Shown here: positions 1 through 64,000 of the stretch, in pieces | How the letters are laid out: the number at the start of each line of letters is the position of its first letter | Position numbering within the stretch: position 1 is the stretch's first letter | NCBI GenBank assembly: GCA_902175065.1 | Contig: CABIIJ010000018.1 | Span: 62,001 to 126,000 of the forward strand | From: an uncultured Comamonas sp. | GTDB lineage: Bacteria > Pseudomonadota > Gammaproteobacteria > Burkholderiales > Burkholderiaceae_C | Reading direction: 5' to 3' | DNA length: 64,000 nucleotides | Translations under genes and position numbers: made by a program | Notes under the pieces: generated by a model | Databases searched by the model: none | What the model was told of the DNA's origin: nothing | The model's input: only the letters and a program-made list of their open reading frames with translations

Positions 1-901
1 GGGATCTGCGGCCTTCTGGAGATTCGATGGCCTGCACGCGCTCGATGAAGCGTGCCAGCACGCCCGAGGATTCGCCTTCCCGATGCAGCACATAAGTCGT
101 CAGCATGGGCGCACGCCCCGCGAGTGGACGGGCGACAACGCCGGATTCGCGGCTGGCCGCAATGTGCGGTGCTCCAGTGATCCCCAGCGCAAAGCCCGCC
201 GACACCAATGCCATCATCAAATCGCAGGACGCGACCCGCTCGGCAATCAGCGGTTCCATATCTGAGCGGCGTAGCACACGCTCGACCTGGCGAGCATGGC
301 CTTCGCATACTTGTGCATCGCACAGCACCAGAGGATGGCGCAACACCTCTTCCAGCGGGATGCGTTTGTGCCTGAGCAGCGGATGCCGCGCAGGCACTGC
401 CACCATCAGGGGATCACTCCAGACTGCCTCAGCAGTGATTCCATCGCCCACTTCATCGGACTGCGCGAAACCCACGTCATAGAGGTCATCACGCAGTCCC
501 TTGATCTGCTGTGACAGCGGCACCTCGAACAGACGGATATCTACTTCGGGTTCCTCCTGCCGGCACAACGCCAACAAGGTCGGCAGGCGCGACGGCGTGA
601 TGCCGTCGGATAGGGCAATGCGCAATTGCCAATGAAAGCCATTGACCGCCGCCTGTACGCTGTCACGGGCCTGCTGCAAGGCAGTGAAGATACGCGGTAC
701 ATGCTCCAAGAACAGCTTGCCCGCCCGCGTCAGCCGTGTGCTGCGACTTGTGCGGTTAAACAACTGTTCGCCCAGGTCTTCTTCCAGTTCCTTGATGGTG
801 CGCGACAGCGGCGATTGCTCGATGTGCAGCCGCTCGGCGGCACGGGCGAAGTGGAGTTCTTCGGCCACAGCCAGGAAACAGCGCAGATGCCGAAGCTCCA
901 T
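1..901 (-). CDS. LysR-family transcriptional regulator (3' end beyond window)
   Basis: Minus-strand frame reads MELRHLRCFLAVAEELHFARAAERLHIEQSPLSRTIKELEEDLGEQLFNRTSRSTRLTRAG..., a classic LysR HTH; open to the window edge so absent from the ORF track. Confidence 0.9.
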   Translation of the reverse strand, partial: MELRHLRCFLAVAEELHFARAAERLHIEQSPLSRTIKELEEDLGEQLFNRTSRSTRLTRAGKLFLEHVPRIFTALQQARDSVQAAVNGFHWQLRIALSDGITPSRLPTLLALCRQEEPEVDIRLFEVPLSQQIKGLRDDLYDVGFAQSDEVGDGITAEAVWSDPLMVAVPARHPLLRHKRIPLEEVLRHPLVLCDAQVCEGHARQVERVLRRSDMEPLIAERVASCDLMMALVSAGFALGITGAPHIAASRESGVVARPLAGRAPMLTTYVLHREGESSGVLARFIERVQAIESPEGRRS

Positions 902-915
902 CGTGCGCCCTCCCG

Positions 916-2370
916 TCAGCCCGCTAACCGCTGCGTTCTCGCCAGCATCGGCAACAACACGCAGACCAGCAGGGCTGCACCGAGGTTGTAGAGCATGCCG
1001 GTCACGAAGGCCGAGGCGTACTCCCCGGCCTGTGCGGCCATACCTTCATCGGCAGTCAGCGCCGCTGCGAACAGGATGCCGACCACGGCCACACCCAGCG
1101 CCGCACCGACCTGCTGCACGGTCGAGATCACGCCCGACGCCATGCCGGCCTGCGCTTCATCGACAAAGCCCAGCACCAGATTCAGCAGCGGCGTCATGAT
1201 GAACCCTTGGCCAGCGCCAACCACGACCAGCACGGGGATCAGCCGCGCGGGCACCAGCTCCGCGCCAGCCATCCACACCTGTGCGATCAGCAGCCCGATG
1301 GACACCGCATAGGCCATCGCACCCGCCACGATGGCCTGCGCCCCCCAGCGCGCGACCAAACGTGGCGCGGCCAAGGATGCCAGCACGAAGCCCACGCTGC
1401 ACGGCGCGAAGATGCTGCCCGCCATGAAAGGGTCAAGTCCCAGTCCGGTCTGCACCAGCAAGGCGAAGCATAGGAAGAAGGAACTGGACGTGGAATAGAC
1501 CAGCAGCACCAGCACCGCGCCCAGCGCGAAGCGGCGCTGGGCCAGCAGGCGCATATCCACCAGTGGCAAGCCGCCCGCCATACGCCGTTGCTCTTGCTGC
1601 CGATGGAACAGGGCCAGCAGCAGCACCGCCACACCTAGCGACAACAGGCTCCATGCCGGCCAGCCCTGCCCAGGCCCCTCGATCAGCGGCACCAGCAGCA
1701 ACGTCAGCCCGGCGCTGACCAACGCCACGCCCATCCAGTCCAACGCCGGGCGCTGCGGTGCGCGGGACTCGGGGATGGTGCGTGCCGCCGCGATGGCGAA
1801 CAGCCCGATGGGCACGTTGATGAGAAAGATGCTGCGCCAGCCCAGGCCGAATAGATCGGCATGCACCAGCCAGCCGCCCAGCACCTGCCCGGCGATGGCC
1901 GCCAGGCCAAGCGTCATTCCCAGCAGGCCAAAGGCGCGGCGGCTGTCGTCACCGTCGAAGTTGACACGGATGGATGCATAAACCTGTGGGAACAGCAAAG
2001 CGGCAGCCAGTCCTTGCAACACCCGCGCACCGATCAGGAATTCCGCGCTGGGCGCCAGCCCGCACAAGGCCGAGGCCAGCGTGAAGCCGGCCATGCCGAT
2101 GACGAACAGACGCCGACGCCCGAACAGGTCACCCAGCCGCCCGCCGGTAATCAGCAGCACGCCGAAGGCCAGTTCATAGCCAGCCACGATGAAGCCGATC
2201 TGCGCGAAGTTCGCGTCCAGATCGGCCTGCATGCTGGGAATGGCGACATTGACCACGAACAGGTCAAAGATCGTGACGAAACCGGCCAGCAGCAGCACGG
2301 ATAAACCGAGCCACGGCGGGCCGCTGACGGCGCGCGCAGGCGGCGTCGAGAGGCAGGAATTCGAGTTCAT
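916..2370 (-). CDS. MFS transporter, DHA2/EmrB-QacA-like
   Basis: Multi-TM protein with NVAIPSMQADL and GGRLGDLFGRRRLF motifs; likely start MNSNS within the 916..2406 ORF. Confidence 0.88.
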   Translation of the reverse strand: MNSNSCLSTPPARAVSGPPWLGLSVLLLAGFVTIFDLFVVNVAIPSMQADLDANFAQIGFIVAGYELAFGVLLITGGRLGDLFGRRRLFVIGMAGFTLASALCGLAPSAEFLIGARVLQGLAAALLFPQVYASIRVNFDGDDSRRAFGLLGMTLGLAAIAGQVLGGWLVHADLFGLGWRSIFLINVPIGLFAIAAARTIPESRAPQRPALDWMGVALVSAGLTLLLVPLIEGPGQGWPAWSLLSLGVAVLLLALFHRQQEQRRMAGGLPLVDMRLLAQRRFALGAVLVLLVYSTSSSFFLCFALLVQTGLGLDPFMAGSIFAPCSVGFVLASLAAPRLVARWGAQAIVAGAMAYAVSIGLLIAQVWMAGAELVPARLIPVLVVVGAGQGFIMTPLLNLVLGFVDEAQAGMASGVISTVQQVGAALGVAVVGILFAAALTADEGMAAQAGEYASAFVTGMLYNLGAALLVCVLLPMLARTQRLAG

Positions 2371-2465
2371 CTTGCGTATCCAGGGTAAAGACGCGATCAT
2401 TCTCAAATTCTTTTTAAACCATTACAATTTAACTATTTATGCTATTACTTAAAACAACGAGATAA

Positions 2466-3269
2466 ATGATGCGAACTCTGGAACGAACCCGCTCCGATCT
2501 GGCGGCTTTCCTGCGGGCGCACCGCGAACGCCTTTCGCCTGCCGACGTGGGCTTGCCCAGCGGTGGCCGCCGCCGTACGCCAGGACTGCGGCGCGAGGAA
2601 GTTGCCGCGCTCGCCGGTGTTGGTCTGACCTGGTACACATGGCTGGAACAGGGGCGCGACATTGGCGTGTCGGCCACCTTTTTGGATAACCTGGCGCGGG
2701 TGCTGAAACTGGATGCTGCCGAACGCCGCCACCTGTTCCTGCTGGCCCACGAACGGCCGCCCGCCGAACCGGGCAAGACCTGGTGCGTGCTGCCGCCGAT
2801 GGTGCGCCGCCTGATGCACGATTTACCGCACCCGGCCTTCGTGCTCAATCTGCGATGGGATGTATTGGGCTTCAATGCACCGGCTGATGCACTTTTCGGT
2901 TTCGGCAAGCACACGCCCGAGCGGCGCAATCTGCTCTGGCTGCTGTTCACCGATCCGGCCCTGCATGCCCGTTTCCACGAATGGGAAGCACAAGCCCCGC
3001 TGATGCTCTCCAGCTTCCGCCGTGACTTTGCCCGCGCCACGCAGGAAGCGGACATTCATGAACTGGTGAATGAGCTGGAACGGGTGTCGCCGGAGTTCAA
3101 GGCGTGGTGGCGGACGCATGATGTGCATGCGTCCTGCAACGGCGTGCGCAAAATGGTCATCAACGGTCAGGCCGAACCGTTTGAGCACACATCATTGACG
3201 GTTGACGAAGACCAGCACCTACGGTTGGCGGTGTATGCGCAGCAGCTCAAAACCGCTGACGGTGAATGA
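2466..3269 (+). CDS. XRE-type HTH regulator with MmyB-like ligand-binding domain
   Basis: LRREEVAALAGVGLTWYTWLEQGRDIGVSATFLDNLARVL motif and MmyB-like C-terminus; divergent from the MFS gene. Confidence 0.88.
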   Translation: MMRTLERTRSDLAAFLRAHRERLSPADVGLPSGGRRRTPGLRREEVAALAGVGLTWYTWLEQGRDIGVSATFLDNLARVLKLDAAERRHLFLLAHERPPAEPGKTWCVLPPMVRRLMHDLPHPAFVLNLRWDVLGFNAPADALFGFGKHTPERRNLLWLLFTDPALHARFHEWEAQAPLMLSSFRRDFARATQEADIHELVNELERVSPEFKAWWRTHDVHASCNGVRKMVINGQAEPFEHTSLTVDEDQHLRLAVYAQQLKTADGE

Positions 3270-3282
3270 TGACTCGATAGCG

Positions 3283-5277
3283 TTATCCAATCGTTGGCCC
3301 ACGCGGCCGTCCAATCTCCCACGACACCCCGCCGCCGCGCACTGTCGCAGCGAGCTGCTGCCCCAGCCGCTGTTCGATCACCGGCTTCCACGGCACGAGG
3401 CTGAACCCCTTGCCGTTGTCGAGCATGGCGTAACGCCCGCTGGCGAGCATGACCGAGCGCCGGTAGATGCCGGTCACGCGCTGCCCGTCGGTGACGGGCC
3501 GATGCTGTAGTCCGGTGTCGGCGGCAATGTCCTTGGCGACCTGCGCCAGTTCCCGATTGCGCAGCGTGCCCAGCAGGTTCCGGGCGAGGATCACACGCTG
3601 TCCCCGCCGCTCGGCCAACCCCTGTTCGGCCAGGAAGTCAGCGCGCTGCTGCAAGGCTTGCTTGGTATCGCCGCCAAAGCCCAGGTCGCCCAGCCCCTTA
3701 CCGCCACCGATCAACTGCTGATCCAGCCAGGTGGCCCCAATCACGCGGGCCTGCCGCTCGATTGGCAGGTGCGATTTCAGTTCCACCGCCACGCCGCCCA
3801 GCCGTTGCGCGTCGTACTGGCGGCCACGCTCGGCCAGGTCGTCCGGCACCTTCCATAGTCCGTCCGCCACACGTTCCACAATGCCGGCCCGGCGCAAGGC
3901 TTCCAGCCGGCGAACGTGGGCCGCGACGACCTCCTGCGGGTCGCGGCCGGGCTTGGCTCGGCCTTGCTCGATCGCCAGGTGATGATCGGTGCGGTACAGG
4001 CCATCGCTCGCCAGCGCGACGATGTTCTTGTCGGCTGACCGCACCTCGGCGGCACCGCGTACCTCCACCACGGCTCCGGTGGGATAGTTCACCAGCTCGT
4101 CGCGGGTGTTCAAGGCGACATAGTGGGCCTTGCCGTCCACGCCGTCGATGACCAGATAGCCACGGTCGTGCAGTTCGTCGGCCAGCCCCTTCGCGGCCAC
4201 GCGACCGATGACGGTACGGCCATCGTCGACCGGCTCAAACACCGCCAGCTCGCGGGGCTGACCGCTCATGGCGTGCTGCATGGTGCGGATGATGTCGCCA
4301 CGCTCGCCCAGGGCGCGCAAGGTCTTCTCGGCGTCCGCATGGACGGCCCAGGTGCCGGGCTGCGTCTCGTCGGCTAGGCCCAGGCGCTGCAAGCGTTGCA
4401 GGCGGCCGATCAGCAGCAGGCGCTGGCGTTGTAGCCCGGGTTCGTTGAAGCGTTCGATCTGCACCCAGCCATCCTCGCCGGCCTCGCGCTGCAACGTGCG
4501 GTCGAGGCTCGTCCACCGCTCTTGCTCCACCTCGCGCTGCAAGGTCTGCTGGATCTCCAGTTCGGTGCGCGGCCCCAGCCATTCCGTCTCCAGCTCGGCG
4601 GCGCGATGGCGGAAGCCGTGGGCGATGTAGTCGCCGGCGATGATGAGGTCTTTGCCGGTGTCGTCGCGTCCGCGCACGATCAGGTGGGTGTGCGGGTTGT
4701 CGGTGTTCCAGTGATCCACCGCCACCCAATCCAGCCGCGTCCCCAGGTCGGCTTCCATGCGGTTCATCAGGTGCCGGGTGTAGGTGTGCAGGTCGTCCAG
4801 TTCGGCCCCGTCCTCCGGCGAGACGATGAAACGGAAATGGTGCCGGTCGTCCTGGCAGCGTACCTTGAAGGCGTCGAGGTCGGCTTCGTCGGCCTGCGGC
4901 CCGTAGGCCCGGCCCGGTTCGCCATCGCGGCCCGCGCCGTCGCGCTCGATGTAGCGCAGGTGCTTGGCGAGCGACTGCGGGCTGGCGTTGCGCTGGTTGA
5001 CCAGCAGGGTCTTGATGGTCACGCGCCGCGACATGGGCGTGAGCTTCGCGCCCGCGAAACGCGCCGCCGTGTGGCCGCGCCCCAGGCGTGAACCGGGCCG
5101 CTGGCCGGCGCGCTGGCCGTTGCCGCCAGTGGCAGGACGGCGCACGGCCGGCTTGCCGCTGCTGGCTTTGCCCGCTTGCTTGAGCACCTTGGAAACGAAG
5201 CTCTGCCCCTGGCCCTTGCCCCGGTTCTTGGGGGCGCTGGGGCGCACGCGGAAATCGTCGTCGCGGCGGTCGTTCAT
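3283..5277 (-). CDS. Relaxase/mobilisation nuclease with DUF3363 domain (Tn4371-like ICE)
   Basis: MNDRRDDDFRVRPSAPKNRGKGQGQSF start; HFRFIVSPEDGAEL and DHWNTDNPHTHLIVRGRDDTGKDLIIAGDYI relaxase motifs; followed by the TraF-like/DUF2840/ParA order typical of Tn4371-like ICEs. Confidence 0.9.
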   Translation of the reverse strand: MNDRRDDDFRVRPSAPKNRGKGQGQSFVSKVLKQAGKASSGKPAVRRPATGGNGQRAGQRPGSRLGRGHTAARFAGAKLTPMSRRVTIKTLLVNQRNASPQSLAKHLRYIERDGAGRDGEPGRAYGPQADEADLDAFKVRCQDDRHHFRFIVSPEDGAELDDLHTYTRHLMNRMEADLGTRLDWVAVDHWNTDNPHTHLIVRGRDDTGKDLIIAGDYIAHGFRHRAAELETEWLGPRTELEIQQTLQREVEQERWTSLDRTLQREAGEDGWVQIERFNEPGLQRQRLLLIGRLQRLQRLGLADETQPGTWAVHADAEKTLRALGERGDIIRTMQHAMSGQPRELAVFEPVDDGRTVIGRVAAKGLADELHDRGYLVIDGVDGKAHYVALNTRDELVNYPTGAVVEVRGAAEVRSADKNIVALASDGLYRTDHHLAIEQGRAKPGRDPQEVVAAHVRRLEALRRAGIVERVADGLWKVPDDLAERGRQYDAQRLGGVAVELKSHLPIERQARVIGATWLDQQLIGGGKGLGDLGFGGDTKQALQQRADFLAEQGLAERRGQRVILARNLLGTLRNRELAQVAKDIAADTGLQHRPVTDGQRVTGIYRRSVMLASGRYAMLDNGKGFSLVPWKPVIEQRLGQQLAATVRGGGVSWEIGRPRGPTIG

Positions 5278-5713
5278 GGTTGTGCCCTCTGCAAGCTCTG
5301 GCGTGTCCGGTCGTACAAAGCACGCGGATATGCCTTCATTGGCGCGGGTCTCGCGCCCCACGCGGCACGGCGGCGAAGCCGCTGCGTGCCGCGCCACCCC
5401 CATGTGCAGACTGGCTTTCGACGCGGCCCGGTGCCGCGTCCTTTTGTCTTGCCTTCCGCCTTTGCCTTCCGCTGTCGCTCCAGGCACCGGCGGCCCGGCG
5501 GCGCTGCTGCGTGAGCAGCCAGCGCGCCGGCGAATGCGCCGATGGCCATAGGCCGGGCGCGTTCGAAGCAAGACGCCTGCACGTTGGACGGCTGCGCCGG
5601 ATGCTGCGCGACGTGCGGTGCGAATGCACCTGCACGGCAGGCGCGGCGACATGGCGGCAGCAGCGAGAACCACATGCCCGATGGCACGCCGGAGCGCAGC
5701 GAATTGGCGGCCA

Positions 5714-6301
5714 TCATGGGCGTGTCTCCAGCCAGATCGGGCGCGCGACGCCGATCACGGCGAATGCGCTGACCGGCCCGAAATAGCGGCTGTCGAACGA
5801 TGCCGGATTCGTCACGCTCAACAAGAACAGTTCGCCGGGTTCAAGGCGGCGGCAAAGCTGCAAGGACGGCAGCGCCCGGCCCAGCCGGTCGGCAGGCAGC
5901 ACGGCGGCCGAAGGCACGCCGTCGATGTAAACGAGGCCCCCCGAAATGCACACCTCCTGCGGCGCGACCGCGCCCACACGTTTGAGCAGCGGCACGCGCA
6001 TCGGCAGGTAGCCGCGTTGCGCAGCGAGCGCGGCGGCCGTAGCCGGAAGCGGCACCAGCACGATGCTGTCCACGGACAACGGACGTGGCAGCGAGGCGGT
6101 GCGCGGGTCGAACGGTTCGACGCGATACCAGCCGACCGCCACGCTGTCGGACGGGTTGTAGATCACGCGCGGCGGTGGTGTGCCGAAAGAGGCCCAGGCC
6201 AGTGCGGCAAAGCCGAAAATGGACAGGCCCGCCAGCACGAGGCGGGCGCGCAGGCGCGAGCGAGGACGCGGCGCGGAGCCGGTCGCGGGAATCATGGTCA
6301 T
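5714..6301 (-). CDS. S26-family signal peptidase, TraF-like conjugal transfer protein
   Basis: MTMIPATG start; PSDSVAVGWYRVEP and RVPLLKRVGAVAPQEVCISGG motifs; 4-nt overlap with the upstream DUF2840 gene. Confidence 0.88.
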   Translation of the reverse strand: MTMIPATGSAPRPRSRLRARLVLAGLSIFGFAALAWASFGTPPPRVIYNPSDSVAVGWYRVEPFDPRTASLPRPLSVDSIVLVPLPATAAALAAQRGYLPMRVPLLKRVGAVAPQEVCISGGLVYIDGVPSAAVLPADRLGRALPSLQLCRRLEPGELFLLSVTNPASFDSRYFGPVSAFAVIGVARPIWLETRP

Positions 6302-6843
6302 GGCAATGCCCTCCCGGCCAGCCAGGCGGCGTGCCGTTCTGTGGTGTATTCGGGGAGCGGCGAGCGTGCCGCGAGCCGGTTGCCCAACGTGCGCCAGTAC
6401 GCGGGCGACGCGGCAGCGGGTGCGATGCCCAGCGCCTCGATAGCGTCGATGCGTTCCAGCACGGCTCGCACGTTGGCATTGCCTTCGGCGTGCAGCAGCA
6501 GGCGCGCGCCCGGCTGCACGCCGGGGATGCGCTGCACGGCATCGAGCGGCGTGGCGGTCTGCATCACCATGAGCTGCCAGCGCACGGTGCCGTAATCGTT
6601 GGCCTGCCAGCGGATGCGGCAGAGCATCGCACCCGGCAGGAACACCGCGCAACGTCGCCAGCGGTCGAGCTGGAGCGTGCGCGCCGGTTCACCGAAGCGC
6701 AGGTAGAGCTTGAAGCGATGTTCGAGGTGGGCCAGCGAAACGCGCGTCAGTGGCACGTTGCCGGCCTGCCCGGCGAGTGTCGCAAGCGCAGGCAACGGCG
6801 CAGCCGGTGCCTCGTTCGCGGCAGGCAAAGCGGATGCGGTCAT
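6298..6843 (-). CDS. DUF2840 domain-containing protein
   Basis: MTASALPAANE... LTRVSLAHLEHRFKLYLRFGEPARTLQLDRWRRCAVFLPGAMLCRIRWQANDYGTV; syntenic position between the partition gene and traF. Confidence 0.8.
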   Translation of the reverse strand: MTASALPAANEAPAAPLPALATLAGQAGNVPLTRVSLAHLEHRFKLYLRFGEPARTLQLDRWRRCAVFLPGAMLCRIRWQANDYGTVRWQLMVMQTATPLDAVQRIPGVQPGARLLLHAEGNANVRAVLERIDAIEALGIAPAAASPAYWRTLGNRLAARSPLPEYTTERHAAWLAGRALP

Positions 6844-7133
6844 GGTGTGTTCTCCCTGCGGTTCTCGGGAAACTCCCGCTCCAGCAGGCCACGCAGCAGA
6901 TCGGCCACGGTCACGCCTTGGCCGAAGGCGGCGATCTTGATGCGCGCCCGCATGGCGGGCGTGATGTCGAGGGTGAGGCGAGCCGTGTAGAGGTCGCCCT
7001 TGCCCAGCGCCTCGGCGTCGCCCTGGCGAATCCACGCCTCGGCGTGCGGATTCGCAGGCGGACGTGCGCCGATGCCGACGCGCTTGCCAGTGCGTTTGCT
7101 GTTGGGTGGCTGCTGCGCTGTCATGTCGGCCAC
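6840..7133 (-). CDS. Small partition-like / ribbon-helix-helix-like protein downstream of ParA
   Basis: TARLTLDITPAMRARIKIAAFGQGVTVADLLRGLLEREF resembles an RHH fold; overlapping start/stop with neighbours. Confidence 0.65.
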   Translation of the reverse strand: MADMTAQQPPNSKRTGKRVGIGARPPANPHAEAWIRQGDAEALGKGDLYTARLTLDITPAMRARIKIAAFGQGVTVADLLRGLLEREFPENRRENTP

Positions 7134-7759
7134 CGCAGCAGTTCGTCCACCAAGGCGGTGATTTCGCGGGCGGCGGCGCTGTCGGGTGCCGTCTCGCGTG
7201 CGAGCCGACCAGCGGCCACGCTGTCGGCGAATACGATGCGCTGATGCACTTCCGAGCGCAGCGCGGGCAGCGGCTGTTCGGCGAGCGATTGCCGCGCCTC
7301 GCGGCCGATGATGGTGGTGCTGACGCGCCGGTTGATGACGAAGGCCGCGCGCAGCGCAGGCCGGAACACCTGCGCCTCACGGATCAGCGAAACCATTTCC
7401 GAACTGGCCCAAAGGTCGTAGGGGCTGGGCTGCACCGGGATCAGCACGCGCTCGGCCGCCAGCAGCGCGGAGCGCGCCAAGGCGGCGATGCGCGGCGGCC
7501 CGTCGATGATGACGTGATCGGCCCGCCTGGCGAGTTCTGGCGCTTCCTGATGCAGTGTTTCGCGTGCCAGGCCCACGGCGCTGAACAGCCGTGGCAAGCC
7601 TTGCTGGCTTCTGCGCTGCGTCCAGTCCAGCGATGAACCCTGCGGGTCGGCATCGAGCAGGACGACATGCTGGCCGCGCATCGCCAGCTCGCCCGCGATG
7701 TGCGTGGCGAGCGTGGTCTTGCCGACTCCGCCTTTCTGGTTGAGTAGAGCGAGGATCAT
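7121..7759 (-). CDS. parA: ParA family ATPase
   Basis: MILALLNQKGGVGKTTLATHIAGELA deviant Walker A, VVLLDADPQGSS, VIIDGPP. Confidence 0.93.
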   Translation of the reverse strand: MILALLNQKGGVGKTTLATHIAGELAMRGQHVVLLDADPQGSSLDWTQRRSQQGLPRLFSAVGLARETLHQEAPELARRADHVIIDGPPRIAALARSALLAAERVLIPVQPSPYDLWASSEMVSLIREAQVFRPALRAAFVINRRVSTTIIGREARQSLAEQPLPALRSEVHQRIVFADSVAAGRLARETAPDSAAAREITALVDELLRWPT

Positions 7760-7935
7760 GGCGCAGCCCTCCGTGTTGGAAAGCCGGGCTTTGCCTGCCG
7801 TGCAAAACGCCGTTCGCCGTGCCGTTGGGTGGTTGTCCACCGAAACGGCGCGCTTCTACTAAAAGTTATGTATTTCTTGTTAGATAAGTTAGAGGGAACG
7901 CAAACCCGCGCCGTTATTGGCTTTCCGGCGTTTTC

Positions 7936-8000
7936 GTACTCCTGATAGCACGATAGGCGTACTCCTGATAGCACGATACCCGGTACTCCTGATAGCACGA
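7936..8000. repeat. Three tandem iteron-like repeats GTACTCCTGATAGCACGA(TA)
   Basis: Exact 18-20 bp copies at 7936-7955, 7959-7978 and 7983-8000 (period 23-24 bp) between repA and parA. Confidence 0.9.
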
Positions 8001-8024
8001 GGCTATTCACACCTTTTCCCGCAG

Positions 8025-8882
8025 TTATCCCCGTGCCGTGTGCAGCACGGGCCGGAAGGTCAGCAGCTCCGTTCCGTCGTCCGGCATTCGCTCGATGCCC
8101 AGGACGTAGCCGGGCAACGACTGCCGCGCCACCAAGGCACGTAGGTCGTAGGCGAAGTCGGAGAAGCGCGCCGCGCTGCCCGACTTGCGGTGCAGGTGCC
8201 GGAAGTCGAATTGCCAGCCGTCCGGTTGCTTGCCGCCGTGCTTGCGCACCAAGCGGTACAGCCAGCGTTCGATGCCGCCTTTCAAGCGGAAATAGGCCGG
8301 GTCGATGGTCAGCACCAGGGCAGCGTCGAGCACGCCCGCATAGAACCAGTCCGGCAGGATCAGTTCGATGCCCTGCGGCACGCCGCTGGCATCGGCCAGC
8401 TCCTTCCACTCGTTGATCCACGAGAAGCGATGCAGTCGCCTTCCCGTGGTTTCTCGGATGGACGTGGCCACCGTGGTCGATTGCAGCCGGTCGAGCGCGG
8501 CTTTCAGGCGCAGATAGTCGTTCAAGGACGTGCCGCGCCCGATGAAGCGCAGGATTTCGTAGGGCGTGGCGCGTATCCAGCGTGACGGGCGAATGCCCGC
8601 GTCGCGCGCTTCCACGATCTGCGAAGCAGCCCATATCAGCACGTCGGCATCCCATATCGTTGCGATGCCATGCTCGGCCGTGCCTTCCACGCGGATGGTG
8701 ATACCGCCGGCGCGGAAGTCGATCGGCGCGACGCGCCGCGACTTCGCCAGCGAGAAGAACGGAAAGGCCATCAAGTCCTGGCTGTCGCGCGGTGCCATGT
8801 CGCCCGGCAGCGCGCGGAACAGATCGAGCTGTTCGCGCTGCGGCAAGGCTTGCCCTGACGGGCTGGACATGGCGACGGCCAC
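8025..8882 (-). CDS. Replication initiator protein A (ICE RepA)
   Basis: QLDLFRALPGDMAPRDSQDLMAFPFFSLAKSRR..., WFYAGVLDAALVLTIDPAYFRLKGGIERWLYRLVRKHGG; RepA family of ICEs/plasmids. Confidence 0.88.
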   Translation of the reverse strand: MAVAMSSPSGQALPQREQLDLFRALPGDMAPRDSQDLMAFPFFSLAKSRRVAPIDFRAGGITIRVEGTAEHGIATIWDADVLIWAASQIVEARDAGIRPSRWIRATPYEILRFIGRGTSLNDYLRLKAALDRLQSTTVATSIRETTGRRLHRFSWINEWKELADASGVPQGIELILPDWFYAGVLDAALVLTIDPAYFRLKGGIERWLYRLVRKHGGKQPDGWQFDFRHLHRKSGSAARFSDFAYDLRALVARQSLPGYVLGIERMPDDGTELLTFRPVLHTARG

Positions 8883-8896
8883 CCACGCGCCAGCGA

Positions 8897-9181
8897 TCAG
8901 CGGCCATCACGGTAGTCGCCCGCGTGACGTTCGGCATATTCCGGGTCGGAAGTCGCCTCGTAGCTGCGCTGGTCGGCCCAGGCATCGAGGTCAGACACGG
9001 CGTACATGACGCGGCGGCCGAACTTGCGGAACTTCGGGCCGCCGCCGATCACGCGCTGCTTTTCGAGCGTGCGGGGCGAAAGGCGCAGGTACTCGGCGGC
9101 TTCGTCGTTAGTCAGGTAGCGTTGGGGCTGCGCAGGCGCAGCGACAGCAGCGGCGGCAGGCCGCAAGGGAGCGGGTCGCAT
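8897..9181 (-). CDS. Helix-turn-helix (AlpA/excisionase-like) protein
   Basis: YLTNDEAAEYLRLSPRTLEKQRVIGGGPKFRKFGRRVMYAVSDLDAW motif. Confidence 0.88.
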   Translation of the reverse strand: MRPAPLRPAAAAVAAPAQPQRYLTNDEAAEYLRLSPRTLEKQRVIGGGPKFRKFGRRVMYAVSDLDAWADQRSYEATSDPEYAERHAGDYRDGR

Positions 9182-9292
9182 GGGATGTACCTCCATCAAG
9201 CCCGGCCACACCACGCGGCCGGATAGAGGCACTTTCAAGAAAGCGAGGCTTCTTGCTAAGGGACGATCTGCGCAGGACGCAAAACGTCCCCC

Positions 9293-10063
9293 CTACTGCA
9301 ATGGCAGCAGCGGAAGCTGTGCCAGGCGGCGATAACCGCCGCGCATCAGTGCATCGCCACGGCTCACCAGCCGCCGCACGCGGGCGCGCAAGGCGCTGTC
9401 CTTGTGCCAGTCGGCCGCGACAGCATCCGCGCCGAACAGCCCTTCGGCCACTTCGCGCAAGGACGCTCCCGCCAGGGTCGCGTCGAGCGCCTGCAAGGTG
9501 TGCAGTTCCAGCACCGCGGCCGACGTGGGCCGGGAACGGGCCGCCGCCGCAGGCGCGGCAACCGTGGCGGCGGCCAGGGCATCCAGCTCGGCCGCGAGCG
9601 TGCGATAGCGCGCGCAGGGCGTGGCGCAGGCGCGGGTGGCGTAGAGGTAGGCCATGCCGTCTTCCAGGCCCGGCGCAAGCGCGAGCCGAAGGCAGCAGCC
9701 GGGCCAGTGCGACACCAGCACCAGGCGCTTGCCATCGTGGATCAGTTGCTTGCGCCCAGGCACGCGCCAGAACTCGAAGGCATGGGCCTCGGGCGGTGGG
9801 TCGACATCCGGGTAAAGTTGCACCACGGCATCGTGATCGGGGAACCAGGCTGGATGCGCGTCGCGCGCATCCAAGGCCGGATCTTCCAGCAGGCGCAGGC
9901 CCCACGCCTGCGCTGCGTCCGGCCGGCGACGACGGTGCAGCCAGTCGAGCCGATAGCCGGGATTTCGGCGCAGGTATTCCCACGCCAGCGCAGGGCCGTC
10001 AAGATGCAGAACGTAGAGATAGGCAGCTGTCGGATACCAGTGTTCAGCGCTGCGATCAGTCAT
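9293..10063 (-). CDS. DUF2285 domain-containing protein
   Basis: WEYLRRNPGYRLDWLHRRRRPDAAQAWGLRLLEDP N-terminus and RARVRRLVSRGDALMRGGYRRLA C-terminus. Confidence 0.82.
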   Translation of the reverse strand: MTDRSAEHWYPTAAYLYVLHLDGPALAWEYLRRNPGYRLDWLHRRRRPDAAQAWGLRLLEDPALDARDAHPAWFPDHDAVVQLYPDVDPPPEAHAFEFWRVPGRKQLIHDGKRLVLVSHWPGCCLRLALAPGLEDGMAYLYATRACATPCARYRTLAAELDALAAATVAAPAAAARSRPTSAAVLELHTLQALDATLAGASLREVAEGLFGADAVAADWHKDSALRARVRRLVSRGDALMRGGYRRLAQLPLLPLQ

Positions 10064-10407
10064 GGCGAAACCTCCCTCTGTTTGGGATGCGTCGCCACGA
10101 TTTCCGCGATGCGGGAGCTATCGAAATGCCATTAGGTCGTCATCAAAATTGGTTAAGCTGTAACTGTCGGTGTCAAGACCGTTTGGCTCCTGCGTGTTGC
10201 GGAAATCGTCTGAATGCGACGGCTACGCCGTCAGGAAAATGACGCGCAGCACCGAACACCGTGCCGCAGCCCGCGCCAAAGATCAGGACTGTTTTCAACA
10301 GGATCGCACCACTTCGGTGCAAGAATGCGGATTCAGACCTGCACGGTCTTGACCAAGATTGAAATAGTCACGATGCGCCCCGGATGGCCGGGCCGCGCTG
10401 GTTTTCA

Positions 10408-10758
10408 TCAATCCGTGATCGCGCCGTTCTCCTGCGCCAGCCGGACGTATTCCGATAACGGACGCACCGCCTGGAAATACCGATCCCGCCGCACCGGCAG
10501 CTTGCGCGGCCCGACGATGCCCGCCAGGTCGGACAGCTTGACCGTCCCGAGCGCAGGCATCCCGATACCGAAGTCGATCAGGCCGTAGGCCGTGTCGCCA
10601 TCCGCAGGATCGAGCGACACCAGCAGCCAAGTCACATGCGCGTCCGGGGTGAACAGGCGCACCACGGGCAGCGGGTCGAGCCGCTGCCCAGCGGCGAGCG
10701 CCGCCCCGTGGGCCAGCAGCCGGGCGCGTTCATCGGCGGTGACAAGCGGCAGGGTCAC
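10408..10758 (-). CDS. DUF2958 domain-containing protein (GTG start)
   Basis: LPVVRLFTPDAHVTWLLVSLDPADGDTAYGLIDFGIGMPALGTVKLSDLAGI inside the 10408..11001 ORF. Confidence 0.82.
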   Translation of the reverse strand: MTLPLVTADERARLLAHGAALAAGQRLDPLPVVRLFTPDAHVTWLLVSLDPADGDTAYGLIDFGIGMPALGTVKLSDLAGIVGPRKLPVRRDRYFQAVRPLSEYVRLAQENGAITD

Positions 10759-11010
10759 GGGCAGCCTCCCCACGAAACCGACGATGCGCGGATGCGCTCT
10801 TGAGCCAAAGCACAGAACCGTCGAACCGAATCTGTGCATTCGTGTGGAAGCACGGATGTGCAAGCCATCGCATCCGTAGAAGGACGGAAGCACCGAAGCG
10901 GAATTGTCGGAAGCCGGAAAGACACGGATGCGATTCCCCGGTTCTGTCGGAATCCGGGGATACGGATTTCCGTAAAAGCACGAAAGCGGCCTCTCAGCCA
11001 TGAATGAACA

Positions 11011-11031
11011 CTATAGATTGTAGCCCTATAG
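11011..11031 (+). promoter_or_regulatory. Candidate operator/promoter: two CTATAG palindromes upstream of the XRE gene
   Basis: CTATAGattgtagccCTATAG, 42 nt before the XRE start at 11074. Confidence 0.35.
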
Positions 11032-11073
11032 GATGCAATGGGTTGTCATCTTGGTTTTAAGAGGAAACCATAG

Positions 11074-11364
11074 GTGGCGGCAAAGTACTCATTGGCGAAG
11101 GCGTTGAAGACGGTCAGGAAGGCGCGTGGCTTGAGCCAGGAAGCGTTCTCCGACGTGTCGAGCCGCACCTATATGAGTACGCTAGAACGCGACCTGAAAA
11201 GTCCGACCCTGCACAAGCTGACCGAGCTGTGCGAGGTCATGGACGTGCATCCGCTCACGTTGTTGACGCTGGCCTTTGCGGGCGACAGCACGCACAAGGC
11301 TGACGAGTTGTTGGCGCAGGTGCGCCAGGAACTTGAGGCGGTACTGAACTCTGATGGAGATTGA
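11074..11364 (+). CDS. XRE-family HTH regulator
   Basis: LAKALKTVRKARGLSQEAFSDVSSRTYMSTLERDLKSPTLHKLTELCEVMDVHPLTLL. Confidence 0.9.
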   Translation: MAAKYSLAKALKTVRKARGLSQEAFSDVSSRTYMSTLERDLKSPTLHKLTELCEVMDVHPLTLLTLAFAGDSTHKADELLAQVRQELEAVLNSDGD

Positions 11365-11372
11365 GAAGCGAC

Positions 11373-11936
11373 ATGGCATATCGAAATGGAAACTACACCG
11401 CCTTTTACGTTGCAGAGCCATTCCATCCCAGCTCGCTAGGTGCCAATGCGACGAAGGATTTTCAGTATTACAACACCCTACGGATGTGGAAAGGCGCTGA
11501 TGCGACGTTCCCCTTCGTTGATTCGCACGACAAAACTTACAGTGTCCGCGATGGCAGCGATTGGGAATACACACTGAAACCCAGGCTCAGGGAGCGCCTT
11601 CGGAGCTCGAAGAACATTATCCTCATCTTGAGTTCGATCACGACGAATTCCCGCGCCCTTCGAGAAGAAATCGACTACGGGATCAACGATCAAGGGCTTC
11701 CTGTCATTGTCATCTATCCCGAATATGCCACCAAGGAAAGTCTGCTTGTCGGCGGATCATTGAAGCAGGCGGTCAAGAACCTGTGGGGAAATCTTCCCGT
11801 GTTCCGGGATTCGATGAACAAAGTCCCGACGCTTCATGTTCCGATGAATAAAGAGCTCATCAAAAAATCCTTGCAGGACGGCGAGTTTATGGTTGGGAGC
11901 ATGAAGGCCCCAGGCACCTACAGATACAACCCATAA
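11373..11936 (+). CDS. thsB: TIR-like domain protein, ThsB-like (Thoeris)
   Basis: MAYRNGNYTAFYVAEPF...FVDSHDKTYSVRDGSDWEYTLKPRLRERLRSSKNIILILSSITTNSRALREEIDYGI: Thoeris TIR (DUF1863-like); next gene is TM-macro. Confidence 0.85.
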   Translation: MAYRNGNYTAFYVAEPFHPSSLGANATKDFQYYNTLRMWKGADATFPFVDSHDKTYSVRDGSDWEYTLKPRLRERLRSSKNIILILSSITTNSRALREEIDYGINDQGLPVIVIYPEYATKESLLVGGSLKQAVKNLWGNLPVFRDSMNKVPTLHVPMNKELIKKSLQDGEFMVGSMKAPGTYRYNP

Positions 11937-11957
11937 TCAATCGACATATCGGAGCGA

Positions 11958-12797
11958 ATGATTCACGTCATGGCGAAGGTCAACTTTTTTGACAAGCGGG
12001 TCATCAAGAAATTCCTTGAGATCACCGCTGTCGTCAGCGGTACGCTGTCATTCATAGTTATTTTTGTTGACGTTCCTGCCGAGTGGAAGCTAAAGGCTGG
12101 CTTGGCAATACTGGCACTCACCTACGTGGGGATATGGCTCTGGTCGAACAACCTGAACAGTATCGACATCAATGTTGAGGGGAGCGATGTCGCGATCAAG
12201 ACCGGCGACATTTTCCACCAGCCGGGATTGAAGGCAATTGCCTTCAATGAGTATTTCGACACTCAGGTGGACAACAAGATAATTGGCGAGACTTCTCTCA
12301 ACGGAGTTTTCATCCAGAAGCATCTCGGCGTTCCGATTTCCGAATTAGACCGCTACATCGAGGAATACGCTTTTGATGAAAGTGAAGTCCTGGAGGAGAA
12401 CGAGGCAAGGAAACACGGTAAGAAGAAAAGGTATCAGATAGGCACGATTTGCCTGTACAAAGACTATCTCCTGACCGCGTTCTCCAAGTTCGATGAGAAC
12501 AACAAGGCGCTACTAACGATGCCGGAGTACCTTGAGTTCCTCATTAATTTCTGGGACAAGGTAAACAACGTGTACGCCCAGCAAAGCGTATCGACAACAA
12601 TCTTTGGATCAGGAATCACGCGAATCAAAGGACACAAGAATATTTCCGACGAGGATCTACTGAAAATCATGCTGTGGACATTCAGAATCAGTGAGATGCG
12701 ATTCAAATATCCCGCGAAGCTGACCATCGTGATCCACAAAGACAAGATCGACCAGATCAATCTTCTCGATATCAAATCCGCCAGGAACGGCGTGTAG
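11958..12797 (+). CDS. thsA: TM-macro domain protein, type II ThsA-like effector
   Basis: Two N-terminal hydrophobic helices (FLEITAVVSGTLSFIVIFVDV, LKAGLAILALTYVGIWLW) then a macro-like domain (TGDIFHQPGLKAIAFNEYFDT, VSTTIFGSGITRIKG); 21 nt downstream of thsB. Confidence 0.82.
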   Translation: MIHVMAKVNFFDKRVIKKFLEITAVVSGTLSFIVIFVDVPAEWKLKAGLAILALTYVGIWLWSNNLNSIDINVEGSDVAIKTGDIFHQPGLKAIAFNEYFDTQVDNKIIGETSLNGVFIQKHLGVPISELDRYIEEYAFDESEVLEENEARKHGKKKRYQIGTICLYKDYLLTAFSKFDENNKALLTMPEYLEFLINFWDKVNNVYAQQSVSTTIFGSGITRIKGHKNISDEDLLKIMLWTFRISEMRFKYPAKLTIVIHKDKIDQINLLDIKSARNGV

Positions 12798-13116
12798 TTT
12801 TCAATGGCGGTTCGGAGCGAGCCCACTTTGCAGATGCTGGCCGGGCCGATCAGGCACAGCCGGTTCGGCGGCATCGAGGGGCGCCAAGCCGTGCGCGGCG
12901 CGGATAGTCCGCAGGGCTTTCCCCTGGAGGCAAGCGCAGCGCCGCAGGCGCGAGGGATTGAAGCCGAATGGCCGTGACGACAAAGACGGCACGGGGCGCA
13001 GCCCGAAAGCCCGGCGGCGCTTTGCGCCGACACGCTCAAAAGTCTAAGAGCACAACAAGGGGCTCATTCTGGGAAATAGCAGGCACTATTTCCAAATAGA
13101 TTTTATTTGCCGATGC

Positions 13117-13824
13117 CTACAGATTCGCCAACGAAATGGGATAACCCTGAGCCGCCATTTCCTTTGCCAGAAGTGGCCCTGCATCCTTTTGCAGATTGTC
13201 CTTGAATGGGATATAGAGCAACCCTTGGATGTCGGATGGGCGCTCCATATTGTCTTGTTGCTTCATGAGAATGGCAACGTTCTTACGACCGAGCAGCGTA
13301 AGCATCATGCCCAATTCCATCACAACATTTTGGCGCGCACGGAACGCCTTTTCGTCTTCGTGACCAGCGCGGTAGCCCTCGTCGTCGGGCGTGGCCAGAA
13401 CCACAGCAAACTTTACTTCTGCCGTGTACTTTTCCAATTTCTCGATGATGGTCTGCCCTTCCGAAGGAAGTTGATCCAAGATCAACGGCTCAAGCCTCCA
13501 GCGGCGCAGCATCGCTTCAAGCTCGGTTCGGGCGGCATTATCGTGCCCATAAACCACGAATACCTTGCTGAGCATTGGCTTAGCAGCAGCGCCATTCTGT
13601 GGAGCTGGTGCCGCAGCCTGTGCAGGTTGCACGCCGAGGCAAGCCTTTACCGCCTCTTGGTTCTTGCCCTGAACATTGAAATTACCGGTGTGGTAGCTAT
13701 TGACGATTGCACCATTTTGCAAACGAAGTTGTGTGCCAGTGCCGTTCGCAAGTGCCGTCTCATTCGCAATCTGAAGATTGCCGGCCTGTAGGCAGGCCTT
13801 AATTTCGTCGAGAGTCATCGCCAT
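13117..13824 (-). CDS. TIR-like nucleotide-binding protein (CAP12/PF10137-like) with a distinct N-terminal domain
   Basis: SKVFVVYGHDNAARTELEAMLRRWRLEPLILDQLPSEGQTIIEKLEKYTAEVKFAVVLATPDDEG...RARQNVVMELGMMLTLLGRKNV; N-terminal NGTGTQLRLQNGAIVNSYHTGNFNVQGKN. Confidence 0.85.
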   Translation of the reverse strand: MAMTLDEIKACLQAGNLQIANETALANGTGTQLRLQNGAIVNSYHTGNFNVQGKNQEAVKACLGVQPAQAAAPAPQNGAAAKPMLSKVFVVYGHDNAARTELEAMLRRWRLEPLILDQLPSEGQTIIEKLEKYTAEVKFAVVLATPDDEGYRAGHEDEKAFRARQNVVMELGMMLTLLGRKNVAILMKQQDNMERPSDIQGLLYIPFKDNLQKDAGPLLAKEMAAQGYPISLANL

Positions 13825-13829
13825 TCCTT

Positions 13830-14315
13830 CTAAGCTCCCCAAATCGCTTTTTTCGCAGCTTCGCTAAGTACATCGACAACAATGTCGCGCACGCCAGATG
13901 CAACCGAAGCGCCGACCTTCGTCATCACCTTCTTGAATCGAAGGGATGCAACTTGAGTTTTTGGACTGTCTTTGGTCAATTCCGTCAAATCGGTACGGAA
14001 CTGCTGGACTTCTTCTGGCGACAGCTCTGCGCCTGCTTCCACTAGCTCAACAGCGCCAGCAATCTTGCGTTCAGTCCAAGGGAATCGGCTACCGCAGTTG
14101 TGGCAGAACGAGGGAGGCTCGTAATCACCACCCAAGCCGAAAACGCCTTCAACGTAGAAATCGCCGCGAATGGATGCGCTGCACGAAGGACACTGCATGA
14201 TGGTCTCTTCACCGCACTTAGAGCAGAACGCCTCTTGAAGCTCGGGATTCTGATCAGCGGCTGTTGTTGCGACATGCCCGTTAGGACAAACCTGTGCGAC
14301 CCGATATGTCCCCAT
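13830..14315 (-). CDS. DUF2321-like zinc-ribbon protein
   Basis: CPNGH..CSKCGEE..CPSCSASIRGDFYVEGVFGLGGDYEPPSFCHNCGSRFPW; ends 6 bp before the TIR gene. Confidence 0.8.
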   Translation of the reverse strand: MGTYRVAQVCPNGHVATTAADQNPELQEAFCSKCGEETIMQCPSCSASIRGDFYVEGVFGLGGDYEPPSFCHNCGSRFPWTERKIAGAVELVEAGAELSPEEVQQFRTDLTELTKDSPKTQVASLRFKKVMTKVGASVASGVRDIVVDVLSEAAKKAIWGA

Positions 14316-14408
14316 TGCGCTCCCTTGTTATTTATGCCGATAGATACGGCGTTGGTCAAATCAAGGGATTGTAAAGCAGCAGCGTGGAAATTGGAGGCAT
14401 GGATGACA

Positions 14409-14440
14409 CCGGGCGCGGCCACTGCCGCGCCCGGATTTTT
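14409..14440 (+). terminator. Rho-independent terminator-like hairpin with no obvious + strand gene
   Basis: CCGGGCGCGG-ccactg-CCGCGCCCGG-aTTTTT, 10-bp perfect stem. Confidence 0.65.
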
Positions 14441-14475
14441 GCACTCACTGCGCCCAGGGCGCGGTGCTGATCGGG

Positions 14476-14682
14476 CTATTCCTTCGTCTCGATGAGCCAC
14501 CACACGGCACGCGGCAAGGCGCGACCCGTGATGGGGTGAATGTCGGTCAGGTCGGCGCGGGCTGACCAGCCAGAGGGCGGCCGGTAGCCGCGCACGTCGC
14601 CTTCGCCGTGCCAGCGGCGGGCGCGTATCGTGCCGGGGGCATAGATCGCCGCCATGCGGGGGCGGCTGGTGGTGTAGGTCAT
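14476..14682 (-). CDS. Small hypothetical ICE protein (68 aa)
   Basis: MTYTTSRPRMAAIYAPGTIRARRWHGEGDVRGYRPPSGWSARADLTDIHPITGRALPRAVWWLIETKE, downstream of the parB-like gene. Confidence 0.6.
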   Translation of the reverse strand: MTYTTSRPRMAAIYAPGTIRARRWHGEGDVRGYRPPSGWSARADLTDIHPITGRALPRAVWWLIETKE

Positions 14683-14701
14683 GGGTGTTCTCCTTCCAGC
14701 A

Positions 14702-14729
14702 AAGCGCCCCGGTCGAGGCCGGGGCGCTT
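14702..14729. terminator. GC-rich hairpin between the parB-like gene and the 68-aa ORF (possible attenuator)
   Basis: AAGCGCCCCGG / CCGGGGCGCTT arms. Confidence 0.45.
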
Positions 14730-14742
14730 GCTTTTGCACGGG

Positions 14743-16812
14743 TCAAGCGGCTAGCGCCACGGAGGGTTCATCTGCTGTTGCCTCGGCATCCTCCGGGGCG
14801 TCGTCCTGCTCCTGTGGTTCTGCCTGCGTGGCGTCCGGCCCTTCGGCCTTGAAGATGGCAGGCATCCAGCCCGTGCCGTCTGCCAGCCGCTCGGCTTCGC
14901 TGGCAATGTCGGCCTTCTTCAACTTCGCCAGCCGGGTGACGTGTGACGGGGCGAACCGCTCCACGGCTTCCAGAATTGCAGCCTTCGGCACATGCCGGAA
15001 ATAGCCCTCATTGGTGGGCTTCCACCATGCGGCCATGTCCAGCCTCACGGCCTGCGCGAGTTCTTCGCCCGGCTGCTGCCGTGTGGTGCGGGGTGTCACC
15101 ACGTCCACCGTGACGGCCACGCATACCGCCAGCAGCCGCACCAGTTCGTCTTGGGACTTCGCCAGCAGCGCGGCGAACAGTTCGGCGCTGTCCTCCGGCA
15201 AGGCTTCGCCCGCCACCTGTTGGAACTCGCGCAGCGCGACGGCGGCGGGGGATTCCGGCCAGTCGGGGGCCATGCCTTCCAGCCGGTCTTGCACTTTCAG
15301 GCTCACGCCCAGCGGCAAGTCGTGGCCGTGGTAGCCGCCTTGCAGCACCGTTTGCACCATGCCATGCACCAGCGCAGCCAGCGCCACTTGCGGATGCCGT
15401 GCCACTTCGATTTGCAGCGCGGCGGTGCGGTGGGCGCTCAACCGTTGCGCCAGCCGGTCGGACATGGCGGCGGTCTTGGGCTGCCCTTCGCTGTCTCCGT
15501 CCTCGCCCTCGTCGTCGTCGTCGTTCCCAGCATCCTCGCCGCTGAACCCTTGGCGCAGGCGTTCCAGCGTGCGCAGCGCCTTGGCTTCGGCCTCGCGCAG
15601 CAGCCCGCGATAAATCACGGCCTGACCGTTGCGGTCGGTGGTGACGATGGCACCGGCTGCGGCCTTCACGGTCGGGCCGTACTCCTGCAAGCCATCTTCC
15701 AGCGCCTGCAACTGCTCGCCCAGGGCTTCGCCTTCTTCCTGCAAGGCATCGGCCTCTTCCTCGTCGTCGGCGTCCAGCGCGTCATCCACGGCTGCGGCCA
15801 GTTCGTGCAGCTTGGTTTGCAGCTTCTCGATGCGGGCTGCTTCGCGCTTGGTCGGCTCGCGCCGCTCCCTCGGCGCACGCTGGAAGGCGTGCAGGTCGGC
15901 ATGGGTCACGGCGGGCGTGGCATCCACCCACGCCCAACCTTCGGCCTTCACCTCGGCGGCGATGCCTGCCAGCTTGTCTTGCGCCAGCCGTTCCAGCAGC
16001 GCGGCATCGGTCAGATACACGCCCGCATCGCCTTCCGCGAACAGGTCGCGGCGGATGCCGCCGCCTGCGGTTTCATAGCTGTCCAGCCCTACGAAGCGCA
16101 CCAGCGGATGCCGGTAGCCGTCAATTTCCCTTTCGGTGAGGCGGTCGCGCAGCGCGGACGGCTGGCGCTGCCACGTTGGGGCGTCATAGAAGGCGCTTTC
16201 CTGCGCGGCGTGGTCGTCGGTGATGGCAAGGGCCATCAACTGGTCGAGCGTCACGGCTTCGGCGCGGTAGTCGGCCAGCAGGCGCGGCGACACGTTCGCC
16301 AGCTTCAAGCGGCGCTGCACCACCAGCGGGGACACGCTGAAATCGGCGGCTATGTCCTCGATGGGTCGGCCTTCGGCCACCAGCGCGGCGAATGCCTCGA
16401 ACTGGTCGGCGGGGTGCATGGCTTCGCGTTGCACGTTCTCGGTGAGGCTGGCCGTGCGGGCGGTGCCATCGGCCACCAGCAGGCAAGGCACGTCCCATTC
16501 CTTGCTGATGCGGTGCTTCTTCGCCAGCAGCTTCAACGCGGCCAGCCTGCGGCCACCGGCCACCACTTCGTAACACTCGCCATCGGCGGCGGCAATCACG
16601 ATGAGGTTTTGCAGCAGGCCGACACGCTGGATGCTGGCGGCGAGTTCGGGGATGGACATGCGCGGGGTCTTGCGCACGTTGCGGCCAGCAGGACGCGACA
16701 CCAGCCGCGACAGCGGAACCAGAATCAGGTTCTTGGTCGGGTCGGCTGCTTCCAGCGGGATCGCGGCGGCGGTGTTGAGGGCGCGGGCTTCGGTTTGGGT
16801 AATGGCGTTCAT
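14743..16812 (-). CDS. ParB/RepB/Spo0J family partition protein (689 aa)
   Basis: LILVPLSRLVSRPAGRNVRKTPRMSIPELAASIQRVGLLQNLIVIAAADGECYEVVAGGRRLAALKLL; ENVQREAMHPADQFEAFAALVAEG. Confidence 0.92.
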   Translation of the reverse strand: MNAITQTEARALNTAAAIPLEAADPTKNLILVPLSRLVSRPAGRNVRKTPRMSIPELAASIQRVGLLQNLIVIAAADGECYEVVAGGRRLAALKLLAKKHRISKEWDVPCLLVADGTARTASLTENVQREAMHPADQFEAFAALVAEGRPIEDIAADFSVSPLVVQRRLKLANVSPRLLADYRAEAVTLDQLMALAITDDHAAQESAFYDAPTWQRQPSALRDRLTEREIDGYRHPLVRFVGLDSYETAGGGIRRDLFAEGDAGVYLTDAALLERLAQDKLAGIAAEVKAEGWAWVDATPAVTHADLHAFQRAPRERREPTKREAARIEKLQTKLHELAAAVDDALDADDEEEADALQEEGEALGEQLQALEDGLQEYGPTVKAAAGAIVTTDRNGQAVIYRGLLREAEAKALRTLERLRQGFSGEDAGNDDDDEGEDGDSEGQPKTAAMSDRLAQRLSAHRTAALQIEVARHPQVALAALVHGMVQTVLQGGYHGHDLPLGVSLKVQDRLEGMAPDWPESPAAVALREFQQVAGEALPEDSAELFAALLAKSQDELVRLLAVCVAVTVDVVTPRTTRQQPGEELAQAVRLDMAAWWKPTNEGYFRHVPKAAILEAVERFAPSHVTRLAKLKKADIASEAERLADGTGWMPAIFKAEGPDATQAEPQEQDDAPEDAEATADEPSVALAA

Positions 16813-16893
16813 GGTGATAACTCCTATGGGGTTCAGGGATACAGCAGCGAGAGAAGCGGCAAGGGCTGCTGCCTGCCCCTGCCGCGTGGGGAA

Positions 16894-17724
16894 TCAGGCT
16901 TTCAACTGGCGCAGGCCATCGGCCAGCATCCAGAGGGCACGATTGAGGCGCACATCGGAATCAATGCCCTGCACCGGGCGGGTTTGCTGGCGGTGTCCGC
17001 TGGCGCTGCGGCCATGCAATCCGCCTTTGGTCAGGTTTTCTTGGGTGCGGTTGAACACGCTCCACAAGTCCGGGCGGCGGTCATCGAACCGGCGCGGCAT
17101 CAGGATTTGCGATTCGGTGATGGGCGCGGACTTGTTGTCGGTGGGGTCGTACTTCAAGGCCAGCGCGGAACGGGCGAACACTTCGGCTTCGCCTTCGTCC
17201 AGCGTGATAGCGCGCATGGCATCGCGGGAATCCTTCACCCGGTCGAAACCGCGCAAGACTTCATAAGCGCCTTCGATGACATGCCCGGAAACGTCACCTT
17301 TGTGGGGCACGCGCACATCGGCCACGGTGTCGCCGCAGACGAGGCCATTGCTGCACACGAACCGGAACATGCCGGCCAGCATCTGATAGCTGCTCGTCCC
17401 GTCATGGGAATTGAGCAACACGATTTCATTGGCTTCCGCGCCGTTGATCTGGCTGGCGTGGCGCAGGCGCAGCATGTGTTTGGTGTGCTCGCGCTTGCCT
17501 TCGTCGCGCACACGGGTCTGCGTCACCATGAAAGGCTGGAAACCTTCTTTGCGAAGCTCGGCCAGCACGGCGGCGGTGGGGATATAGGCGTACCGCTGCG
17601 AACGGCTTTCGTGCGGCGCGTCCGCGAAGATGGACGGCGCTACGCGGTAAATCTGGTCATCGGTCAGCGGGTAGTCGCTGCGCAGCGAGGGGGAGCGGGA
17701 AGCGAATTGGGATGCGAGTTGCAT
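16894..17724 (-). CDS. DUF932 domain-containing protein
   Basis: ASQFASRSPSLRSDYPLTDDQIYRVAPSIFADAPHESRSQRYAYIPT; HMLRLRHASQINGAEANEIVLLNSHDGTSSYQMLAGMFRFVCSNGLV. Confidence 0.88.
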   Translation of the reverse strand: MQLASQFASRSPSLRSDYPLTDDQIYRVAPSIFADAPHESRSQRYAYIPTAAVLAELRKEGFQPFMVTQTRVRDEGKREHTKHMLRLRHASQINGAEANEIVLLNSHDGTSSYQMLAGMFRFVCSNGLVCGDTVADVRVPHKGDVSGHVIEGAYEVLRGFDRVKDSRDAMRAITLDEGEAEVFARSALALKYDPTDNKSAPITESQILMPRRFDDRRPDLWSVFNRTQENLTKGGLHGRSASGHRQQTRPVQGIDSDVRLNRALWMLADGLRQLKA

Positions 17725-18100
17725 AGTCTTTCTCCTGACGAAAAGGGTTTGCTGTTCAAACCGCACACCGGATTCCTAGATTCGGAGCCCAGCCTTTCGG
17801 CTGTTCGGTGCGGTTGGCACGAGGAACCCGGTTGGCCCTGTTGCCACCGTCTTTCCTGAGTTCATCGCCCGCGACGGTCAGGAGCCCACGGACGTGAGCC
17901 GTCAAGGAGAAAAGCGTCAGGGTGGTGCGGCCCGCAGGCGCAGCCGAGGACACGGCCTGGCGCGCCTTGACGGCACGCGGCCACGGGCTACAGTCGCGAG
18001 CAAGGTGATGGAGTCAGGGAAGACGGCTGGACATGGCAACGGCCGCCCCTGTGTGCTGAGCCGTACGCAAGCGAAGCGCGCAGGCCTGGATCTGGAAGCC

Positions 18101-18202
18101 GGGCCGAAGGCGTCAGGGATGTGGAAGGCTGGCGGACGCCAGTCCCGTCAGGGATGAGCGAATAGCGAACTTGGAGCAGCGCGATCCGCGAAGCGGAGAC
18201 GC
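18101..18202 (+). repeat. 102-bp direct repeat, copy A
   Basis: GGGCCGAAGGCGTCAGGGATGTGGAAGGCTGGCGGACGCCAGTCCCGTCAGGGATGAGCG...GCGATCCGCGAAGCGGAGACGC; about 7 mismatches to copy B by manual alignment. Confidence 0.9.
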
Positions 18203-18289
18203 CCCTACGGTGCTTTCTGCGTCATCCAATAAAATTGGCCGTATCTTTTTTCTTCAATCGCCAGTTTTCGGAAAAATCAGGGTTTTCGG

Positions 18290-19171
18290 ATGATCGAATT
18301 TACGGACAACGACATTCTCAAGTTGGACGAACGCTTTGCACAGGAAGACGTCCCATTCCATGCCCGCCCATTCCGTGCGGCGATGGAAATTCTTGGCGAT
18401 CGGTTTTCCATCGGGGTCGGCGGCAATCCCCAAGTGCGCGAGATCGAGCAGGCATATGAGCGGCTGATTCCCGAAGTCAAATTCACCTGGCCAGGCATGG
18501 GGACAGGCTTTGCCGCATCGGTGGATCGTGTCAGGAAAGTAACGATTGGCGTTGTCTTTGGAACCGTCAACATAACCGTCGATAAGGGGCTGGGCTTTTC
18601 AGGTCATCAGGAATGGGCTGCCTGGTGTCGCGGCGACCGCAAGATCGCAGAAAGATCAGCGTTCGCTTTTGCTGACATGCACGACCTTGTGTACGGCATT
18701 AATCGCGGGGCACAACACAAAAATGCCTCGACATTCTGGGGTCTTGCAGCCGAGCAACTGAAACTGGTTTCCGAAAGTCTTTCCCAGTCCGGTTCGATTG
18801 GCAGCGCAGTTCTGCAACCCATCTGCCTGACTGCCGAACTGGCAATGAAAGGCACGCTGTTGCATCTTGGCGTGCCGGAGAAGGACTTAAGAAACCCTAA
18901 ATTATTTGGCCACAACTTGAACAAGCTCGGCGAAAGAATGACCAAAGATAGCAGCCACAGGGATGATGCATTGCTCTTGCCGGCACTGAACAAGTTTCCT
19001 GACTATGTAGGTGATCGCTACAAGGAAACACAACTGACCCGGCTGGAGATTATTGCCTTGGCCTTGGATGCCCAGTTTGTCGCCGCTTCGGCCGTGAGGC
19101 GCATTTCTGGCGAGGACATGGCAAGTCAGATGGAAGCCGCAGCAGGCCCGCGTGGAAATTTCTTTCCGTGA
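18290..19171 (+). CDS. Hypothetical 293-aa cargo protein; possibly HEPN-like helical fold
   Basis: MIEFTDNDILKLDERFAQEDVPFHARPFRAAMEIL...AELAMKGTLLHLGVPEKDLRNPKLFGHNLNKLGERM; lies between repeat copies A and B. Confidence 0.6.
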   Translation: MIEFTDNDILKLDERFAQEDVPFHARPFRAAMEILGDRFSIGVGGNPQVREIEQAYERLIPEVKFTWPGMGTGFAASVDRVRKVTIGVVFGTVNITVDKGLGFSGHQEWAAWCRGDRKIAERSAFAFADMHDLVYGINRGAQHKNASTFWGLAAEQLKLVSESLSQSGSIGSAVLQPICLTAELAMKGTLLHLGVPEKDLRNPKLFGHNLNKLGERMTKDSSHRDDALLLPALNKFPDYVGDRYKETQLTRLEIIALALDAQFVAASAVRRISGEDMASQMEAAAGPRGNFFP

Positions 19172-19227
19172 GCAACTATAAGCAAGCGCACCGTCCGTAA
19201 GGGCGGCGCGCTGCGTGGTCGCCACGA

Positions 19228-19591
19228 TCAGTGCGCGACCATCGACTGCAACTGCTCGATCACGCTGGGTTCGACGAACACGCACGGCTGCTTGTCCGCG
19301 ATCGGCACGTTGAACACGCGAGCGAAAACCTCGCGCTTCAGGTGCGCCAAGCGCCCAGTCCGGTACGCCTGTTCGGGCTTCATCCGATCAGCGTCAGACG
19401 GCGAGCCGCTGCGCTGCGGGTCGCATTCGACTAAGGCGACAAAGCCATCGTCGGACAGCTTCTGATGTTCAGGGCACAAGCCCCAGCCTGTCGCCGTGTG
19501 GTGCCCCATGCTTGATTGCACCGGTGTCAAAGCGAGTGCCGCAGACCAGGCAAATGTGGTGTTCGAGGGAAACGTACGATTTGTCGTTCAT
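19228..19591 (-). pseudogene. Frame-disrupted small ICE backbone gene (zinc-ribbon-like)
   Basis: MNDKSYVSLEHHICLVCGTRFDTGAIKHG in one frame; HTATGWGLCPEHQKLSDDGFVALVECDPQRSG...QPCVFVEPSVIEQLQSMVAH in another, overlapping near 19,490-19,525. Confidence 0.55.
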
Positions 19592-19808
19592 GACGATCTC
19601 CGGTTGCACGGGCGGAATTGCCCGGAACCGTCGCCAGCACGGCGCAGCGCAGCAGTCAGGGGTCAAGGACGGCCCCGGCCGCAAGCGTGCTTGCACGCGC
19701 AGCCCTTGACGGCGAGAACGCCGTGGTACGGTGAAGGGAACAGCAAGACCGCCCAGCCAACTCCAACGAAGGCACGGACAGGCAAGCGGAGCGTGCAGGC
19801 CCGATAGA

Positions 19809-19910
19809 GGGCCGAAGGCGTCAGCGATGTGGAAGGCTGGCGAACGCCAGTCCCGTCAGGGATGAGCAGATAACGAATCTGGAGCAGCGCGATCCGCGAA
19901 GCGGAGACGC
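19809..19910 (+). repeat. 102-bp direct repeat, copy B
   Basis: GGGCCGAAGGCGTCAGCGATGTGGAAGGCTGGCGAACGCCAGTCCCGTCAGGGATGAGCAG...GCGATCCGCGAAGCGGAGACGC. Confidence 0.9.
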
Positions 19911-20081
19911 AGCCATGTACTTCGCTTATTATCTATTCGTATAGATTTGATGCTTTCAGCCAGTATGCCGCACTCGACCATTGACTATGAAGACGCTGAA
20001 TATCACTGATGAGGTAGTGCTTCTATTGGTTCCCCTGTGGAATTCCATAGATAAGTTCGATTTAGCCTTTTGGAGAAAAAG

Positions 20082-21308
20082 ATGATTTCCGACGATTTGA
20101 TTGAAAAAACAAAACAATCCCTTAATTCCGCATTGAAGACTATTCAGCCATGCAGCCAAGATGAGGCAATGAAGTCAATAAGATCAAAAACCCAGATGGC
20201 AACGGGGAAATCATTGAAAGTAGCGGACGTAAAATCATATTTCCTCCTGCTAGATGCCATTTACAACAGTGACAAGAAAATAAGTCAAAGATTCAGCAGG
20301 GAAACCGTATATAAAATTATTGATGAGTGCGTTTTCTCAAGGGGATTTCTGGAAAAAGATTTCTCCAATGAAGATGCCTTGTCGCTAATAAAGACATTCA
20401 CAGACGCTATGCCAGAAAACGTCAAGATATTTGCACCAATATCAGGATTGAGGTTGGACAAGAACAAGACGGCGATCATCGGGCCTTTTGAAATCGGTTT
20501 TTCCTCGAAGCTAAAAATGCCAATCTCAAATGAGGATGGATACTATATATGCTCAGAAATAAAAAATAGCTACGATAATTCAAAGTCTATTGCTCTCGCC
20601 CATGAGGAGTTTCAGGAGTTCATCAATCTAATATTCTTCATGGCTGGAAAGAAAGATAATTCAATTTTCATAAAAACGGGACTTCCTTCCTATCCTAGCT
20701 ACACGCACCACCAAATGTATGTCGAGACTAGCTCATATCAAATACAAAGAGAATCTTTTGAATTTGGCGACACATCAATAAGCAACAAGATTGCCGAGAA
20801 AGTACCTGTAGATGACGATTTTTTTGTGAAAAATCCAAATTTCTCCAGACTCTGGGATTTTTATAAAGAAAGGAAAAACGGAAAAAAAATATCTGATTTT
20901 CACTCAAGAATATTAAATTGCTCAATTTCAATTGGTGAAGCAATAAAAAGCCAGAAGGAAAAGGACTCCGTTATCCACACGTGCATTGCCCTTGAGATCC
21001 TATTGTCTTACGATGAAGGTAGTCTTTTCCAAAAAAGCATTGGCGATCGCTTGGCGGATACATTTGTATTCATTATTGCAAAGGATAAAGAGGCTAGATT
21101 GCAGGCGAGTGCATTATTGAAAAAGGTTTACCGAATGAGGTCTGCCTTGGTTCATGGTGGAAGCAAGGAGATTGATCAGAGCTATGTCGGAATAATTCAG
21201 CTAACTAGAGCCGCTATTGCCGAGTTATTAACATCCGAAAAATACAAAGAGATAAATAAAATAGATAAATTATATGAAATGGTAAAGGATGCTCAGAATT
21301 CTTATTAG
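20082..21308 (+). CDS. AT-rich HEPN/ApeA-like protein, candidate abortive-infection factor
   Basis: C-terminal IHTCIALEILLSYDEGSLFQKSIGDRLADTFVFII...LLKKVYRMRSALVHGG with RxxxxH (RSALVH); base composition much more AT-rich than neighbours. Confidence 0.65.
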   Translation: MISDDLIEKTKQSLNSALKTIQPCSQDEAMKSIRSKTQMATGKSLKVADVKSYFLLLDAIYNSDKKISQRFSRETVYKIIDECVFSRGFLEKDFSNEDALSLIKTFTDAMPENVKIFAPISGLRLDKNKTAIIGPFEIGFSSKLKMPISNEDGYYICSEIKNSYDNSKSIALAHEEFQEFINLIFFMAGKKDNSIFIKTGLPSYPSYTHHQMYVETSSYQIQRESFEFGDTSISNKIAEKVPVDDDFFVKNPNFSRLWDFYKERKNGKKISDFHSRILNCSISIGEAIKSQKEKDSVIHTCIALEILLSYDEGSLFQKSIGDRLADTFVFIIAKDKEARLQASALLKKVYRMRSALVHGGSKEIDQSYVGIIQLTRAAIAELLTSEKYKEINKIDKLYEMVKDAQNSY

Positions 21309-21491
21309 AAACAATGATGTATACCGCGTCCCGGCGCGCATCCTTGATTGAGCCGCTGCGGCTGCCCCGCTTGTGACTGCTCAGAATTCCCGCTTGAATA
21401 GTTGCGCGAGAAAATTAACGCTGTCGTGACCTAGCACAAGGCACAGCCTGCGCGCCCCTACGGCGCGCATCGGGACACACAAATGCTGCTG

Positions 21492-22559
21492 TCAGGATTT
21501 TTCGCCAGGCTGCCGCTGCTCAATCTGCAACCGCGCCCGCTCGGTCGCCTGCTGCAACTTCTCGCCCAGCACCGCACGCGGCGGCAAGCTGGTCAGGTAC
21601 TCGGCAACGTGGATGCCCGACTTGTCCAGTTCAAGCAGTTCGATCTGCTCGCGCTTCTTGCCGGTGCAAAGGATGATCCCCAACGGCGAGGCTTCTTCCG
21701 GTTCCCGTTCGTGCTTGTCGAGCCAGCGCAGGTAAAGCTCCATCTGCCCCTTGTACGCAGCCTTGAACTCGCCGATCTTCAATTCGACGGCCACCAGCCG
21801 GCGTAGCTTGCGGTTGTAAAACAGCAGGTCAAGGTGGAAATCCTCGTCGTCGATCTGGATGCGTTTCTGCCGGGCGACGAAGGAAAAGCCCACCCCCAGC
21901 TCCAGCAGGAAGGCTTCCATTTCACGGATGATGGCCGTCTCTAGGTCGCTTTCCTGCCAGCTATCCCGCAGTCCCAGGAAGTCGAGGATGTACGGGTCGC
22001 GCATCACCAGCGCCGGGGTCATGCGCTGCGCATCGCGCAGGGTCGCAAGTTCCTGCGCGATGGTTTCTTCCGGCTTTTGGGACAGCGCCGTGCGCTCGTA
22101 CAGCATCGAGTCGATGCGCTCGCGCAGCGTCCTCACGCTCCAGCGTTCGGCGCTCGCCATCTGCGCATAGTAGTCCCGCTGGAGCGGGTCTTTCAGCGGG
22201 ATCAGCGCCAAGAAATGTGACCAGCTCAATTGTCGTGACAGTGAAACGACAATTCGCTCGTCCGGGTAGGCAACGGCGAACTGCACCATCCGGCGCAAGT
22301 TCTTGTCCGCGAAGCTGCGTCCGTAGTCGCGGACAAGCTGCGCGGCCAGAGACGGCAGGATTTCTTCGCCATACCCGGCCCGCTGCCCGGCCAGCACTTC
22401 CGTATGGATGCGCAGGCCGACGCGCCAGAACAGCAGAGTCAGTTCCGTATTGACCGCCAGGGCAGCGCGCTGGTTCGCTGCCTCGATCAATGCCCGAATG
22501 TCGCCCAGCAGCGCCGTCGGCGCTGCTGGTGACGCAATGGATGACTTGCGCCTAGTCAT
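21492..22559 (-). CDS. DUF1016 / PD-(D/E)XK nuclease family protein (YhcG-like)
   Basis: FWRVGLRIHTEVL..., DYGRSFADKNLRRMVQFAVAYPDE, QIDDEDFHLDLLFYNRKLRRLVAVELKIGEFKAAYKGQMELYLRWLDKHE; ATGA overlap with the integrase. Confidence 0.9.
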   Translation of the reverse strand: MTRRKSSIASPAAPTALLGDIRALIEAANQRAALAVNTELTLLFWRVGLRIHTEVLAGQRAGYGEEILPSLAAQLVRDYGRSFADKNLRRMVQFAVAYPDERIVVSLSRQLSWSHFLALIPLKDPLQRDYYAQMASAERWSVRTLRERIDSMLYERTALSQKPEETIAQELATLRDAQRMTPALVMRDPYILDFLGLRDSWQESDLETAIIREMEAFLLELGVGFSFVARQKRIQIDDEDFHLDLLFYNRKLRRLVAVELKIGEFKAAYKGQMELYLRWLDKHEREPEEASPLGIILCTGKKREQIELLELDKSGIHVAEYLTSLPPRAVLGEKLQQATERARLQIEQRQPGEKS

Positions 22560-23761
22560 GCCGTTGCCTCCGCCGCCGGGGGGCGTTTGGTGCCAGTGAT
22601 CGTCTTGCGCCGGCTCGCCACCAGTTCGGCGGCTTCCCGAACCGGCTTGTCCTCGGTGTGGACATAGCGCATGAACATCGCCACGGTCTTGTGCGCCGTC
22701 AGCACCATGCCGACTTTGACCGGAATACCTGAATTGGCAATATCGGTCGCGGAGCGGTGGCGGATGCCGTGCGTCCCGACGTGCGGCACGCCGGCCGCCT
22801 TGAGCGCCCGAGTCCAGCCACCGTAGTGCTCGCCATAGGTCAGGTGCTTGGCCGGGTCGTTGGGTGACGGCAGAACGTAGGGGCAACCTTCCTGGCGGGG
22901 GGCGGTCGAAAGCAGGCGGTGGGCTTCCTCGCTCAAAGGCTTGGACATGCCGCCTGTCTTGCTGTCAGGCCACACCACGCGCCGGTTCTCCAGGTCGATC
23001 CAACTCCATTCGAGCCCGCAGATTTCTGAGCGGCGACCGGCGAACTCGAATTGCAGGCGGATCGCCAGAGGGATGACGTAGTTTTCCAGTCCCTCGGCTT
23101 CCAGATGCTCCAAATGGCGGAAGATGCGCGCCATTTCCTCGTCATTGATGAGGCGGGTAGCCTTGCCGGCCGGGAACATGGGGACATGTCGGCAGGGATT
23201 GGTGCCATCCGGGCGGAAGCCCCACACTTCGGCCATGTTGAACATCTTGCGCAGCACGCCGAAGGTGTGATTCGCGTCGGCCGGCTTGTAGGCCAGCTTT
23301 TCCATCAGCCCGGCAATGTCGGGCCGCTTCACGTCCTGCACCTTCTTGCGGCCCAGCAGTGGGACGATATTGCGGTCTATGACCGCCTGATAGCCTTCCT
23401 GCGTGCTGACCTTGTTGCGCTTCTTGGAGTAGTCCTCCATGAACTTCTTGCACAACGCTTCGACCGTCGGCGCTTTCCGCGCATCGGCCTTGGCACCGCC
23501 AGGGTCGCCGCCCCGGCGAACCTCGGCCAGCCAGTCCTGCGCCATGACGCGGGCCTGCTCCACGGTCAGTTCCCCGAACAAGCCCAGGGCGGGCTTGCGG
23601 CGCTCCCCGGTGTTCGTCCGGTACTGGAGCATGAACACCTTGCGGCCCGCCGGGGTAATCTTGCACAAGAAGCCGGGCACCACGGTATCCCGTAGTTCGA
23701 CGGCCTGCGCCTGGGGTTGCGCCGCATCAACGGCGGTCTTGGTGAGCTTGATCTTAGCCAT
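22556..23761 (-). CDS. int: Tyrosine site-specific integrase (DUF4102 arm-binding + phage integrase)
   Basis: MAKIKLTKTAVDAAQPQAQAVELRDTVVPGFLCKITPAGRKVFMLQYR; FAGRRSEICGLEWSWIDLENRRVVWPDSKTGGMSKPLS; HGIRHRSATDIANSGI. Confidence 0.93.
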   Translation of the reverse strand: MAKIKLTKTAVDAAQPQAQAVELRDTVVPGFLCKITPAGRKVFMLQYRTNTGERRKPALGLFGELTVEQARVMAQDWLAEVRRGGDPGGAKADARKAPTVEALCKKFMEDYSKKRNKVSTQEGYQAVIDRNIVPLLGRKKVQDVKRPDIAGLMEKLAYKPADANHTFGVLRKMFNMAEVWGFRPDGTNPCRHVPMFPAGKATRLINDEEMARIFRHLEHLEAEGLENYVIPLAIRLQFEFAGRRSEICGLEWSWIDLENRRVVWPDSKTGGMSKPLSEEAHRLLSTAPRQEGCPYVLPSPNDPAKHLTYGEHYGGWTRALKAAGVPHVGTHGIRHRSATDIANSGIPVKVGMVLTAHKTVAMFMRYVHTEDKPVREAAELVASRRKTITGTKRPPAAEATA

Positions 23762-23935
23762 GATGACTCCTCGGAAAGACCCGTTTCCAAGAGCCACATG
23801 GGGGCCAAGCGGACGGAAGCCGGGTCAGGTTTCAGAAAGCACCGTCATATGTTGAACTCGCCTAACCCATTGATAAACCTGCTGTATCGGGCTGCGGCGT
23901 AGTCCTGCGAAATTCGGTGCTGGAGTCATCGTGAA

Positions 23936-23975
23936 ATAAAAAAACCTCCAGCTCAAAAGATCGTCAGCTGGAGGT
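23936..23975 (-). terminator. Rho-independent terminator for the DUF2946 gene
   Basis: ACCTCCAGCT...AGCTGGAGGT perfect 10-bp stem, T-run on the minus strand. Confidence 0.85.
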
Positions 23976-23976
23976 A

Positions 23977-24411
23977 TCAAGAGTCATTCGTTGTGGCAGC
24001 GGAAAAGGCTGCTGCCGGCGCCTGGAAAGCAAAGGCCGGTGGGGCCTGGGCCGGCGGGCGCAGCCGTGCCGGATTGCGTTGCAGGGGCAGGGGCCTGTTC
24101 AGAGCATGGGCGCCCTGATGCCACTGTGGCTGTAATGTCTGCCGGGCTGCCGGTGGCAGCGGGTTGTGCCCGGCGGCACTGCACGCGGGGCAGTGCTCGC
24201 TGATGCACAGTGCCTGCAGGGTATGGCTGTCCGCCTGCTGCGGGCCAGCCGCGCTGCAGACGTCGCTGCGCCACATGCCCTGCACCAGGGCGCCGGCCAG
24301 GTGGGCGGCACTGGCCTGCCCGGCCCATAGCTGCATCCACAAGGCCAACGCCGCCAGCACCGCGCCCAAGGGGCGGCGTTTACGGTGGGTGGCGGGGGCA
24401 GAAAGAGACAT
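23977..24411 (-). CDS. DUF2946 family protein
   Basis: MSLSAPATHRKRRPLGAVLAALALWMQLWAGQASA signal; VCSAAGPQQADSHTLQALCISEHCPACSAAGHNPLPP. Confidence 0.75.
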   Translation of the reverse strand: MSLSAPATHRKRRPLGAVLAALALWMQLWAGQASAAHLAGALVQGMWRSDVCSAAGPQQADSHTLQALCISEHCPACSAAGHNPLPPAARQTLQPQWHQGAHALNRPLPLQRNPARLRPPAQAPPAFAFQAPAAAFSAATTNDS

Positions 24412-24456
24412 GGCGGCGTGATTATCCGAGGGGCGCCAAATAGGTATTTGCTGTAA

Positions 24457-24486
24457 ATCAAATCGCACTGATTTGATGCGCATCAA
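24457..24486 (-). promoter_or_regulatory. FNR-type box (TTGATgcgcATCAA, 24473-24486) plus overlapping palindrome ATCAAATC-gcact-GATTTGAT
   Basis: Exact TTGAT-N4-ATCAA, centred ~68 nt upstream of the DUF2946 start. Confidence 0.55.
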
Positions 24487-25814
24487 GTGCGCAGGCTGTC
24501 TGCCAGTTGCTGCGCCCAGTGCCGGGCCTGGGCGGCATCCTGCGCTTCGACCATGATGCGCAGCAGCGGCTCGGTACCGCTGGCGCGGATCAGTACCCGG
24601 CCCCGATCGGCCAGGGCCTGCCGAGCCTGCGCCTGGACGGTCTGGAGGGCAGGGCTGTTTTGCCAATCCTGCTCGGGATGCAGGCGCACGTTGATCAGCT
24701 CCTGCGGAAAAAGCTGCAAGCCCTGCAGCAATTGCACCAGGGTCTTGCCGCTGCGCACGCAGGCCTGCAGTACCTGCAAGGCGCTGATCAGGCCATCGCC
24801 GGTGGAGTGTTTGTCCAGCGCCAGCAGGTGGCCCGAGCCTTCGCCGCCCAGTTGCCAGCCCTTGGCGTGCAGTTGCTCCAGCACGTAGCGGTCGCCCACT
24901 TTGGCGCGGACGAATTCCACGCCCTGTTGCCGCAGGGCCAGTTCCACGGCCATGTTGGTCATCAGCGTGCCGACGGCTCCGGGCACGCGCTGGCCTTGCT
25001 GCAGGCGGTCTTGCACCATCAGGTAGAGCAGCTCATCGCCGTTGAAGATGCGTCCCTGGGCATCGACCATGAGCAGGCGGTCGGCATCGCCATCCAAAGC
25101 CACGCCGTAATCGGCATGGTTGGCCCGCACGGCCCGGGCCAGGGCGTCGGGGTGGGTGGCGCCGACCTGGTCGTTGATGTTCAGGCCATTGGGCTGGCAG
25201 CCGATGGCCAGCACCTCGGCCCCCAGCTCATGGAATACCTTGGGCGCAATGTGGTAGGCCGCACCGTGGGCGGCATCGACGACGATTTTCAGGCCGTGCA
25301 GTGACAGGTCGTTGGCAAACGTGCTCTTGCAAAATTCGATGTAGCGGCCGGCGGCATCGTCCAGGCGCTGGGCTTTGCCCAGTTCGGCCGCATTGACCCA
25401 CTGAGGCGCTTCCTGCATGGCCGCCTCGACGGCTTCTTCCCAATCGTCCGGCAGCTTGTTGCCCTGGGCACTGAAGAATTTGATGCCGTTGTCCGGGTAG
25501 GGATTGTGGCTGGCGCTGATGACCACGCCCAGCTGCGCCCGCTGCGCCCGGGTCAGGTAGGCCACGCCCGGGGTGGGCAGCGGCCCCAGCAGCATGACGC
25601 TGGCCCCGGCGGAGTTCAGGCCCGCTTCCAGCGCGGCTTCCAGCATGTAGCCGGAGATGCGGGTGTCCTTGCCGATCAGCACCAGCGGCTTGTCGTGGCT
25701 GCGCTTCAGGACGCGGCCCACGGCATGGCCCAGGCGCAGCACGAAGTCAGGGGTGATCGGAGCCTGGCCAACGGTGCCACGGATGCCGTCGGTGCCAAAA
25801 AAGTTACGTGCCAT
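24483..25814 (-). CDS. glmM: Phosphoglucosamine mutase
   Basis: [60 protein letters not shown]. Confidence 0.97.
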
Positions 25815-25862
25815 GGTGTGTTTCTGAAATGAAGTGAACAGGGCGGAGGCTGGCGCGACGGG

Positions 25863-26696
25863 TCAGCCGTTATCGTGCATCGCTTGCCAGACAGCCAGCG
25901 CGGCCACCGTTTCCGCCACGTCATGCACCCGCACGATGCGGGCACCGCGCTCTACGGCCAGCAGGGCGGCGGCCACACTGGGTACCAGGCGTTGTTCGAC
26001 CGGCAGGCCGGTGACGTGGCCCAGGGCGCTTTTGCGCGACCAGCCCGCCAGCAGGGGGAAGTCTAGGGCCAGCAAGTCCTGTTGCCGGGCCAGCAGTGCA
26101 AAATTTTGTGCCACGCTTTTGCCAAAGCCAATCCCATAGTCCCAGGCAATCCGGGTGGTATCGACCCCCTGGGCAAGCAGTGCCTGCGTTTGCTGCTGTA
26201 AAAAGTCCAGCACCTGGGGCACGGGGTCACCTGCCATCGGGGTTTGCTGCATGTCCAGCGGTGTTTTGTGCATGTGCATCAGCACGATGCCGCAGCGGGG
26301 GTGGGCGGCGACGGTGGCTTGCGCCCCTGGCTGGCGCAGTGCCCAGACGTCATTGATGATGTCCGCCCCCGCATCCAGCACGGCCTGCATCACGGCAGCC
26401 TTGTTGGTATCCACCGAAATGGGCACGCCCAGGCGTACCGCCTCTTTTACGACAGGCAGTACGCGCTGCAGCTCTTCGTTCTCGGGCACCGGCGGGGAGC
26501 CGGGGCGGGTGGACTCGCCACCGATATCGAGGATGTGGGCGCCGTCCTTGAGCAGTTTTTCCGCATGGCGCAGGGCGGCGCCGGGGCTGTGGTGTTGCCC
26601 ACCGTCGGAAAATGAATCCGGGGTGTTGTTCACGATGCCCATCACCAATGGGCGTGTCAGATCCAGGGAAAAACGGGTGGTTTGCCAAAGGGCCAT
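25863..26696 (-). CDS. folP: Dihydropteroate synthase
   Basis: PLVMGIVNNTPDSFSDGGQH; ILDIGGESTRPGSPPV; GWSRKSALGHVTG. Confidence 0.96.
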   Translation of the reverse strand: MALWQTTRFSLDLTRPLVMGIVNNTPDSFSDGGQHHSPGAALRHAEKLLKDGAHILDIGGESTRPGSPPVPENEELQRVLPVVKEAVRLGVPISVDTNKAAVMQAVLDAGADIINDVWALRQPGAQATVAAHPRCGIVLMHMHKTPLDMQQTPMAGDPVPQVLDFLQQQTQALLAQGVDTTRIAWDYGIGFGKSVAQNFALLARQQDLLALDFPLLAGWSRKSALGHVTGLPVEQRLVPSVAAALLAVERGARIVRVHDVAETVAALAVWQAMHDNG

Positions 26697-26778
26697 AGCT
26701 CAAGCGCCGGTGCGGGAGAAAAAGAAAAAGGGGCCGTAAGGCCCCAGGGGAAAGGCGCAATGCACGCGCCCATCAGGT

Positions 26779-28701
<1,923 letters not shown>

Positions 28702-28823
28702 GCGGGGCTCCAGAAATAAGGGTAGGAAAACAAAAACGCTGCGGTGCAGGTGGGGCCGATTTTAGGCCTTTCAAGCAAGTCGGTCATAAGCTTGTCTCGA
28801 TGACGGCGATTGCCCGCACCTAA

Positions 28824-29489
28824 TCAACCGGATTGGCCTTTGAGGGTGCGGCCAACCAGAAAAGTTTCCGTGGATTTTGGCCGGGAGGATTGGGGCTTCA
28901 AAGGCTTGACATGCACGAAGTGATCGCGGAAAAGCGCCACCAGGGCATCGTAGCCCGGGCCATGAAAGACCTTGGCCACCAAGGCGCCCTGAGGCCGTAG
29001 ATGCCGGCTGGCGAAATCGACTGCCAGCTCGATCAGATGGCTCACGCGGGCTGCGTCGGTGCTGCTGTGCCCGCTGAGGTTGGGCGCCATGTCGGAGACG
29101 ACCACGTCCACGGCTCGCCCCTGCAGCACGGCCTCCAGCTGTTGCAGCACGGCATCCTCGCGGAAATCCCCCTGGATGTAGTGCACGCCCTCGATCGGCT
29201 CCATGGGCAGCAGATCCAGGGCAATGATGGTGCCGTCGAGCTGCCCGGCAGCCGCCCCTTGCGGGGCCATGCGGCGGCGCAGGTATTGGCTCCAGGCGCC
29301 CGGGGTACAGCCCAGATCCACGACGACCTGGCCGGGCTGGATGAGGTGGAAGGCCTCGTCAATTTCCTTGAGCTTGTACGCCGCCCGGGCGCGGTAGCCC
29401 TCCTTTTGTGCCGCTTGCACATAGGGGTCGTTGATGTGCTGGTGCAGCCAGTTTTTATTGACTTTCTTGCTTTTGGTTTGAATCTTCAT
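28824..29489 (-). CDS. rlmE: 23S rRNA 2'-O-methyltransferase RlmE (FtsJ/RrmJ)
   Basis: [60 protein letters not shown]. Confidence 0.96.
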
Positions 29490-29521
29490 CGCAAAATTTT
29501 TGCAGACTTGATAATACGGGG

Positions 29522-29989
29522 ATGTCTCAAATCCAATTGACCCCCGCCCAGCGCCGGGAACACCGCGCCAATGCCCACCATTTAAGCCCTGTGGTGCTTA
29601 TCGGCGCCGATGGCCTGACCCCTGGCGTACAAAAAGAAATCGATGCGGCCCTGAACGCCCACGGCCTGATCAAGGTGCGTGTCTTCGGCGACGACCGTGC
29701 CCAACGCGAAACCATGTACCAGGTGCTGTGCGAGGAACTGGGCGCTGCGCCCATCCAGCACATTGGCAAGCTGCTGGTGCTGTGGCGCCCCCAGCCTGAA
29801 AAGGCCAGGGCGCTGGAGGAAGACCGCAAAGCCGGCCCCCGGGATGTGAAGCTGCTCAAGTTCGGCCGTCCCGGCACCAAGCCCACGGTCAAGCAGGTAC
29901 GGGTGCTGGGCAACCAGCGCCTGACGGCGGGCGGCTCCATCAAGCGGGCCAAGAAGTCCTCGCCCAAATCCTTGAAAAAAGGCGCGTAG
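29522..29989 (+). CDS. yhbY: YhbY family RNA-binding protein
   Basis: [54 protein letters not shown]. Confidence 0.93.
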
Positions 29990-29996
29990 CCAGGGC

Positions 29997-30749
29997 ATGG
30001 ATACGACAGCGGCAGCGCAGCACAGCCAGCGCCATGTTCTGTGCATGAAGTGGGGCACCAAGTACGGCCCGGAATACGTCAATCGCCTGTATGCCATGGT
30101 GCGGCGCCACTTGCAGGGCGATTTCAATTTTGTTTGTCTGACGGACGATGCCACGGGGATTCGTGCCGAGGTGCAGTGCCTGCCCATCCCTTCGCTGGCA
30201 CTGCCCCAGGGCATTCCGGAGCGGGGCTGGACCAAGCTGACGACCTTCAGCGCCGATCTGCATGGCTTGCGCGGGACGGCCTTGTTCCTGGACGTGGATG
30301 TGGTCGTTACCGGCCCGCTGGATGATTTTTTTACCCATCCTGGGGAATTTCTCATCATTCATGACCACAAACGGCCCTGGCGTATCACTGGAAACTCGTC
30401 GGTCTACCGTTTCGAGCTGGGCGCTCATCCGGATGTCCTCGCGTATTTTCGTGGGCATTTCGAGGAGGTGCGCAAGCAGTTCCGCAACGAGCAAGCCTAC
30501 CTCTCCGATGTGCTGCACAAGCAGGGAAAGCTGCAATACTGGCCCGCGGCCTGGTGCCCGAGCTTCAAGTACCACTGCATCCCTGCATGGCCGAGCAACT
30601 ATTGGCGCCGGCCCTTTGTCCCGCAGGATGCGCGGATTGTGATCTTCCACGGGGAATGCAATCCGCCCGATGCCTTGGCGGGGCGGCGCAACCGGCGTTT
30701 TCGCTTTATTCGGCCCGCCACCTGGGTGGCCGAGCATTGGCACGAGTGA
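29997..30749 (+). CDS. Glycosyltransferase-like protein
   Basis: VLCMKWGTKYGPEYVNRLYAMVRRHL...TALFLDVDVVVTGPLDDFF...VIFHGECNPPDA. Confidence 0.75.
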   Translation: MDTTAAAQHSQRHVLCMKWGTKYGPEYVNRLYAMVRRHLQGDFNFVCLTDDATGIRAEVQCLPIPSLALPQGIPERGWTKLTTFSADLHGLRGTALFLDVDVVVTGPLDDFFTHPGEFLIIHDHKRPWRITGNSSVYRFELGAHPDVLAYFRGHFEEVRKQFRNEQAYLSDVLHKQGKLQYWPAAWCPSFKYHCIPAWPSNYWRRPFVPQDARIVIFHGECNPPDALAGRRNRRFRFIRPATWVAEHWHE

Positions 30750-30819
30750 AGCATGTGGATCGGCCCCGGTACTCCTGCGGGTTGGTGGTACGCCTGAACA
30801 TCAGAAAGGATGAATATCT

Positions 30820-31599
30820 GTGAAATGGATGGCAAAAACAGTGCTTGCCACGGCCCTGCTGGGCTTGGCTGCCTGCACGACACCAATCGAGAAAACCGCA
30901 AACGACCACAAGGCGGGGGAGTCAATGGCTGCTAATTTGCAAACCCATGTCTGGACGCTCTCCCAGGTTCAGGGTGCGGCCAGCCCATCGCAACAGGCCG
31001 GGTTGTCCAGGGTTCAACTGGACTTCGTGGATGCCCAGGGGCTGGCAGTCAAGGGGCTGTGCAACAACATGCACGGACGCTACACCGTCCAGGGGCAGGC
31101 CCTGGAAATCGGACGTCTGGCATCGACCATGATGGCTTGCCAGGATGCTGGGCTGATGGCTCTGGAGCAGCAGGTGGGCGCCTTGCTGCCGCAGGCGCAG
31201 ACGTGGCAGTTGCTGGACGAGGCTGCGCCGCAATTGGAAATCAGCTTTTCCGGCGGCCAGCGCTGGCTGCTCGACGGGACTGTCAAGCCGGAAACCCTGT
31301 ACGGCCAGCCTGAACGCGTGTTCCTGGAAATTGCGCCGCAGCAGCAGGCCTGCCCGCACCCGCTGATGAAGGATGCCCAATGCCTGCAGGTGCGCAGCGT
31401 GACGTATGACGGCCAGGGCTTGAAAAAGCGCGTGGGCGAGTGGGAAAACTTTTATGGGGCGATCGAAGGATTCGAGCACCGCCCGGGGGTACGCAACATC
31501 GTGCGCCTGAAACGTTTCACCAACCCCAACCCTCCAGCAGATGCCTCGCGCTACGTATACATCCTGGATATGGTGGTGGAGACGAGCCTGGAAAAGTAA
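30820..31599 (+). CDS. Lipoprotein with META and DUF4377-like domains
   Basis: MKWMAKTVLATALLGLAACTTP lipobox; CNNMHGRYTVQGQALEIGRLASTMMAC (META); FLEIAPQQQACPHPLMKDAQCLQVR. Confidence 0.8.
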   Translation: MKWMAKTVLATALLGLAACTTPIEKTANDHKAGESMAANLQTHVWTLSQVQGAASPSQQAGLSRVQLDFVDAQGLAVKGLCNNMHGRYTVQGQALEIGRLASTMMACQDAGLMALEQQVGALLPQAQTWQLLDEAAPQLEISFSGGQRWLLDGTVKPETLYGQPERVFLEIAPQQQACPHPLMKDAQCLQVRSVTYDGQGLKKRVGEWENFYGAIEGFEHRPGVRNIVRLKRFTNPNPPADASRYVYILDMVVETSLEK

Positions 31600-31609
31600 T
31601 CCAGAAAAC

Positions 31610-31691
31610 AATAGCTGCTACCGCAGATCAGGCAAGAATTTCAAAACGTTTTGACTTTGAAAGTCTTGCCTGATCTGCGGTAGCAGCTATT
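31610..31691. repeat. 28-bp perfect inverted repeat (large hairpin), member of dispersed intergenic palindrome family
   Basis: AATAGCTGCTACCGCAGATCAGGCAAGA (31610-31637) and its exact reverse complement (31664-31691), with inner TTTCAAA/TTTGAAA. Confidence 0.95.
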
Positions 31692-31722
31692 TTTTTGAGC
31701 TGACTCCTGGAATTGCCGGAGC

Positions 31723-32514
31723 TTATTCCACCTTGGCCTTGCCGCGCAGTTCTTCCTGGAAGGTGGCCATCTTCCGCTGTTCCAGTTCCTGCTTGATCTG
31801 GGGTTTGACCTCATCCAGTGCCGGCACTTTGGCGTCACGGGTTTCATCGACGCGGATGATGTGCCAGCCGAACTGGGTCTTCACCGGGGTGTCGGTCATG
31901 GCGCCTTTGTTCAGGTGGGTCATGGCTTCTGAAAACTCCGGGACGAAGCTGCTCGGATCGGCCCAGCCCAGGTCGCCGCCCTGGGCGCCCGAGCCCGGGT
32001 CTTTGGATGCTTTTTTGGCGGCATCGGCGAACTTCTTCTTGCCTGCCTTGATGTCGGCAATCAGTGCCTTGGCCTCGTCCTCGGTTTCCACCAGAATGTG
32101 GCTGGCGCGGTATTCCTTGCCGCCGTTGCCGGCCACGAACTTGTCGTACTCGGCCTGGATGTCGGCATCGGTCACCGGATTGGATTTTTCAAAATCCAGG
32201 AACAGTTCGCGGATCAGGATGGTCTGGCGGGCCATCTCCATGTTCTGCTTGTATTCCTTGCTGCGGTCCAGGCCACGGCGTGCGGCTTCCTGCATGAAGA
32301 TTTCGCGGGCAATGACTTCCTCTTTCAATTGCGCATCCATCTCCGCCGGCAGCTCGCGGCCACTGCGTTCTTCGATTTGTTGCTTGAGCAGTTGCAGGCG
32401 TTCGGCAGGGACGGGCTTGCCGTTCACCACGGCAATATTCTGTGCCGAAGCACCCAGGGCGGCCATGCTCAAGAGGGTGGCTGCGGCAATTTGAGTCAGG
32501 ATTCTTTTTTGCAT
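31723..32514 (-). CDS. Periplasmic peptidyl-prolyl isomerase, PpiC/parvulin-type
   Basis: Signal peptide; YRASHILVETEDEAKALIADIKAGKKKFADAAKKASKDPGSGAQGGDLGWADPSSFVPEFSEA. Confidence 0.93.
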   Translation of the reverse strand: MQKRILTQIAAATLLSMAALGASAQNIAVVNGKPVPAERLQLLKQQIEERSGRELPAEMDAQLKEEVIAREIFMQEAARRGLDRSKEYKQNMEMARQTILIRELFLDFEKSNPVTDADIQAEYDKFVAGNGGKEYRASHILVETEDEAKALIADIKAGKKKFADAAKKASKDPGSGAQGGDLGWADPSSFVPEFSEAMTHLNKGAMTDTPVKTQFGWHIIRVDETRDAKVPALDEVKPQIKQELEQRKMATFQEELRGKAKVE

Positions 32515-32555
32515 AAAGAGAAGGGTGGGTTGGAAAAGGTGTTGTTGGAAACGGC

Positions 32556-32831
32556 TCAGGCCTCGATGGCCAGGGCGTGCAGCCCAAGGGCAAAAAACGG
32601 CTGCAGGCAGTCGTAGACGAGGCGGTGGCGGCCTACCTTGCCGACCCCGGCAAAGGCTGCGCAGTCCATGCGGACCCGGAAATGGGTGCCAAAGCCCGTG
32701 CCGTTGGCGCCGGGGTGGCCGTCGTGGAGGTAGCTCTCGTCGATGACTTCCAGCGTGGTGGGGGAAAATTTTTCGCGCAAGGCCGCTTCCATGGCTGCGG
32801 CGGTGACGGCATTCCGGATGTCGGCGTTCAT
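32556..32831 (-). CDS. BolA family protein
   Basis: MEAALREKFSPTTLEVIDESYLHDGHPGANGTGFGTHFRVRM...KVGRHRLVYDCLQPFF. Confidence 0.9.
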   Translation of the reverse strand: MNADIRNAVTAAAMEAALREKFSPTTLEVIDESYLHDGHPGANGTGFGTHFRVRMDCAAFAGVGKVGRHRLVYDCLQPFFALGLHALAIEA

Positions 32832-33373
32832 TGGTGTTCCTGTTGCTTGTCCTGCATGAAGCGGCTCATGTACAGCGCCTGTCCAAGGATGAAGAGCAGC
32901 ATGAGCCCCAGGCCGCCGAACATTTTGAAATTGACCCAGGTGTTGGTGTCGAACCGGTAGGCAATCCACAGGTTCAGGCAGCCCATGACGGTAAAGAAGG
33001 CGCACCAGCTCCAGTTCAGTGTGCGCCAGGCATGGTCCGGTAGTTGTACCTGGGTGCCCATCAGGCTCTTGATGAAGTTCTTGCGCAGCAGGAGCTGGCC
33101 GAACAGCAGCGCCGCGCCCATCAGCCAGTACAGCACGGTGGGCTTCCACTTGATGAAGTTCTCATCCTGGGCCAGCAAGGTCGCGCCGCCGAACAGCACG
33201 ATGACCCCGAGGCTGACCCACTGCATCGGCTCCACCTTGCCGACCTTCAGGCGCAGGTAGGCAATTTGCACGATGGTGGCGGCAATGGCGACGGCTGTTG
33301 CCGGATAGATGCCCCAGATTTTGAAGACGGCAAAAAACAGGATGATGGGAAAGAAATCAATCAGTAATTTCAT
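32828..33373 (-). CDS. yciB: Inner membrane septation protein A
   Basis: MKLLIDFFPIILFFAVFKIWGIYPATAVAIAATIVQIAYL; LRKNFIKSLMG; WVNFKMFGGLGLML; overlaps the bolA start. Confidence 0.95.
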   Translation of the reverse strand: MKLLIDFFPIILFFAVFKIWGIYPATAVAIAATIVQIAYLRLKVGKVEPMQWVSLGVIVLFGGATLLAQDENFIKWKPTVLYWLMGAALLFGQLLLRKNFIKSLMGTQVQLPDHAWRTLNWSWCAFFTVMGCLNLWIAYRFDTNTWVNFKMFGGLGLMLLFILGQALYMSRFMQDKQQEHQ

Positions 33374-33423
33374 GGCGCAAGGGGGACGCGGGCAAAGGCT
33401 GCAAGGATGCCACAGATCCGGCT

Positions 33424-33843
33424 TTATTCCGGGGTGGCCGTGTCGGTAAATGCCAGGGCGGCGGAATTCATGCAGTAGCGCAGCCCGGTCGGATCCGGGC
33501 CGTCGGGAAAGACATGGCCCAGGTGGGCGCCGCACTGGCTGCAAAGGGTTTCGACACGCACCATGGCGTGGCTATGGTCGGCCTGCTCGGCAATGGCGCC
33601 GGGGAGCGCCTGGTAGAAGCTGGGCCAGCCGCAGCCGGCATCGAATTTGGTGTCCGATACGAACAGCGGGGCGCCGCAGCAGATGCAGTGGTAGCGGCCA
33701 GCGGCCCAGTGCTCCGTGTATTTGCCGGTGAAAGGGCGTTCAGTGGCCGCGTGCCGGGTGACCTGGTAGGCCAGCGGTTCGGTGTCCTGGGCGGCCAGCA
33801 GGGCCTGCCATTCACGGTCTGGCTTTTGAATGGGAAATTGCAT
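33424..33843 (-). CDS. msrB: Peptide-methionine (R)-S-oxide reductase
   Basis: [77 protein letters not shown]. Confidence 0.97.
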
Positions 33844-33922
33844 GGCGGGGGTGGAGTTGTCTCTGGCGGGGAAAGTTCCTGCTACCGACGGCGGGCAAGG
33901 CGGGGAGCAGGGCCTGGTTCAG

Positions 33923-33957
33923 TCTTATAGATGATTTTGCGGAAGTCTTCTATAAGA
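33923..33957 (+). promoter_or_regulatory. Candidate operator dyad upstream of icd
   Basis: TCTTATAGATGA-11 nt-TCTTCTATAAGA: 12-bp arms, one mismatch. Confidence 0.4.
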
Positions 33958-33989
33958 GTTAGGTAAAACAGCGGTTACCGGTTAGAATT

Positions 33990-34130
33990 TTGCATGGTGG
34001 TAGCAGCTTGCACTCATGTGAAATACAGCTTGGCCATAAGCCAGGTTCTTCGGGTAGATGCAAGACGCCTCCAAGGAGGATGTGGGTATCCCCCGTCCTG
34101 ATTCGCAGCAACCTGATTAGAGCCAAAAGC
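33990..34130 (+). ncRNA. Structured 5' leader of icd (candidate cis-regulatory RNA, possibly icd-II-like)
   Basis: Non-coding region with small stems (TTGGC/GCCA, CCTCC/GGAGG, GGG/CCC) immediately before monomeric icd; family name from memory. Confidence 0.35.
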
Positions 34131-34135
34131 ACGCA

Positions 34136-36370
<2,235 letters not shown>

Positions 36371-36388
36371 TTCGAATTCCAGAAACGC

Positions 36389-36415
36389 AACGCCACCGCA
36401 AGGTGGCGTTTTTTT
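36389..36415 (+). terminator. Rho-independent terminator after icd
   Basis: AACGCCACC-gca-aGGTGGCGTT-TTTTT. Confidence 0.92.
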
Positions 36416-36602
36416 ATGGATGGGCGGCCGGGCTGATGTTGTTGGCTGTCCGCACGATGGCCGCGCTGGATTTTGCCCGGTGGGTCGCCGATACTCTCGG
36501 CGCCTGGAGGGCGATCTCCCATCTGGTTCCCCTGCTGCTCTTGCTGGCGAGTGCCCGGCCTGCCAGGGAGTGCCTTGCACAAACCTATTCCTGATATTTT
36601 TT

Positions 36603-36682
36603 AGGAGCTGTTTCCACTTTGAATATAAGTATTTCAGGATTGTTTATCCTTGAAATCCTTGTATGAAAAGCGGTAACAGCTA
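36603..36682. repeat. Palindromic intergenic repeat family copy
   Basis: AGCTGTTTCCactttgaatataagTATTTCAGGATtgtttATCCTTGAAA...GCGGTAACAGCT; imperfect full-length palindrome. Confidence 0.8.
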
Positions 36683-36690
36683 CGATTATT

Positions 36691-37920
36691 ATGAAAAACG
36701 ACCACCTGACGACCCACTTGATCCACCATCCCTACCATGCCCCGGAGGATTTTTCCGCCCCGCAATTGCCGGTGCACAAGGCCTCCACCGTATTTTTCCC
36801 GGACGTGGCAACGATGCGTTCGCGCCGCTGGCTGGACAAAAGCGGCTACACCTATGGACTGCATGGCACGCCCACCTCGTTCACGCTGGAGGAGCGTCTG
36901 TGCGCCCTGGAGGGCGGCAGGCAATGCCTGCTGGTGCCCAGCGGGCTGGCAGCGATCAGCACTGTCTCGCTGGCATTGCTCGATCAGGGCGACGAAGTCC
37001 TGATCCCCGATAACGCCTACGGCCCGAACAAGGATTTCGCTGGGCATGAACTCTTGCGCTACGGGATTCGCCATGCCTTCTTCAACCCCATGGACATCGA
37101 GGACTTGCGCCGCAAACTCACGCCCGCCACCAAACTGGTGTGGCTGGAAGCACCAGGCTCGGTCACCATGGAGTTTCCGGATCTGATCGCCCAGGTGCAG
37201 TGCGTGCAACGCCACGGGGCGCTTGCCGCCCTGGACAACACCTGGGGCGCCGGCCTGGCCTTTTTGCCCTTTGACCTGCTGCGCGATGGCGGCAGCCTGG
37301 GCGTCGACATCTCGGCCCATGCCCTGACCAAATACCCCAGCGGTGGCGGTGACGTGCTCATGGGCAGCATTACCACCTGCGACCCGGCATTGCATATGCG
37401 CCTGAAACTCACGCACATGCGCCTGGGCCTGGGGGTGGGAATGAACGATGTGGAGCTGGTGCTGCGCTCCCTGCCCAGCACGCCCCTGCGCTACCACGCG
37501 CAAGATAAAACCGCCCGTCAATTGGCGGCAGCGCTGCAGCGCCAGACGGTGGTCACCCAATTGCTGCACCCGGCCTTTGTCGGCAGTCCCGGCCACAGCC
37601 ATTGGCAGCAGTTGTGTGTTTCCCGGGAAAACCCTGATGGGGTGGCTGCCGGCATCTTCAGCGTGGTGCTGGATGCGCTGCAAAGCCAGATCGATGATTT
37701 CTGCAATCGCTTGCAGCGCTTCCGGCTGGGCTATAGCTGGGGCGGGCATGTCAGCCTGGTCATGCCCTATGGCCTGGACGACATGCGCAACCTGGGCCGA
37801 GGGCAGGTGGCTGCCGGCGGTGTCGTGCGCCTGTGCATCGGCCTGGAGGATGGGGTGGATCTGGAGCGGGATCTGGCCCAGGCCTACGCCCAGGCGTTTG
37901 CGCAGGATTGGCGACATTAA
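36691..37920 (+). CDS. metC: Cystathionine beta-lyase (PLP-dependent)
   Basis: THLIHHPYHAPEDFSAPQLPVHKASTVFF; GLHGTPTSFTLEERLCALEGGRQCLLVPSGLAAI; DISAHALTKYPSGGGDVLMG. Confidence 0.93.
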   Translation: MKNDHLTTHLIHHPYHAPEDFSAPQLPVHKASTVFFPDVATMRSRRWLDKSGYTYGLHGTPTSFTLEERLCALEGGRQCLLVPSGLAAISTVSLALLDQGDEVLIPDNAYGPNKDFAGHELLRYGIRHAFFNPMDIEDLRRKLTPATKLVWLEAPGSVTMEFPDLIAQVQCVQRHGALAALDNTWGAGLAFLPFDLLRDGGSLGVDISAHALTKYPSGGGDVLMGSITTCDPALHMRLKLTHMRLGLGVGMNDVELVLRSLPSTPLRYHAQDKTARQLAAALQRQTVVTQLLHPAFVGSPGHSHWQQLCVSRENPDGVAAGIFSVVLDALQSQIDDFCNRLQRFRLGYSWGGHVSLVMPYGLDDMRNLGRGQVAAGGVVRLCIGLEDGVDLERDLAQAYAQAFAQDWRH

Positions 37921-37964
37921 CCACGAGCTAACCACGAGCGTGCCGGACACGGGCACTGGCCAAA

Positions 37965-37997
37965 TAAAAAAAGCCAGCCAGGGCGATCCTGGCTGGC
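37965..37997 (-). terminator. Rho-independent terminator (apbE side)
   Basis: GCCAGCCAGG-gcgat-CCTGGCTGGC with a T-run on the minus strand. Confidence 0.85.
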
Positions 37998-38042
37998 GTG
38001 GTTTCGGGCGGTGGGCCTGGGCGGTCATGACCGCCAGCGCCA

Positions 38043-39095
38043 TTACGCCTGCAATTGCTGCGCCATGGCGGTGTTTTGCCAGACCTGGCCATCGTTGCCG
38101 GCAGCCAGCACGGCCACATCCGGGTGCTGCTGGCTCCAGGCGGGGATGGCCGCAGGCCCTTGCACCATCAGCGCCGTCCCCCAGCCGTTGACGGCAGCCA
38201 CCTCGCGGGCCACCAGGGCCACGCCGTGAACCTGGGTGGTCGGCCAGCCCGTGCGGGGGTTCAGAACATGGTGGTAGCGCTGGCCGTCGCGCTCAAAACA
38301 GCGCTCGTAGTCGCCGGAGGAGGCGACCACGCCCTGGCCCTCGATGGCAACCACGCCCAGCAGTCGGACGGGCTGGCGCGGGTCGCGAATCCCAACGCGC
38401 CAGGGGCGGCCCTGCAACCGGCCGATGGCCACGACATCCCCGCCGCCGTTGATCAGGGCGTTCTGGATGCCATGCTCCTGCAGGGTTTGCAGACCGGCTG
38501 CCAGGATGGGCAGCTTGGCAATACCGCCCAAGTCCAGGGCCATATCGGCTTGCGCCAGCAGGGCAGTGTTTTTGGCAGTGTCGAGTTGCAGCCTGTCGGC
38601 ACCAATGTGCTGCAGCGCCTGGGAAATCTGTGCGGCAGTCGGCATGGCCTGTTGGCCTGGCTCGAAGCGCCATGCAGCCAAAGCCCCTACGGTGGGGTCG
38701 AAAGCGCCCTTGCTGGCCTTCCAGACCATACGCGCCTGCTGCAGCACGGCCATCATTTCTGCCGGAACGGTCACGGCAGTTTTGCCCGCCTGTGCGTTGA
38801 TTTGCTGCAACATGCTGTCGCTGCGAAAGCGGCTCATCATGGCCTCAAGCACCTGCATGCGGGCAAATGCCTGCGCCATGGCCGCTTGCAGCGTGGCGGA
38901 GGACGCACCGTCGGTAACGATATCTACCTGCGTCCCCATCAATGCGCGGCTGGCGCGTTGCGGGCCGGAGCCAGCCGTGCTGGCCCAACTGGCGGGGGCG
39001 GCAAGCAGGCCCAGGCTGCCCAGCAAGGGCGTGGCCAGCGCAAAGCGCCGCCGTGTCCATTGCCCACCATTTGCGGGGATGCCTATCTCTACCAT
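38043..39095 (-). CDS. apbE: FAD:protein FMN transferase
   Basis: RALMGTQVDIVTD; ALDLGGIAKLPI; ALINGGGDVVAIGR; HHVLNPRTGWPTTQVHGVALVA. Confidence 0.93.
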   Translation of the reverse strand: MVEIGIPANGGQWTRRRFALATPLLGSLGLLAAPASWASTAGSGPQRASRALMGTQVDIVTDGASSATLQAAMAQAFARMQVLEAMMSRFRSDSMLQQINAQAGKTAVTVPAEMMAVLQQARMVWKASKGAFDPTVGALAAWRFEPGQQAMPTAAQISQALQHIGADRLQLDTAKNTALLAQADMALDLGGIAKLPILAAGLQTLQEHGIQNALINGGGDVVAIGRLQGRPWRVGIRDPRQPVRLLGVVAIEGQGVVASSGDYERCFERDGQRYHHVLNPRTGWPTTQVHGVALVAREVAAVNGWGTALMVQGPAAIPAWSQQHPDVAVLAAGNDGQVWQNTAMAQQLQA

Positions 39096-39118
39096 GGCGC
39101 GTTCTCCTTTTCCCTGGG

Positions 39119-39583
39119 TTACACCGATTGGCTCACCATGAAATCCACGGCGGCCTTCACTTCTTCGTCGGTCAGCTTGGAGCTGCCACCGCGAGCGGGC
39201 ATCATCCCATGGTCACCGGTAAAGCCTTCCAGGGCGTGCTTGTACATCGTGTCATTGCCTTGGGCGATACGGGGGGCCCAGGCCTCCTTATCGCCGGGCT
39301 TGGGTGCGCCGGCAACACCTGCAGCATGGCACATCGCACAGGTTTTGCCGTAAACGCTCTTGCCGTCCACGCTGGCGGTTGCTTCCGCCTTGGGTGCTTC
39401 AGCAGCAGGTGCAGCTTCGGCTGCCGGTGCGGCGGCAGGCGCCTCTGCTTTTGGCGCTTCGGCAGCAGGTGCTTCCACCTTGGGCGCTTCGGCAGCCGGT
39501 GCCGAGGTTTGAGGAGCTTCTTTGCCGCAGGCAGCTAGCAACAGAGCAGCCGAAATAGCAACGGCAAAAGGAAGTTTTTTCAT
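39119..39583 (-). CDS. c-type cytochrome (c5-like) lipoprotein with Ala/Glu/Pro-rich linker
   Basis: MKKLPFAVAISAALLLAACGKEAP lipobox; (APKA/VEAPAAE) repeats; KTCAMCHAAGVAGAPKPGDKEAWAPRIAQG; MPARGGSSKLTDEEVKAAVDFMV. Confidence 0.93.
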   Translation of the reverse strand: MKKLPFAVAISAALLLAACGKEAPQTSAPAAEAPKVEAPAAEAPKAEAPAAAPAAEAAPAAEAPKAEATASVDGKSVYGKTCAMCHAAGVAGAPKPGDKEAWAPRIAQGNDTMYKHALEGFTGDHGMMPARGGSSKLTDEEVKAAVDFMVSQSV

Positions 39584-39704
39584 ATTACGCTTTCTGTAAG
39601 TATTGAGGAAACAACAAAACGGAGTGCACGCAATAACCGGAAAGTTATAGTGCGCAGACCCCGTTGGATGCGTCGTAGTGTGAACGACTTCCTGGAATAT
39701 ACAT

Positions 39705-39718
39705 TTGATATGAATCAA
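39705..39718 (+). promoter_or_regulatory. FNR/DNR-type box in the nosZ / cytochrome c divergent promoter
   Basis: Exact TTGATatgaATCAA. Confidence 0.75.
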
Positions 39719-39819
39719 TGTGCAAAACCCGGGGTCATGCACACTAGGACTTGCCCTAACGGGGTTTTCCTGATGGGTATATCGGCCCAGAGGGCTTTTT
39801 ATTACATAGATAAAACACC

Positions 39820-41745
39820 ATGAGTCAATCGAACCGTCCTGAAAAAGAGGCCGTACCGGCCCGTCGAAAGTTCCTCAACACTGCTGCGCTCGCTGGCTTG
39901 GCTGGTGTTGTAGGTTGTACGGAAAAAGCTGCACCTGCAGCAGCATCCTCCACCCCCGCAGCCACTCCGGCAGCGGCCTCTTCTGCGGCTTCGTCGGGAA
40001 CCCACCTGAAGCCCGGTGAGCTCGATAGCTACTACGGCCTGTGGAGCGGTGGTCACAACGGTGATGTGCGCGTGCTGGGCATGCCTTCCGGACGAGAGCT
40101 GTTGCGCATTCCTTGCTTCCGTCCCGATGCACTGGTTGGCTGGGGTATCACCAACGAATCCCTCGATGTGATGGGGCGTAACGCCAAAGGCGGCCCGCTG
40201 TACAACGTTGCCGATACCCATCACTTGCACGCTTCGTACAAGGGCGGCAACTATGACGGTCGTTACGCATGGGTGAACGATAAGCTGAACAGCCGTATCG
40301 CACGTATCCGCCTGGACTATTTCATTTGCGACAAGATCACCACGCTGCCGAACGTCCAGGGCTTCCACGGAATTTTCCCCGACAAGGCCGATCCGGTTGA
40401 CCCCGCCATCAACTACACCACCCGTGTTTTCTGCGGTGCTGAGTTCTCCATTCCGCTGCCCAACGATGGCTCCGATGTAAACGCTCCTGAAAAATACCGT
40501 TCGCTGTTCACTTGCGTTGATGCCGAAACCATGGAAGTGCGTTGGCAAGTGCTGATCGACGGCAACTGCGACCTGACCGCAACCTCCTACGACGGCAAGT
40601 TGGCCGCGACCAACCAGTACAACGTCGAAATGGGCGTGCATTACGAGGACATGATGTCCGCAGAGCGCGATGCGTGCCTGTTCTTCAACATTGCGCGTAT
40701 CGAAGAGGCCGTGAAGGCTGGCAAATTCAAGACCTATGGCACTTCCAAAGTGCCGGTGGTGGACGGTACCCAGGAAGCCAACAAGGATCCGCTGACCGCC
40801 CTGACCGGCTATGTGTCCGTGCCGAAGAACCCCCACGGCGTGAACGCTTCGCCCGATGGCAAGTACTTCATCTGTGCAGGCAAGCTCTCGCCAACCACCA
40901 CCACCATTGAGTTGACCAAGGTGCTTGACTGGTTCGATGGCAAGTTGGAAAACATCGACGACGCCATCGTCGCTGAAGTCGAAGTGGGCCTGGGCCCTCT
41001 GCACACCGCGTTTGACGGCCGTGGCAATGCCTACACCACGCTGTTCCTCGACAGCCAGATGGTGAAGTGGAACATCGAGAAAGCCATCGCCTTCCACAAT
41101 GGCGACAAGAGTGCCGAGTACGTGATTGACCGTCTGGATGTGCACTATCAGCCGGGCCATACCAACGCGACCCAGTCCGAAACCATGGCTGCTGATGGCA
41201 AATACCTGGTGGTTGGTTGCAAGTTCTCCAAAGACCGTTTCTTGCCCGTCGGTCCTTTCCACCCGGAAAACGAGCAGATCATCGACATCTCGGGCGACAA
41301 GATGGTGTTGCTGGCCGACCACCCTGTGCGTGGCGAGCCGCACGACTTCATCATCTTCAAGCGTGACATCATCAAGACCAAGCAGGTATATGACCTGGAT
41401 GAGTCCCCTCTGGCCGTGAAAGATGCCAAGGATTCGGGTGTGTTCCGCGACGGCAAGAAGGTGACGGTGCGCTTGACCTCCCAGGCGCCTGCATTCTCCA
41501 TGCGCGAGTTCACGGTCAAAAAGGGCGACGAGGTGACTTTGATTCTGACCAACCTGGACAAGATCGAAGATTTGACCCACGGTTTTGCTCTGCCGAACTA
41601 CAACATTCAGTTCGTTATCAATCCGCTTGAAACCAAGTCTGTCACTTTTGTGGCCGATAAGCCGGGTGTATTCTGGGCTTATTGCTCCACTTTCTGCCAT
41701 GCACTGCACTTGGAAATGCGCACGCGGATGATTGTTGAGGCTTAA
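39820..41745 (+). CDS. nosZ: Nitrous-oxide reductase
   Basis: Tat signal PARRKFLNTAALAGLAGVVG; C-terminal CuA motif VFWAYCSTFCHALHLEMRTRM; 641 aa. Confidence 0.98.
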   Translation: MSQSNRPEKEAVPARRKFLNTAALAGLAGVVGCTEKAAPAAASSTPAATPAAASSAASSGTHLKPGELDSYYGLWSGGHNGDVRVLGMPSGRELLRIPCFRPDALVGWGITNESLDVMGRNAKGGPLYNVADTHHLHASYKGGNYDGRYAWVNDKLNSRIARIRLDYFICDKITTLPNVQGFHGIFPDKADPVDPAINYTTRVFCGAEFSIPLPNDGSDVNAPEKYRSLFTCVDAETMEVRWQVLIDGNCDLTATSYDGKLAATNQYNVEMGVHYEDMMSAERDACLFFNIARIEEAVKAGKFKTYGTSKVPVVDGTQEANKDPLTALTGYVSVPKNPHGVNASPDGKYFICAGKLSPTTTTIELTKVLDWFDGKLENIDDAIVAEVEVGLGPLHTAFDGRGNAYTTLFLDSQMVKWNIEKAIAFHNGDKSAEYVIDRLDVHYQPGHTNATQSETMAADGKYLVVGCKFSKDRFLPVGPFHPENEQIIDISGDKMVLLADHPVRGEPHDFIIFKRDIIKTKQVYDLDESPLAVKDAKDSGVFRDGKKVTVRLTSQAPAFSMREFTVKKGDEVTLILTNLDKIEDLTHGFALPNYNIQFVINPLETKSVTFVADKPGVFWAYCSTFCHALHLEMRTRMIVEA

Positions 41746-41847
41746 ACTGCTGTTGTGACTCTCCCCCTGCTCGGTGTTGGCAGGGGGGAACAAAATAGCT
41801 CTTTTTTACAGGCACCCTCTGGTGCCTGTTATCTATTGGATAGTCAG

Positions 41848-44481
41848 ATGTTTTTCCTGGGTCAACGGTTTGCTGCTTGGTTGTTGTTCTTGTTCCTGAT
41901 GGTGGCTGGTGCAGGTGTTTCTCCGCTTGCACGGGCTGCAAATACCGCTTATGAAGCAGAACTGCCGGCAAATCTAGCGACGACGCCGGATATGTGTTCT
42001 TTGCTTCCCTGCACAGAGGTATTCCCCGGAGCCTCATATTTTTCATTGCGCAAAGGGCAGCCGTCTTATGTTGAGGCGTACGACAACGATGGTGCCGGGA
42101 AAAAGCTTCTTGGTTATGTGATGCTGTCCACCGATATTACGGACACCCCTGCCTACTCCGGCAAGCCTGTGGTGACCTTGATTGGCATGGATAAAGACGG
42201 CAAGTATGTTGGTGTCAAAGTGCTCAAGCATTCTGAGCCTATCTTGTTGTTAGGGATTCCAGAATCTGCACTTATTAATTTCAATAATCAGTATCTTGGA
42301 AAATCGGCTGCAGATAACATCGAAGTGGGTCCTTCACGCCCAGATGAAGATATTCTCGGTGTGGATGCAATCTCTGGTGCTACTGTGACGGTGATTGCAC
42401 AAAATCAGGTGATGCAACTTTCTGGTCAGGCAGTTGCTCGCCAGACGGGCATTATTGAGCCGACGGTGCGTGATCCAGCACGTTTCCTTACGACAGGGAA
42501 GCAATACAGCTGGAATGAATTGGTGAAAATTGGTGCGGTTCAACGGCTCCTGGTCAAACCTGAGCAGGTTGGCCTGGCCCGCAGTTCGGTGCCATTTATC
42601 GAATTGTGGTTTGGAGATCTCAATCAGCCAGATGTTGGCATCAGCCTGCTTGGGAAAAATAATTTTGAACGTCTGCATTCTGGTCTGAAAGAAGGTGAAA
42701 GTGCGTTCTTTATTATTAAAACAGCCGGGGATGAATCATTCAAAGGCTCGGGGTTCGTTCGCGGTGGCATTTTTGATCGTGTTCAGGCAAAACAGGGTGC
42801 GGATGCCTTTACTTTCCGCGATCTGGATTATTTGAATCTGTATGGTTTGGATCCTGCAGATGCCCCGCGTTATAACGAAGCGGGTATATTCATTGTTCGA
42901 TCGAACTCCTTTTCTCCTGCCTATCCGTGGCGTTTGGCCTTTCTCGGCAACCGCGTAGATCGTGCTACGGGGCATCGCAGTTTTGCTGTTTTTGAATCCA
43001 AGTATTGGCTGCCAGCGAGTATGTTGGAGGGAGGGCGTCCAAAAGTTCAGGAGCCGGATGCGCCTTGGGTGCGCGTCTGGAAGACCCAGGCTGTCAAAAT
43101 TGCCTTGTTTGCTTTCATTTTGGTTGCTGTGACTATTGTTTATGCGTTCCGGGAAAAACTGACACGTTTGTCCACGCATAAGAATAAATGGCCGGTGAAT
43201 GGATTCAAGTATATTTTCTGGACTGTCAGCATGGTCTGGATTGGCTTTGGGCTGATGGCCCAGCCATCCATTACCCAGGTGCTGACATGGTTTCATTCGA
43301 TCCTGTTTCAGTGGACGTGGTCGTTGTTTTTGTCCGATCCATTCATCTTCTTGTTCTGGATTTTCATCATCGGTACGGTGTTCTTGTTTGGTCGGGGTTT
43401 GTTCTGTGGCTGGATGTGTCCGTTTGGTTCGCTGCAGGAATCCATTTTCAAAATTGCCAAATTGATCGGATTCAAACGCTTCCAAACGCAGTTGCCGCAG
43501 AAATGGCATGATCGTTTGAAGTGGGGGAAATACATAGTATTTTTCTTCCTGCTCACAGTGTCTCTGTTCTCGATGGGGCTGGCTGAAAAACTGGCTGAGG
43601 TCGAACCGTTCAAAACCACCTTCCTGGTAGGTGTCATGAATCGCTCGTGGCCCTATGGGTTGTTCGTGGCGGCAATTTTGGGTGTGTCCATCTTCATTGA
43701 GCGCCCATATTGCAAATATATCTGTCCGCTGGGCGCGTCCCTGGCCATTCCCAGCACCTTCCGCTGGTTCGGCTTGAAGCGCAAGCAGGATTGCAATAGC
43801 TGCAAGGCTTGCGCTGTGGGCTGCGGTGCCCAGGCGATTGATACCGATGGCCGTATTGATCATCGCGAGTGCTTGCACTGTCTCGATTGCATGATTCTGT
43901 ATACCGATACCAAAGGTTGCCCGCCCTTGGCCAAAGAGCGCAAGCGTCGTGAGCGTGATGGGTTGGAAATTACGTCGATTGGCAAGAATGGCTATTTCAT
44001 TCCAATCCACCCTGCCACGGTGGATGACCAGATCGCAGCAAAAGCCAAGGGAGGTGTCGATCCCAGAATGCCTACCGATCCGACCTTGCCTGCACACAAG
44101 CGCGACGCTGGTCTGGTGAAGTGGCTGCTGCTGGAAATCCGTGATCATCTGTGGCCTTGGAGTAGCGAAGGCTGGCACAGCAAACGGGCCTTGCAGATGG
44201 CCGGGATCGCCTTGGCCGCTGCGGCAACCGTTGCGTGGGTGATGACGGCAATGGGGCACTTGTCCTCTGGCGCCATCATTGGCTGGTGGTTCGGGTGGAG
44301 CCTGTACGAAGTCCTGATTCGTATGGCTGGCCGTCGCTATGTCAAAGATGGGTTATGGTGGCGGGACAATTACCGCGTGGCCGGCTGGTTTGACATGATG
44401 AGCTACGTTGCTTTCAAAAACTTGATGATTGGTGCTGCCCTGTTCCTGGTGCTGCAGGCATTGGGGCTGTTTACGCCGTGA
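41848..44481 (+). CDS. nosR: NosR (FMN-binding, 4Fe-4S membrane protein)
   Basis: VDAISGATVTVIAQNQVM flavinylation-type motif; CGWMCPFGSLQE; CKYICPLGASLAIP; CNSCKACAVGCGAQAID. Confidence 0.96.
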   Translation: MFFLGQRFAAWLLFLFLMVAGAGVSPLARAANTAYEAELPANLATTPDMCSLLPCTEVFPGASYFSLRKGQPSYVEAYDNDGAGKKLLGYVMLSTDITDTPAYSGKPVVTLIGMDKDGKYVGVKVLKHSEPILLLGIPESALINFNNQYLGKSAADNIEVGPSRPDEDILGVDAISGATVTVIAQNQVMQLSGQAVARQTGIIEPTVRDPARFLTTGKQYSWNELVKIGAVQRLLVKPEQVGLARSSVPFIELWFGDLNQPDVGISLLGKNNFERLHSGLKEGESAFFIIKTAGDESFKGSGFVRGGIFDRVQAKQGADAFTFRDLDYLNLYGLDPADAPRYNEAGIFIVRSNSFSPAYPWRLAFLGNRVDRATGHRSFAVFESKYWLPASMLEGGRPKVQEPDAPWVRVWKTQAVKIALFAFILVAVTIVYAFREKLTRLSTHKNKWPVNGFKYIFWTVSMVWIGFGLMAQPSITQVLTWFHSILFQWTWSLFLSDPFIFLFWIFIIGTVFLFGRGLFCGWMCPFGSLQESIFKIAKLIGFKRFQTQLPQKWHDRLKWGKYIVFFFLLTVSLFSMGLAEKLAEVEPFKTTFLVGVMNRSWPYGLFVAAILGVSIFIERPYCKYICPLGASLAIPSTFRWFGLKRKQDCNSCKACAVGCGAQAIDTDGRIDHRECLHCLDCMILYTDTKGCPPLAKERKRRERDGLEITSIGKNGYFIPIHPATVDDQIAAKAKGGVDPRMPTDPTLPAHKRDAGLVKWLLLEIRDHLWPWSSEGWHSKRALQMAGIALAAAATVAWVMTAMGHLSSGAIIGWWFGWSLYEVLIRMAGRRYVKDGLWWRDNYRVAGWFDMMSYVAFKNLMIGAALFLVLQALGLFTP

Positions 44482-45806
44482 ATAATTTGAAAAAGTACTC
44501 TAATTTGAATAGCTTTCAGCGTTTGTGTGGTAAGGGCTTTGCGGCAATTTCGCTGAAGTTCTTTTGGAGTGTTGTCGCCTTGGCATGGGTCAGTGCCAGT
44601 CACGCTGCCACGATTGCCGTGAACCCGGGGGATGATCTGGCCGCTGCCGTGCAGGCTGCGGCGCCAGGGGATGTTTTGGAGATTGCCAGGGGCAAGTACC
44701 GCGCCAACTTGTTGATTGACAAACCATTGACGCTGCGTGGCATTGATCGCCCCACCATTAGTGGCGGTAATCGCGGTGACACGATTCGGATTACGGCACC
44801 GGATGTGGTGATGGATGGCCTTATCGTCAGTGATTCCGGCGACAGCTTGAAAGACCAAAACGCAGGGATTTATATTTATCCAGGTGCCCACCGGGCTGTC
44901 GTACAAAATTGTTATTTATCCTACAATCTTTTCGGGATGTGGATCGAAAAAGCCAATGATGTATGGATTGAGAATAATAACGTAACGGGAAAGCGCGAAT
45001 ATAGCTCTCCACTGCGTGGAAACGGTATTCAGCTTTACAATACCAAGGGTGCAAAAATAATAAATAATCGCATCAGTTTTGTGCGAGATGCTTTGTACGT
45101 TGATGTTTCTCATCATGCTGTGTTCAAAGGGAATCAACTGCACAATAGTCGGTATGGAACCCATTATATGAATTCTTATTATAATTTATGGGAAGATAAC
45201 GATACCTATTATAATCGAGGTGGCTTGGCGTTGATGGAGGTGCGTAATCAGGAAGTACGTAATAATCGGGCCTGGGGTAACTCTGATCATGGAATCATGC
45301 TGCGGACGCTTCAGGATTCTATTATTGAAGGCAACGTGGTGGCCGGTAATAGTCGTGGGTTTTTTATTTATGACGTTGAATACACGACTATCAATAATAA
45401 TGCAGTTATCGACAACACCGTTGGTGTTCACTTGGCAGGATCGGCCCGCAACGAAATTGAAGGCAATGACTTCATTTCCAACCGGGAGCAGGTGCGCTAT
45501 GTGGGTTCACGTGATCAGACTTGGGGTGAACGCAGTGGTAACCACTGGAGCAACTATATCGGTTGGGATCGCGATGGCGATGGTGTAGGCGATGTGCCCT
45601 ACGAAGCCAATGATATGGTGGATCGCTTAACGTGGCGTCATCCAAGTGTGAAACTCTTGATGGCAAGTCCTGCGGTGCAGGCGTTGCGCTTGGTCAGTCA
45701 GCAGTTTCCTATTTTGCGGGTGCCTTCGGTAGTGGATCCGCATCCGCGGATGCGTCCACAGTATGAAGAATGGAGTCAGTGGCGTGGTAAATACTTCCCC
45801 GGTTGA
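44478..45806 (+). CDS. nosD: NosD periplasmic copper-binding protein
   Basis: IAVNPGDDLAAAVQAAAPGDVLEIARGKYRANLLIDKPLTLRGI; beta-helix repeats; GNHWSNYIGWDRDGDGVGDVPYE. Confidence 0.96.
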   Translation: MNNLKKYSNLNSFQRLCGKGFAAISLKFFWSVVALAWVSASHAATIAVNPGDDLAAAVQAAAPGDVLEIARGKYRANLLIDKPLTLRGIDRPTISGGNRGDTIRITAPDVVMDGLIVSDSGDSLKDQNAGIYIYPGAHRAVVQNCYLSYNLFGMWIEKANDVWIENNNVTGKREYSSPLRGNGIQLYNTKGAKIINNRISFVRDALYVDVSHHAVFKGNQLHNSRYGTHYMNSYYNLWEDNDTYYNRGGLALMEVRNQEVRNNRAWGNSDHGIMLRTLQDSIIEGNVVAGNSRGFFIYDVEYTTINNNAVIDNTVGVHLAGSARNEIEGNDFISNREQVRYVGSRDQTWGERSGNHWSNYIGWDRDGDGVGDVPYEANDMVDRLTWRHPSVKLLMASPAVQALRLVSQQFPILRVPSVVDPHPRMRPQYEEWSQWRGKYFPG

Positions 45807-46713
45807 TAAGAGTCCGTTTGCGATTGTTCTGCGTGATGTGCGCAAGCATTATGGCGCGGTACATGCCGTTGATGGCGTAGATTTGAATATACCGCAAGGG
45901 CAGATTTTTGGTCTTATCGGCCATAACGGTGCAGGCAAGAGCACATTGTTCAAGATGATGCTTGGTTTGGAGCAACCGACATCCGGCAATATTGTTGTTG
46001 CAGGGGCAGATGTGGCTGGTTCCAATTTTCGTTCAGCCCGCCGCAAGCTTGGATATCTGCCTGAGAATGTGGTGCTTTACGACAATCTAAGCGGTCTGGA
46101 AACGTTGCATTTTTTTGCGCGTTTGAAAGGTGCTTCCGTGAAGGAGTGCGAGCCATTGCTTGATAAAGTAGGGCTGGCCCATGCAAGCAGGCGGGCGGTG
46201 CGTGAGTATTCCAAAGGAATGCGGCAGCGTTTGGGATTTGCACAGGCGTTGTTAGGGAAGCCGCAAGTACTCTTTCTGGATGAGCCAACCAATGGTTTGG
46301 ATCCCCAGGCCATCCGGGATTTTTATATTACCTTGCGGGAATTGCAACAAATAGGTGTCACAATTGTGATTACTTCGCATATTTTGTCAGAGCTGCAAGA
46401 GCGTGTGGACGAACTGGCAATTCTTGCTGCAGGAAAATTGCAAGCGCAAGGAAGCGTGCAGCAATTGCGGGAAGATACGGATTTACCTCTGGTTGTAGAG
46501 GTGGACTTGGCGGCGGATAAAAATCCCGAATTGATTCAGGCGTTGCGGGGTATCGTGGATACCCAACCTGAGCCGACTCTTGCCGGCTTGCGGTTTGAAT
46601 GCACACGAGGACAAAAAATGGCGGTGCTGGCGGCAATTGCTCCACTGGGTGTGCAGGATATCCGTTTGCAGGAACCTTCGCTGGAAGACATGTTCTTTGG
46701 TATCTCAGAATAA
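45763..46713 (+). CDS. nosF: NosF ABC transporter ATP-binding protein
   Basis: GLIGHNGAGKSTLFKMMLGL Walker A; YSKGMRQRLGFAQALLGKPQVLFLDEPTNGLDP; overlaps nosD. Confidence 0.95.
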   Translation: MKNGVSGVVNTSPVDKSPFAIVLRDVRKHYGAVHAVDGVDLNIPQGQIFGLIGHNGAGKSTLFKMMLGLEQPTSGNIVVAGADVAGSNFRSARRKLGYLPENVVLYDNLSGLETLHFFARLKGASVKECEPLLDKVGLAHASRRAVREYSKGMRQRLGFAQALLGKPQVLFLDEPTNGLDPQAIRDFYITLRELQQIGVTIVITSHILSELQERVDELAILAAGKLQAQGSVQQLREDTDLPLVVEVDLAADKNPELIQALRGIVDTQPEPTLAGLRFECTRGQKMAVLAAIAPLGVQDIRLQEPSLEDMFFGISE

Positions 46714-46748
46714 TCTGGTTTACCTAATTTTTGATTGAAACTATATTC

Positions 46749-47564
46749 ATGGAATTAAAGCCTATCATTACCGTTGCAGCAAAGGAGTTTCGGGATCGAA
46801 TCCGTAACCGGTGGGTGCTGGCGGTTGCCTTGGTATTCGCAGCGTTTTCTGTAGTTATCGCCTATTTTGGCGGGGCCCAACAGGGGATGGTTGGTTTTCG
46901 CTCGATGGAGGTAACGATTGCGAGTTTGGTAAGTTTGGTGATTTACCTGATCCCTCTGATTGCCCTGCTTTTGGGGTTTGATGCCATTGTGGGTGAGCGT
47001 GAGCGCGGTTCTCTGGGCTTGTTGTTGGCATTGCCAATTACAAGGCTGGAGTTGATGCTGGGCAAATACTTGGGTTTGGCTTTGGCACTGACCCTATCTA
47101 CCTTGGTTGGCTTTGGCGTCGTTGCACTGCTGTTGTGGAAGCAGATGGATGCGAACGCGCTGTTCCATTATTTCGGGTTCATACTTAGTTCTGTCCTGCT
47201 GGGGTTGGCATTTCTCAGTATCGCCGTACTGATTTCAGTTGTGGCGCGTGACCGTACACGGGCTTCCGGCATGGCGATTGCTGCTTGGTTTTTCTTTGTT
47301 CTCGTGTTTGATCTGATCTTATTGGGGATACTGGTGACCACTGGAGGGAAGTTTGCGGGCGATTCCTTTGCTTGGTTGCTATTGTTGAATCCTGCTGATG
47401 TCTTTCGCATCCTGAATGTTTTTTCTTTGGAGGATGTTCGTACGCTGTATGGTTTGGCCAGTGTCATGCCTACTTCTTTGGGTGATCCCATCAAGATGGG
47501 AGGCGTTATGTTGGTGTGGATTGTTTTACCTTTGGCATGGGCCAATTGGAGGTTTAAGCCGTGA
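46749..47564 (+). CDS. nosY: NosY ABC transporter permease
   Basis: MELKPIITVAAKEFRDRIRNRWVL; multi-TM; between nosF and nosL. Confidence 0.94.
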   Translation: MELKPIITVAAKEFRDRIRNRWVLAVALVFAAFSVVIAYFGGAQQGMVGFRSMEVTIASLVSLVIYLIPLIALLLGFDAIVGERERGSLGLLLALPITRLELMLGKYLGLALALTLSTLVGFGVVALLLWKQMDANALFHYFGFILSSVLLGLAFLSIAVLISVVARDRTRASGMAIAAWFFFVLVFDLILLGILVTTGGKFAGDSFAWLLLLNPADVFRILNVFSLEDVRTLYGLASVMPTSLGDPIKMGGVMLVWIVLPLAWANWRFKP

Positions 47565-48106
47565 TGAACTTTTCTTTGTACCCCTTGCGCCGTGCTTCCT
47601 GGCTGGCTGCACTGGTTTTGGCCGTTGGTGGCTTGAATGCATGCAGCGATGAGGCTGCCAAGGCACAATCCTTTGCCCCGGTGGAAATTGATCGTTCGAC
47701 CTCTTGCGAGCTTGACGGAATGTTGTTGATTGATTACCAAGGGCCCAAAGCACAAGTGCATTACGCAGGGCAAGACCGGCCTGTCTTTTTCTGCGATACG
47801 GTGGAATTGTTCAATACGCTGCTGGCTGGAGAGCAGGTACGTCCGGTGCGCATGGTTTATGTGCAGGATATGGGGCAGGCGGACTGGGAACACCCCGAAG
47901 GGCATTGGATTGATGCAAAAACGGCAACTTATGTCGTAGGGAGCAAGCGCCACGGTTCCATGGGAACGACGATTGCCAGCTTTGCCCAGAAAGCAGATGC
48001 GGAAAAATTCGTCACCGAATACGGCGGGACGGTTTATCCCTATGACGGCATTAAGCTCGACATGGTGGATTTGACGGGTGGTGCATTGCACGATACCCGG
48101 ATGTAG
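47561..48106 (+). CDS. nosL: NosL copper-binding lipoprotein
   Basis: Signal with C28 lipobox (GGLNACSD); SCELDGMLLIDYQGPKAQVHYAGQDRPVFFCDTVELFN; overlaps nosY. Confidence 0.92.
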   Translation: MMNFSLYPLRRASWLAALVLAVGGLNACSDEAAKAQSFAPVEIDRSTSCELDGMLLIDYQGPKAQVHYAGQDRPVFFCDTVELFNTLLAGEQVRPVRMVYVQDMGQADWEHPEGHWIDAKTATYVVGSKRHGSMGTTIASFAQKADAEKFVTEYGGTVYPYDGIKLDMVDLTGGALHDTRM

Positions 48107-48125
48107 GAACTGGCAGAGAGTTTTT

Positions 48126-48761
48126 ATGGCACAGCCCTTGTTGCGGCGCAGAGTTTTGGCAGGGTTGATGGGAACAGTGGCAGTTGTTGGCGCCTGGGGC
48201 TGGCAGCGGTTGTCTGTTCCTGCTGTAGAGCTGCCGGAGGCCGAGGTCTGTCTGGATGCTCCGGCCTTGCCATATGACCCGGCTTCTGGGTTGGCCATGA
48301 ATGACCCGCGTCCTGTGCCCGATGGGGCGCGTTGTCCCGTGTGCGGCATGTACCCAGGGCGTTTTGCCGAGTGGGCGGCACAGGCCATTTTTAGCGATGG
48401 CTATGTGCATTTTTTTGATTCGCCTTTGTCGCTGTTCACTTTCTTGGACGATGTGGAACGCTTCAGCCCAGGGCGAGCGGCCCGTGACATTGCGGCTTGT
48501 TATGTTACAGACAGCGCCCAGATCGCCATGCCGGCGTGGGCTGCTGCGGCCGATGCTTTTTATGTGCACGGCTCCAATGCCCTGGGGCCGATGCGCTCGG
48601 GAAATTTGCCTGCGTTTGCTGAACAGGCTGCTGCCCAGGCATTTGCCCGGCGCCGTGGTGGCGTCGTGCTTTCCTTTGCGCAAGTGGATGCGGCTGTGCT
48701 GCGGCAACTTGTTGTGCCGGGCGGGCATCAGCATTCGGCTCATACCGCAGCAAGCAGCTGA
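48126..48761 (+). CDS. Second NosL-family protein
   Basis: RCPVCGMYPGRFAEWAAQAIFSDGYVHFFDSPLSLFTFLDDVERF; immediately downstream of nosL. Confidence 0.85.
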   Translation: MAQPLLRRRVLAGLMGTVAVVGAWGWQRLSVPAVELPEAEVCLDAPALPYDPASGLAMNDPRPVPDGARCPVCGMYPGRFAEWAAQAIFSDGYVHFFDSPLSLFTFLDDVERFSPGRAARDIAACYVTDSAQIAMPAWAAAADAFYVHGSNALGPMRSGNLPAFAEQAAAQAFARRRGGVVLSFAQVDAAVLRQLVVPGGHQHSAHTAASS

Positions 48762-48895
48762 GAACGTCAGCAGGTCTTAAATCCTGTAAAACCCTTATCA
48801 CGCTACCGTATTTGTTTTAAGTCAAATAGCCAGGCTGAACAATTTGTGACACTATTTTACGTTTGTAGAAATAGTGCTGGAATCCAGGCTTGCGC

Positions 48896-51109
48896 ATGAC
48901 TGATGGAGAACTCACGGCTGAACCCCTGACCTCGGAGATGGAGGTTGCGGTCACTTTGGCCAGGACATTGCGGGAGCAGCAAACGCTGCTGCAAAGTACC
49001 GATATTGGTGTTGCCTTCATTCAGAAAAGGGAAGTGCTGCGCTGCAACGACCGCTTTGCGCAAATTTTTGGGTATGACGATGCGCAAGCCATTGTTGGCG
49101 AAGCCAGCTATGCGCTGCATCCGTCCCGGGAGGCCTTCCGGGCCTTGGGGCGTGATGCCTTTGCCGACTTGGCGCAGGGAGGGACGTTTCGCAGCGTTCG
49201 CCAGATGCGCAAAAGCGATGGTCGTCTGTTCTGGGCCAGCCTGACTGGGCGATTGATCAATCCGGTCGAGCCGTCGGAGGGTTCAATCTGGACGCTGGAT
49301 GATGTCGATGCCCACATCCATATGCGCTCACAGCTGGATGCGATCCAGTTGCAGACCCAGGTTTTGCTGGATCACGCGATGGTGGGAGTGGCGTATCTGC
49401 GGGATCATGCCGTTGTACGCTGCAACCGGCATGTGGAGTCGATGCTCGGCTATGGCGCAGGAGAGCTGCAAGGCTGTTCGTCACGTACCTGGTTTGCTGA
49501 CGATGACCAATGGCACGCGCAACGTGCCCGCTGTGCATCTGTGCTGGCGGCAGGGGAGGTATTTGCCGCTGAAATGGCCTTGCGTCGCAAGGATGGTGCG
49601 CCTCTGATTTGCGAAGTGCGCAGCAAGGCCCTGCAGGATGGCTGTGCCGTGTGGATTCTGATGGACATCACCGAACGCCGGCAGGCACAGGAGGCCTTGC
49701 GCGAGGCCCACGCGGAGCTGGAGCGGGTCGTGTCGGAGCGTACCCATGCGCTGGTCACAACGGCCAAGGACTTGGACAAGGAAATCCAGGAGCGCAAATA
49801 CGATCAGGAGCGCATCTACCGGTTGGCACATTACGATGTCCTGACGGGACTGCCGAACCGAACCTTGCTGGCCGAACGCAGCCAGCAGGCCATTGCCAGT
49901 GCCCAGATGCAACATACGCCGCTGGCGGTATTGTTTCTGGACCTGGATCATTTCAAGCATGTGAATGACTCGCTGGGGCACAAGGTCGGCGATCACCTGC
50001 TGGCGCGGATTGCCCAGCGTTTGCGCCAGACGGTGCGCGAATACGACACGGTGGCCCGCCTGGGCGGCGATGAATTCGTCCTGCTGCTGCCGCGGGCCAA
50101 TGCCCAGGGTGCCCAGCGGGTAGCCGGGAAGGTCGCCCAGGCGTTTGACCAGCCATTTCATATCGGTCAGCATGAGTTGACCCTGGGCTGTTCGGTCGGG
50201 GTGGCCTTGTATCCGCAGGACGGGCGGGATTTCGATGCCTTGGTGCAGTCTGCCGATATGGCGATGTATGGCGCCAAGCGGGAAGGGCGCAATACCTACC
50301 GCTTCTTTACCTCCCAGATGCAGGCCCAGTCGATGCGGGCGCTGGAGCTGGAGAATGCCTTGCGGCGGGCGCTGGAACGCGATCAGTTGTCCCTGCACTA
50401 CCAGCCCCAGGTGGACGCGGCTACGGGCAAGGTCGTCGGGGTGGAAGCCTTGCTGCGCTGGCAGCATCCGGAGCTGGGCATGGTCTCGCCGACGGAATTC
50501 ATCCCGGTGGCGGAAAGCAGTGGCTTGATCTGGCCGATTGGCCAGTGGGTGCTGGAGACGGCGGCCCACCAACTGAATGCCTGGCGCAGCAAAGGGCTGC
50601 TGCACATCACCATGGCCGTGAATTTATCCGCGCGGCAGTTCCACCAGCCCCAATTGCCCGATCTGGTCCGCGATGTGCTGCAGCAGGCCGACGTGCCGCC
50701 CCAGTGTTTTGAACTGGAGCTGACCGAAAGCGCGGCCATGAGCGATGTTCCCGCAGCAGAGCAAACCCTGGCCGAACTGCAAAAGCTGGGGGTGCGCCTA
50801 TCGATCGATGACTTTGGCACGGGTTATGCCTCGCTGACCCAGCTCAAGCGTTTGCCCAGCTATAAGCTCAAGATCGACCAATCCTTTGTCCGCGACCTGG
50901 ATAAGGGGGATACCGATAAAGCCATGGTCAATGCCATCGTGCGCATGGCCCAGGCCATGGGGCTGCGCATTACCGCCGAAGGTGTCGAAACCCAGGACCA
51001 GCTGGACTTCCTGCAGACCCTGGGCTGTGATGAGGCCCAGGGCTACTATTTCAGCCGCCCCAAGCCTGCCGCAGAGATTGAGAGCTTTTTGTTTCAGCGT
51101 GCCGTCTAG
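48896..51109 (+). CDS. PAS-GGDEF-EAL cyclic-di-GMP signalling protein
   Basis: DTVARLGGDEFVLLLPRA (GGDEF); VVGVEALLRWQHPELGMVSPTEFIPVAE (EAL-type); PAS-like N-terminus. Confidence 0.96.
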   Translation: MTDGELTAEPLTSEMEVAVTLARTLREQQTLLQSTDIGVAFIQKREVLRCNDRFAQIFGYDDAQAIVGEASYALHPSREAFRALGRDAFADLAQGGTFRSVRQMRKSDGRLFWASLTGRLINPVEPSEGSIWTLDDVDAHIHMRSQLDAIQLQTQVLLDHAMVGVAYLRDHAVVRCNRHVESMLGYGAGELQGCSSRTWFADDDQWHAQRARCASVLAAGEVFAAEMALRRKDGAPLICEVRSKALQDGCAVWILMDITERRQAQEALREAHAELERVVSERTHALVTTAKDLDKEIQERKYDQERIYRLAHYDVLTGLPNRTLLAERSQQAIASAQMQHTPLAVLFLDLDHFKHVNDSLGHKVGDHLLARIAQRLRQTVREYDTVARLGGDEFVLLLPRANAQGAQRVAGKVAQAFDQPFHIGQHELTLGCSVGVALYPQDGRDFDALVQSADMAMYGAKREGRNTYRFFTSQMQAQSMRALELENALRRALERDQLSLHYQPQVDAATGKVVGVEALLRWQHPELGMVSPTEFIPVAESSGLIWPIGQWVLETAAHQLNAWRSKGLLHITMAVNLSARQFHQPQLPDLVRDVLQQADVPPQCFELELTESAAMSDVPAAEQTLAELQKLGVRLSIDDFGTGYASLTQLKRLPSYKLKIDQSFVRDLDKGDTDKAMVNAIVRMAQAMGLRITAEGVETQDQLDFLQTLGCDEAQGYYFSRPKPAAEIESFLFQRAV

Positions 51110-51277
51110 TCCCGGTTCCTGGGCTGCACTGCCAAGAAACAGGGGGGAGGGCACAGGCCTGTCCCCAGCCCGGTAAAATGCGGGACTTCCCCAATGCTGC
51201 GCCCCAGGGCCGGGCTTTGCGTCCGGCCCTGGGGTGTTTTCACCCCGCCTTTTCCCCCTCTGTCCATAGGCCGCCTT

Positions 51278-54200
51278 GTGACTTTGCATTTGACACAGTT
51301 TGAGGGCGCGAACGCCCTGAGCGCGTTTCGTGCCCAACAGCTTCTGACCGATCTGGTCGCCATTCACCCCAAAATCACCGGTATCACGGCCCGCTTTGTG
51401 CATCTGGTGGCCTGTGCCACGGCCCCGGATGTTGCCTTGCAGGAGCGGCTGCAAGCGCTGCTGACCTATGGCGAGTCTGCGCAAGGGGCAGGGCAGGATG
51501 GTGCGGTTTTTGTCGTCACCCCCCGGCTGGGCACCATCTCTCCCTGGGCTTCCAAGGCCACGGACATTGCCCGCAACTGCGGCCTGGACGTGTTCCGGGT
51601 GGAGCGCATCACGGAATACCGCATCGCCGTCAAAGGCGGCTTGCTGGGCGGCAAGACGGAGTTGTCCGCCGCGCAACGCAGCCAGATTGCCGCCTTGCTG
51701 CACGACCGCATGACGGAATCGGTGTTTGCCACCCGCGCCGAGGCCGAGCAGTTGTTCAGCACTCTGCAAGCTGCGCCGATGGAATTTGTCGATGTGCTGG
51801 ACGGGGGCCGCGCTGCCCTGGAACGTGCCAACACTGCCTGGGGCCTGGCCCTGGCCGATGATGAGATCGACTACCTGGTGGCCGCTTTCACCAAACTGGG
51901 GCGCAACCCCACCGATGTGGAGCTGATGATGTTCGCCCAGGCCAACAGCGAACACTGCCGCCACAAAATCTTCAACGCCCAATTCACCATCGATGGCGTG
52001 GCGCAGGACAAATCGCTGTTCGGCATGATCCGCCATACCGAGCAGACTTCGCCGCAGCACACCATCGTGGCCTATGCCGACAATGCTTCCATCATGGAAG
52101 GCCATGAGGTCGAGCGTTTTATTGCCAAATACGACACAAATGCAGACCAGTTAAGTGCTCCAAGCTATCAAAAAGAGCAAGCCCTGCACCATGTGCTGAT
52201 GAAGGTGGAGACGCACAACCACCCCACGGCGATCTCGCCTTTCCCCGGCGCATCGACCGGTGCGGGCGGTGAAATCCGTGACGAGGGTGCCACCGGGCGC
52301 GGCTCCAAGCCCAAGGCGGGGCTGACGGGCTTCACGGTTTCCAAACTCTGGGGCAGCGACGTGGGCAAGCCTGCGCACATTGCCAGCCCCTTGCAGATCA
52401 TGGTCGAAGGGCCTTTGGGCGGCGCTGCGTTCAACAACGAATTTGGCCGTCCCAACCTGACCGGCTACTTCCGCGAATACGAGCAGCAGGTGGGCGACAT
52501 CACCCGGGGCTACCACAAGCCCATCATGATTGCCGGCGGCCTGGGCGTGATCGATGCGCAGCAGACCCAGAAAATCCTGTTCCCCGCAGGCACGCTGCTG
52601 ATTCAACTGGGCGGCCCCGGGATGCGCATTGGCATGGGCGGCGGCGCGGCCAGTTCGATGGCCACGGGCACCAATGCCGCCGAGCTGGATTTTGATTCCG
52701 TGCAGCGCGGCAACCCGGAGATCGAGCGCCGGGCGCAGGAAGTCATCAACCACTGCTGGCAGCAGGGCGCGGCCAACCCCATCCTGGCGATTCACGACGT
52801 GGGCGCAGGCGGCCTGTCCAACGCTTTCCCGGAATTGACCAACGATGCCGGGCGCGGCGCACGCTTTGACCTGCGGGCCGTGCAGCTGGAGGAATCCGGC
52901 CTTGCGCCCAAGGAAATCTGGAGCAACGAAAGCCAGGAGCGCTACGTGCTGGCGATTGCCCCCGAATCGCTGCCGCAGTTCCAGGCCTTCTGCGAGCGTG
53001 AACGCTGCCCCTTTGCCGTCATCGGCACGGCCACCGAACAGCGCCAACTGGTGCTGGAAGACACGGCCGTCATGCAGGGCGAGCAGAAATTCCCTGTCGA
53101 TATGCCGATGGACGTGCTGCTGGGCAAGCCGCCCAAGATGCACAAGGACGTCACCAGCGTGCAGCGTGAGCTGCCCGCCATCGACCTGACCGGCGTGGCA
53201 CTGGAAAAAGCCGTCATCGACGTGTTGGCTCACCCCACGGTGGCCAGCAAACGCTTCCTCATCACCATCGGCGACCGCGCCGTGGGCGGCCTCACGCACC
53301 GCGATCAGATGGTCGGCCCCTGGCAGGTGCCGGTGGCCGACGTGGCCGTGACCCTGGCCGACTTCACCGGTTTCAAGGGCGAGGCCATGGCCATGGGCGA
53401 GCGCACGCCGCTGGCGGCCATCAACGCCCCGGCCTCGGGCCGCATGGCCGTGGCCGAGGCGATTACCAACATGCTGGCCGCGCCCATCGAACTGTCGAAA
53501 GTCAAACTCTCGGCCAACTGGATGGCCGCCTGCGGCGAGCCGGGGGAAGATGCCGACCTGTACGCTACCGTCAAGGCCGTGGGCATGGAACTGTGCCCGC
53601 AACTGAGCATTTCCATCCCGGTGGGCAAGGACAGCCTGTCCATGCGCACCCAATGGCAAGAGGACGGGGCGCTGAAAAAAGTCACTTCCCCCGTCAGCCT
53701 GATCATCACCGGCTTTGCCGCCATCGACGACGTGCGCGGCACGCTCACGCCGCAGCTCGATGCGCAGGAGCCGGACAGCTCCCTGGTGCTCATCGACCTG
53801 GGCCGGGGGCAGAACCGCATGGGCGGCTCCATCCTGGGGCAGGTGTTGGGTCAAAGCGGCAATACCACGCCTGACCTGGACAGTGCCGAGGATTTGAAAG
53901 CCTTGGTGCAGGCCGTGAACAGCCTGCGCCAGCAGGGCCTGATCCTGGCCTACCACGACCGGGGCGACGGCGGGCTGCTGGCCACCGTGGCGGAAATGGC
54001 CTTTGCCGGCCACGTCGGCGTGGCGCTGAACGTGGACATGCTGGTGACGGAAGGCGACGGCATCACCGATGGCCGCATGGATTCAGGCGAGGGCAAGAAC
54101 TGGGGCCAGCAGGTCGCAGGCCGCCGCGAAGACCTGACCCTGCGTGCCCTGTTCAGCGAAGAGCTGGGCGCGGTGCTGCAAATCCGCACCGCCGACCGCA

Positions 54201-55291
54201 GCCAGGTCATGCAGGTGCTGCGCGAGCACGGTCTGGTCCAGTGCAGCCACATCATCGGCAAGACGCGCCCAGCCTCCAGCCCCGTGGCCATGGGCAAGGG
54301 CGAGCTGCAAATCTGGCGCGATGCCAAGCAGGTTTTTGGCGCGACGCTGGAGAACCTGCACCAGGTCTGGGACGCCGTGAGCTGGAAAATCGCCCAACAG
54401 CGCGACAACCCGGCCTGTGCCGACAGCGAGCACGCTGCCACCGGCGCGGCCAGCGACCCCGGGATGCACGTGCACCTGACGTTCGACCCGCAGGACGACA
54501 TTGCCGCGCCCTACCTGAACCTGAACGCCCAGCCGCGCGTCGCCATTCTGCGTGAGCAGGGCGTGAACTCGCAGGTGGAAATGGGCTTTGCCTTTGCCGC
54601 TGCCGGGTTCGATGCGGTGGATGTCCACATGAGCGACCTGCAGGCGGGCCGCGCCCACCTGAAGGACATGGCGGGCATCGTTGCCTGCGGCGGCTTCAGC
54701 TACGGCGACACCCTGGGTGCCGGCATCGGCTGGGCGCGTTCGATCACCTTCAACGAGCGCCTGTCCGAGCAATTCCGGCAATTCTTTGGCCGGGGCGACA
54801 CCTTCGCCCTGGGCGTGTGCAACGGTTGCCAGATGTTTGCCGAACTGGCCGACATCATCCCCGGCGCCCAGGCCTGGCCGCGCTTCACGCAAAATCAGAG
54901 CCACCGCTTCGAGGCACGCCTGAGCATGGTGGAAGTGCTGGACAGCCCGAGCATCTTCCTGCACGGCATGGCGGGCAGCCGCCTGCCCATCGTCGTCTCG
55001 CATGGCGAGGGCTTTGCCAACTTTGCCGCCCGTGGCAACGCCGATCAGGTGGTGCAGGCCATGCGCTACGTGGACAACCACGGCCAGCCGACCGAGGTCT
55101 ACCCCTTCAACCCCAACGGCAGCCCCGGCGGCCTGACGGCCGTGACCACCGCCGACGGGCGCTTCACGGCCATGATGCCGCACCCCGAGCGCGTGTTCCG
55201 CAACATCCAGATGAGCTGGACCAGCGGCGATAAAAGCCAGGCCAGCCCCTGGATGCGGGTGTGGCGCAATGCCCGCAAGTGGCTGGGGTAA
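51278..55291 (+). CDS. purL: Phosphoribosylformylglycinamidine synthase (GTG start)
   Basis: [65 protein letters not shown]...CNGCQMF. Confidence 0.98.
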
Positions 55292-55348
55292 GGTGTTGCA
55301 GCGAATCCCCGGCAGCTTGAAAACGATGTATCCAACGGAACGACGGCC

Positions 55349-55987
55349 ATGATCCCCCCGAACGACTTGCTCCTGTTTGGTGGCGCCGCCTTGCTCATGG
55401 TGCTGACGCCGGGGCCGAACATGGTCTACCTGATCTCCCGGTCGATCTGCCAGGGCAAGCGGGCCGGGGTGGTGTCGCTGTCGGGTGTCATTGCCGGGTT
55501 TTTCGTGCACATGCTGGCAGCAGCCATCGGTTTGACGACCTTGTTCATGGCCGTGCCGTTTGCCTACGAGGTACTCAAGTGGGCTGGGGCGGCCTATTTG
55601 CTCTACCTGGCATGGCAGGCCGTCAGGCCGGGCGCCCGCTCGCCGTTCGAGGCACGCGATCTTCCGATGGATTCGCCACGCAAGCTGTTTCTCATGGGGT
55701 TCACCACCAATCTGCTGAATCCCAAGATTGCCGTTTTCTATCTGTCGATCTTTCCCCAGTTTGTCTCGCCGGAGCATGGCTCGGTATTCGCGCAGAGCAT
55801 TCAGCTGGGGTTTACGCAGATCGCCATCAGCTTCACCGTCAATCTAGGCATCGCACTGTCTGCTGCGCGGCTGGCGCAATGGTTTGTCCGTAGCCCCGGC
55901 TGGCTGGCTGCCCAGCGGTATGTCATGGGGACGGTGCTTGCGGGTTTGGCCGTTCGCCTGGCAACGGAGCAGCGCAAGCTTGTCTGA
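55349..55987 (+). CDS. LysE/RhtB family translocator
   Basis: LLMVLTPGPNMVYLISRSICQGKRAGVVSLSGVIAGFF; FTTNLLNPKIAVFYLSIFPQFV. Confidence 0.93.
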   Translation: MIPPNDLLLFGGAALLMVLTPGPNMVYLISRSICQGKRAGVVSLSGVIAGFFVHMLAAAIGLTTLFMAVPFAYEVLKWAGAAYLLYLAWQAVRPGARSPFEARDLPMDSPRKLFLMGFTTNLLNPKIAVFYLSIFPQFVSPEHGSVFAQSIQLGFTQIAISFTVNLGIALSAARLAQWFVRSPGWLAAQRYVMGTVLAGLAVRLATEQRKLV

Positions 55988-56080
55988 TCTGATATCGCGC
56001 TGCCATGGGTCTTTGGCCCGATCGCCTGCCGATGGCGGTCGGTGTCGAATGCCGCCGGGCTTTGCTGAGGGAGCGCAGCC

Positions 56081-56734
56081 ATGAATACAAGCGTGCTGTC
56101 CGGACTGTCTGCGCTGAACCACAAGCTTTTCTACATGGTCAATGGCGTGCGCCTTCCCTTGCTCGATCAGGCCATGATCCTGGGCACGCATCTTGGCGAT
56201 TTTTCGAACCTGGTATGGATCGTCACGGCAGCGCTTGTGCTGCTTCTGGCCCACAGGTTCGCTCCCGCCTCTGCAGCGATCCGGTGGCTGCCGCCGCGCA
56301 ATACGGTGGTTGCGTGTCTGGCCCTGTTGCTGGTGGCGTATGTGGCGGCGGCCTGTATGGTCACCGCGTTGAAGGTGGGGTTGCACATGCCACGGCCTGC
56401 GGCGGCTTTGCCTGCGGGGTCTGTCCATGTGCTGGTGGCGCCAGAGTCCCCGTTCAGTTTTCCGAGCGGCCATGCCACCTTTGCCATGCTGGTGGCCAGT
56501 GTTTTCTGGCCCTATTGCCGAAGTTGGGGGCGGATTTTCCTGGCGGTGTTCGTGCCTTGGGTGGGCTGGTCGCGCATCAGTGTCGGGGCGCACTTTCCCG
56601 TGGATGTCATCACGGGATATTTTTGCGGAGCCATCAGCGTTTGGCTGGGAATGAGGGTGCTGGCCTTGTGCTCCAGGAGGCGCTGGCAGGCAGAACGCTT
56701 ATCGCTGGCGGTAAACAGGAATATGAAAAAATAA
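56081..56734 (+). CDS. PAP2-family phosphatase
   Basis: KVGLHMPRPAA; SFPSGHATFAMLVA; SRISVGAHFPVDVITGY. Confidence 0.93.
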   Translation: MNTSVLSGLSALNHKLFYMVNGVRLPLLDQAMILGTHLGDFSNLVWIVTAALVLLLAHRFAPASAAIRWLPPRNTVVACLALLLVAYVAAACMVTALKVGLHMPRPAAALPAGSVHVLVAPESPFSFPSGHATFAMLVASVFWPYCRSWGRIFLAVFVPWVGWSRISVGAHFPVDVITGYFCGAISVWLGMRVLALCSRRRWQAERLSLAVNRNMKK

Positions 56735-56800
56735 TAGCTGTTACCGCTTGATATACAAGATATTCAATAATTAAAGTATCTGAAGTCGTTTTTTGATCAG
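56730..56800. repeat. Partial palindromic intergenic repeat family copy
   Basis: AATAGCTGTTACCGCTTGATATACAAGATATT downstream of the PAP2 gene. Confidence 0.6.
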
Positions 56801-56823
56801 TGGAAAATGCTATTTTATTTGTT

Positions 56824-58185
56824 ATGAATGGGTTTCAAGGGCTGCTCCTTTTCCTCCTGTTGCTGGTGCTGGTTTTGCAGGTGCTGCACATCGTGCGCTC
56901 CCGCCGGGCCGGGGCGCCGTGGCGCACGCTGGAGCACGCCTTGCTGCGCCAGGAGGGGCAGGCCCAGGCGCTGGCCCAGCAGCTGCATGGCCTGGGGCAA
57001 AGCCTGGGCCAGCACCAGCAGCTGCATACCGATGGCCTGCGCAAGCTGGTCGATGCCCGGCTGGCCCAGGCGTACCAGGAGACGCGGGCCAGCCGCCAGG
57101 AATTGCAGCAGCACTTTGCCCTGCTCCAGCAGGCGCTGGCCGAGCAGGCGCACCGCCAGCAGCACAGCAGCGAGCAGCAGGCCGAACAGTTGCGTGCCAC
57201 CCTGAACGACCGGCTGGCTGCCATCCAGCGCGACAACGCTGCCAAGCTCGAAGACATGCGCCGCACGGTGGACGAGCAGCTGCACGCCACGCTGGAGCAG
57301 CGCCTGGGCGCTTCGTTCGCCCTGGTCAGCGAGCGGCTGGAGCAAGTCCACAAAGGGCTGGGCGAGATGCAGACGCTGGCCGCCAGCGTGGGCGATTTGA
57401 AGCGCGTGATGACCAACGTGAAAACCCGGGGCACCTGGGGCGAGGTGCAACTGGGCGCGATTCTGGACAGCGTGCTTACCCCCGAGCAGTACGCCCGCAA
57501 CGTCAAGACCGTGCCGGGCAGCAACGAGCTGGTGGAGTTCGCCATCCGCCTGCCCGGGCAAGGCGCACAGCCGGTGTGGCTGCCCATCGATGCCAAATAC
57601 CCGGTGGAGGACTACCAGCGCCTGCAGGATGCCTGGGAGCTGGGCGACCGCGCCGCCATCCAGGCCGCAGGCCAGGCGCTGGAAAGCAGCGTGCGCACCG
57701 AGTCCAGAAAAATCGCCGGCAAATACCTGGCCCCGCCGCACACCACCGACTTTGCCCTGATGTACCTGCCCAGCGAAAGCCTGTTTGCCGAAGTGCTGCG
57801 CCGCCCCGGGCTGGTGGAAGCCTTGCAGCAGCAGTACCGCGTGGTCGTGACCGGCCCGGCGAACCTGGCGGCCATGCTCAACAGCCTGCAGATGGGCTTT
57901 CGCACCCTGGCGATCGAGGAGCGCTCGGCCCAGGTCTGGGCAGTGCTGGGGCAGGTCAAGACCGAGTTTGCCAAGTTCGGCGCCGTGGTCGAGGCCACGC
58001 GCAAATCGCTGGATGCCGCTGCCAGGAAGTTCGAACAGGTGGACGTGCGCACCCGCGCCATCCAGCGCAGCCTGCATGACGTGCAGGTCTTGCCCGCAGC
58101 GGATGCGGGGGACGACGCCGGGACGGAGCCGGATACCACCGGTATCGAAGATGGCAGCGCCCGGCACGGGCAGGGGGCCGCATGA
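56824..58185 (+). CDS. rmuC: DNA recombination protein RmuC
   Basis: Coiled-coil N-terminus; TRGTWGEVQLGAILDSVLTPEQYARNV; PIDAKYPVEDYQRL; VTGPANLAAMLNSLQMGFRTLAI. Confidence 0.96.
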   Translation: MNGFQGLLLFLLLLVLVLQVLHIVRSRRAGAPWRTLEHALLRQEGQAQALAQQLHGLGQSLGQHQQLHTDGLRKLVDARLAQAYQETRASRQELQQHFALLQQALAEQAHRQQHSSEQQAEQLRATLNDRLAAIQRDNAAKLEDMRRTVDEQLHATLEQRLGASFALVSERLEQVHKGLGEMQTLAASVGDLKRVMTNVKTRGTWGEVQLGAILDSVLTPEQYARNVKTVPGSNELVEFAIRLPGQGAQPVWLPIDAKYPVEDYQRLQDAWELGDRAAIQAAGQALESSVRTESRKIAGKYLAPPHTTDFALMYLPSESLFAEVLRRPGLVEALQQQYRVVVTGPANLAAMLNSLQMGFRTLAIEERSAQVWAVLGQVKTEFAKFGAVVEATRKSLDAAARKFEQVDVRTRAIQRSLHDVQVLPAADAGDDAGTEPDTTGIEDGSARHGQGAA

Positions 58186-59363
58186 TGGCCAACGGCCTGC
58201 CCCGGCTGATTGCCGCGCAAATTTCCATCCACGCCTGCATGACCGGGCTGCGCATGGCCACGCCGCTGCTGGCCTTGTCGCAAGGCTACAGCGCGGCGGC
58301 GGTGGGGGTGCTGCTGGCGTTGTTTGCGCTCACTCAGGTATTCCTGGCCCTGCCTGCGGGGCGTTATGCCGACCGGTATGGCTTGAGGCGCCCGGTGGCC
58401 CTGAGCGTGGTCGTTGCCACGCTGGGGGCGGGGCTGGCGGTGGTCTGGCCGGTATTTCCCGTCCTGTGCGTGGCGGCGCTGTGCAGCGGCGGTGCGGCGG
58501 GCACGGCGCTGATTGCGCTGCAGCGCCACGTCGGGCGCAGCGCCCACGATCAGGTGCAGTTGCGCAAGGTGTTCAGCTGGCTGGCGCTGGGGCCGGCCAT
58601 CTCCAATTTTATCGGCCCGTTTTTTGCGGGCCTGCTGATCGACCACGCAGGCGGACAGGCAGGCAGCGAGATGGGCTTTCGCGCCGCTTTCCTGCTGCTG
58701 GCGCTGCTGCCCATTGCCGCCTGGTTCTGGGTGCGGACGGTGCAGGAGCTGCCGCCGGTGCCGGTGGCGGCGGGCAAGGCCCCTGCGGCCTGGGATTTGC
58801 TGCAAGACCAGGGCTTTCGCCGCCTGCTGCTGATGAACTGGGCGCTGTCCTCGTGTTGGGATGTGCACACTTTCGTGGTGCCCATCCTGGGGCATGAGCG
58901 GGGGCTGTCGGCCTCGGTGATCGGCAGCATTCTGGGCGGCTTTGCCATTGCGGCCATGCTGGTGCGCCTCCTCATCCCGCTGCTGGCCCGGCATCTGCGC
59001 GAATGGCTGGTGGTGTGGTGCGCCATGCTCTGCGCCTGCCTGCTGTTCATGCTCTACCCGCTGATGCCCGGCCCCTGGAGCATGGGGCTGTGCTCGGTGC
59101 TGCTGGGGCTGGCGCTGGGGTCGGTGCAGCCGATGGTGATGAGCATGATCCACCAGATCACCCCGGAGCACCGCCACGGCCAGGCGCTGGGGCTGCGCAT
59201 GATGGCGATCAATGCCTCCAGCGTGATGATGCCGATGGTCTTCGGCAGCCTGGGTGCGGTGCTGGGGGTGTCGGCCCTGTTCTGGGGCGTGGGCGCGATG
59301 GTGGGGGCAGCATCGCGCCTGCCGTGGCTGCTGGGGCGCGATACTTTTGCGGATGCGGATTAG
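58182..59363 (+). CDS. MFS transporter
   Basis: FLALPAGRYADRYGLRRPVALSVVVAT; multi-TM; start overlaps the rmuC stop. Confidence 0.9.
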   Translation: MMANGLPRLIAAQISIHACMTGLRMATPLLALSQGYSAAAVGVLLALFALTQVFLALPAGRYADRYGLRRPVALSVVVATLGAGLAVVWPVFPVLCVAALCSGGAAGTALIALQRHVGRSAHDQVQLRKVFSWLALGPAISNFIGPFFAGLLIDHAGGQAGSEMGFRAAFLLLALLPIAAWFWVRTVQELPPVPVAAGKAPAAWDLLQDQGFRRLLLMNWALSSCWDVHTFVVPILGHERGLSASVIGSILGGFAIAAMLVRLLIPLLARHLREWLVVWCAMLCACLLFMLYPLMPGPWSMGLCSVLLGLALGSVQPMVMSMIHQITPEHRHGQALGLRMMAINASSVMMPMVFGSLGAVLGVSALFWGVGAMVGAASRLPWLLGRDTFADAD

Positions 59364-60244
59364 CCCGCGTTGCCGTTGAGCTGGTAGAAGTCCTTCAGGA
59401 TTTGCCACGCCTGTTCGGGCGTGTCGGCAAACTGGAACAGTTTCAGGTCTTCGGCGCTGATGACGCCTTCCTCGACCAGCATGTCGAAGTTGAACAGGCG
59501 TTTCCAGAACTGCGAGTCGTACAGCACGATGGGCACCGGCTTGATCTTGGTCGTCTGCACCAGGGTGAGCACCTCGAACAGTTCGTCCATGGTGCCAAAG
59601 CCGCCGGGGAAGGCCACCAGCGCCTTGGCCCGGATGAGAAAGTGCATTTTGCGCAGCGCGAAGTAGTGGAACTTGAAGCTCAGGCCGGGGCTGATGTAGC
59701 GGTTGCCGTGCTGTTCGTGCGGCAGCAGGATGTTCAGGCCGATGGTCGGCGCCCCGGCGTCGTAGGCGCCCCGGTTGGCCGCTTCCATGATGCCCGGGCC
59801 GCCGCCGGTGCAGACGTAGACGCGCTGGTTGGTCGGGTGCCGCTTGCTGTATTCGGCCACCAGGTAGGCAAAGCGGCGGGCCGCTTCGTAGCGCTCGGCG
59901 TTGCGCATGTCGCGCTGGGCCTTGGCGATGGCCTGGGCATCCCCGCTGGCCTGGGCGATGTGCAGGGCGCGGGTGGCTTCTTCCTGATCGACAAAGCGGG
60001 CGCTGCCGTAGACCACCACGGTGTGGTAGATGCCCATGGCCTCCTGGTCCAGGTCGGGCTTGAGCAATTCCAGCTGAAAGCGGATGCCCCGGGTTTCGCG
60101 GCGGGCCATGAATTCGGGGTCGGCAAAGGCCAGGCGGTAGGAATCCGGCGCGGTCGGGTCGGCGGTGAGGTCACGCGTGGCGTTCGGGCCTTCCAGGGGG
60201 GCCAGATCCTCCATGAGGGAGCGTTCGTACAGGGGGGGAGTCAT
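59360..60244 (-). CDS. LOG family (TIGR00730-like) protein
   Basis: VCTGGGPGIMEAANRGAYDAGAPTIGLNI; ALVAFPGGFGTMDELFEVLTLVQTTKIKPVPIVLY (PGGxGTxxE). Confidence 0.92.
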   Translation of the reverse strand: MTPPLYERSLMEDLAPLEGPNATRDLTADPTAPDSYRLAFADPEFMARRETRGIRFQLELLKPDLDQEAMGIYHTVVVYGSARFVDQEEATRALHIAQASGDAQAIAKAQRDMRNAERYEAARRFAYLVAEYSKRHPTNQRVYVCTGGGPGIMEAANRGAYDAGAPTIGLNILLPHEQHGNRYISPGLSFKFHYFALRKMHFLIRAKALVAFPGGFGTMDELFEVLTLVQTTKIKPVPIVLYDSQFWKRLFNFDMLVEEGVISAEDLKLFQFADTPEQAWQILKDFYQLNGNAG

Positions 60245-60302
60245 AAGCGTCTTTCCAAGGTTTTTGCTTTTATTCGATCAGCATCCGAAGCTATTGAATA
60301 AG

Positions 60303-60379
60303 GTGCTGTTACCGCACGTATTTAAACGGTTTTAAGGTAAAACAATGCTGAAATCCTTATTTCATAGCCGGAAACAGCT
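60303..60379. repeat. Palindromic intergenic repeat family copy (opposite orientation to the 36603 copy)
   Basis: Minus strand AGCTGTTTCCggctatgaaataaGGATTTCAGCATTGTTTTACCTTAAAA...GCGGTAACAGC aligns with 36606-36682. Confidence 0.8.
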
Positions 60380-60385
60380 ATGAAA

Positions 60386-60787
60386 TCATGAATTCATCGA
60401 TGACATGCTGAAACGTTGCAACCACGCCGTGGCGCAATACCAGCCTGCCGCGGTCAGTGCCAGGGAGCACAGCAGATGGACGCTGGCCCAGACCATGCCC
60501 ATGGCCCAGCGGCCGGCGTGCAGCAGTTGAAACACTTCGGCGCTGTAGCTGGAGAAGGTGGTCAGCCCGCCGAGCAGGCCGGTAACCAGGAACAGCCGCC
60601 ACGTCGGGTCGAGCTGGGGCAGGGCCTCGAAGGTGGCAATCGCCAGCCCGATGAGGTAGCCCCCCACGGCATTGGCGGCGAAGGTGCCCCAGGGCAACTG
60701 GCCCGGGTGGCTCAGCCACAGCCCCAGGCGCCAGCGGGCCAGGGCTCCCAGGGAGGCGCCGATGCAGATGGCCAGAACGTGCAGCAT
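60386..60787 (-). CDS. crcB: Fluoride efflux transporter CrcB
   Basis: CIGASLGALARWRLGLWL; WGTFAANAVGGYLIGLAIA; TGLLGGLTTFSSYSAEV. Confidence 0.96.
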   Translation of the reverse strand: MLHVLAICIGASLGALARWRLGLWLSHPGQLPWGTFAANAVGGYLIGLAIATFEALPQLDPTWRLFLVTGLLGGLTTFSSYSAEVFQLLHAGRWAMGMVWASVHLLCSLALTAAGWYCATAWLQRFSMSSMNS

Positions 60788-60790
60788 TCT

Positions 60791-61183
60791 TCAGGAGAGG
60801 GTGGGGTCGGATGCCCCGTTCCCGGTGGTTGCCGAGGCGCCGTTGCTCATGCTGGGCGGCACGGGCCGGCCGGCCCGGCGGTCGCGAAACAGCGCGGCAC
60901 GCATCAGGAAAATGGTGGAAATCGGCACCGTCGTGGCAATGAATACGGCAATCAGCAAGGTGTAGAAGGCCGGGCCATCCCCCGTGGCGGAATAGAACAC
61001 GACACTGGCCCACATGATGAGCCAGCAGCCCAGGGTGGCGATGATGGCCGGGGCGTGAACACGTTCGTAATAGGTTTTCAGCCGTACCACGCCCCAGGAG
61101 CCGAGCAGGGCCACGCAGGCCCCGGCCAGGGCCAGGAGGGCAACCAGCCATTGCAGCCACAGCGGCAGGTCGGCAGCGTTCAT
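60791..61183 (-). CDS. mnhG: Monovalent cation/H+ antiporter subunit G
   Basis: LVALLALAGACVALLGSWGVVRLKTYYERVHAPAIIATLG. Confidence 0.92.
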   Translation of the reverse strand: MNAADLPLWLQWLVALLALAGACVALLGSWGVVRLKTYYERVHAPAIIATLGCWLIMWASVVFYSATGDGPAFYTLLIAVFIATTVPISTIFLMRAALFRDRRAGRPVPPSMSNGASATTGNGASDPTLS

Positions 61184-61470
61184 TCGATGACCTCCCCGCG
61201 CAGCAGGAATTTGGCCATGGCCGTGGTGCCCACGCAGCCAAACAGCGCGATGAGCAGAGCCGCTTCGAAGTAAACGCTCGACTGGTAGTGCATCGCCAGC
61301 ACCAGCATGAGCAGCATGCCGTTCAGGTACATGCTGTCCAGCGCCAGCACCCGGTCCTGCGCCGTCGGGCCGCGCAGCAGGCGTGCCAGGGTGAGCAGCA
61401 TGGCCAGCACCAAGATAAAAATGGCGGCTGGCAGCGCCAGATCCAAAGGGGTGGAGAGGAGGCCCGTCAT
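61180..61470 (-). CDS. mnhF: Monovalent cation/H+ antiporter subunit F
   Basis: RLLRGPTAQDRVLALDSMYLNGMLLMLVLAMHYQSSVYFEAALLIALFGCVGTTAMAKFLLRGEVIE. Confidence 0.92.
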   Translation of the reverse strand: MTGLLSTPLDLALPAAIFILVLAMLLTLARLLRGPTAQDRVLALDSMYLNGMLLMLVLAMHYQSSVYFEAALLIALFGCVGTTAMAKFLLRGEVIE

Positions 61471-61958
61471 TCAAAAATCTCCATCAGGGGGCGTTCGTAG
61501 TGGGTTTTCACATACTGGGCAATGGCGGCATGGTCGTAGGCTTCCAGCACATGCAGCATCAACATGCTGCGGTCGCGCGAGATTTCCGCCCAGGCGGTAC
61601 CGGGGGTGATGCACACGATCATGGCCAGCACCGCCAGCCCGTTGGGGTCCCGCAGTTGCAATGGAATGGCCACGAAATCGGCCGGGTGGCGGCGGTAGCG
61701 CGGCAGCAGCAGGAAGCGCACCACGTGCAGGTTGGAGACGGTGGTGTCATGCACCACCCGCAAGGCCAGACGCAGAATCGTTACCGGATGGCGCACCCGC
61801 ACGGGCAGGGGCCGCAGCCCCCGCGTTATCAGGGGAATGCTCCAGCCGAGCAAGGCCCCCAGGACGATGTGCCCCAGGCTGAAGCGGTGGTTGAGCAGCA
61901 GCCAGAGGATGAACAGGGCCACCGAGAGCAAGGGGGCGGGCAGGAGTTTGCGCATCAT
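61467..61958 (-). CDS. mnhE: Na+/H+ antiporter subunit E
   Basis: LFILWLLLNHRFSLGHIVLGALLGWSIPL; LAVLAMIVCITPGTAWAEISRDRSMLMLHVLEAYD. Confidence 0.93.
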   Translation of the reverse strand: MMRKLLPAPLLSVALFILWLLLNHRFSLGHIVLGALLGWSIPLITRGLRPLPVRVRHPVTILRLALRVVHDTTVSNLHVVRFLLLPRYRRHPADFVAIPLQLRDPNGLAVLAMIVCITPGTAWAEISRDRSMLMLHVLEAYDHAAIAQYVKTHYERPLMEIFE

Positions 61959-63646
61959 GGTGCTGTTCCCGGAGCGGCAGGCGGGTTGGGGACGGGCGCT
62001 GCCTGCAGTACGGCCTGGATATAGGTTTGCGGGCTGTGCAGGCTTTGCGCCGTGGCCTCGGTGTAGCGCATGGCGCCGGGGGCGTGCAAGGTCAGCGCCA
62101 GACTCAAACCCATCAGGGCGGCAATGGCCACGCCTTCGGTGAGGCGGATTTCCGGGGCCGTGCGCTCATGTGCAGCCCAGAAGTGGCGGATGCCGGCACG
62201 GGTCAGGGCAATCAGGGCCAGCAGCCCGGAGCCGATCAGCAGCGCCAGCAGCAGCCAGGCCGTCGGTGGCGGCGCCGCAGTCAGGGGATGGCCCAGCCCC
62301 AGGGGGGAGAGCAGGGCGGTGAGCATGGCGAATTTGCCCAGAAACCCGGACAGGGGCGGCAATCCGGCCACGACCAGGGTACACAGCAAAAAGGCTAGCC
62401 CCAAAAATGCCGCCGCCGCGGGAATCGGGCGGCCGATCAGGGCCTGTTCCTCGTCGTCCAGATTGGTGTGGTCGGCGGCGATCAGCTCATGGCTGAGGAA
62501 GGGGGCTTCCTCATCGTCCAGATCGACCATGCTGGCACCGTGGTTGCGCCAGCGGTCAATGGCATCGGCCAGCAGGAACAGGCAGGCCACCGCCAGGGTC
62601 GAGCTGGGCAGGTAGTACAGCAGGCCGGCCGTGAGCGCAGGGTGGCCGAATCCGGCCGCAGCCAGCAGCGTCCCCGAGGAAATGATGGCGGCGTACCCGG
62701 CCAGATGGGTCAGCCGCGTGGCGGCGAATATGCCGATGCTGCCCACCGCCATGGTCACCATGCCCCCGGCGATCAGCCACTGCCCCCCGAACAGGGCCGA
62801 AGCCCCGGCTTCGCTGGAGAACATCAGCGTCCACAGGCGCAGCAGCGTGTAGACGCCCACTTTGGTCATCAAGGCAAACAAGGCGCCCACCGGCGCCGTC
62901 GCGGCGCTGTAGCCGGGCACGAGCCAGAAATTCACCGGCCAGACGGCGGCCTTGATCAGGAAGGCGGTGGCCAGAATCCCGGCGGCGGTGTGCAGCAGGG
63001 CGCGGTCGGCCTCGGTCACCAGGGGAATTTGCTGCGCCAGGTCGGCCATGTTCAGCGTCCCCGTCAGGCCGTACAGCATCGAAGCGCCGATCAGGAATAG
63101 GGACGATGCTACTAAATTGATGGCAATATAGTGCAGTCCGGCCTGAACCCGCAGCCGGCCGGAACCATGCAGCAGCAGGCCGTAGGAGGCGGCCAGCATG
63201 ATTTCGAAAAAGACGAACAGGTTGAACAGGTCACCGGTCAGAAATGCGCCGGCCAGGCCCATCAGCTGGAACTGGAACAGCACGTAGAAATGCACGCCGG
63301 CCTTGAACCAGCGGGCCATGGCAAAGATGCTGACGGCCAGGGCAATGGCACTGGTGAGCACCAGCATCAGGGCCGTGAGCTGGTCGAGCACCAGCACGAT
63401 GCCGAATGGTGCCATCCAGTTGCCGGTCAGGTAGACGCTGGGGGTGGCGCTGTCATCGCTCCATTGCAGCAGGGCAATGGCGACCACCAGCCCCAGGGCG
63501 ATGGAGCCGGTGCTGAGAATGGTTTTGGTGCGTTGCTGCTCCTCGTTGAGCAGCAGCATCAGCGCTGCCGTGGCCATGGGCAGCACGATCGGCGCCAGCA
63601 TGAGGTGGGGCATCCATGTGCCCAGCCATTGCCATATTCCCTGCAT
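61955..63646 (-). CDS. mnhD: Monovalent cation/H+ antiporter subunit D
   Basis: LTGDLFNLFVFFEIMLAASYGLLLHG; FLIKAAVWPVNFWLVPGYSAATAPVGALFALMTKVGVYTLLR. Confidence 0.95.
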   Translation of the reverse strand: MQGIWQWLGTWMPHLMLAPIVLPMATAALMLLLNEEQQRTKTILSTGSIALGLVVAIALLQWSDDSATPSVYLTGNWMAPFGIVLVLDQLTALMLVLTSAIALAVSIFAMARWFKAGVHFYVLFQFQLMGLAGAFLTGDLFNLFVFFEIMLAASYGLLLHGSGRLRVQAGLHYIAINLVASSLFLIGASMLYGLTGTLNMADLAQQIPLVTEADRALLHTAAGILATAFLIKAAVWPVNFWLVPGYSAATAPVGALFALMTKVGVYTLLRLWTLMFSSEAGASALFGGQWLIAGGMVTMAVGSIGIFAATRLTHLAGYAAIISSGTLLAAAGFGHPALTAGLLYYLPSSTLAVACLFLLADAIDRWRNHGASMVDLDDEEAPFLSHELIAADHTNLDDEEQALIGRPIPAAAAFLGLAFLLCTLVVAGLPPLSGFLGKFAMLTALLSPLGLGHPLTAAPPPTAWLLLALLIGSGLLALIALTRAGIRHFWAAHERTAPEIRLTEGVAIAALMGLSLALTLHAPGAMRYTEATAQSLHSPQTYIQAVLQAAPVPNPPAAPGTAP

Positions 63647-64000
63647 CAAGGCATCTCCTGGGCGTCCCGCGCCTTGATGCCGTCGACGTGGTCCGTGCCC
63701 GCCATGCCGCGCGAGGCCAGCAGCACGACCAGGAACAGCGCCGTCATTGCAAAGCCGATCACGATGGCCGTCAGCACCAGGGCCTGGGGCAGGGGGTCGG
63801 CGTAATGGAGCAGGTCTTCCGGCACGCCTGGGCGCAGCACCGGCTCCTTGGCAATGGCCAGGCCCTTGCGGCCCATGCTGAAGATGAACAGGTTCACGGC
63901 ATACGACAGCAGCGACAGGCCAATGACCAGCTGAAAGGTGCGCGGACGCAGCAGCAGCCAGACGCCGGAACCTGCCAGCACGCCGATGGCCAGGGCTAAA
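63646..64000 (-). CDS. mnhC: Na+/H+ antiporter subunit C (5' end beyond window)
   Basis: GVLAGSGVWLLLRPRTFQLVIGLSLLSYAVNLFIFSMGR; DPLPQALVLTAIVIGFAMTALFLVV; open at the window edge. Confidence 0.92.
   Translation of the reverse strand, partial: LALAIGVLAGSGVWLLLRPRTFQLVIGLSLLSYAVNLFIFSMGRKGLAIAKEPVLRPGVPEDLLHYADPLPQALVLTAIVIGFAMTALFLVVLLASRGMAGTDHVDGIKARDAQEMP

Follow-up and report, generated by a model that had tools for sequence, protein, structure and literature searches.

The question raised by this locus is whether two adjacent genes, one encoding a TIR protein and the other a zinc-ribbon protein of family DUF2321, act together in defence. They lie in a 64,000-nucleotide stretch of DNA from an uncultured Comamonas sp., which is called the window here. 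A preliminary description had proposed them as an undescribed two-gene defence module, and its coordinates, strand and both families were correct, as PF10137 and full-length DUF2321 matches showed. Our best reading, held with a little less than even confidence, is an ICE-carried two-gene anti-phage cassette that combines a TBP-lobe TIR NADase with a reusable, non-enzymatic DUF2321 partner.

Arrangement of the locus and its mobile-element setting

The features of the locus are listed in Table 1. The DUF2321 gene was upstream and the TIR gene downstream, both on the minus strand, and the distance from the stop codon to the first ATG was 5 nt, not the 6 bp first reported. Because AAGGA abuts this first ATG, a second ATG at 13818 (MTLDEIK...), which gives a protein of 233 aa, is better spaced and is the likely start. 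Rfam and tRNA scans gave no matches, and promoter and terminator matches were near chance level. Both families were present as one copy each in the source genome.

Table 1. Positions of the two genes, their parts and the neighbouring Thoeris genes in the window
Feature	Position	Strand	Evidence
DUF2321 protein, 161 aa	13830..14315	-	PF10083 2.2e-56; zinc-ribbon half residues 1-81 and helical half 82-161
Zinc-ribbon region of DUF2321 (C10, H14, C31, C34, C42, C45, C71, C74)	14073..14315	-	Conserved candidate ligands; same part fused to DpnII-MboI nuclease in Klebsiella L008
Junction AAGGA, 5 nt, Shine-Dalgarno-like	13825..13829	-	Sequence conserved in L034, L036, L038
TBP-lobe-TIR protein (lobe putative), 235 aa from first ATG	13117..13824	-	PF10137 1.6e-35; PADLOC PDC-S35 1e-114
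Putative N-terminal TBP-lobe-like domain, residues 1-65	13630..13824	-	Profile search and alpha-beta4-alpha model; motif [YFW]-x-x-G-x4-Q-G
TIR domain, residues 86-235, predicted NADase set R164/N166/E170/D198	13120..13569	-	Foldseek and invariant residues
Thoeris ThsB, neighbour outside the cassette	11361..11936	+	PF08937 3.9e-26; PADLOC ThsB 1e-79
Thoeris ThsA with macro domain, neighbour outside the cassette	11958..12797	+	PF20016 1.7e-63; PADLOC ThsA 2.4e-125

The pair was placed between ParB (14743-16812) and an XRE-Thoeris block, so that the Thoeris genes were indeed its neighbours. The local GC was about 0.52-0.57 at the pair, in comparison with mostly 0.62-0.72 in the backbone. The backbone around the pocket encoded a DUF3363 relaxase, RepA (RPA), ParA, DUF2958, DUF932 and a signal peptidase. 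These genes on the flanks agree with the ICE cargo pocket proposed earlier, the ICE label being assigned by gene content, and we take the element to be a Tn4371-like ICE.

Other genes of the window were also recorded. A 412-aa ORF at 20070-21308, of low GC (0.36-0.39) and cargo-like, had no Pfam, PADLOC or NCBIfam match, and a YhcG/DUF1016 nuclease (PDC-S02) at 21492-22559 adjoined an integrase gene (22556-23797). The 293-aa ORF at 18290-19171 had no family match; by sequence, the equivalent flank of the related locus L034 carried a PrrC/RloC-like ATPase ORF, and this difference suggests a second swap site.

The TIR domain and its relatives

The CAP12/PCTIR family PF10137 matched residues 87-208 of the TIR protein with 122 bits against a cut-off of 24.7. 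The PADLOC model PDLC05006 (PDC-S35) matched residues 3-234 on model positions 1-230 of 231, with the N-terminal domain included. The TIR half is thus already catalogued, as a one-gene candidate without DUF2321. PADLOC, NCBIfam and the literature searched gave no named system with the DUF2321-TIR pair, so that the word 'undescribed' held for the pair and failed for the TIR half alone. The literature searched contained no relevant paper on DUF2321 or PDC-S35, and the literature and databases together gave no published PDC-S35 mechanism and no described trigger for such single-gene TIR candidates.

Residues R164, N166 and E170 aligned with R78, N80 and E84 of SfSTING, and D198 aligned with D110. 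Active-site roles are described for these SfSTING residues, D110 being the one contributed by the dimer mate (PMC9402430). All four residues of the TIR protein were invariant across 15 relatives. The best Foldseek matches were TIR-STING structures 9lmq/7un8 (E from 1e-6 to 1e-5), and SPARTA TIR-APAZ (1e-4) and SARM1 were also found. The TIR protein is therefore predicted to be an NADase with a complete active-site set, in line with the NAD-consuming role that had been suggested for it.

The PF10137 subfamily and the active-site residues are common to this protein, CBASS Cap12 TIR-STING and Pycsar PycTIR. However, the window protein has a putative TBP lobe where Cap12 and PycTIR have a STING or cyclic-nucleotide domain. 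Membership in CBASS as Cap12 was rejected, since the NCBIfam Cap12 equivalog scored 32.8 bits against a cut-off of 450 and there was no STING domain. No cyclase or CD-NTase was recognised in the scanned neighbours. Pycsar membership was rejected as well. The likeness to SPARTA (short pAgo with TIR-APAZ), a hybrid-triggered TIR NADase, would be one of mechanism only, with the guide absent here; neither protein and none of the scanned neighbours had an APAZ or pAgo match, and membership was rejected.

The N-terminal domain

The N-terminal domain of about 65 aa noted in the preliminary description exists. It was predicted as helix-four strands-helix (alpha-beta4-alpha) and was followed by a low-confidence linker at residues 66-83. 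A profile of this domain alone, searched against 177,635 PDB sequences, gave seven matches at E<=10, the top four being RNase HIII 3vn5 (1.1e-4), LsoA 5hy3 (0.022), and RNase HIII 4py5 (0.075) and 2d0a (0.24). The proposed resemblance to RNase HIII was thus recovered by profile search, with a best TBP-lobe match that was short, about 30 residues. Pfam DUF3378 matched weakly in two of ten relatives (best 0.0038). An aromatic residue ahead of the G-x4-QG motif was present in 15 of 15 aligned relatives; a looser pattern was found in 31 of 84 unique TIR ORFs, with at least one false match.

RNase HIII and RnlA/LsoA are named as bacterial homologues of the TBP lobe, in which an aromatic residue makes the contact to the RNA-DNA duplex in its minor groove, and in RnlA the lobe is fused to an antiphage RNase (PMC7221094). 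The lobe is tied to DNA-RNA hybrid binding in RNase HIII, and is mentioned with RNase LS, not with TIR (PMC3710099); TIR was also absent from the survey of TBP-lobe proteins in PMC7221094. The window protein resembles RNase HIII and RnlA/LsoA in its putative N-terminal lobe and in the aromatic-G-QG motif; the effector differs, being TIR here, RNase H in RNase HIII and a HEPN RNase in RnlA/LsoA. From the short match and the predicted fold, the domain is putatively a TBP lobe of the RNase HIII/RnlA type, and the TIR protein therefore probably has its own nucleic-acid sensor. For this reason the earlier division of labour, with the zinc protein as the sensor and the TIR only as the effector, is too simple.

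The DUF2321 protein

PF10083 covered the DUF2321 protein along the whole model (1-157 of 157) with 190.3 bits against a cut-off of 24, and phrog_16447 also matched (6e-45). The eight candidate zinc ligands were invariant over nine divergent homologues, and their spacing gave two sites, followed by predicted helices. The AlphaFold model had a pLDDT of 83, with helices at 79-159. R, K and E residues were conserved, and a conserved catalytic His or Asp pattern was absent. The structure gave no significant match in PDB and viral structure libraries. Its non-significant best fold matches included TFIIB (zinc ribbon and helices), here beside a TBP-lobe protein, which is probably a coincidence. We infer that DUF2321 is a non-enzymatic binding protein.

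The order of a zinc ribbon and then a helical domain is also seen in PD-T7-4, which has a zinc-finger-like domain and a ribonuclease-family helical domain. The PD-T7-4 profile matched DUF2321 weakly (5e-5 to 3e-4), in three of 14 members. A PD-T7-4-type HEPN RNase was rejected for DUF2321: its C-terminal half lacks a conserved His, and other HEPN RNase motifs are likewise missing. DUF2321 was rare: with the source genome counted, it was found in 3 of 301 genomes at family level, 2 of 399 at phylum level and 1 of 399 at order level.

Conservation and movement of the pair

A scan of genome contigs with DUF2321 gave 17 loci. In five of them, L034-L038, the same TIR was directly downstream. Identity to the window pair was 99-100% in L034 and L035, 95-99% in L036 and L037, and 86% and 92% in L038. 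The ICE flanks were common to the window and L034-L037. Thoeris membership was rejected: Thoeris was separate and in the opposite orientation (11361-12797), and L036 and L037 had the pair without homology to this stretch of the window.

In L038, homology to the window was limited to 13117-14326, that is, both genes and the upstream leader, and the pair was surrounded by chromosomal genes read from the sequence as serS-, pyrH- and frr-like. Between the window and L038, dS was 1.16 for DUF2321 (dN/dS 0.065) and 0.95 for the TIR gene (dN/dS 0.039), and the AAGGA junction was the same. The L038 context, dS of about 1, low dN/dS and same junction indicate that purifying selection has preserved the pair and that the two genes were transferred jointly. 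The proposed co-transcription is plausible, and selection on both ORFs means that both are real genes. The pairing, seen in the window and five other genomes, one in an unrelated context, is not accidental as judged from these sequences. It was restricted to one lineage of six genomes.

In plasmids with the same ICE-type backbone, matches spanned only the flanks and the pair genes were absent. These plasmids, together with the occurrence outside the ICE in L038, mark the pair as cargo. They also speak against a role of the two genes in ICE regulation or maintenance outside defence, such as transfer control or competition among mobile elements (plasmid exclusion). This explanation, to which the presence of the genes on an ICE and within prophages lends some support, as does the action of the TIR system SPARTA on invading plasmid DNA, is very unlikely.

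Each gene without the other

In 12 of the 17 DUF2321 loci there was no adjacent TIR; L046 encoded a distant PF10137 protein some 2 kb from DUF2321. A scan of viral contigs with the TIR alignment gave 80 loci, and none of these was positive with the DUF2321 HMM in flanks of about 3 kb, although the same HMM recovered every DUF2321 locus. The phage TIRs nearest in sequence, L060-L062, had 44-50% identity and were solo. Viral-contig scans with the Proteobacterial DUF2321 and with the single TIR protein gave no loci. The rare co-occurrence that the preliminary description had named as counting against its proposal was thus partly borne out, the pair being restricted to one lineage of six genomes, DUF2321 being elsewhere solo or with other partners and the 80 viral TIRs lacking it. 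The obligate two-gene module that it implied was rejected, as TIR-only and DUF2321-only loci exist.

In Escherichia phage vB_EcoM-606R2 (L051:3878-4639), a TBP-lobe TIR of the same architecture was flanked by genes for DNA polymerase and helicase, and the same placement was seen in many similar viral contigs (L063-L092). In Staphylococcus and Lactobacillus temperate phages, DUF2321 stood alone, in antisense orientation, within the lysogeny/replication region. A DUF2321-only block of 518 bp was 99.6% identical between Stutzerimonas (L041:5978-6495) and Brachymonas (L042:91-608), in unrelated contexts. By its sequence, this block appears to be a one-gene mobile unit that moved between two genera.

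These data bear on the nearest rival explanation, in which a TBP-lobe TIR and DUF2321 are two independent, self-sufficient defence genes that share one promoter and ICE pocket and do not cooperate. Each gene is mostly solo elsewhere, DUF2321 moves alone in the 518 bp block, and in PADLOC the TIR counts as a candidate by itself. However, the two genes and their junction remained intact across a dS of about 1 and were transferred jointly, and DUF2321 was found repeatedly directly 5' of effector-like genes and once fused (below). Independence of the two genes is a serious alternative, which we consider somewhat improbable.

DUF2321 with other effectors

In Pseudomonas oryzihabitans (L045:6001-7946), DUF2321 was 18 bp before DarT1 (PF14487 1.3e-11; E. 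coli C7 DarT1 structure 5.8e-31), which was accompanied by its NADAR antitoxin (PF22397 6.9e-89). The gene after DUF2321 encoded an Mrr_cat-like protein in L039, at a distance of 16 bp, and a NERD-like protein in L046, at 43 bp, both calls being below the Pfam cut-off; in L050 it encoded a pentapeptide protein, at 15 bp. The Rhodanobacter locus L046:6001-9696 held DUF2321, the NERD-like protein and a second PF10137 TIR within 4 kb, and is a possible defence island. In Klebsiella (L008:4001-4756), one frame carried PF10083 at residues 4-84 and PF18742 (DpnII-MboI) at 103-249 (1.9e-59), the nuclease domain replacing the helical half of DUF2321. The deposited L008 annotation begins at 4271 and omits the zinc-ribbon part. 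Counting TIR, DarT1, Mrr-like, NERD-like, pentapeptide and fusion as six distinct arrangements, an effector-like domain came directly after the zinc ribbon in five, in the next gene or in the same protein, although these are small counts.

Such an order could also fit a toxin-antitoxin-like pair, in which the first gene, DUF2321, neutralises a TIR toxin encoded by the second. The gene order, the near-coupled start and the position of DUF2321 before other toxic effectors agree with this, and a related CAP12-clade TIR, TirC, has high toxicity if expressed by itself (PMC13142454). However, DarT1 in L045 already has its own NADAR antitoxin, solo DUF2321 is common, and the Klebsiella zinc ribbon is within the nuclease protein itself. 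The 80 viral TIR loci also lack DUF2321 within about 3 kb, so that the type II pattern of an antitoxin wherever the toxin occurs failed here. We regard neutralisation by DUF2321 as improbable; this reading and the non-defence reading are less likely than independence of the two genes.

Proposed mechanism

In the cassette that we favour, the TIR gene would encode an abortive-infection NADase that begins with a TBP lobe of its own. Judged from RNase HIII, its homologue, the lobe would most likely recognise double-stranded nucleic acid, the best candidate ligand being an RNA-DNA hybrid from phage replication or transcription. Binding of the ligand would bring TIR domains together, and D198 of one TIR could then complete the active site that R164, N166 and E170 form in the next; the destruction of NAD+ would stop the infected cell. 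DUF2321 may tune this triggering through binding to either the target or the TIR protein, and it is reused with DarT1, with PD-(D/E)XK-like nucleases and in one natural fusion.

Counted for the cassette were the TIR family with its full active-site set, the TBP lobe by profile, the PADLOC listing of this architecture as a defence candidate, and the Thoeris and ICE-pocket neighbourhood. Retention of the pair in six genomes, with the L038 copy in a different context, was counted too, as were the partners lying 15-43 bp after DUF2321 in L045, L039, L046 and L050, and the L008 fusion. Against it stand the closest phage TIRs (about 50% identical) without DUF2321, solo DUF2321 in Gram-positive phages, the short TBP-lobe match, the L039 and L046 nuclease calls below cut-off, and a DUF2321 without a structural match. 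Because TIR relatives occur without DUF2321 and DUF2321 occurs solo, functional dependence of the two genes is putative only. It is rather unlikely that the TIR is a guide-free NADase activated by RNA-DNA hybrids and DUF2321 a plug-in zinc-ribbon adaptor that licenses unrelated effectors (TIR, DarT1, PD-(D/E)XK nucleases), as an unnamed mix-and-match platform.

Significance

TIR NADases are a major immune effector class in bacteria and eukaryotes. TIR NADase defence was already known, and the TIR half was catalogued as a candidate. As far as the searched libraries show, three points are new: the putative assignment of the N-terminal domain to the TBP lobe, the retention of the two genes as a pair, and the recurrence of DUF2321 beside effectors that are unrelated to each other. 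The putative TBP lobe offers a concrete, testable ligand for a TIR trigger, an RNA-DNA hybrid or other duplex. If confirmed, the position of DUF2321 directly 5' of several effector classes, and its fusion to one, would mark a sensor or adaptor that different effectors have in common, and one by which new defence systems could be sought.
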